Shown here: positions 1-32,435 of the stretch, in pieces | Numbering within the stretch: the stretch's first letter is position 1 | How the letters are laid out: each line of letters begins with the position of its first letter | Source: Candidatus Cloacimonadota bacterium | Lineage (GTDB): Bacteria; Cloacimonadota; Cloacimonadia; Cloacimonadales; JAFGVF01 | Assembly: GCA_016838885.1 (NCBI GenBank) | Contig: JAEKNW010000320.1 | Span: 1-32,435, forward strand | Reading direction: 5' to 3' | Length of the DNA stretch: 32,435 bases | Notes under the pieces: model-generated | The model's input: only the letters and a program-made list of their open reading frames with translations | The model's database searches: none | Told to the model about the DNA's origin: nothing | Made by a program: the position numbers and the translations under genes

Positions 1-125
1 TCTTTTAGCAAAATAACTTACAGAATTTGAAGGCATATAATATATATATTCCTGAAAATTATGGAAGTTACTTTTGCAAAAGAAGATAGTGCTATTCGCA
101 AAGGTCTACTGCATTATTTGGGTTA
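1..125 (-). repeat. Foldback repeat copy A (L-end side, cut by window edge)
   Basis: The stretch ends with the reversed L terminus TCTACTGCATTATTTGGGTTA (about 105-125). Bases 1-53 are identical to the last 53 bases of the window. Joined to the right window end it rebuilds one complete element of the family seen intact at 3818-3985. The arm at 54-104 is nearly complementary to the arm at 32359-32435, so the whole element can fold back on itself. Confidence 0.9.
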
Positions 126-127
126 AA

Positions 128-313
128 GTATTGAATATCAGTTAGATAATCTGAACAGTCTCCACTCATTGATGAGGAAACTAGTGCAGGAGCTTACGTC
201 TTGTCTGGAATGGAAGAAACTCAAATGAACAGAAAGTTGCTTCAGGACTTTATTTCTGCAAAATGGAAACTAAAGAAAAAAGTGTTACTAAGAAAATGAT
301 TCTCATGAAATAG
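128..313 (+). pseudogene. 3' remnant of a secreted-protein gene (C-terminal sorting domain)
   Basis: Frames 2 and 3 together read LIDEETSAGAY, then, after an apparent one-base deletion near 196-199, RLVWNGRNSNEQKVASGLYF and a final KMILMK before TAG at 311-313. This is the tail of the FlgD-like/type IX-type sorting domain; the C25 protease in this window ends with a nearly identical VASGVYFYKM...KMILMK. Upstream of about 165 the frame is littered with stops, and the similarity ends at the edge of repeat copy A, so the rest of the gene is missing or lies beyond the window. There is no start codon or ribosome binding site. It is most likely a repeat-associated truncated gene. Confidence 0.75.
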
Positions 314-374
314 TTGACAGAAAAAGTAGTTAATCAATAGTATAATACAGAGGGAGGATGTCCTCTCTCTGTAT
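314..374 (+). promoter_or_regulatory. Candidate promoter and 5' UTR hairpin of the beta-helix gene
   Basis: TTGACA lies at 314-319 and TATAAT at 341-346. The 21-base spacing is too long for a classic sigma70 promoter; TAGTAT at 338-343 would give 18. Overlapping the -10 region, 345-358 and 361-374 form a 14-base inverted repeat (ATACAGAGGGAGGA paired with TCCTCTCTCTGTAT, one G-T pair). It could be an operator, or a hairpin at the 5' end of the mRNA. No U-run follows it. Confidence 0.4.
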
Positions 375-398
375 TCATTTCAATAAATAGGAGACCTT

Positions 399-2849
399 AT
401 GTATAAAATAAACATATTAATGCTAATATTGCTAATGTTCAGCATTAGTCTTTCAGCCACAGTATTAGAAGTTGGCTTAAACCAAGATTTTACCTACAAT
501 ACTATCCAATCTGCTGTTGATGCGGCGGTAGATTATGACACAGTTTTAGTTCACCCCGGGAGATATATTGAAAATGTTGAAGTTTTAGAGAAAAGTCTTA
601 CCCTAGGGTCTCTATTTCTAACAACAGGTGATGAAGCATATATAGACTCAACTATAATTGATGGGAATGATGAGGATACTGTTCTTAAGATTTATCATAA
701 TAGATATGTTCCTGAATTAAAATATATCAAAGTAAATGGACTTTCAATAACTGGTGGTAACACCTTGACTGACCATTTTAATGAAAATGAGGGTAGAAAT
801 TATAAGGGAGGAGGAATTAATATTCTAGGGTATAGTTACCTTGATTCTGAGTTTTCATCAGTCGAATATTGCAAGATTTTTAATAATACATCTTCAACAG
901 GAGGTGGAATTGCAATTTTTGAGTCAAATATATGTATTAAAGCTTGCGAAATCTTTAATAATAACGGAGGTCGTACTGGTGGAGGTATCTATAGTGTGGG
1001 AATAGATTACCAATTAGAATTATCAGAAGCATATCCTAATTCTGTTTATAATAACAGTGCCGGTAAGGGCAGAGATGTTTATATAGAACCTGTAAATAGT
1101 AATCCTGCTTATTTAAACGGACTTTATTTTGATAAAATTTCAGTAGCTCCTGAAGGTGATTTCTCTCATTACTATTATGTTTCAGATGTAATAGAATGGG
1201 ATGGAGAGTTAACTTACAATGAATATGTTTATGAGAGAATAGAAGCAGATCTATATGTTTCTCCCACTGGCAATGATAATAACACCGGCTTAAGTCCAGC
1301 TCAAGCACTAAAGACTATTTCTAAGGCATCTTCCTTATTAAAAGCTCGGGCTAATGGGGATTATAATATTATCCATGTTGCTCCCGGATTATATTCTCCG
1401 GATACCACTGGAGAGATATTTCCTATAAGTATGGATAGAGGGACAAAACTTGTCGGTGCCGGTTCAGCTGATACAATCTTAGACGGAGAAAACCAGATTT
1501 GTAATTTTTTCTATCTTGAAGATAACAGTGATATTTCAGTATCAGGTTTTAGCTGTAAGAACTTATATTCAAGAGCTGGCTGGGCAGGAATTGTAAGGGC
1601 AAACAATGTTGAGAGTTTACAGATGAAAGATCTTAATATTGAGAATATTCATACTGATGGTGTTTTTGTTATCTTATACTCAAGTAATATATTGGTTGAA
1701 GATATTAATTTAAAAAATTATAATTATGATGGCTTTATAATCGCAGCATCTCAAGGTATAGTTCATAATATATGGGCAGATAGTCTTAATGTTACAATGG
1801 AAGTAGAGGGTCAGCCTGGATCTATGCCTTTTCTGATTGATCAAGGTAGTTATAGAATCTCCAATATAGCCGTAACTAATTCTGTTATTCCAGGAGGAAG
1901 AGCTTTTAGTTATGGAAGTGATTTGAGTGTAAGTGATGACTTTGTAACAGTTAATAATCTATTAGTAGCAAATTGTTCTTATACTCCTCTAGATTGGAAT
2001 TACACAACAGTGGGTTTTATAGGAGAACACTTACCCCAAATGAAAGTGAATAATATGACCTTAGTGAATAATACCAATAACTGGCCAATATTAGGTGTTC
2101 GAGGGGATGTTAAAATAAGGAATTCAATTTTTGATAATCCTAACAGTTCTTATGAAATTTATCTGATGGACCCCGCTGAATTACCCATCCCCGGTACATC
2201 AGCCCTTGATATAGATTACTCTTTGGTCAGGGGTGGTATAGATGCATTAGTAACGGATTATGATGAGGAATGGATTCTAAATTGGGGAGATAATATGCTG
2301 GATGTAGATCCTGTTTTTGCAGGAGGTGATGAGACTTTGTGGTCATCTTATTTCTTAGCTGAAGATTCACCATGTATTGATGCAGGAATACCTGATACAA
2401 CAGGCTTTTATATGACTGCTATGGACTTAAATGGTTGTGAAAGAGTTTATGGCTCAGCAGTAGATTTAGGATGTTTTGAATATGGTGCCCCTGTAGGAAA
2501 TAATGATAATGGCCAAATAGAAGCTGTGCAAAATAAGATTATGATTTATCCCAATCCGGCTCAGCTTAATAATGGATTAAAAGGTGTAACTACAATAGAA
2601 TTTACTTTGAAAGGAGCTAAAGCTAAGGATATTAGAGTGGGAGTGTATAACATAAAAGGTCAGAAAGTAAGAGATTTAAGAGTCGGAGAGAGCTTTTATA
2701 ATAACTTAAAAGCAGATGATCCTACTTATAGTTTACACTGGGACCTAAAGAATAATAGAGGCAAAAATGTTACCAGTGGTATTTATTTTATTAAAGCTGA
2801 TGATGGTAATGGCCATTCTGTGGTTACAAAATCTTGTGTGATGAAGTAG
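399..2849 (+). CDS. Secreted parallel beta-helix protein with C-terminal sorting domain
   Basis: The 816-residue protein starts with a signal peptide (residues 1-20, ending SLSA). Residues 28-235 resemble a right-handed parallel beta-helix, with a TIQSAVDAA opening, VHPGRYIENV, and repeated GGG/NN turns. A second module from about 284 opens with LYVSPTGNDNNTGLSP, the DUF1565/pectate-lyase-like pattern of surface proteins, and runs to about 700. Residues 715-816 are a FlgD-Ig/type IX-like sorting domain: IMIYPNPAQ, VGVYNIKGQKVRDL, NVTSGIYFIKA. It is probably exported and anchored or released at the cell surface. The repeated DUF1565-like fold suggests binding or cleavage of a polysaccharide, but no catalytic residues can be assigned. 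AGGAG at 388-392 supports the start. Repeat copy B begins 5 bases after the stop. Confidence 0.85.
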   Translation: MYKINILMLILLMFSISLSATVLEVGLNQDFTYNTIQSAVDAAVDYDTVLVHPGRYIENVEVLEKSLTLGSLFLTTGDEAYIDSTIIDGNDEDTVLKIYHNRYVPELKYIKVNGLSITGGNTLTDHFNENEGRNYKGGGINILGYSYLDSEFSSVEYCKIFNNTSSTGGGIAIFESNICIKACEIFNNNGGRTGGGIYSVGIDYQLELSEAYPNSVYNNSAGKGRDVYIEPVNSNPAYLNGLYFDKISVAPEGDFSHYYYVSDVIEWDGELTYNEYVYERIEADLYVSPTGNDNNTGLSPAQALKTISKASSLLKARANGDYNIIHVAPGLYSPDTTGEIFPISMDRGTKLVGAGSADTILDGENQICNFFYLEDNSDISVSGFSCKNLYSRAGWAGIVRANNVESLQMKDLNIENIHTDGVFVILYSSNILVEDINLKNYNYDGFIIAASQGIVHNIWADSLNVTMEVEGQPGSMPFLIDQGSYRISNIAVTNSVIPGGRAFSYGSDLSVSDDFVTVNNLLVANCSYTPLDWNYTTVGFIGEHLPQMKVNNMTLVNNTNNWPILGVRGDVKIRNSIFDNPNSSYEIYLMDPAELPIPGTSALDIDYSLVRGGIDALVTDYDEEWILNWGDNMLDVDPVFAGGDETLWSSYFLAEDSPCIDAGIPDTTGFYMTAMDLNGCERVYGSAVDLGCFEYGAPVGNNDNGQIEAVQNKIMIYPNPAQLNNGLKGVTTIEFTLKGAKAKDIRVGVYNIKGQKVRDLRVGESFYNNLKADDPTYSLHWDLKNNRGKNVTSGIYFIKADDGNGHSVVTKSCVMK

Positions 2850-2854
2850 GGGAT

Positions 2855-2928
2855 TAACCCAAATAATGCAGTAGATCTTTGAGAATAGCACTATCTTCTC
2901 TAAAGCTCTACTGCACCATTCGGGTTTA
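2855..2928 (+). repeat. Foldback repeat copy B (short form, 74 bp)
   Basis: It runs from an L terminus (TAACCCAAATAATGCAGTAGA) to an R terminus (TCTACTGCACCATTCGGGTTTA). The middle of the element is deleted: the outer arm sequence passes directly from CACTATCTTCT to CTAAAGCTCTACTGC. It fills the gap between two convergent genes and supplies the TAA stop of the minus-strand gene at 2926-2928. Confidence 0.9.
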
Positions 2929-3723
2929 AGGAAATAATTCATCAATAAAATCACAAAAGATAGTAAAATCCTTGCCTACATTTCTCTGAAAGTCCTCACT
3001 TATATTGAACATATTTTCATCAATTTGAATATCAAAATTTTTATTTTCGGCTTCCATCTGTGTTAATTGTTTCACACAACAAGAGCACATCAAGTTGTTA
3101 GGAGGGTAAAATTTATCCCAAAAGGGGTCATCAATTTTTCTAACAATTCCATCTAACCCGACCTCTTTGTGATTTAACCGGCAATTCTCACTAAGAGTAT
3201 ATTTAAGAAATGGATAAATATCTTTTTGCACTTGGATATTTTGCCATTTAGCAGCAGCTCTGCCTTGTCTTAAAGCAAAATCAAAAGCAAGTAATAAATA
3301 TTTTGGATTATTTGGTTCATAACTCTTTAAGGATAAATTTCGAAGAAAGTCTGAAAAAAGAATACTGTCTTTTTTTGCCTCTTTGATATCGGCTTTTAAA
3401 ATATCCAACATAATTTGGGTATGCATAGAAGAGATTATAACAATCTCTGCCCTAATGTGATGAAAAGCTTTGATATCCTCATGACTGTAAAAATAGTCAA
3501 CGTTCGATTTATCATAATTTACATCGGGTTCAGGTGCAAAGTAGGGCTCTCTAACTTTAATGTATTCTAAGCGAACAATTTGATAAATTTCATCAAAAAT
3601 AGTCAGGTATAAATTCGTTGGAAAAGAGATATCTGCTATTTCATCATAGTTTTTATAGTTTAGTAGATTTTCTTTAAATTCTTCCAGAGCTTTGATAGTC
3701 TTAGGTAATAGACTTTTTGCCAT
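2926..3723 (-). CDS. Orphan phage Mu gpF-like head-morphogenesis domain protein
   Basis: The 265-residue protein has the signature of the phage Mu F/SPP1 gp7 minor head protein family (PF04233 type). Residues 174-222 read YTLSENCRLNHKEVGLDG, then DDPFWDKFYPPNN and CSCCVKQL. This matches the family pattern of a W/Y-x(n)-R-x2-H-x2-L-DG core followed by DDPFWDxxYPPNxxxCxC. The LRQGRAAAKWQN helix at 152-163 matches the preceding family helix. Such proteins are minor capsid/morphogenesis factors in phages; the residues suggest a metal-binding core. No portal, terminase or capsid gene is adjacent, so this is a stranded phage gene or one recruited to another job. The start is ATG at 3723, with AAGGAGGAG just upstream. 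A TTG six codons earlier lies inside a repeat end and is not favoured. Repeat copies flank the gene. Confidence 0.75.
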   Translation of the reverse strand: MAKSLLPKTIKALEEFKENLLNYKNYDEIADISFPTNLYLTIFDEIYQIVRLEYIKVREPYFAPEPDVNYDKSNVDYFYSHEDIKAFHHIRAEIVIISSMHTQIMLDILKADIKEAKKDSILFSDFLRNLSLKSYEPNNPKYLLLAFDFALRQGRAAAKWQNIQVQKDIYPFLKYTLSENCRLNHKEVGLDGIVRKIDDPFWDKFYPPNNLMCSCCVKQLTQMEAENKNFDIQIDENMFNISEDFQRNVGKDFTIFCDFIDELFP

Positions 3724-3732
3724 ACTCCTCCT

Positions 3733-3748
3733 TAAACCCAAATAATGA
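3733..3748 (+). repeat. Solo L terminus of the foldback repeat (C')
   Basis: TTAAACCCAAATAATG matches the L end of the repeat family and then diverges. Read on the minus strand, its GGGTTTAA runs directly into the AAGGAGG Shine-Dalgarno sequence of the phage-like gene. Confidence 0.7.
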
Positions 3749-3756
3749 AGTTGATA

Positions 3757-3793
3757 AAATCGCTAATAAGCCAAAAAATCAGCTTATTAGCGA
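3757..3793 (-). terminator. Hairpin, likely terminator after the M42 peptidase unit
   Basis: An 11-base perfect stem (TCGCTAATAAG at 3760-3770, CTTATTAGCGA at 3783-3793) has a 12-base loop. On the minus strand it is followed by TTTTATC; on the plus strand a run of eight T follows a few bases later. It lies downstream of the M42 gene and upstream of the phage-like gene, so it should separate their transcripts. Confidence 0.6.
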
Positions 3794-3817
3794 AGCATAT
3801 TTTTTTTATTTTACTAT

Positions 3818-3985
3818 TATCCCAAATAATGCAGTAAACCTTTGTGAATAGCACTATATTCTTCTACAAAAGTAAGCTACATAATTTTCATGAATATATA
3901 TGTTATATGCCTTCAAATTCTGTAACTTATTTTGCTAGAAGAATATGCACTCTTCCCTAAAGTTCTACTGCATCATTCGGGTTTA
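3818..3985 (+). repeat. Foldback repeat copy C (full length, 168 bp)
   Basis: This is the only full-length copy lying wholly inside the window. L terminus at 3818-3836, R terminus at about 3964-3985. Its arms are largely complementary; for example ATATTCTTCTA in the left arm pairs with TAGAAGAATAT in the right arm. The centre is an AT-rich ATATATATG tract. It overlaps the 3' end of the M42 peptidase gene. Confidence 0.92.
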
Positions 3986-5003
3986 TATATTCAACTAATA
4001 ACTTTAAGGTATTCTCTACCCCACTTTTATGAGTTCTTTCATATCCATGAGAAGCAAACACTCCCGGTCCGATTAAGGCATGTCTGATATCATAGCCGGC
4101 ATGAAGGGTAGCTTCCACATCAGAGCCATAGCGAGGATAAATATCAAGAGCATGGTTTAGTTTCATAGTTTCAGCAATCCTGATTAAATCATTTGTAAGA
4201 TCAAAATCATAAGGGCCTCCACTATCTTTCACACAGATGGAAACTTTATACTCATCAGTAGTTAAATCATCACCAACGGCGCCCATATCAACAGAAATCA
4301 TATCTGTCGTATCTTGGGGAATACCTGCAGAACCACCATGTCCAACTTCTTCATAAGTAGTAAAGAGGAGTGAGACTTTTCTGGAAAGAGTAATTTCTTT
4401 ATCTGCCACCATTTTAGCTAAGGATATTAATAATCCTGCAGAAGCTTTATCATCTAAGTGACGGGATTTAATAAATCCTGATTTAGTAACTTTAGTACGA
4501 GGGTCAAAGGAGATAAAATCTCCAACTTTGATACCTAGTTTTTCAACATCTTTTTTAGAAGAAACTTTTTCATCAAGAATAATCTCAACAGTTTCGTCAT
4601 TTCTGGTCATGGAGCCAACATCACTATAAACATGGACAGCAGGGTGAACTAAATAGGCAGTACCTTCGTATTCTTTGCCGTCTCTGGTATGAACAATAAT
4701 ATTCTCATTTTCGATATTATTTTCCGGGAAGCCACCAATTTTTGTGTGTCGAATTCTACCATTCCCTTTTATAGATCTCACCATTGCCCCAAGGGTATCT
4801 ACATGAGCAGCTAAGATAAGATGGTCTCCCTCTCCCCCAAGAGTAACAAGGACAGCTTTCTTTCTAGTATAAAGCGGAGTAAAGCCGAGATCTTTAAAAA
4901 TCTTCATTAAGTACTCTGTAGCTTTTTGAGTATAGCCTGAGGGACTAGGAATATTGCATAGGTTAACAATCTGTTTAACAGCAAAATCTGTATATTTTTT
5001 CAT
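3957..5003 (-). CDS. M42 family metallo-aminopeptidase
   Basis: The 348-residue protein belongs to the M42 glutamyl/leucyl aminopeptidase family: dinuclear metal peptidases, often large tetrahedral assemblies, that trim peptides in the cytoplasm. Visible ligands and catalytic residues are H67 and D69 (AAHVDTLG), D184 (HLDDKASAG), E218/E219 (TTYEEVGHGG), D239 (SVDMGA) and H325 (THKSGVENT). The usual family C-terminus is reached near residue 340. The last eight residues (NPNDAVEL) and the TAG stop are encoded by the R terminus of repeat copy C, so the native 3' end has been replaced. It is the last gene of a unit with the DUF6485 and ABM-like genes, 9 bases after the former. Peptidolysis fits an amino-acid-fermenting lifestyle (inference). 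Confidence 0.93.
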   Translation of the reverse strand: MKKYTDFAVKQIVNLCNIPSPSGYTQKATEYLMKIFKDLGFTPLYTRKKAVLVTLGGEGDHLILAAHVDTLGAMVRSIKGNGRIRHTKIGGFPENNIENENIIVHTRDGKEYEGTAYLVHPAVHVYSDVGSMTRNDETVEIILDEKVSSKKDVEKLGIKVGDFISFDPRTKVTKSGFIKSRHLDDKASAGLLISLAKMVADKEITLSRKVSLLFTTYEEVGHGGSAGIPQDTTDMISVDMGAVGDDLTTDEYKVSICVKDSGGPYDFDLTNDLIRIAETMKLNHALDIYPRYGSDVEATLHAGYDIRHALIGPGVFASHGYERTHKSGVENTLKLLVEYINPNDAVEL

Positions 5004-5012
5004 TTTGAATCC

Positions 5013-5216
5013 TTAAATTTTTTTGTCTTTAACTAATTCTGCGAAGTATTCATAGGTTCTATCCCAAGTAGCCTCTGCCTCTTTAGGGAAAAAGCACCCG
5101 GGGAGTTGTCTTTTTGAACGATGATATTCTAAGCATTCACAGCAGATACCCTTACGAGCACAGCCCGGATAAGAGCAAGAGCATTTCTGCATATTTTTGT
5201 TTTGTTGGCATTCCAT
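5013..5216 (-). CDS. Small cysteine-rich DUF6485 family protein
   Basis: The 67-residue protein carries eight cysteines, seven of them in the first 28 residues (C-x7-C-x-C-x4-C-x4-C-CxxC pattern), plus a later GCFFPKEAEATWDRTYE segment. This matches the DUF6485 family of anaerobes, whose function is unknown. The cysteine spacing suggests a zinc or iron-sulfur site (inference). Its start overlaps the stop of the upstream ABM-like gene by one base (TAATG), so the two are translationally coupled. Confidence 0.75.
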   Translation of the reverse strand: MECQQNKNMQKCSCSYPGCARKGICCECLEYHRSKRQLPGCFFPKEAEATWDRTYEYFAELVKDKKI

Positions 5217-5521
5217 TACACATCTTCCACTTCTGAATAGAGGACAGTTGACCAGATTTCAGGCTCCGGTTGTTTAGTCATGAAGGGTTCAAATTCGCTT
5301 AAGATTTTTTTAAAGACACCTGTTTTCATAAACTCTTCAGCATACTCTTTTTCTGCCCAAGTACCTATAGCCAAGGCTGTTCCATCTGCTTTAGCCAAGA
5401 ACTGCATTCTCACAAAGCCTTCTCTCTCTTCAGCTTCTTCTAAGACTTCTTCCTCCCACTTCTCAATACATTCAGCCATTTTTTCTGGCTTAAAATAGTA
5501 ACGCATTGTTGCTGTATACAT
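5216..5521 (-). CDS. ABM/dimeric alpha-beta barrel domain protein
   Basis: The 101-residue protein has the length and alternating pattern of the antibiotic biosynthesis monooxygenase (ABM)-like ferredoxin-fold family: a starting beta strand (TATMRYYF), a long acidic helix, GFVRMQFLAK, then TWAEKEYAEEF. Members act as small oxygenases, isomerases or stress proteins, and many have no known substrate; no catalytic residue is certain here. It is the first gene of the three-gene unit ending with the M42 peptidase. A purine-rich AGGAG lies just upstream of the start. Confidence 0.65.
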   Translation of the reverse strand: MYTATMRYYFKPEKMAECIEKWEEEVLEEAEEREGFVRMQFLAKADGTALAIGTWAEKEYAEEFMKTGVFKKILSEFEPFMTKQPEPEIWSTVLYSEVEDV

Positions 5522-5552
5522 AATTCATCTCCTAGGTTTAACCTTGATTATG

Positions 5553-5586
5553 GAGCAGAATTTAATCAGAAATTAAAGTTCTGCTC
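5553..5586 (-). terminator. Hairpin downstream of rmuC, possible weak terminator
   Basis: GAGCAGAATTTAAT pairs with ATTAAAGTTCTGCTC, with one bulged base and a short loop, 13 bases after the rmuC stop. There is no U-run on the minus strand, so termination is uncertain. Confidence 0.4.
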
Positions 5587-5598
5587 TCTTGTTCAGAA

Positions 5599-6972
5599 TC
5601 AATTTTCACTTGTATCAATTTCTTCATTTTTACTGGTAAGTGTCAATTGTTTTTTTGCTTTTGCTCCTAAAGCCTTCATTTTTTCAGCTTTATTTATTAA
5701 ATTTCCATTTCCGGTGGAGAGCTTTTTCATTGATGTTTCGTAGTTACTGCTTAAGTCTGAGATATTTTTTCCAATTTTTTCTAAATCATTCACGAACATA
5801 CAGAGTTTATCATACATCTTTCCACCCTCTTCAGCAATTTCTAAGACATTTCTGGTTTGATATTCACTTCTCCATATTTGCTTAATTGTTCTGAGCACAT
5901 ACATCAGAGTACTTGGTCCGACTACCATAACATTCTTATCCATGGCATCAATAAAGATCTGATTATCATTTTCTAAGGCAAGCAGATAAGCAGATTCAAT
6001 AGGGATAAACATAAGAACATGACTAACAGTGTTGATGCCATTTAGCTTGTGATATTCCTTTGCCGCTAATTCAGTTACATGTTTTTTAACTGAAGAAAGA
6101 TGTTCTTTCAAGGCTTGCTCTTTTTCTATCTCATTAGTTGCATTAGTGAATCTTTCATAGGCAGTTAGAGACATCTTGGAGTCAATGATTATATCCCGTT
6201 CTTCAGGAAGCTTTATCACAACATCAGGATATTTGTTTTTATTATCATTATCGACATAATGGGCCTGGGTAAAATACTCGATATTCTTATCCAGCCCAGA
6301 ATCTTCCAGTACTCTCTCCAGCTTCATTTCACCCCAGTTGCCTTGTTTCTTGGGGTCCCGTTTAAGAGCATTTGTTAAGTTCTGAGCTTCTTTATTGAGA
6401 CTTTCATTTAGTGAGCGTAGATTTATGATCTCACTCCTGAGAGATGCACGATCCTTGTTTTCGCTATCATAAACTTGATTAATCCTATTTTTGAACTCTT
6501 CTAACTGGATTTTCATAGGGTTTAGGAGATTAGTAATATTTTCCTGATTAGTTTCTTTGAATTTTGTACTTTTCTCTTCAAATATTTTATTGGCCAGCAA
6601 TTCGAAGTCCTTCTTTAGACTATCCTTGGCTTCAGTTAGTAAAGCAATTTTTTCAGTAAAATGTTGGTTGTTAATCCGTTCTTGAGTCTTTAATTTTTCA
6701 TTCTCTTTTAATAATTCATTATTCATTTCAAAATATCTTTTCAAGTCTTCTTTACTAGCCTCTAAAGATGAAGTATAGTAGTTTATCTGGCTCTTAAACT
6801 TTTCATTTTCGAGTTCTTTTTCTCTGTATTTATTGCTAAAATCCGTTCTAATATTTGATTCATGTATAAGTAACTGGGATTTATGTAGCTTGCGTTGAAT
6901 AACAACCCCCAAGAAGGCTCCCAGACTAGTCCCAATCAGCAAGGTTAGTAAAATAATAATCAAATCTGGCAT
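5599..6972 (-). CDS. rmuC: DNA recombination protein RmuC
   Basis: The 457-residue protein has the RmuC layout: an N-terminal membrane helix (about residues 3-24), a long coiled coil (about 40-200), and the RmuC PD-(D/E)xK-like nuclease domain (about 205-430). The domain is marked by KKQGNWGEMKLERVLEDSGL, PDVVIKLPEERDIIIDSKMS and VGPSTLMYVLRTIKQIWR. In E. coli, RmuC limits inversions at short inverted repeats, which is of interest beside the foldback repeats here (association only). GGAGG six bases upstream supports the ATG. The gap to dxr is 82 bases, so it may have its own promoter or be read from the upstream cluster. The stop is TGA. Confidence 0.93.
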   Translation of the reverse strand: MPDLIIILLTLLIGTSLGAFLGVVIQRKLHKSQLLIHESNIRTDFSNKYREKELENEKFKSQINYYTSSLEASKEDLKRYFEMNNELLKENEKLKTQERINNQHFTEKIALLTEAKDSLKKDFELLANKIFEEKSTKFKETNQENITNLLNPMKIQLEEFKNRINQVYDSENKDRASLRSEIINLRSLNESLNKEAQNLTNALKRDPKKQGNWGEMKLERVLEDSGLDKNIEYFTQAHYVDNDNKNKYPDVVIKLPEERDIIIDSKMSLTAYERFTNATNEIEKEQALKEHLSSVKKHVTELAAKEYHKLNGINTVSHVLMFIPIESAYLLALENDNQIFIDAMDKNVMVVGPSTLMYVLRTIKQIWRSEYQTRNVLEIAEEGGKMYDKLCMFVNDLEKIGKNISDLSSNYETSMKKLSTGNGNLINKAEKMKALGAKAKKQLTLTSKNEEIDTSEN

Positions 6973-7054
6973 ATTACCTCCATTAAAAATTAACTAATAT
7001 TATTATGATATTAGGGAATAACTTGTCTTTCTTAAGCTAATAATACTCCATCTT

Positions 7055-8203
7055 TTAGTGAAAAGAGTGTCCATACTTTTTTATAATTTCATTAAAAACT
7101 CTTTCATTGGTATTGGTTATCTCATCAAGTGATGGCTTGGTAATTTGCTTGTAGGCCAAGAGAGTTTCTGAGATTATAGAATAAAAATCTCTAAATTTGA
7201 TTAACTTCTTAGAGAAAAGCCAAATACACGCTTCGTTTGCTGAATTCATAATAGTTGGCATAATCCCGCCTTCTTCACCAACTTCTAAAGCTAGATAAAA
7301 GAGGGGGTAGCGTTTAGGGTCTATCTCACTAAAAGTTAAGGCGGGTATTTTTAATAAATCTGTTTCCAGATTGTTAAAGGGGATATGTTGAGGATGAGTT
7401 AAAGCATAAAGAATAGGTAATTGCATACTAGGTGTACTCATTTGAGCAATTAATGACCCATCTTGAAACTTCACCAAGGAATGAATAATGGATTGGGGGT
7501 GAATGATGGCTTTAATTTTATTAAAAGGCATATTAAAGAGCCAATGAGCTTCAATAACTTCTAGTCCCTTATTCATCATCGTAGCCGAATCAATAGTTAC
7601 TTTTGCGCCCATATTCCAAGTTGGATGCTTAAGTGTATCTTCTAAGGTTATTGTATGGAAAGTATCTAGTTTTCTATCTCTAAAAGCTCCACCCGAAGCA
7701 GTAATTATCAATTCTGCAACTTCATCCCTAGAATGGTTGCCTAAGGCTTGAAAGATAGCAGAATGCTCGCTGTCGATAGGTAAGATTGGATTATCAAGAC
7801 TGTATTTTTGGATTAGATGCCCTGCCATAACTAAGGATTCCTTGTTAGCTAAAGCTAGTTTCTTCCCTCGTTCCAAGACAATAATAGTGGATTTTAACCC
7901 TGCTGAGCCTGAGATAGCATTAATCACTATGTCATAGTCTAAAGATTTTAACATCTCTAGTAAACTAGTTTCACCAGAATAGATTTGACATCCGTAATCG
8001 TCTTTATTAGCAAAAGGTAAATCACCTGTAACTACCAGATGAGGAATGTTAAACTCTGCTTGAAGCTGAATTATTTTGCTAAAACTTTGGTGGGTAGAAG
8101 CGAAGACTATTTGAAACCTGTCCTTATTTGCTCTAATCACTTGACATGTAGAATCCCCGATTGAGCCTGTTATTCCTAAGACTGCTATTTTAAGTTTTTT
8201 CAT
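7055..8203 (-). CDS. dxr: 1-deoxy-D-xylulose 5-phosphate reductoisomerase
   Basis: Dxr (IspC) converts DXP to MEP with NADPH, the committed step of the non-mevalonate isoprenoid pathway. The 382-residue length is typical. Visible are the dinucleotide motif GITGSIG (10-16), ANKESLVMAG (119-128), metal ligands D144 and E146 (PIDSEHSAIFQ) and E215 (MNKGLEVIEAHWLF), ITASGGAFRD, and IHPQSIIHSLVKFQDGS. It is the last gene of the packed cluster; its ATG overlaps the stop of the PorV-like gene by one base (TAATG). Its product feeds undecaprenyl phosphate, the lipid carrier used by the WecA-like enzyme that begins the cluster. Confidence 0.97.
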   Translation of the reverse strand: MKKLKIAVLGITGSIGDSTCQVIRANKDRFQIVFASTHQSFSKIIQLQAEFNIPHLVVTGDLPFANKDDYGCQIYSGETSLLEMLKSLDYDIVINAISGSAGLKSTIIVLERGKKLALANKESLVMAGHLIQKYSLDNPILPIDSEHSAIFQALGNHSRDEVAELIITASGGAFRDRKLDTFHTITLEDTLKHPTWNMGAKVTIDSATMMNKGLEVIEAHWLFNMPFNKIKAIIHPQSIIHSLVKFQDGSLIAQMSTPSMQLPILYALTHPQHIPFNNLETDLLKIPALTFSEIDPKRYPLFYLALEVGEEGGIMPTIMNSANEACIWLFSKKLIKFRDFYSIISETLLAYKQITKPSLDEITNTNERVFNEIIKKYGHSFH

Positions 8204-9159
8204 TAAAATTGATACCCCAAAGAGATTTTCTGTGAATTGCCCAGATCACCCTTGCTGTTGTTTTTATAGGCATAGAAAAGAGAAAAGTCCCGATATTTTA
8301 AATCTATCCCGGCTGTAAGAGAATCAACATCATACCCGGTGAGAACAGAGATGTTGGGGAAGGGGGTTATTGCTAAACCATAATGATTACTGAGGGAGGT
8401 GAAAGCTAAATCATAGTCCCCGATATCACTATCAGCAAAGAGATAAATATCACTTCTCATAATGAATTCTAATAATAGTTTCTCTCTCCAGAGACCTAAA
8501 TCATAACGAAACTCAAGCTCTCCTTTGGGGGATGCAAGTTCATAACTTCCATTTTCCCATAAGATATGAGTTGCAATAACATTATTTATCTTACCGGCTA
8601 GAACAAAGTCAGAGGAGATTTTGTATAAAAATCCCAGATCGGCTCCTATTGCCCAAGCACTCTCCTCAGCTAATTGTCGATAGGTAATTTTGGGAGTAAT
8701 TCCCATATTGAGTCTGGAAGTAATTTTTCTCCCTAAAGCAATGTTTAAAAGATAGTCATTGTTATCTACAAATTTATAAGCATAAGGTCGGTTATCATTG
8801 GAAAGAGGTAATTGGCCATTCTCTAATTTTGTTAAAGGTATATCATTGATAGAAATACGAGTAAGACTGATTGCTATTGAGTTTTGAGCATGATAATAAA
8901 AGGAAAAGCTATCATACTTGAATAGGCCATCAAATTCTTTAGCATGCATGAGTTCTAAAGTAGACCTTTCTAACTCAGGTAATAAGGCAGGATTCCAATA
9001 AGCAGGTGAGTAACCCTTGACATCTGTTAATCCTGTATTTCCTAAGGCAATATTTCTAACTCCAACAGGTATCTCATAGATTTCTCCAGCATACTTATCG
9101 AATGATAAGAGTCCTACAATCACATTTATCATTACTATTAATAAAACTAATTTCTTCAT
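8203..9159 (-). CDS. PorV/UPF0164-like outer membrane beta-barrel protein
   Basis: The 318-residue protein has a signal peptide (about 1-18) followed by the UPF0164/PorV signature: a GVRNIALGNTGLT stretch and SPAYWNPALLPEL. Alternating amphipathic strands run to a terminal phenylalanine (SLGYQF), as in Omp85/FadL-type barrels. PorV-like proteins act in type IX secretion as shuttle or receptor for proteins with C-terminal sorting domains, and such proteins occur at both ends of this window; the specific role here is inferred. It could also be a structural PorQ-like barrel. It sits between the helicase (9-base gap) and dxr (1-base overlap). AAGGAG precedes the start. Confidence 0.75.
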   Translation of the reverse strand: MKKLVLLIVMINVIVGLLSFDKYAGEIYEIPVGVRNIALGNTGLTDVKGYSPAYWNPALLPELERSTLELMHAKEFDGLFKYDSFSFYYHAQNSIAISLTRISINDIPLTKLENGQLPLSNDNRPYAYKFVDNNDYLLNIALGRKITSRLNMGITPKITYRQLAEESAWAIGADLGFLYKISSDFVLAGKINNVIATHILWENGSYELASPKGELEFRYDLGLWREKLLLEFIMRSDIYLFADSDIGDYDLAFTSLSNHYGLAITPFPNISVLTGYDVDSLTAGIDLKYRDFSLFYAYKNNSKGDLGNSQKISLGYQF

Positions 9160-9168
9160 TTCAACTCC

Positions 9169-11340
9169 TTAAATGAGTTCAATATACTTGGCAGATATTT
9201 TTTTTAGAAAGCCGGTAGTAAAGGATATAGTTAAAATCATGCTATCACCCTCTCCATTAGAACTAATGACCATGCCCTGCCCATAGATTTCATGATGGAC
9301 TTTATCTCCGGGTCTATATTTACTTTTACTTATAATATTACTTGATTTCTTCTCTAAAACCACACTTTTTCTTTTGGGAGACTGGGGGTGAGTAACATAA
9401 CTACTTCTGTTTGTTGTTTTAATCCCTATCTCACTTAGGAATCTACTTGGAACTGATGCATTATTTAAACCATTGATTCTTCTATAACTTGCATAAGTTA
9501 AATAGAGAAACTCTTTTGCCCTAGTTATAGCTACATATAACAATCTTCTTTCTTCTTCAACTCCTTTGTCTTCAAATAATGAACGGCTGTGGGGTAATAA
9601 TCCTTCTTCTATACCGGCTACAAAGACGACAGGAAACTCTAAACCCTTAGCGTTATGAATAGTTAACAAGCTAACAGAGTCCGAATCACGGTTAAATCTA
9701 TCTAAATCAGTCAATAATTGAACAGAGTTTAGAAAGTCATCCAATTGCGGTTCAACTTCAAAATTGCTTAGGAACTCTTCCCTGAACTGGGAAGTAGAAC
9801 TAATAAATTCTTTAATATTTTCTGCCTGAGAATTGAGTTGAGGGTCATCTGATTTAGCTAATGTATTGAGAATATCTAAATCAGAAATAACTAGATTAGT
9901 AATTTCAAAGCAGTTTAGATAATTAGCTTTATCTCTCCATTTCTGCAAAAAGTTAGCAAATTTAGTCAAGGCTGTTTTTGCTCTTGGAGAGAGTGAAGGT
10001 ATCATCTCTGCTTCAAGAAGGGCTGAATTAAGTGGTATTCTCTTGCTTATAGCATAGGTGCTTAGCGTAGTTATTGTAGTTTTACCAATGCCCCGCGTTG
10101 GAGTATTGATGATGCGAAGAAGACTTTCATTGTCTGCCGGGTTAATAACTACTTTGAGATAAGAGAGAATATCTTTAATCTCTTTTCTTTGATAAAAGTT
10201 TATTCCACCCACGATTTTATAGGGTAAATTATATTTTATTAACTCTGTTTCTAGCAGTCTTGACTGTGAGTTTGTTCTGTAGAGAACAGCAATATCTTTG
10301 AGATTTAGAGCATAGTCCTGTTGAAGCCTAATAATCTCTTCAACTATGTATCTGGCCTCATCAACATCTGTTTCTAACCTCTTCATTTTTGGTTGATGGG
10401 TAGAGACTATCTCCGTTCTTAGTTGCTTAGGATGCCTATCTTCATTATTACTAATCAATTGATTTGCTAAATCTAAGATCTGCTTTGAAGACCGATAGTT
10501 TTGCTCTAATCTGATGACTTTGGTTTCATTATGAGTTTTATCAAATTTCAAGATATTACTTATATCTGCCCCACGCCAAGAATAGATTGCTTGATCATCA
10601 TCACCAACAACACAGATATTATTCTCAGGTTCAGCAAAGAGAGAGGTTAATTTATATTGAATAACATTGGTATCTTGATACTCGTCAATCATTACATACT
10701 TAAATATCTCTTGGTACTTGTGTAACACTTCTTTATTCTCTTGCAAAAGCTTGAGAGTATAAACTAAAATATCATCAAAATCCATACTATTATTATCAAC
10801 AAGTTCTCTCTGATACTCCGTATAAATCTGTAAATAGATTCGATTAGAATAGCCTTCATTTTGTAAAAATTGCAAGACCTCTGGGAGCAAGTTGGCGTTC
10901 TTTCTTTTGCTAATAGAAGACTTCATCTGAGGTAAAGGAAAGTTCTCTTTGGAGATGTTCAACTTCTTGTAGATTTTCTTGAACAATGACTTCTGATCTG
11001 CACTGTCATATATCGTGAAATTGGAATTGAACTTAGTATATTTATGCTCACTTCTTAAAATTCTCAAACAGATTGAATGGAAAGTCCCTACCCATAAATG
11101 AGAGGGGTTTATACCAAAATAAGATGATAATCTTTCCCGTAACTCGTTTGATGCTTTATTGGTAAAGGTAACAATCAAGATGTTATATGGATCTACTCTC
11201 TTCTGGTTTATCAAAAAAGCAGTTCGATAAATAATAGTTCTAGTCTTACCACTACCGGCTCCGGCTAAAACTAATACTGCGCCTTCTGTAGTTGAGACAA
11301 CTTCTTGTTGTTCTTGATTAAGATCATTTAATGAATTCAT
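9169..11340 (-). CDS. UvrD/PcrA-type superfamily I DNA helicase
   Basis: The 723-residue ATP-dependent 3'-5' helicase has all SF1A motifs in order: Q-motif LNQEQQEVV, Walker A AGAGSGKTRT (26-35), VGTFHSICLRILR, Walker B VMIDEYQDTN, VVGDDDQAIYSWRGAD, LEQNYRSS, LTIHNAKGLEFPVVF and RRLLYVAITRAKEFL. The C-terminal 50 residues (YRPGDKVHHEIYGQGMV) match the PcrA/UvrD tudor-like RNA polymerase-binding domain. It acts in nucleotide excision repair, mismatch repair or replication restart. It is oddly placed, with three-base spacing after a lipoprotein gene and inside an envelope-gene cluster. Confidence 0.95.
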   Translation of the reverse strand: MNSLNDLNQEQQEVVSTTEGAVLVLAGAGSGKTRTIIYRTAFLINQKRVDPYNILIVTFTNKASNELRERLSSYFGINPSHLWVGTFHSICLRILRSEHKYTKFNSNFTIYDSADQKSLFKKIYKKLNISKENFPLPQMKSSISKRKNANLLPEVLQFLQNEGYSNRIYLQIYTEYQRELVDNNSMDFDDILVYTLKLLQENKEVLHKYQEIFKYVMIDEYQDTNVIQYKLTSLFAEPENNICVVGDDDQAIYSWRGADISNILKFDKTHNETKVIRLEQNYRSSKQILDLANQLISNNEDRHPKQLRTEIVSTHQPKMKRLETDVDEARYIVEEIIRLQQDYALNLKDIAVLYRTNSQSRLLETELIKYNLPYKIVGGINFYQRKEIKDILSYLKVVINPADNESLLRIINTPTRGIGKTTITTLSTYAISKRIPLNSALLEAEMIPSLSPRAKTALTKFANFLQKWRDKANYLNCFEITNLVISDLDILNTLAKSDDPQLNSQAENIKEFISSTSQFREEFLSNFEVEPQLDDFLNSVQLLTDLDRFNRDSDSVSLLTIHNAKGLEFPVVFVAGIEEGLLPHSRSLFEDKGVEEERRLLYVAITRAKEFLYLTYASYRRINGLNNASVPSRFLSEIGIKTTNRSSYVTHPQSPKRKSVVLEKKSSNIISKSKYRPGDKVHHEIYGQGMVISSNGEGDSMILTISFTTGFLKKISAKYIELI

Positions 11341-11343
11341 TTG

Positions 11344-11787
11344 CTATTGTGGGACCATAATACCAGGTTCACCAGGTCTATTTAAAGGACCTTCTAATCT
11401 CTGATTATCGTTAGGACTTTGAGGATTAAGATAAACAAATGCAGACATTTTGTAGAAATATGGTCCCGGAACTATCTTGTAAGTATCAGTATATAAACTT
11501 TGCTCCCTATTTCTAATGACAGTAAGTAAATCAAAGGATCCATCAAAAGAACTTGACCTATAAATTAAATATCCATCTGCTTTATTTTCTTGCAATGGTG
11601 TCCAAGAGATAGTAACATATTTCTCAATAGCTCCTTGGCCACTAGATCCTAGATTTATTCCTGTTACCAAATCTGGGGTGTTAATGTTACTCCCAGCAGG
11701 ATCTAAGGGGTTAGATCTCTCCAGCCCACAACTTAGCATAATCAATCCAACAAATATTATTATATATAGCTTAAATATTTTTATCAT
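11344..11787 (-). CDS. Small lipoprotein with fibronectin type III-like domain
   Basis: The 147-residue protein has a lipoprotein signal (lipobox LIMLSC, Cys20) followed by NPLDPAG. A single domain at about 50-125 has FN3-like strands (KYVTISWTPL, ADGYLIYRSSSFDGSF, PGPYFYKMSAF). It is probably anchored in the periplasmic face of an envelope membrane; its partner is unknown. The start overlaps the stop of the DUF5683 gene by one base (TGATG), and the stop is three bases before the helicase start. Confidence 0.7.
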   Translation of the reverse strand: MIKIFKLYIIIFVGLIMLSCGLERSNPLDPAGSNINTPDLVTGINLGSSGQGAIEKYVTISWTPLQENKADGYLIYRSSSFDGSFDLLTVIRNREQSLYTDTYKIVPGPYFYKMSAFVYLNPQSPNDNQRLEGPLNRPGEPGIMVPQ

Positions 11788-12377
11788 CAGAATCTCACTT
11801 CTATACTATTTGGTGTTAAGGATATATTATCAAAGTTTTTTAGCAATATTTTATCCCATAAATCAGCATTATATCTCTCGGTACTCTCTGAACTATCATA
11901 AAGGTTATATCCCCAGAGAATAAGATAAGCCCCTAAGAAAATCATCGAAGTGTTATAATTTTGCTCAGCTTTATCGAATTTATCATTAATCTCATTGATT
12001 TGAGTTGCGTTCTTATACTGCTTGTAATAATCTTGTGACCTTGAATAGAAGTAAAGACCTGCTCCGGCAATGACAACTCCTCCTGTAAGGAAGGTATGAC
12101 CTTTGGAATAAGATTCAATGCCATAATGTCCCCACCCGGGAAAGATAGCTGATTTAGCCATGGTATAAGTAATCGATTTTGTCTTAATCTCATATAACTG
12201 AAGCATCTCTTGTCTAGCTGTTAAATCTTGACGATATTCAGCTCTGTCTTGATAATTTTCCCATCCATATTTTCTCGGATTAGAAAATCTATTAATATCG
12301 AAACCTTGACCAGGAAGTTGTATATAAATTAAAGCTAACCCTAATACTAGAGTAACCATCTTAGTCGATATTTTCAT
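11787..12377 (-). CDS. DUF5683 family membrane protein
   Basis: The product is a 196-residue protein when started at the ATG at 12377, which has GAGGAGG six bases upstream. An ATG two codons earlier abuts the Shine-Dalgarno sequence and is less likely. It has an N-terminal signal or anchor. A DUF5683-type core follows: KSAIFPGWGHYGIESYSKGH, a hydrophobic helix at about residues 95-110, a polar QDYYKQYKNA stretch, and a second hydrophobic segment (FLGAYLILWGYNLYD). The function is unknown. The start overlaps the preceding TPR lipoprotein gene by 17 bases. Confidence 0.75.
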   Translation of the reverse strand: MKISTKMVTLVLGLALIYIQLPGQGFDINRFSNPRKYGWENYQDRAEYRQDLTARQEMLQLYEIKTKSITYTMAKSAIFPGWGHYGIESYSKGHTFLTGGVVIAGAGLYFYSRSQDYYKQYKNATQINEINDKFDKAEQNYNTSMIFLGAYLILWGYNLYDSSESTERYNADLWDKILLKNFDNISLTPNSIEVRF

Positions 12378-13875
12378 TTTCATCCTCCTCTGTGAGCACA
12401 AATTTACCAGTCATTGCCTGTTCTGAAAGACTATTAATAGGACTTATGTCCTTTGTTCTAAGGTTAATTATCCAACGGAAATAAAACTTATTGGAGAAAC
12501 TGAGCAGTGAATAGCGGATTTCATAGTTATAATTACCAGATGCTACAAGGACTTCCCACCCACTGTCTGTAATTCTAGAAGTGGGATTATTCGCCAAGAG
12601 ATATGCTTTAGCTTCTTTGATGGCTTTTTCAACAATAAAAGAATTGTAATCTCTGATAATCTCTTTAGCAAATTCTTCAGGTTCTTTGTAAAACCTAATA
12701 ATATTCTTGGTATATAAGATTTGTTGTTGATATAAGCTTAATGGGTCAAGCTTATAAGCTTTTTCGTATAGACCTAGTATCCTTTGGAAACGTCTGATTT
12801 CATAATCGTTTCTTTCTGAAACCGTAGGCTTAAGCTTTATATCAGGGAAAATTGCTCTTAGATTAGTTTTCTCTAACTGTTGAGCTTGAATGTAGATATC
12901 TTTAGCTTCTTCAATGTTATTCATCTGAATTGTAGTTTCTTGGATAGCTTCAAGAGCTTTTTTATAGCCTGGAATAACATCAAAAGTTCTGTTAAAGAGT
13001 GTAAAGGCATTTTCGAAATCACGTTGTTTGGCATATTCACGGCCTTGAATGATATATTGTTCCGCTGTATCCAGTAATCTCTGTTTAACAAAATCAAGAA
13101 CAGAAGCATCATAATAAACAGCAGACTTAAAGTTGGTATCAGCTTGAACAAAGTCTTTCTCAGTAATTGCTTCTTCTGCAAGGTTAATATAAATTTGAGC
13201 AATAGCTTCTTTTGCGTCTGATGTATTACCAACAGTATATTGGATAAACTCTAAAAGAATATCTAATCCTGCTTGAGAATCTGCTTGGAGAGCATCAGAG
13301 ATTAGCTCTTGAGAGAAGTTAGCAACTATGTCCCGACTTTGAATTTCGAAAGGGTCATCCTTAAATTCAGGATAAAGTTGTTTATAATATTCCCATGCTT
13401 CTAAATAATTATCAGGATTAGAATTATAACTATCATTCATTTTTGTATAAATAATTTCTGAAGTAAAGCGTGAATCTGGTATTTCGAGCAAGATTTGTTC
13501 TAGGAATTCAAATCCTTTCTCTTTATCGCCAGATTCAAAAGAGAGTTGAGCATAATCATAATAACATCTTGCCAAAAGTGAATCAGTTGCTTCTGAGTTA
13601 GCTAGAAGAGAAAATCTAGTTGCTAAGGCCAGGTTTTTTGAGCTATAAGCTCTTAAAGCCAGCTGCTGATAAGATTTACTTCTTATTAATTCAGCATTAG
13701 TTTTATAGGCTCCATTTTTTGCTTCTCTTAGATAGGAGTCGATTTCTTCAATTGAAATGGTATAATTTCCATTATAATATGAAGAGACTGCGCTCCTGTA
13801 TCTATTAGATTCGCATCCAAGAAGGACAAAAAACAAAGATATAGCTAGAATAAATCTAAAAGATAATTTCTTCAT
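12361..13875 (-). CDS. TPR-like repeat lipoprotein
   Basis: Started at the ATG at 13875, this is a 504-residue lipoprotein with lipobox VLLGC (Cys21). Earlier in-frame ATGs lie inside the upstream gene and would destroy the signal peptide. Most of the protein is alpha-helical with tetratricopeptide-like repeats (SVYYDASVLDFVKQ..., FENAFTLFNRTFDVIPGYKK, RILGLYEKAYKLDPLSLY), followed by a beta-rich tail. It is probably a periplasm-facing scaffold in an envelope complex. Its start overlaps the MBL gene end by 20 bases and its end overlaps the DUF5683 gene by 17. Confidence 0.75.
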   Translation of the reverse strand: MKKLSFRFILAISLFFVLLGCESNRYRSAVSSYYNGNYTISIEEIDSYLREAKNGAYKTNAELIRSKSYQQLALRAYSSKNLALATRFSLLANSEATDSLLARCYYDYAQLSFESGDKEKGFEFLEQILLEIPDSRFTSEIIYTKMNDSYNSNPDNYLEAWEYYKQLYPEFKDDPFEIQSRDIVANFSQELISDALQADSQAGLDILLEFIQYTVGNTSDAKEAIAQIYINLAEEAITEKDFVQADTNFKSAVYYDASVLDFVKQRLLDTAEQYIIQGREYAKQRDFENAFTLFNRTFDVIPGYKKALEAIQETTIQMNNIEEAKDIYIQAQQLEKTNLRAIFPDIKLKPTVSERNDYEIRRFQRILGLYEKAYKLDPLSLYQQQILYTKNIIRFYKEPEEFAKEIIRDYNSFIVEKAIKEAKAYLLANNPTSRITDSGWEVLVASGNYNYEIRYSLLSFSNKFYFRWIINLRTKDISPINSLSEQAMTGKFVLTEEDENENID

Positions 13876-14593
13876 TTTCTTTGGCAACTTTGACTTTATC
13901 GCTAAGGATATCGGCATATTTAAGTTGTAGTTCTTTAAAATCTCCATGTGTAATATAAACCTCTGTATTGCTTTGTTCTATTAATTCTTTGACTCCTTGA
14001 TAGGAGGGATGAATTCCATCTAAAATCATGATTTCACATTGTTTGGCATGGGCTTGTATATCCTCAGCAGATCTGATATCTGAAGAGAGTAAAAGGGACT
14101 TGTTCTTTCCCTTAATGACAAATGAGTAAGAGAGTAACTTATTAGGTAAATCGTATTTATCTACGATATTTTTATAGCCTATTAAGTGAGAATTATTGAA
14201 AGGGAACACCCTTATTTCAGCCAGGGAGTTCTCATCATATAACTGAGTAATAATTTTATAACCAAATCTATCTTTGAAGATGTATAGTACTTCCATAAAA
14301 GATGTTATCTGATCAACACTTTCTGGTAGGAAGAGGAATAAATCTTTCTTTCGTTTATTCAAATAGAGGGTTTGTAACAAGATAAATAAGCCACTGAGAT
14401 GATCAGGATGAAGGTGAGAGATGATAATCATATCAAGTTCATCTTTAGATAGATTTTTTTCTAATATTTTTTGAGTAGTTCCTTCTCCACAATCAATTAA
14501 GAAGAGGGAGTTATCATCTTGGATAAGGTATGAAGTATGGGAGTTTCCTAACAATGATTTACCTGGTGCAGTACCAAGAATGGTTAGTTTCAT
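13856..14593 (-). CDS. Metallo-beta-lactamase fold hydrolase, RNase Z-like
   Basis: The 245-residue protein has the MBL-fold metal motif SHLHPDHLSG (H60, H62, D64, H65), an N-terminal ILGTAPGKSLLGN strand, the second-site FNNSHLIG, the metal-bridging aspartate in LLSSDIRS, and a late histidine in VYITHGDF. The layout resembles RNase Z/ElaC or phosphodiesterase-like members. The RNase Z exosite arm is reduced and the length is short, so tRNA 3' processing is possible but not assured. It overlaps wecA by four bases (ATGA). Confidence 0.8.
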   Translation of the reverse strand: MKLTILGTAPGKSLLGNSHTSYLIQDDNSLFLIDCGEGTTQKILEKNLSKDELDMIIISHLHPDHLSGLFILLQTLYLNKRKKDLFLFLPESVDQITSFMEVLYIFKDRFGYKIITQLYDENSLAEIRVFPFNNSHLIGYKNIVDKYDLPNKLLSYSFVIKGKNKSLLLSSDIRSAEDIQAHAKQCEIMILDGIHPSYQGVKELIEQSNTEVYITHGDFKELQLKYADILSDKVKVAKENEEIIF

Positions 14594-15753
14594 ACAATCC
14601 TCTTTTTTTTCAATTGATTATCAGGTATCTCTACTTCGATTGAATAGAGCCTTTTACCTAATAAGTAGTAACAAACTATGCAGATGGCCAAGATAGATAA
14701 TAATAATTCATAGCGGCCGATTAGAGTTACCATAATTGTTAAAATCACGATAACTACATTAATGGCATAGATTAATAGAGTTGTTACTTTGACAGAGCCT
14801 AATAAATTTTTCATTCTGTGGGTTGTATGATCTTTCCCACCTTGCCAGACTAGTCGTCCGTCTTTTTTTCTGGTAATACTAACAAAGCAGATATCAAAAA
14901 TAGCATAGCTAATTAAGATAACCGGAAGCAGATAAAACCATTTACTTTGAAATTGGAGAGAGGCAAAGTTAGCCATCAGAATCCCCATAGAAGAGATGAA
15001 ATAGCCAATAAACATGGAACCGGCATCACCTAGGAATATTTTTGCAGGGTTAAAATTATAGGGTAAGAAACCTAAAACAGAGCCGGCATAGGAAAGGGAA
15101 AGCAAGCCCATCAAGCTTAGCCACATAGCTGAGCTACTATTATCTGGATTAATAATCATAGCAAAGGCAAAAAAGCCTAAAGCTATAATAGCAGAAATCC
15201 CTGATATCATCCCATCCATATTATCTAGGAAATTAGTAGCATTCATTAAGCCAATCATCCAAATAAATAAGATAGGAATTGAGATAAAATTATTAAACAT
15301 AACAGTATTATTAAGAAGGAGCATCGGAAAGGTTAAGTCATTTGTAAAGGGTATGGCCAGCCAAGTTACTGAACCAAAATTAGTAAAGATAAAGGTAGAG
15401 CAGGCTAAGAATTGTCCAATTAGTTTCACAATCGGCCTCATCCCTCTTTTATCATCAATAACTCCGACAATAACAATGATAAAAGCCCCTAACAAGTATC
15501 CTATCAATCTAATATTAAAAGTTCTATTTGAGACAATGACAACATCATAAATGACTAAGGCGATAAATCCAATAAAGACACTTATGCCTCCCATTAGAGG
15601 AATTGCTGTTTTATGAATTTTTCTAGCTTCGGGGTTATCTACAAAGTTCATTTTTTGGGCAAGTTTGATAACCCACGGTGTAATACTAAACACGAAAACA
15701 AAGGCTAAAATAAAGACTGAAATATATTCTGTTACTATGTTATGGCTAATCAT
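14590..15753 (-). CDS. WecA-like undecaprenyl-phosphate sugar-1-phosphate transferase
   Basis: This polytopic protein (387 residues from the ATG at 15753) belongs to the MraY/WecA glycosyltransferase 4 family, which transfers a GlcNAc-1-phosphate-type group from UDP-sugar to undecaprenyl phosphate to start O-antigen or capsule synthesis. Diagnostic parts are DNPEARKIHKTAIPLMGG, the catalytic ATNFLDNMDGM, FNPAKIFLGDAGSMFIGY, and the cytoplasmic loop KDGRLVWQGGKDHTTHRM. There are about 10-11 membrane helices. AAAGG lies six bases upstream of this ATG; an ATG two codons earlier abuts it. It is the first gene of the cluster. The TGA stop overlaps the MBL start. Confidence 0.9.
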   Translation of the reverse strand: MISHNIVTEYISVFILAFVFVFSITPWVIKLAQKMNFVDNPEARKIHKTAIPLMGGISVFIGFIALVIYDVVIVSNRTFNIRLIGYLLGAFIIVIVGVIDDKRGMRPIVKLIGQFLACSTFIFTNFGSVTWLAIPFTNDLTFPMLLLNNTVMFNNFISIPILFIWMIGLMNATNFLDNMDGMISGISAIIALGFFAFAMIINPDNSSSAMWLSLMGLLSLSYAGSVLGFLPYNFNPAKIFLGDAGSMFIGYFISSMGILMANFASLQFQSKWFYLLPVILISYAIFDICFVSITRKKDGRLVWQGGKDHTTHRMKNLLGSVKVTTLLIYAINVVIVILTIMVTLIGRYELLLSILAICIVCYYLLGKRLYSIEVEIPDNQLKKKRIV

Positions 15754-15780
15754 GTTCATCCTTTTAGTACGTTTGGTAAA

Positions 15781-15808
15781 ATTTTATTACAGCACCCAAT
15801 TTTGTCAA
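15781..15808 (-). promoter_or_regulatory. Probable sigma70-type promoter of the wecA-dxr cluster
   Basis: On the minus strand a perfect TTGACA (15808-15803) is followed 16 bases later by TAAAAT (15786-15781). This places a start site about 20 bases upstream of the wecA ribosome binding site. It is the best promoter match in the window. Confidence 0.65.
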
Positions 15809-15832
15809 AGAATAAATGCATTAATTGAGATT

Positions 15833-15919
15833 TAGCCCAAATAATGCAGTTATCCTTGGCAAAAAGCACTATATTATTTCGCATAAGTAAGTCCCATAAT
15901 TTTCCTGAAAGTATATATC
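15833..15919 (+). repeat. Foldback repeat copy D (L half only)
   Basis: TAGCCCAAATAATGCAGTTA begins the copy. It follows the left arm of the family through GCACTATATTATTTCGCATAAGTAAG and CATAATTTTCCTGAAAGTATATAT, and then stops at the centre of the element. The right arm is absent. The truncation falls directly next to the ftcD terminator. Confidence 0.85.
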
Positions 15920-15921
15920 CC

Positions 15922-15955
15922 AAAAAAATCAGAGATGTTGTTGTCAACATCTCTG
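15922..15955 (-). terminator. Rho-independent terminator of the yqhQ-like/prfA/ftcD operon
   Basis: A perfect 11-base stem (CAGAGATGTTG at 15930-15940, CAACATCTCTG at 15945-15955) with a four-base loop is followed on the minus strand by ATTTTTTT. It lies 24 bases past the ftcD stop. This is the clearest terminator in the window. Confidence 0.92.
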
Positions 15956-15979
15956 AAGCTTAAAAAAATAACAGAGTTA

Positions 15980-17644
15980 TTATAATCTGTTTAGAATATC
16001 TTTTTCTATGGATATAGCTAAATTGTTAGTATTTTCCCAAAGAGTTTTAGCTTGTTCAGATATTTCTAGGATAAACTTTTCATCAGTAATCCCAGCCATA
16101 TTAATCATCACGTTTAGATAAGCAGCTTTTGCACCGGCATTGGCAGTAATTGCAGCAACTCCTGCATCAGAGAGGGCATTTTTATTACCAACAACAGCAA
16201 CTTTTTCTGCTAAAATAACGGCATCCCAACAAATCTCTAAGGTTTTTAAAGGAATTAGGATTGCATTTTTGGTTGCTTTCTCAATAGCTAAAGCACGAGT
16301 AGCTTTTTCTTCATCGCTCTTTTTTGGGAGTTTCATTGCATCCATCATCACATAGAAGGCTTGGGTATCTTCATCGACAGCACTAATAGCTCTTTCCTTG
16401 ATAGATTGACCTTCTTCTGCATAATTTCTGACTTCAGTTTGTACCGACTCGTAACCTTTTTTATCAACAGTAAGGTTAGAAACCATAGCTGATAGAGCAC
16501 CTGACATAGCTGCACAAGTAGCAGCCACAGAACCACCACCAGGAGCTGGAGAATCTGTAGATAACTCATCAGTAAATTCAGTAATAGTCATATTGACTAA
16601 ATTTTCTGGATTAGCGATAGCATATTCGATAACTTTTTTATCTAAATCAAATTCTGCTAAGTCATCTAAGCCCATTGATTTTACAGCAGTTTCCATAATT
16701 TTTCTTTCTGGGATACCTACTGATTCACCCATTCTTGTTAAATAATATTTACCGGCTTGAATGAGAGCTTCTTTGGGAGTTAATCCAACTAATTCTGAAC
16801 CGGTAACATGAATCCCTTTTTGAAGGGCTAACTCACGAACTTTTTCCAAAACTTCATGTACAGGTGTTATTTTGTAGTTTGTTAAGTTAATGGAGATTTG
16901 GGCTCTATCATATTCATCAATGAACCAGCCAACAGCCTTGCATTCTTTAAAGATACCTGCTTGCATAACTTTGTTACCTTGAGCATCTTTAATTAATTTG
17001 CCATTTTCATCACGAGCAGAACGACCTTTTTCTCTTATATCTAGAGCAATTTCGTGGGCTTTTGCTTTATCGCGAGTATTTAGGTTTATGTTGTAAGCAA
17101 TTAAGAATTCTCTGACTCCAATAGCAGTAGCTCCTGATTTAGCATTAAATTCATGAGGACCAAAATCAGGTTTCCATTCAGGATCTTTCATTTTTTTAGG
17201 AAGAGCTTCATATTCGCCTTTTCTAACATTGGCTAGATTTTTCCATTCAGCTTTTGAAGCAGAATATTCATATAGATAGATTGGGATTCCTAATTCATCA
17301 CCAACTCTTTTTCCTAACACTTTTGAATATTCGATACATTCTTCCATTGTTACATCAGAGATAGGGATTAAAGGGCAGACATCAGTAGCTCCCATTCTTG
17401 CATGAGTACCATGATGTTTGGTCATATCTATCAGTTCACCTGCTTTCTTGATAGCTTGAAAGGCAGCTTCAATGACAGCCTCTGGAGTACCAACGAAAGT
17501 GAAGACAGTGCGATTAGTCTCGGCACCCGGGTCAACATCTAAAAGAGTAACATTATTAACTGAACATATAGTTGCAGAAATTGCATCCAATATCTTCTTA
17601 TCACAACCTTCACTAAAATTAGGAACGCATTCGATAAGTTTCAT
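15980..17644 (-). CDS. ftcD: Bifunctional glutamate formimidoyltransferase/formimido-THF cyclodeaminase
   Basis: The 554-residue fused enzyme moves the formimino group from formiminoglutamate to tetrahydrofolate and then deaminates it to 5,10-methenyl-THF, linking histidine breakdown to one-carbon metabolism. Residues 1 to about 330 are the transferase (ECVPNFSEGCD, DPGAETNRTVFTFVG, KHHGTHARMGATDVCPLIPI, KAVGWFIDEYDRAQISINLT). Residues from about 350 to the end are the cyclodeaminase (ELSTDSPAPGGGSVAAT, a helical bundle). This two-domain layout matches animal FTCD; many bacteria have separate genes. It is the last gene of an operon that starts with ribosome-related genes, and ends at the terminator at 15922-15955. 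It fits amino-acid fermentation (inference). Confidence 0.95.
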   Translation of the reverse strand: MKLIECVPNFSEGCDKKILDAISATICSVNNVTLLDVDPGAETNRTVFTFVGTPEAVIEAAFQAIKKAGELIDMTKHHGTHARMGATDVCPLIPISDVTMEECIEYSKVLGKRVGDELGIPIYLYEYSASKAEWKNLANVRKGEYEALPKKMKDPEWKPDFGPHEFNAKSGATAIGVREFLIAYNINLNTRDKAKAHEIALDIREKGRSARDENGKLIKDAQGNKVMQAGIFKECKAVGWFIDEYDRAQISINLTNYKITPVHEVLEKVRELALQKGIHVTGSELVGLTPKEALIQAGKYYLTRMGESVGIPERKIMETAVKSMGLDDLAEFDLDKKVIEYAIANPENLVNMTITEFTDELSTDSPAPGGGSVAATCAAMSGALSAMVSNLTVDKKGYESVQTEVRNYAEEGQSIKERAISAVDEDTQAFYVMMDAMKLPKKSDEEKATRALAIEKATKNAILIPLKTLEICWDAVILAEKVAVVGNKNALSDAGVAAITANAGAKAAYLNVMINMAGITDEKFILEISEQAKTLWENTNNLAISIEKDILNRL

Positions 17645-17663
17645 ATATTCCTCCGAATTTTTA

Positions 17664-18902
17664 TTATTTATTTAACTTCTTTAATTTAACTTTTTCGATC
17701 TTTCTTTCTGTTGCTTGAATTATTTGAATTCTGAATCCTTCGATATTTACGTATTGTCCAAGCTTGGGAATTCTTTCGATAGTATCAATAATTAAACCGG
17801 CCAGGGTTTTGTAGTTTCCTTCAGGGAGATCCATATCATATTCATCATTAAGGTCGTCGACTTCATAATCAGCATTAATAATATAAGTATCTTCACTTAT
17901 TTTAACGACATCCGAAGCTTCATCTTCGTGGTCATACTCATCTTCTATTTCGCCTACAATCTCTTCCATAATATCTTCAAAAGTAACAATACCTGATGTT
18001 CCTCCATAGGAGTCAACTACCACTGTCATACTTTTTTTCTGCTTTTGCATCTCTTGCATCAAAACATTTAAGCTTATATTCTCTGGAGAAAAATAAGGTT
18101 CTCTGATCAAATCTTTAGCAACTGCGTCAGGAGCTAAATCAACTTTTAAGATATCATAGATAATTAAGATGCCTATAATATTATCGATAGTTTCGCAATA
18201 GATAGGGTAACGGGTAAAGCCTTCTTCCCTAACTATCTCAATTATTTCGGTGATTGGGGTGTTTTCCTCGAAACCAACAATATCTCTACGAGGGACCATG
18301 ATATCTTCAGCGGTCAAAGTATTAAATTCTAACATTTCTTCCAGCATCTCTTTTTGTGGATGAGTGATAGTTTTGTCTTCTTTAGTATTAGCTAAGAAGA
18401 GGGCTAAATCATCTTTAGTTAAGTATGCTAAGGAATGAGGTCCACTAATATTGAACCTTTTATAGAGCCAATCATTAAGTAAAGTAACAACGGCAACTAA
18501 TGGTCTGAGTACAAAATAAGCAAACTTTAAAAATACAAAAGTGCGTGGAACTATAGAATTTGAATGGTCTCTGAAGACTATTTTAGGTACAATTTCACCA
18601 ACCAAGAAAACAGAAACACCAATAGAGAGTGAAACGTATTCTTGCTTAAAGGCACCACTATTATGAGCAATAACTGTAGCTACAGCTGCTAATAAAATAT
18701 TAACAATATTATTACCGATTAATATAGTACCGAAGAATTTATCTGGTTTTGTGGCAAAATTGAGGAGTTCACGCTTGGTCTTATTACTTTTAGCATCCTT
18801 TTCTAGGCGAAGCATATCCAAAGAGACAATCCCAGTTTCTAATCCTGAGAATAGAAATGAGAGCAGAAACAATACAATTAGAACTACGATATTAAGTAAC
18901 AT
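17664..18902 (-). CDS. CorC/HlyC (CNNM) family membrane protein with CBS domains
   Basis: The 412-residue protein has an N-terminal DUF21/CNNM membrane domain (about residues 1-180, starting with a helix that contains FSGLETGIVSLD), a CBS pair (about 195-320, with EDIMVPRRDIVGF and VVDSYGGTSGIVTFEDIMEE), and a C-terminal CorC_HlyC domain (YIINADYEVDDLNDEY, LAGLIIDTIERIP). The family exports or regulates Mg2+ and other cations, with nucleotide binding at the CBS domains. The old name hemolysin is misleading. It is 21 bases after prfA and 19 before ftcD. Confidence 0.92.
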   Translation of the reverse strand: MLLNIVVLIVLFLLSFLFSGLETGIVSLDMLRLEKDAKSNKTKRELLNFATKPDKFFGTILIGNNIVNILLAAVATVIAHNSGAFKQEYVSLSIGVSVFLVGEIVPKIVFRDHSNSIVPRTFVFLKFAYFVLRPLVAVVTLLNDWLYKRFNISGPHSLAYLTKDDLALFLANTKEDKTITHPQKEMLEEMLEFNTLTAEDIMVPRRDIVGFEENTPITEIIEIVREEGFTRYPIYCETIDNIIGILIIYDILKVDLAPDAVAKDLIREPYFSPENISLNVLMQEMQKQKKSMTVVVDSYGGTSGIVTFEDIMEEIVGEIEDEYDHEDEASDVVKISEDTYIINADYEVDDLNDEYDMDLPEGNYKTLAGLIIDTIERIPKLGQYVNIEGFRIQIIQATERKIEKVKLKKLNK

Positions 18903-18923
18903 CTTCCTACTTCTTAATTATTA

Positions 18924-19991
18924 TTAGTTATTTATTTGTTCATTTTTATAAGCTAATTTAAGAGCTTCAATGAACTCAATAATATCTCCTGCCATTATTT
19001 GATCGAACTTATATGATGTCAAATTAATTCTGTGATCTGTAACTCTTGATTGAGGGAAATTATAAGTTCTAATCTTAGCACTCCTATCTCCAGTGCCAAC
19101 TTGAGACTTACGCGTCGCAGAAATTTCAGCTTCTTGCTTTGCTATTTCCATATCAAGTAATCTTGATCTAAGTACTTTCATAGCTTTATCTTTATTTTTG
19201 ATTTGAGATTTTTCATCCTGGCAAGTAATCACCACTCCGGTTGGAAGGTGAGTAATTCTTACAGCTGAATCGGTAGTATTAACACTCTGCCCACCATTAC
19301 CTGAAGAACGATAAACATCAATTTTGAGGTCATTAGGATTAATTTCAACATCGACTTCATCGGCTTCAGGAAGTACTGCAACCGAGATTGCAGAGGTGTG
19401 AATCCTACCACTAGCCTCAGTTTCAGGAACTCTTTGAACACGATGTACTCCTGATTCGAATCTCATGGTACCATAGACATTTTCACCTCTTAGCATGAAG
19501 GTAACTTCACGATAGCCACCTTTATCAGTCTCATTTGAAGTTAACACTTCCATTTTCCAACCTTGATTTGCTACAAAATAACTATACATTCTGAATAGGT
19601 CTGCAGCAAATAAGGCAGCTTCTTCTCCCCCTGTCCCTGCTCTAATTTCTACAATTGCGTCTTTATCATCATTAGGATCTTTGGGGGCGAGCATCTCTTT
19701 CAATTTTTCTGACAATTCTTCTAACTTCTCTTCTGATTCTTCGATATCCATTCTTGCAAGCTCTTGCATTTCTTTATCTTTCTCGTGAGCTAAAAGGTTT
19801 TTGGAATCTTTAATATTTTTTTGAATTTCAAGATACTCTTGATAAGTAGCTAAAATGTCTTCTAATTCTTTATACCTTTTTGATATCTTTCCATAGATTC
19901 TTCTATCTGACATGATTTTTTGGTCATATACTTGTTCTTTTAATTGAACTAATTCTTCTTGGAGAGATTCCAATTTATCTTGCGGGATCAT
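18924..19991 (-). CDS. prfA: Peptide chain release factor 1
   Basis: RF1 terminates translation at UAA and UAG. The 355-residue length is typical. It has the class-I release factor core with the catalytic GGQ (233-235, in [18 protein letters not shown]) and the RF1-type codon-reading tripeptide PxT, here PET (189-191, in [14 protein letters not shown]). The N-terminal coiled-coil domain (1-100) is present. Several genes here end in TGA (wecA, rmuC, the DUF5683 gene), so RF2 must be encoded elsewhere. It is 15 bases downstream of the YqhQ-like gene. Confidence 0.97.
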
Positions 19992-20006
19992 TTAAATACT
20001 CCTAAA

Positions 20007-20954
20007 TTATTTGTCTAAGACAGTTAAATTTTGATATTCTGTTATATCTATATCCAAAGCTGATTTCATTGCTACTACAGCACATTCAATCATCTCGTCT
20101 GTCGGTGGTTGAGTGGTAATCCTTTGCAAAGCTAAGCCTGGCATAGTGAATATTTTAACTAAAGGATTATTGATATTCTTACCTGAGAATTTCAAAACTT
20201 CATAAGAAATTCCAGAAACGAATGGAATTAATGGGAAATGAATTAAGAGTCTTTGCCACCACATTAAGTCTTTAATCCAATATAATTGCACAAAAGTATC
20301 TACGATTGAGAATAGCAGAATAGCGATTAGCATAACTAAGAACATAAAACTGGTTCCACAACGAGGATGAAGAGTTGTGAATTGTTGGACACTTGCTGAA
20401 TCTAACGAAGATTGTTTTTCCCAAGCGTGAACACTTTTATGCTCTGCACCGTGATATTGAAAAACGCGTTTAATATCTTTCAATTTACTGATAGCCCAGA
20501 CATAAATAATAAAAAAGACTATTCTTATTGAACCGGCTAATAAATTAAAAATGGCATTGTTTTCCATTTTCTGGCTTAAATAATAGGGAACTACCCCAAA
20601 CAAAATAATGGCAATACCAAAAGCAAAAATATAGCTAAATATTTCTTCCGTCTTCTTTCTAAAATCAGATTTAGCAGCTTCTTTTTCATCAACATAATCT
20701 AATTCGTAACGTGAAGCTGAAAATGTTAGTGTTTTTATCCCAATAATCATCATCTCTATCAATGAAGCAAAGCCTCGAATAAAAGGAAGGCCCAAAATTC
20801 TAACCTTTTTGGTAATACTATCAAACTTCTCTTTTTTCACTTCTAAAGAACCGTCTTTCCGTCTCACACAAGTTGCTATATGTTCGGGACCTCTCATCAT
20901 TACACCTTCGATGACGGCTTGTCCACCAATAGCAATCTCTTTCACTTTCTTCAT
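20007..20954 (-). CDS. DUF1385 (YqhQ-like) membrane protein
   Basis: The 315-residue protein has the DUF1385 signature: IGGQAVIEGVMMRGPEHIAT at residues 9-28, GLPFIRGFASLIEMM, the conserved YHGAEHKSVHAWE, and LHPRCGTSFMFLVML. It has about four to five membrane helices. The function is unknown; B. subtilis YqhQ is a homologue. The order rpmE, DUF1385, prfA is a frequently conserved neighbourhood in distant bacteria, and it is kept here. Confidence 0.92.
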   Translation of the reverse strand: MKKVKEIAIGGQAVIEGVMMRGPEHIATCVRRKDGSLEVKKEKFDSITKKVRILGLPFIRGFASLIEMMIIGIKTLTFSASRYELDYVDEKEAAKSDFRKKTEEIFSYIFAFGIAIILFGVVPYYLSQKMENNAIFNLLAGSIRIVFFIIYVWAISKLKDIKRVFQYHGAEHKSVHAWEKQSSLDSASVQQFTTLHPRCGTSFMFLVMLIAILLFSIVDTFVQLYWIKDLMWWQRLLIHFPLIPFVSGISYEVLKFSGKNINNPLVKIFTMPGLALQRITTQPPTDEMIECAVVAMKSALDIDITEYQNLTVLDK

Positions 20955-21090
20955 TATTGAATCCTTTCTAGGCTTTGAAAAACCAGTTTTTAAAAATTAA
21001 CTTTGTAACTATCTTTCTTCTATAAGTGCTGAAAAATCAGTATAACTAAGTTTTTTTCTAACTTTTCCAACACATAGTATATGATAAAAT

Positions 21091-21125
21091 AAAAAAAACA
21101 CCACAGGCGTATTGCTTCTGTGGTG
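21091..21125 (-). terminator. Rho-independent terminator after rpmE
   Basis: An 8-base stem (CACCACAG at 21118-21125 read on the minus strand, and its partner CTGTGGTG from 21099-21106) is followed on the minus strand by eight T. It lies 17 bases past the rpmE stop. Confidence 0.88.
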
Positions 21126-21141
21126 CAAAATTTGGGTAAAT

Positions 21142-21348
21142 CTACTTGTTGTCTTTGTTATATTTTTGTTTGAACTTCTCTACACGACCAGCGGTATCAA
21201 GAAGTTTTTCTTTACCGGTAAAGAATGGATGACATTCATTACAGATGGAGACATTAATATCGTTCACTGTAGATTTTGTCTCAAAAGTGTTTCCACACAT
21301 ACATGTTACTTTAACTTTTTTATAGTTAGGATGGATTCCTTCTTTCAT
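21142..21348 (-). CDS. rpmE: 50S ribosomal protein L31
   Basis: The 68-residue zinc-binding (C+) form has C16 and C18 ([10 protein letters not shown]), C36 and C39 ([14 protein letters not shown]), and the common RVEKFKQKY tail. L31 bridges the small and large ribosomal subunits. TAGGAG precedes the start. A strong terminator follows, so the gene is mostly monocistronic although the next genes (DUF1385, prfA) lie in the same direction. Confidence 0.97.
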
Positions 21349-21411
21349 TATATACTCCTATTTATTATCATTAATTAATAATCTATTATCTTTTACAATT
21401 TCATTTTGTAC

Positions 21412-21440
21412 ATAAAAATTCTTTTCTGTTTATATGTCAA
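21412..21440 (-). promoter_or_regulatory. Candidate rpmE promoter
   Basis: On the minus strand a perfect TTGACA (21440-21435) has TTTTAT 17 bases downstream (21417-21412). The -35 is good and the -10 weak. The 5' UTR would be about 60 bases of AT-rich sequence. Confidence 0.45.
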
Positions 21441-21494
21441 TAAATTTATTATTTTTTCTTTTTAGTTGGCTTTTTTTATCTCGGCTTGGTAAAA

Positions 21495-21527
21495 TTTAAC
21501 CCAAATGATGCATTATTTGGGTTTAAA
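21495..21527. repeat. Minimal repeat copy E: two L termini head to head
   Basis: TTTAACCCAAATGATGCA joins directly to TGCATTATTTGGGTTTAAA. Both halves are L-type ends, so the site is a near-perfect palindrome with no internal arm sequence. Confidence 0.85.
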
Positions 21528-21600
21528 GCCCGGAATTACCCGGGCTTTATTATTTTCCATTTATATCTTAACATCCCCTGTTTCCCCTTCTCAAAAGGGG
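21525..21600 (-). terminator. Hairpins downstream of the C25 protease gene
   Basis: AAAGCCCGG (21525-21533) pairs with CCGGGCTTT (21540-21548). Nearer the stop codon CCCCTT (21584-21589) pairs with AAGGGG (21595-21600). Neither has a good U-run on the minus strand; the first is followed by ATTATTTT on the plus strand. They probably end or stabilise the long protease transcript. Confidence 0.5.
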
Positions 21601-21608
21601 ATTAAGAG

Positions 21609-24600
21609 CTATTTCATAAGAATCATTTTAGAAGTTTTTGTATAATTACCTGTAGTCATTTTGTAGAAGTAGACACCTGAAGCAACGTTTTTGTTACTAG
21701 CATCTTTACCATTCCAAACAACTTGGTGATTACCTGCATCTCTGTTTTCACTAAGCAGAGTTTTTACTTTTTGACCTAAGATATTATAAACAACTACTTC
21801 AACTCTGCCTGCCTTATGCATACCAAAAGAGATGGTAGTTTCAGGATTGAAAGGATTAGGATAGTTGCCTTTAAGTGTAGTAACAGCTGGAATTAACTCA
21901 TCACTATTTGATACTGGATTAGCAATACCAGATAAGTAGATAATAATCTCACTATTATTAGGATCATCAGTCGTAATTGTAGCTTCTCTATCGAAGTTTT
22001 GGTCTCTGGTTGGAGCAAAAACTAGGGTATGTTCTAACTCTGATTCAGGTAGAATACTAAAATTTAAGCTACTTACAAGTTCTTGGTCATTGTTCATAAT
22101 GAAGAAAGGATCTTGTACTTGAATGGAAACTATGCCGATACCATCACCATTATTAGCGAAATTAAGAGGTAGTTGAGCCATATCTCCGACTAAAATTTCA
22201 CCGAAATTATACTCATTAGTATTAATGGCTATTTCAGGAATGCCGGGAGCTTCTCCACCTGATGGAGGGAAAGTTACATAGTCAAGATAGAAACAGTCGT
22301 CATTACTTGCTACCATGTAGTCTTTTGTATAAGTCCATTCAAAGACGTTGTTTCCTGCAGGAACTTCAAATATATATTCATCCCAACCTGTATCACCACT
22401 TAAATGAAGCTCTTGTTGACCATTAATATAGAAGTCAACCCAGTCATAGTTAGTTTCTGTTGAAACATGCATCCAAAAGCTGAGTTCTCCTGCCTGAGTT
22501 GAAGTATATTCAACAGAAATTGAGGTTGAACCACTATTTGGAATATTAGCAGATTTCAGACTATATTGTCCTTCGTAAGCATGAGTGGAGAAGGTATAAT
22601 CATCATCAGTAATCCAGCCAAAAATATCTAAAGATTGAGATTCAAAATCTTCAACTGAAAGACCAACAAAGGCTGAATATTCAGTAGTAGAATTGAAAGA
22701 TCCATATTGAGCTGAGAATTCAAAGATTAACTCTTCTCCGAGAGGAATCTGACCACTAAGCATAACTTCAAAAGATACTTCTTGGTTGCCTGCAACATCA
22801 AGATCTGTGATTTGAAGATTATTAGTTTCTGCAACAACCATACCAACAGGGTAATTGAGAGTAACATTAGTTAGTGCGGCAATATACCCACCTTCATTAG
22901 TTACAGGAAGAGTTAAAAGGAAAGTCTCTCCAGCATCCATTCTTTGATTTCCGTTTCCAATTACTTCTGTAGCTTCGATGTTACCTAAAGTTAAGCTAGG
23001 TGCTTGATTAGTTAAATAGATTTCATATTCCCATTCATTTGCACCTTCATCAGCAGTAATATTGACTGTTAAAGGAATCATGACGTTGTTTTCTATATTT
23101 TGAGGAATTGATATAGTAAAGGCATCTGCTGGAAGAGATATTGCTTGGTCAGCAGTGATTGCTTCCACAGTTACCTGATTGTTTTCAATGATTAGTCCAG
23201 CCTGGTCACTTGAAAGAGTAACTGTTAAATCCGATGCTGTTTCTACACCAACATTCTTGATATCAAAAGTGAAGTTACCTTCATATCCGATGTGAGTAGT
23301 TGTTACCGGTACATTATCAATCACAACAAAAGAGCCTTCTGCAGGAGTGATAACTACTGGTTCAACAGCAGTAATTTTATTAAAACCTGTAACAGTAAGA
23401 GTTAAATCTACAGGGTTGACAGGGGCATTTTCTAAATTAAGAGTGATATTTCCGGCAGCATTAGTATAACCACTACCAAGCAACTCATTATTATGAGAGA
23501 TAGCAACCAAAGAGTTAGCTTCTCCAGTATTTACAGTATATTCACTAGCACCAACGAATAAAATACCAGTATGGTTTAATGAAAATTCATCAGGAATATC
23601 TGTTCGAACTTGAAGAGATGCATCACCAAAAATATGCCATGTTTCATACATATCAATACCATCTGAACCGTAAGCATCCATCATTTCACATGAACCGCTA
23701 TAATAGAGTCCACCAATGGTTGAAAGCTCTTCAGCAACTAATAAATCAGTGATTTCATCTTGACCACGCATTGGAGAATTCCAAGATTGATTAATAGTAG
23801 AAGCATACATTACCATAGCACCGGTAGGGCTTCCATTATGGGTCGCCCTTAGCCAAGCTTCAGCAAAACAAGTAGTATTAACAAAGTTACCGTTGACACA
23901 TGCAACTGAAACGATGAAAGGAAGCTTACCAACGTTTGTTAGGTTATTAACATGAGCATTTGAAAATCCTGTTGTTACCCAGGTTGTATTTGAGCCATGA
24001 CCTACATAATTAATAAAACCGCGACCTTCATTAACAGCATTAGATACATGAGTTGTATTTGCACTAGGAGCATAGATTTGATCTACAGCATCATAGTTAT
24101 AACCAAGTAAATCTGTTCTGATTAAGTTCATGTGAGCAATATCAGATTCTCCCATATCACCTTGGCCACCACCACCTTCATTAGAAGCAATACCGGTTGC
24201 TTTTCTTAGATAGTCATCGGTTCCGTTTTCATCTCTCTCATAAGCAATAGTTCTTTCAACTTGAGTAGCTAATTGATCAATTGTTTCAGCAGAGAATCTA
24301 CCGATGAAAATATCAGGGTATGAATCATTTCCGGCTACTAGAGCATACATTGGGTCTGCACCACCACCACCTGAAGAGAGAGTTGCAACTTGAGCTGCAT
24401 CCCCTGCAATTTGCACAAAGGCTAAATCATCGTGGGTGTCGTAATAATTCTGGATATAGTTCTTGATACTATTTGCATTATTGCCGATTGTAGCGACATC
24501 TACCATTTCAGTAGAAATACCTTTTTGGTTCTTCCAATCAACATAAAGTTGCATTGTTGGGAAATAGTTTTGAGGTGCTATAACTAAAATAGTTCCAAAT

Positions 24601-25289
24601 TCATCTAAGGGGTCATATCTATTTTCTTGGTAGTTTAAGAAATGGTTTTTATAGATAAAATCAAAGGACTCAACATTCTTAACACTAGTAGTAAGAATAT
24701 TTTCTCCTGCTTTAGAAGTGTTTGCCACAGCTACTCTTATAGATGTGTAAACTCTTAGTACATTAGTAGTAGGATTGTATTGGAAAGGATTAAAAGTAAC
24801 GGTAACACCACGATAATTTCTCATAATATAAGCAGAACCTAAAGTAGAAATCTCACCAGGGAAGAAATTATCTTCTTGATAAACGTCTCCAAACACATAA
24901 GGAACTGTTTCTGGATCTATATCTCTAGTAATCACACCCTTTGATGGAACAAGAGCTAACTGATATTCTACATAATCAGAATCAATCACTCTCATTTCTG
25001 GTTTTGCATGATTATCGATAATGATACTTCTGCTTACAGTTGGAACTTCTGGTGCTCCTTTGATATAAGTTTCAGCTTCTTTATCTAAACTAATTTGATT
25101 AAAAACTTCACCGTTTATTATTACTTGGCTCTTATTGAAATAACCAACAGTCATCTCAATCACTGTCTCACTTGCATCTGATGCTATTAAATTAACCTGA
25201 TTATCAGAGTTTCCAACTCTAACAACCTCTGCACTCAAAGAAATGAGCATGGTTAACATAAGCAATACAACTAAAAAACTTCTTTTCAT
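21609..25289 (-). CDS. Secreted C25 (gingipain-like) cysteine protease with sorting domain
   Basis: The 1226-residue protein has a signal peptide (1-20), a gingipain-type propeptide region (about 21-225), and a peptidase C25 domain (about 231-560) with FGTILVIAPQNYF, FIGRFSAE, catalytic His431 in NYVGHGSNTTW and Cys464 in VSVACVNGNF. Ig-like/CARDB-like beta domains follow, then a concanavalin-like segment, and a FlgD-like sorting domain with NYPNPFNPETTISF, VEVVVYNILGQKVKTL and a final KMILMK. It is probably exported by a type IX-like route and acts on external protein. Family specificity is Arg- or Lys-type; the pocket cannot be read here. GGAGGA lies upstream of the ATG. It appears monocistronic. 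Confidence 0.92.
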   Translation of the reverse strand: MKRSFLVVLLMLTMLISLSAEVVRVGNSDNQVNLIASDASETVIEMTVGYFNKSQVIINGEVFNQISLDKEAETYIKGAPEVPTVSRSIIIDNHAKPEMRVIDSDYVEYQLALVPSKGVITRDIDPETVPYVFGDVYQEDNFFPGEISTLGSAYIMRNYRGVTVTFNPFQYNPTTNVLRVYTSIRVAVANTSKAGENILTTSVKNVESFDFIYKNHFLNYQENRYDPLDEFGTILVIAPQNYFPTMQLYVDWKNQKGISTEMVDVATIGNNANSIKNYIQNYYDTHDDLAFVQIAGDAAQVATLSSGGGGADPMYALVAGNDSYPDIFIGRFSAETIDQLATQVERTIAYERDENGTDDYLRKATGIASNEGGGGQGDMGESDIAHMNLIRTDLLGYNYDAVDQIYAPSANTTHVSNAVNEGRGFINYVGHGSNTTWVTTGFSNAHVNNLTNVGKLPFIVSVACVNGNFVNTTCFAEAWLRATHNGSPTGAMVMYASTINQSWNSPMRGQDEITDLLVAEELSTIGGLYYSGSCEMMDAYGSDGIDMYETWHIFGDASLQVRTDIPDEFSLNHTGILFVGASEYTVNTGEANSLVAISHNNELLGSGYTNAAGNITLNLENAPVNPVDLTLTVTGFNKITAVEPVVITPAEGSFVVIDNVPVTTTHIGYEGNFTFDIKNVGVETASDLTVTLSSDQAGLIIENNQVTVEAITADQAISLPADAFTISIPQNIENNVMIPLTVNITADEGANEWEYEIYLTNQAPSLTLGNIEATEVIGNGNQRMDAGETFLLTLPVTNEGGYIAALTNVTLNYPVGMVVAETNNLQITDLDVAGNQEVSFEVMLSGQIPLGEELIFEFSAQYGSFNSTTEYSAFVGLSVEDFESQSLDIFGWITDDDYTFSTHAYEGQYSLKSANIPNSGSTSISVEYTSTQAGELSFWMHVSTETNYDWVDFYINGQQELHLSGDTGWDEYIFEVPAGNNVFEWTYTKDYMVASNDDCFYLDYVTFPPSGGEAPGIPEIAINTNEYNFGEILVGDMAQLPLNFANNGDGIGIVSIQVQDPFFIMNNDQELVSSLNFSILPESELEHTLVFAPTRDQNFDREATITTDDPNNSEIIIYLSGIANPVSNSDELIPAVTTLKGNYPNPFNPETTISFGMHKAGRVEVVVYNILGQKVKTLLSENRDAGNHQVVWNGKDASNKNVASGVYFYKMTTGNYTKTSKMILMK

Positions 25290-25507
25290 TATTCCTCCAT
25301 ATTATCATAAATCACTAAGTTAATATATATTTTCTCATCATTATTATATTTATAATGCAAGATTGATACCAATTTTATAATAAAGTATTTTAGTCAATAA
25401 AAATCTAAGAGAATAAGTCGCTACTTGCCTCATGCCTGCAGGTGGTATGGAGTGGAAGCACCCCTTCCACAACCAAGCCAATCATTAATCCCCAAGGGGG
25501 ATAAATA
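25290..25507. other. Gene-free region upstream of the C25 protease
   Basis: AT-rich and without a convincing open frame. A possible minus-strand promoter for the protease is TTGGTA followed 18 bases later by TATAAT (about 25370-25341). A small GTGGAAG/CTTCCAC hairpin lies near 25452-25470. Confidence 0.4.
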
Positions 25508-25861
25508 GGGCTCTCTCAAGTAGAGTGGTAAGCAATTTGGAGGGCACAAGAAGATAGAAGAATTATTTTACATTGTAAACAGTATTATAAAAAAAGTTAT
25601 CAAAATTTAAACTTGCTCTTTATCTGAAAGCAGACTAAATTCCACATTTTTTAAGTTCCTCAAATTGGCATTACAAAAGGGTTTACCTAGTGATGCCTTT
25701 GAGTATCTCGATGAATCATTGGGATTTCATCGAGATACTCAAAGGAATGACTAAGGTTTCCCTAGGAAGAGGCTAAGGACTATGATATTATTATTGTAAA
25801 ACATATTTTTAAAAAAGCTAAGGTATTTTTATTAAGTTCCCACTCTACTTGAGAGAGACCC
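25508..25861. mobile_element. Second foldback/MITE-like element with 18-bp terminal inverted repeats
   Basis: CTCTCTCAAGTAGAGTGG (25511-25528) is repeated exactly inverted at 25840-25857, with GGG beyond both ends. The 354-base interior holds a perfect 20-base stem (25696-25715 with 25726-25745, 10-base loop) that extends as weaker pairing on both sides. A short minus-strand frame through the interior ends in SLLSDKEQV before TAA but has no start codon. No transposase is present. It looks like a non-autonomous mobile element or its remnant. Confidence 0.6.
25696..25745. repeat. Perfect 20-bp stem hairpin
   Basis: CCTTTGAGTATCTCGATGAA and its exact inverse complement enclose TCATTGGGAT. No U-run follows on either strand, so this is not a plain terminator. 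It sits near the centre of the element at 25508-25861. Confidence 0.85.
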
Positions 25862-25902
25862 GAAAAAACAAATCAACAAATAAACAATTAAACGATTCAA
25901 CA

Positions 25903-25923
25903 ACTGCATTATTTGGGTTTAAA
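25903..25923 (-). repeat. Solo L terminus F
   Basis: ACTGCATTATTTGGGTTTAAA is a reversed L end without arm sequence. It lies just upstream of the ruvB promoter region. Confidence 0.8.
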
Positions 25924-25935
25924 CCAACAAATTAA

Positions 25936-25961
25936 TTGACACTATACTACACTCTTATAAT
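25936..25961 (+). promoter_or_regulatory. Candidate ruvB promoter
   Basis: TTGACA (25936-25941) and TATAAT (25956-25961) are both perfect, but the spacer is only 14 bases. One of the two boxes may be used with a weaker partner. Confidence 0.4.
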
Positions 25962-25996
25962 TTTAATCTGTATTATTATGATTCAAAAGAGGTATT

Positions 25997-27013
25997 ATGT
26001 TAGAAAGAGTGAGTAACCCCACTGAATTTTCTGAAGATAAAGATTTTGATCGTGCTTTAAGACCTAAAACTTTAGCAGATTTTGTTGGTCAAGAACACAT
26101 CAAAGAGTTGTTAGATATTTCAATCCAAGCAACAAAAATGAGAAAGGAACCCTTAGATCACATCCTACTCTACGGTCCTCCCGGTTTAGGAAAAACAACT
26201 CTATCTAATATTATAGCTAATGAGTTGGGGGTGCAAATAAGAGTAACATCAGGACCTGTCTTAGACAAACCATCCGATTTAGCAGGGATTCTAACAAACT
26301 TACAAAAATTTGATGCTCTTTTTATTGATGAGATCCACAGACTAAATCATGTAGTCGAAGAGTATATATATCCTGCTATGGAGGATTTTCAGATGGAAAT
26401 TATCCTTGATAGTGGTCCTTCAGCAAGATCCTTACAGATTGACCTAGAGCCTTTTACTATGATAGGTGCTACTACTAGAGCCGGTTTATTGACAGCACCC
26501 TTGCGGGATAGATTTGGTTTAGTACTTAGATTAAACTACTATGACCAACCTGCTATTGAGAAGATTATTAAACGGTCAGCCTCAATTCTACAAGTTCCCA
26601 TAGAGGAAGAGGGAGTACAAGAATTAGCGCGAAGATCTAGAGGTACACCACGGGTAGCTAATAGACTGTTAAGGCGAGTAAGGGATTATGCTCAAATCAA
26701 AGGCGATGGGATAATAACCTGTGATATAGCCTTAAAAGCACTAATGATGCTAAATGTTGATGAAGAGGGTTTAGATGAAATGGATAAAAAAATTCTCTTA
26801 ACTATCATAGAAAATTATAAGGGTGGTCCAGTAGGCATCAAGACCTTGGCAGTGGCAGTTGGAGAAGACCCTGGAACTATTGAGGAAATCTTTGAGCCTT
26901 ATCTAATCCAAAAAGGATTTTTGGAAAGAACTATGCAAGGGAGAAAGGCTTCATTTAAGGCATATAAGCATTTTAAGTTGGACCCAAACCAAGACCAGAT
27001 AACCATATTTTAA
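25997..27013 (+). CDS. ruvB: Holliday junction branch migration DNA helicase RuvB
   Basis: RuvB is the AAA+ motor that drives Holliday junction branch migration with RuvA. The 338-residue length is usual. It has [17 protein letters not shown], Walker A GPPGLGKT (60-67), Walker [11 protein letters not shown] (108-117), sensor motif [20 protein letters not shown], and the C-terminal winged helix with [24 protein letters not shown] precedes the ATG. ruvA and ruvC are not adjacent. The stop codon TAA is also the first bases of a repeat R terminus. Confidence 0.97.
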
Positions 27014-27028
27014 CCCGAATGGTGCAGA
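27011..27028 (+). repeat. Solo R terminus G overlapping the ruvB stop
   Basis: TAACCCGAATGGTGCAGA matches the R end of the family and diverges afterwards. Its first three bases are the ruvB stop codon. Confidence 0.8.
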
Positions 27029-27058
27029 CAGGTTAATAAAAATTGATTGACTCTTTAC

Positions 27059-27087
27059 TTGACATGATTTAAGCTGATTTTTTAATG
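27059..27087 (+). promoter_or_regulatory. Probable promoter of the HAD/FAD gene pair
   Basis: TTGACA (27059-27064) is followed after 17 bases by TTAATG (27082-27087), or after 16 by TTTAAT. The predicted start site is about 20 bases before the HAD gene. Confidence 0.5.
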
Positions 27088-27115
27088 AAAAAAATAACTG
27101 AATTGGATAAATTTA

Positions 27116-27763
27116 ATGCAGATTGATAAAAACGTTGACCACATATTATTTGATTTTGATGGAACTATTGCCAATACATTGCCCTTAGGGTTTGAATTAT
27201 ATAATGAAATAGCAGACCAGTATAATTTTATTAGTGCTGACGACTCCGAGCTTCCACAACTTATGAATATGTCAATAACTGAGATTCTCCATTTAAAGAA
27301 TATTCCTCTTTATATGGTACCGATTGCTCTTTTTAATGTTAAGAAGAAAATGAAACAGAGACTAGCTGAAGTAAAACCTTTCGAGGGGATTAAAGATTTT
27401 CTTAATAATCTCAAGAAAGCAGGTTATCATTTGTCGATCATCTCTTCTAACTCTAAAGAGAATATGGAGAAATTCTTCGAGATGAATGATATTAAGGTAT
27501 TCAATTACATCTATTCCAGCACCTCCTTATTTGGTAAAGATAAGCTTATTAAGCACTACCTCAAAGCAGTTAAAACCACTCCAGATAAAGTCATCTATAT
27601 TGGCGATGAAATCAGAGATATTGAGGCTGCCAGAACATCTAACATCAAGGTAATTTCTGTAACATGGGGTTATAATGATCAAGCGATATTAATTAAAAAC
27701 AAGCCGGATTTTTTAGCAAACAATATAAGAGAACTGCAAAACATACTAATTCCTCAAATATAA
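27116..27763 (+). CDS. HAD-superfamily phosphatase (phosphoglycolate phosphatase-like)
   Basis: The 215-residue protein has the HAD motifs: FDFDGTIANT with nucleophile D13 and acid D15, motif II in LSIISSNSKENM, a lysine before the SLFGKDKLIKHYLK segment, and motif IV in VIYIGDEIRDIEAA. An inserted helical cap at about 20-85 marks subfamily I. The substrate is unknown; phosphoglycolate or other small sugar phosphates are typical. The ribosome binding site is weak. It is followed after 34 bases by the FAD gene. Confidence 0.85.
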   Translation: MQIDKNVDHILFDFDGTIANTLPLGFELYNEIADQYNFISADDSELPQLMNMSITEILHLKNIPLYMVPIALFNVKKKMKQRLAEVKPFEGIKDFLNNLKKAGYHLSIISSNSKENMEKFFEMNDIKVFNYIYSSTSLFGKDKLIKHYLKAVKTTPDKVIYIGDEIRDIEAARTSNIKVISVTWGYNDQAILIKNKPDFLANNIRELQNILIPQI

Positions 27764-27797
27764 CAACATCTTAATTTTTAAAGAGAAGAGATAAATT

Positions 27798-29057
27798 ATG
27801 AAAATAGCTGTGATTGGATTTGGAGCAGGTGCTATTGGTTTTATAAATACCCTAAAAACTAGTAATCATCAAATTGATGTTTTTGAAAAAGCAAAAGATA
27901 TCCATTCAACCTCTGTTTCTGGAATAAGAGCAGATGGGAAAATATTTGTTTCTGCTGATATGGGAGGAGACCTTGACGTCGGTTTAGATCTTCAACAAGA
28001 AGTAGTTGATTACTATCTCTCAAATATCGATTGTCCTGTTGATAAAATAGAAAGAGGTAACTCTTTTGGTGATACACCTTACTATGAAACTTTTTATGGA
28101 GCAGGATTTAATCCTATTCAAGCTCAATTTTGGCATATTGGAACTGATGAGTTAAAAAATGTTATTACTAATATCTACAATGATTTAAATTCTTATGAAA
28201 ATATTTCTTTCCATTTTAATAGTCAAGTAGATTCTGTAAACTTAAATAATAATCCTCAGATCTGTCTATCCGATGGGACAACATTAAATTACGACAAAAT
28301 TGTTCTTGGGGTCGGAAGAACAGGTCATAGATTGGTTAAATCCATTATCAATAATCATCCTGAATTTATTATGGAAAATACTAAGGTTGATTTAGGAGTG
28401 AGATTTGAACTCCCCAATCATATTGTTGATGATTTAAATAAAGAGATGTATGAATTTAAAGTCCAACTTAGAACAGCTTCAGGTTATTCAGTCAGAACAT
28501 TTTGTAATAATCCCTCGGGCTATGTAGTTACAGAAGAATATGAAGATTTTATAACCGTAAATGGCCATGCCAAACTCAAAGAAAAAAGCTCAAATACCAA
28601 CTTCGCAATCTTAGTAACTCACTCCTTTACAGAGCCTTTTAATGACCCTATTGGCTATGGTTCTTATATCGCTAAACTTTCCAATATTCTTGCCGGTGGT
28701 GATAAAGTAATTCTACAAACCTTTGGTGATTTTGCCAGATCAAAAAGAACTAAACACTTGGGCAGAGTAACTCCTACCCTCCCCCAAGATAAGTATATTT
28801 TAGGGGATTTGAATTTGGTCTTCCCAGGTAAAACCTGTCAAGCTCTTTTAGAATTCATCGAGACTTTAAATAAAGTAGTTCCCGGCATTTCTTATCAGGA
28901 TAATTTGATGTATGGGACTGAATGTAAGTTTTACAGTAATAAAGTTACAAATAAAGACAATGGCAAAATTCTTTTCATGGGAGATTGCTCGGGCTGGACT
29001 CGTTCCATCACCTATGCTACAGCCCATGGAGTGTTGTTAGCAAAAAGTATTGAGTAA
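27798..29057 (+). CDS. FAD-dependent dehydrogenase-like protein (COG2509 type)
   Basis: The 419-residue protein starts with a Rossmann FAD-binding motif GFGAGAIG (7-14). Its later sequence matches the uncharacterised COG2509 family: VGRTGHR, LGVRFELPNHIVDDL, VRTFCNNPSGYVV, ITVNGHAKLKEK, FTEPFNDPIGYGSYIAKL, a PTLPQDKYILGDLN segment, and a closing LFMGDCSGWTRSI that would contact FAD. The electron partner and substrate are not known for the family. AAGAGAAGAG lies upstream of the start. Repeat copy H follows 16 bases after the stop. Confidence 0.8.
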   Translation: MKIAVIGFGAGAIGFINTLKTSNHQIDVFEKAKDIHSTSVSGIRADGKIFVSADMGGDLDVGLDLQQEVVDYYLSNIDCPVDKIERGNSFGDTPYYETFYGAGFNPIQAQFWHIGTDELKNVITNIYNDLNSYENISFHFNSQVDSVNLNNNPQICLSDGTTLNYDKIVLGVGRTGHRLVKSIINNHPEFIMENTKVDLGVRFELPNHIVDDLNKEMYEFKVQLRTASGYSVRTFCNNPSGYVVTEEYEDFITVNGHAKLKEKSSNTNFAILVTHSFTEPFNDPIGYGSYIAKLSNILAGGDKVILQTFGDFARSKRTKHLGRVTPTLPQDKYILGDLNLVFPGKTCQALLEFIETLNKVVPGISYQDNLMYGTECKFYSNKVTNKDNGKILFMGDCSGWTRSITYATAHGVLLAKSIE

Positions 29058-29072
29058 ATGGCAAAGATAATT

Positions 29073-29166
29073 TAACCCAAATGATGCAGTAGAATTTAGG
29101 GAAAAAGCGAATAGCACTATCTTCTTTTGCACTCTTCATCAAAGTTCTACTGCACCATTCGGGTTA
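29073..29166 (+). repeat. Foldback repeat copy H (short form, 94 bp)
   Basis: It runs from an L end (TAACCCAAATGATGCAGTAGA) to an R end (TCTACTGCACCATTCGGGTTA), with the centre deleted between ATCTTCTTTTGCA and CTCTTCATC. It fills the gap between two convergent genes, within about 20 bases of both stop codons, where it could serve as a two-way terminator. Confidence 0.92.
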
Positions 29167-29185
29167 ATTTGAACAGTCTCTTTGT

Positions 29186-29761
29186 TTATCTTTTATCTTT
29201 AATTCTTTTGATTCGCATTCTACTTTCACTTTCATACTTGTCATTAGTCTCTAAAGCAAGAACTTCTTCAAAAGAAGATATCGCCTCGGAATATCGCTCT
29301 GCTTTACCATAACCCATCCCTAAAAAAAACTTCGTTTGGATAAGGTCATCTCTTGTTAAATCTGTTCTTTTTTCAATTATCTCTAGGTCAGCAATCCCAC
29401 CAGGAACCTTACCCAGAAATGAAGGCATGTTTATCTTGAGTATTCCGCGCCATAACCTGGCATTTTTATGATTGTTGTCCTCTTTGAGTGCATCATCAAA
29501 GGCTGAGATAGCCACAGAGGCTAAGTAAGCTGCTCGTAACTTATAGGTCTCTTTAGCAACAAGTCCTGCCATATAACCATAAACACTGAGGATGTCGGGA
29601 TTCTGGGGATACTCTTTTTTGGCTTTCCCCATTAGTGTTAAAGCCTCCTCAATATTATTTTTCTCTAGTTCAAAAGCAGATTCAATCCATTCTTGTGTTG
29701 ATTTAGCCCAAATATTAAAATTTATGAGCAATAAAAGTATTATTAATATATTTATTTTCAT
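29186..29761 (-). CDS. Secreted TPR-like protein, paralogue of the neighbouring gene
   Basis: The 191-residue protein has a signal peptide (about 1-19, ending IWAKS) and TPR-like helices (KNNIEEALTLMGKAKKEYPQ, YSEAISSFEEVLALET). It aligns over its whole length with the first 200 residues of the 515-residue protein next to it, sharing (D/N)xDxLSxYGxM, HKxAxLxRGILxxNxPxF and IxDLExI. It therefore arose by tandem duplication, or is a shortened copy without the C-terminal domain. It is probably periplasmic. The function is unknown. Confidence 0.75.
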   Translation of the reverse strand: MKINILIILLLLINFNIWAKSTQEWIESAFELEKNNIEEALTLMGKAKKEYPQNPDILSVYGYMAGLVAKETYKLRAAYLASVAISAFDDALKEDNNHKNARLWRGILKINMPSFLGKVPGGIADLEIIEKRTDLTRDDLIQTKFFLGMGYGKAERYSEAISSFEEVLALETNDKYESESRMRIKRIKDKR

Positions 29762-29825
29762 TTGTCTTCCTGTTCTTTTTAGATGAATCCAAAATACATT
29801 TTATTGCTCAATTTGTCCAGTAGAT

Positions 29826-29850
29826 TAACCAGAATGGTGCAGTAGGGCTT
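29826..29850 (+). repeat. Degenerate solo R terminus I
   Basis: TTAACCAGAATGGTGCAGTAGGGCT matches the R end with one change in the CCCG block. It lies between the two TPR paralogues, six bases from the stop codon of the upstream gene. Confidence 0.75.
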
Positions 29851-29855
29851 TGGGA

Positions 29856-31403
29856 TTAATATTCTACTTTTAGTTCACTAATTACCAGATCACCTTTAGT
29901 GCTTTGATAAAAGCTTTTGCCACCTAAACTTAGTTTAACTTTTTGGATTGAATAATTTGCATGAGGCCAATGGGAGACTTCTGCAATAACATAATAATCT
30001 CCACGAGTCAGCAATCTATTCTCCTTATCCCTGTTATTCCAGTAAAAGATATGTTTCCCACTATCAATACTAGCCCCGGTTATCTTCACTATTGAATCTT
30101 CAAATACAGATTTCTTGGCCCAAGTAGGTAAATGCACTTGCTTTTCTTTGATTGCAGCACTAAAGCCAGAAACATAGATTGAAGCAACATAATTACCTTT
30201 CATATCCTCCACCCAAACAGCAGTTTGAGGAGCTATATAATCTCCAAAACCTAATGATAAAGTTACCTTTGTTGACATCCCTTCAGGTTCTTCTGCTTCT
30301 GTCTTATCGAACTGCATCTTAGCTATTAACTGCTCTTTTTGAGAAAGATCTTCACTATCCACAAACTGATCTGTTAAAGTTTTTCTCTCAATTCTAGCTT
30401 CTATCCTCTTTTTTAATGCAGTAGCAGATCTTACATTTTTCCCAAGCATACTGTTATTGATAATCCATTCTGTTTCATCTCTAGCTTCCTCAAGCGATTT
30501 TACAAAGAATGGAAGCTGTGATAAGACCTCAGCCTTCAATAATCTAAAATCCTCGTTTTCAGGCATCAGTTCAACTATTCTTCTTAAGGTATGGGCCACA
30601 TTGAAAGCTAAATCTGTCATAAAAGCTACATCATTATAGGTCCGCTCATCATATCCCTGCTGGGAAACAACCCGAATCACATTTAAGTACTTGAGATATA
30701 AATCTATGTTGGAAGAATCTTGTTTTGTTGCTTCTGTTAGAATTTCATAAGCTTTTAAATAATCTTCTTGCTCTATGAATTTATCTGCCTGAACTTCCAT
30801 ATCTTTACTAGGTATCAACTCTTCTGCACTCTTATTAGTTAATTGTTCTAATCTCTTTAAACTATCTTGGTAGAAAGGAGAATCAGCCCCATATCTGACG
30901 ATATTTTTATAGTATTCTACTGCTTTCTCAGACTCCCTTTTCTTCTCATGACCTAACCCTAAATAATAGGAAGCTAAGAGATAATCATCATTGCTTAAGC
31001 CTGGACGTGAAACAATGTTTTCTAAATCCTCTATCCCCTTAGATAGTTTGTTAAAAAACTTAGGGACATTAACCCTTAAGATACCCCTTGAGAGAATTGC
31101 ATCTTTATGATTTGGTTCAATTTTTAAAGCTTGAGTAAATATCTTCTCAGCTTTTGAGACCATTCCCTCGGCTTTTAACATAGAAGCTTGCCCCGCACCT
31201 TTACTTACCATTAAACCATAAAGACTTAATACATCAGCGTTTTTGGGAAACTCTTCAGAAGCTTCTTCCATGATCTCAATTGCTTTAAATATATCAATAT
31301 TCTCTATTGCTTGGGCTGATTTGATATAATCTTCAGCTGTTTTTCCAAACAAACTAAACATCACCACCAGCATTAATATCATTATAACTATTCTCTTCAT
31401 CAT
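29856..31403 (-). CDS. Secreted TPR protein with DUF2271-like C-terminal domain
   Basis: The 515-residue protein has a signal peptide (about 1-20, ending SLFGK) and TPR-like helices to about residue 340, containing the block shared with the downstream paralogue. A C-terminal beta domain (about 370-515) carries VWVEDMKGNYVASIYVSG, LPTWAK, ITGASIDSGKHIFYWNNRD and GDYYVIAEVSHW. This resembles DUF2271/FlgD-like periplasmic domains. It is probably exported; the role is unknown. AAAGG lies six bases upstream of the first ATG. It begins two bases after the stop of the broken regulator gene, so the two are co-transcribed. Confidence 0.7.
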   Translation of the reverse strand: MMKRIVIMILMLVVMFSLFGKTAEDYIKSAQAIENIDIFKAIEIMEEASEEFPKNADVLSLYGLMVSKGAGQASMLKAEGMVSKAEKIFTQALKIEPNHKDAILSRGILRVNVPKFFNKLSKGIEDLENIVSRPGLSNDDYLLASYYLGLGHEKKRESEKAVEYYKNIVRYGADSPFYQDSLKRLEQLTNKSAEELIPSKDMEVQADKFIEQEDYLKAYEILTEATKQDSSNIDLYLKYLNVIRVVSQQGYDERTYNDVAFMTDLAFNVAHTLRRIVELMPENEDFRLLKAEVLSQLPFFVKSLEEARDETEWIINNSMLGKNVRSATALKKRIEARIERKTLTDQFVDSEDLSQKEQLIAKMQFDKTEAEEPEGMSTKVTLSLGFGDYIAPQTAVWVEDMKGNYVASIYVSGFSAAIKEKQVHLPTWAKKSVFEDSIVKITGASIDSGKHIFYWNNRDKENRLLTRGDYYVIAEVSHWPHANYSIQKVKLSLGGKSFYQSTKGDLVISELKVEY

Positions 31404-31404
31404 T

Positions 31405-31722
31405 TTAGTCCTTTATATTTATTAATCTTTCAATTGTACTTAAATAATTTGAATAAGCTCGCTTTCCTTCATCACTTATCCAATATACAGTTATGGGCTT
31501 ACGCTCTACAAAACTTTTCTTAACTGTTATATAACTGGCATCCTCTAGTTTCCTTAAATGAGTACTAAGATTACCATCAGATGTTTTGGTCTGTTTCTTC
31601 AATGTAGCAAAATCTGTTTTCCCTCTTGCTAATAGAATGGTCATTATAGCTAATCTGATTCAAGCATGAATTACATCATCTATCTCATTATAATCAAATA
31701 CAGCTTCCTTCTCGCTAACCAT
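31405..31722 (-). pseudogene. Winged-helix (ArsR/MarR-like) regulator interrupted by in-frame TGA
   Basis: From an ATG at 31722, directly after the TAA of the membrane protein gene and with AGGAGAATAGG upstream, the frame reads MVSEKEAVFDYNEIDDVIHA, then TGA at codon 21 (31662-31660), then IRLAIMTILLARGKTDFATL and the rest of a winged helix-turn-helix (TSDGNLSTHLRKLEDAGY-like, here DASY, then RKPITVYWISDEGKRAY). The family usually has Arg at this place, one C-to-T change (CGA to TGA) away. Reinitiation at the ATG in RLAIM would give a 79-residue protein lacking helix 1. It is a nonsense mutation, a sequencing error or, least likely, recoding. It pairs with the membrane protein upstream. Confidence 0.8.
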
Positions 31723-32328
31723 TTACCTATTCTCCTTTCTCCAAAGCATCTCCAGCTTTATACCAGGTACTACTTGAAGTAAGAACATTAATCCGGCAAA
31801 ATAAAGAAGAGTATTTATCCCCCCATATACTTCTACTTTGACTAAATAAAAGAGGCCAATTGAAGTAATCCACCATAAGATTCCTACTGTTCTTAACCAC
31901 TTGTATTGATTCAACCAACCATTAATGAAAAAGGCACTTCCCAGGACTGTTCCCATCATGGGCGAGATTGCATAGTAATTGACCAATCCTGCTGAAGATG
32001 TTACAAATGCTAAGATCATCATGGCTATTCCATGAGAAAACCAAATCACTCCCAATATCTGCTGAGAATATGTCGATACACTACACTTTTCCCGTCTACC
32101 CTCTATTATGCTAGATACTATCCAGCCTAAACTACTAGCAATTAGCCAGACTGACATGTAGTAAAATCCACTCGTCATAGGTTTTTGTATTCCCCAATAT
32201 GTAAGTAACAAGGCTGTTATTACAAATAATCCCCAGATAATTGAGGGCATCCCACTTCCTAAGGCTAACTTACGATTATCCTCTACTAAGGATTTTATAA
32301 AGTTTAAACTCTCTTCTGCATTTTTCAT
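31723..32328 (-). CDS. Multi-pass membrane protein paired with a winged-helix regulator
   Basis: The 201-residue protein has a polar N-terminus (about 1-25) and six hydrophobic segments: about 27-47, 54-75, 91-111, 118-138, 145-165 and 170-192. No catalytic motif is recognised. Genes of this kind (small membrane protein followed by an ArsR-type winged-helix gene) are common in FCB bacteria; the membrane protein may sense a signal or be the target of regulation (inference). AAGGAG lies five bases upstream of the ATG, and the R terminus of a repeat begins immediately beyond it. The stop TAA directly precedes the regulator start. Confidence 0.7.
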   Translation of the reverse strand: MKNAEESLNFIKSLVEDNRKLALGSGMPSIIWGLFVITALLLTYWGIQKPMTSGFYYMSVWLIASSLGWIVSSIIEGRREKCSVSTYSQQILGVIWFSHGIAMMILAFVTSSAGLVNYYAISPMMGTVLGSAFFINGWLNQYKWLRTVGILWWITSIGLFYLVKVEVYGGINTLLYFAGLMFLLQVVPGIKLEMLWRKENR

Positions 32329-32340
32329 TATGACTCCTTT

Positions 32341-32435
32341 TAACCCGAATGGTGCAGTAGAGCTTTAGAGAAGAGTGCAGATTCTTTTAGCAAAATAACT
32401 TACAGAATTTGAAGGCATATAATATATATATTCCT
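32341..32435 (-). repeat. Foldback repeat copy J (R-end side, cut by window edge)
   Basis: The copy starts with TAACCCGAATGGTGCAGTAGA (R terminus in reverse orientation) and runs through the arm to the central AT-rich tract at the window edge. Its last 53 bases (32383-32435) equal bases 1-53 of the window. It abuts the ribosome binding site of the membrane protein gene. Confidence 0.92.

Follow-up and report, generated by a model that had tools for sequence, protein, structure and literature searches.

A foldback repeat family in Candidatus Cloacimonadota, probably mobilised in trans by IS1380 transposases

What is the foldback repeat that recurs along a single contig of a Candidatus Cloacimonadota genome, and what moved it there? 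The window analysed here is the whole of contig C320, 32,435 nucleotides long, from a genome of 3.34 Mb in 350 contigs. A first-pass annotation of this stretch had proposed a family of asymmetric, MITE-like repeats at eleven places, and a copy or a terminus is present at 11 of the 11 (Table 1). Judging from sequence comparison, we put at roughly 90% the probability that these copies belong to a MITE family that is new and is moved in trans by IS1380 transposases.

Copies, target sites and an empty site

The full unit measures 161-162 bp from an initial CCC to a final GGG, as in the window copy at 3821-3981, and not about 168 bp as initially estimated; it has no coding capacity, and its derivatives range from 22 to 384 bp. 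The terminal inverted repeats of about 18 bp carry L- and R-specific bases, and the two ends are distinguishable as had been claimed: 78 of 94 paired copies are L/R, 3 are L/L or R/R and the remainder have one unclassified end. Far from being confined to the window, termini with at most 1 mismatch occur 310 times in forward and 311 times in reverse orientation (621 in the 3.34-Mb genome), whereas the reversed pattern gave 0 + 1 matches in the same genome at the same mismatch limit, so that the genome holds roughly 300 elements. When up to 2 mismatches were allowed, a 1.22-Mb sample yielded 313 termini, compared with 5.7 on average for permuted patterns; the 94 closely paired elements come from these 313 termini and show a length peak at 161-162 bp.

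Table 1. Copies of the repeat and associated features in the window
Feature	Position	Strand	Remarks
Copy cut by contig start	1..122	-	L terminus at right end
67-bp copy without centre	2858..2924	+	flanks ATTAA / TTTAA
Solo L terminus	3737..3751	+	
5-bp target duplication, left copy	3816..3820		ATTAT
Full 161-bp element	3821..3981	+	L terminus CCCAAATAATGCAGTA left, R terminus CCCGAATGATGCAGTA right
5-bp target duplication, right copy	3982..3986		TTTAT; 4/5 bases same as left
Peptidase gene	3957..5003	-	M42-like by sequence; C-terminus and stop (NPNDAVEL*) from element
Half copy, L arm only	15836..15918	+	
Two termini fused, 22 bp	21500..21521		flanks TTTAA / TTTAA
Solo L terminus	25903..25917	-	
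Solo R terminus	27014..27028	-	adjoins ruvB
88-bp copy without centre, with module E	29076..29163	+	TTTAGGGAAAAAGCGAATAGC at 29095-29115; flanks TTTAA / TTAAT
Solo R terminus	29829..29843	-	
Copy cut by contig end	32344..32435	-	R terminus at left end

Of 125 contig tips tested, 56 (45%) lie inside a copy, against 3 of 400 internal windows, which indicates many near-identical copies, and from these we infer fairly recent activity. Much of this genome's fragmentation traces to the family, which also makes up several percent of the neighbourhoods of the contig ends. In the window, positions 1-53 and 32383-32435 are identical to each other because assembly stopped within near-identical copies, and for the same reason the two copies at the contig ends were truncated by assembly and not by decay. 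The same terminus occurs in named genomes, which are Candidatus Cloacimonadota MAGs, so that the order searched falls within that phylum. No match to the element was found in the plasmid and phage collections searched, and a terminus scan of IMG/VR returned four single matches, about the chance expectation for such a pattern.

The flanks of the copies reveal a duplication of fixed length. In 30 of 53 full copies the two flanks agree over exactly 5 bp (1000 shuffles: mean 11.9, maximum 20), with no excess of identity at k = 2, 3, 4 or 6 and, at k = 2, 0 observed among the full copies; an excess at k = 5 only is not the TA dinucleotide duplication of the Correia/ERIC type. The duplications are TTAAA, TTTAA and their AT-rich relatives (TTWAA), and identical ones flank 59 of 88 full copies drawn from nine genomes. 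At six junctions one TTAAA/TTTAA pentamer is common to two adjoining copies. The TA/TTAA-like edges described at first are therefore replaced by a 5-bp TTWAA duplication: because flank identity spans exactly 5 bp, the AA of 'AACCC' and the AA/TT edges are target and not element. A small non-coding unit, terminal inverted repeats, a fixed-length duplication and a high copy number are together the marks of a MITE.

An empty site could be sought at the peptidase gene, whose end lies in the full element. The orthologues in two same-family genomes, both with 0 termini and with the element wholly absent, end in ...KLVNAYVTEK* and ...KLINAYITDK*. When the element at 3821-3981 is removed together with 5 bp, the joined flanks encode ...KLLVEYIIVK*, like the relatives, and removal of 4 or 6 bp does not restore this C-terminus; the element thus inserted in the last codons of the peptidase gene, whose end it now supplies. 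This locus, the one examined for the purpose, provides the empty site in relatives that the annotation had asked for and defines the target duplication, whose copies here differ in one base (ATAAA/ATAAT). Neither of the two outcomes that the annotation had named as refuting its proposal was encountered. At 27010-27016 the adjoining solo R terminus, through its TTTAA flank, supplies the stop codon of ruvB (25997-27013), and the ruvB products of relatives are two residues longer. Upstream of ruvB, positions 25688-25753 contain a 28-bp inverted repeat around a 10-base loop (93% complementary), which is separate from the family and unrelated to it.

Many copies lie directly behind stop codons, with 14 of 42 flanking 3' ends at most 15 bp away against 0 of 38 flanking 5' ends, as might be expected if they were ordinary transcription terminators. 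Sequence-specific termini far beyond chance (621 against 1), target duplications and the empty site all speak against terminators or chance palindromes, an identity that we regard as practically inconceivable and that the annotation had already set aside.

The shorter and longer copies form a series that had been read as stepwise decay. Decay is part of it, and so are the gain or exchange of modules, a recurrent single junction and ends truncated by assembly. An 80-bp centre-deleted form recurs with an identical junction, and 4 of its 7 copies still have an intact 5-bp duplication. Longer copies contain side-hairpin modules, namely A (GCCTGTGATACGTAGCTTTAGCGAAGTATTA), B (CCCCTGTGTCCCCCTCAAAGAAGGGGAT), C/D (GGGATTGCGGGCTTCCAGCCCG plus a 58-bp array) and E (TTTAGGGAAAAAGCGAATAGC), which are essentially confined to family members or their immediate vicinity. 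They occur with the centre as A, B, AB, BE and E and without it as A or E, and such varied combinations imply gain and exchange alongside decay. A 384-bp family member at L245 (2551-2934) contains tandemly repeated copies of a 58-bp hairpin module (GGGATTGCGGGCTTCCAGCCCG...CCGGTAACTCGTTGCCGG). Hairpin inserts of the form TCCCGA...TCGGGA, found in the arms of otherwise standard copies from three genera (G019 L031 1437-1607; G049 L294 1501-1673; G102 L289 1501-1670), may be mobile hairpins of their own.

A candidate transposase and homologous elements

The annotation had suggested looking for an insertion sequence with the same termini, and a PF13701 scan across 107 genomes of the order identified one in G062. 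This intact IS (locus L116, 1366-2983) is 1618 bp long and has a single 469-aa transposase matching NF033539 IS1380 (E = 4.7e-48) and PF13701 (E = 4.6e-24). The protein passes the Pfam cut-off but its NCBIfam score of 163.8 lies below the curated cut-off of 180, so it is a divergent IS1380 transposase. The terminal repeats of the IS are CCCAATTAATGCAGTAG and CCCAAATAATGCAGTAG, with a GTAAA duplication on either side, and CCCAAATAATGCAGTAG equals the L terminus of the window element (17/17), although only about 17 bp per end are common to element and IS. In G050 there are 346-bp derivatives of a similar IS whose transposase gene has lost its middle part; they are an intermediate stage between IS and MITE, and at loci L141 (213-558), L142 and L143 such IS1380 derivatives of 345-346 bp occur in many copies.

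The element's own assembly yielded no PF13701, no PF01609/DDE_Tnp_1 and no tblastn match to the G062 transposase, and with that protein as query nothing was found in G013, G019, G049, G099 or G102. Pairing distant termini in the sampled contigs to find an enclosed IS returned ordinary gene intervals only. Draft MAGs often lose multicopy IS, and for this reason the absence is weak evidence against IS1380 and may reflect either loss or an assembly gap. Of the earlier proposal of a non-autonomous element with its transposase encoded elsewhere, the core stands and gains an empty site and, by homology, a named type of transposase; the host assembly has none. In the mechanism that we propose, an IS1380-family DDE transposase would recognise the termini (CCC...GGG) in trans and insert the element at AT-rich 5-bp TTWAA targets, which would thereby be duplicated. 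The window copies would have been moved by an IS1380 transposase that this assembly now lacks or failed to capture, and the inverted-repeat body may have been retained because foldback copies are those that spread.

A tyrosine transposase of the Y1 (RAYT) type, as in REP/REPIN or TIRtron-like repeats, could in principle have done the same work, given that the genome encodes one Y1_Tnp protein (C151:58379-58726) and that GTAG occurs within the termini. The repeats on either side of the Y1 gene are, however, of another kind (CCCTGAAAGGG palindromes with 63-bp inverted arms at 94%); these termini do not flank it, and the closest terminus-like sequence has 2 mismatches and lies outside those repeats. 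The 5-bp duplication is a further difference, as Y1 elements are not known to leave a target duplication. We consider this identity highly improbable. A REP/REPIN unit is 20-40 bp long with GTAG at one end and flanks a Y1 transposase gene; the present unit is 161 bp long and starts with CCC. The single RAYT-like gene (L377 1219-2028; G000 C151:58379-58726) thus has repeats of a second palindromic family (CCCTGAAAGGG) on its flanks.

A covariance model built from the genome's own copies and those of G019 and G049, and searched across the order, as the annotation had recommended, found further full-length matches in G013, G032, G044, G099, G100 and G102, so that the family extends to nine genomes from seven genera. 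Their units are mostly 160-163 bp long, with some longer variants. The hairpins of G032 have termini (CCTAAYCTGAGCGATT) that match the genome's own IS1380 IS (L112), their L end CCTAACCTGAGCGATT being identical to one end of that resident element (16/16), and are bordered by duplications TATAA, TATTA and TAATA. After trimming of 18 bp from each end, the G032 core retains 60% identity to the others, with a score of 87 against 38.8 +/- 5.1 for palindrome-preserving shuffles. The core is thus shared and the termini follow the resident IS, either by exchange or by gradual co-adaptation.

Relation to known repeat families

For IS1380, duplications of 4-5 bp are given in PMC12116815, with 5 bp in ISEc9, and of 4 and 5 bp in PMC4133298. 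Members of the IS1380 family such as ISEcp1/ISEc9 and ISPsp9 resemble the element in their CC-type termini and 4-5 bp duplication, and an NF033539/PF13701 transposase is found in relatives with the same termini; unlike those IS, the element is gene-less, and what it has in common with the IS is limited to about 17 bp at each end. The Correia/NEMIS (CREE) repeats of Neisseria are similar in size (100-155 bp), in their hundreds of copies, in their internally deleted classes and in their foldback transcripts, but they have TA at their termini (PMC2229807), other sequences and no IS1380 link. ERIC/RU-1 and YPAL/RU-2 of enterobacteria are likewise palindromic intergenic repeats (127 and 168 bp) near gene ends, although ERIC has TA edges, YPAL has duplications of 3-26 bp (PMC2229807) and neither has a known IS1380 partner. 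In Streptococcus pneumoniae, BOX is modular, as the element is in its side hairpins, and RUP is tied to an IS via its termini, but that IS is IS630-Spn1 and the targets are TA (PMC2229807, PMC3049150). The Tn3-derived TIMEs and MITEPye1 (IS1182) are non-autonomous, carry a known transposon's terminal repeats and have foldable RNA, yet belong to other transposase families and have low copy numbers (PMC4133298, PMC11578231).

IS1380 is not mentioned in a 2024 review of prokaryotic MITEs (PMC10969869). Our literature search, mostly outside subscription journals, found no MITE family tied to IS1380, and where papers treating both IS1380 and MITEs were examined in detail, their MITEs are tied to Tn3 and IS1182. 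The kind of element is already known; the family itself, its IS1380 link in this phylum and a core of constant length and fold with termini that follow the IS appear to be new within the literature covered.

The fold and its maintenance

The arms pair nearly end to end, in agreement with the description of two complementary arms that make up almost the whole element, and the window's full copy folds much better than its dinucleotide-shuffled versions (DNA z = -5.7). In an alignment of 12 sequences, both partners have changed while still pairing in 24 of 62 pairs, a number reached in 0 of 500 shuffles, and in a wider alignment of 23 sequences the count is 33 of 50 pairs. The strand that begins with the R terminus folds better in 31 of 31 full copies of this genome and in all eight other genomes (for 3821-3981 it is the opposite strand), because most differences between the arms read as G-U on the better-folding strand and as A-C on its complement. 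A U-G/G-U tandem and a G-A mismatch are conserved near position 30-34. Columns 20/143 contain C-G, U-G and U-A pair types, a hint that double changes arose as separate steps via G-U intermediates on different branches.

Majority states per genome include 57 G-U against 14 A-C, whereas private changes in single copies are balanced (37 G-U against 36 A-C), so that the bias is a property of the lineage that spreads, and resident copies do not share it. By column the overall count is 26 against 11 (p 0.02), with a significant excess in the outer 35 columns (14 against 3) and a non-significant one in the inner helix (12 against 8). One reading of the double changes, the uniformly better-folding strand, the G-U majority and the conserved tandem and mismatch is that selection acts on the hairpin as a structured RNA or as single-stranded DNA, for instance an RNase III substrate, an mRNA 3' end or a regulator, with IS1380 mobility secondary. 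The balanced private changes, however, imply that resident copies are not so selected, and the surplus of G-U reaches significance in the outer columns alone, where L- and R-specific transposase-binding motifs could account for it, which leaves selection on RNA or single-stranded DNA no more than a possibility. Orientation relative to flanking genes is unbiased (13 vs 11, 5 vs 8, 12 vs 13), and Rfam gave no match at the gathering threshold and only sub-threshold miRNA-precursor matches, usual for long hairpins. On balance we find this reading unlikely.

Quasi-palindromes are also known to be corrected by template switching or conversion between their arms, and the palindrome could be kept in this way without selection, the double changes being mutational. 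The inner helix, complementary and free of strand bias, is what such conversion would leave; but outer-helix G-U pairs and G-A mismatches persist uncorrected, and a length of 160-163 bp is conserved across seven genera. We regard arm conversion as possible, if doubtful. Returning to a MITE mobilised by IS1380 transposases, we suggest, tentatively and with the odds against it, that the 161-bp core is long-lived, was selected for its fold in the spreading lineage rather than in resident copies, outlives individual transposases through exchange of its termini or their re-adaptation to each host's IS1380 element, and evolves by swapping side-hairpin modules. One core of conserved length in seven genera, with or without an IS1380 transposase, constitutes a natural experiment, and termini that track the resident IS open a way to study what the body of a MITE adds beyond its ends.

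Other bodies also occur between IS1380-type termini. G062 has, in the same genome as the intact IS, a different MITE of 163-165 bp with the same type of termini (L343, 339-501; L346, 337-501; L348, 401-565), which contains several short G+C-rich hairpins (e.g. TGCCAGCGTCTCGCTGGCA) and was missed by the covariance model. In G033, elements of 190-209 bp (L353, L354, L357) combine IS1380-type termini with yet another hairpin-rich body, and one of them is flanked by ATAAA duplications on both sides.
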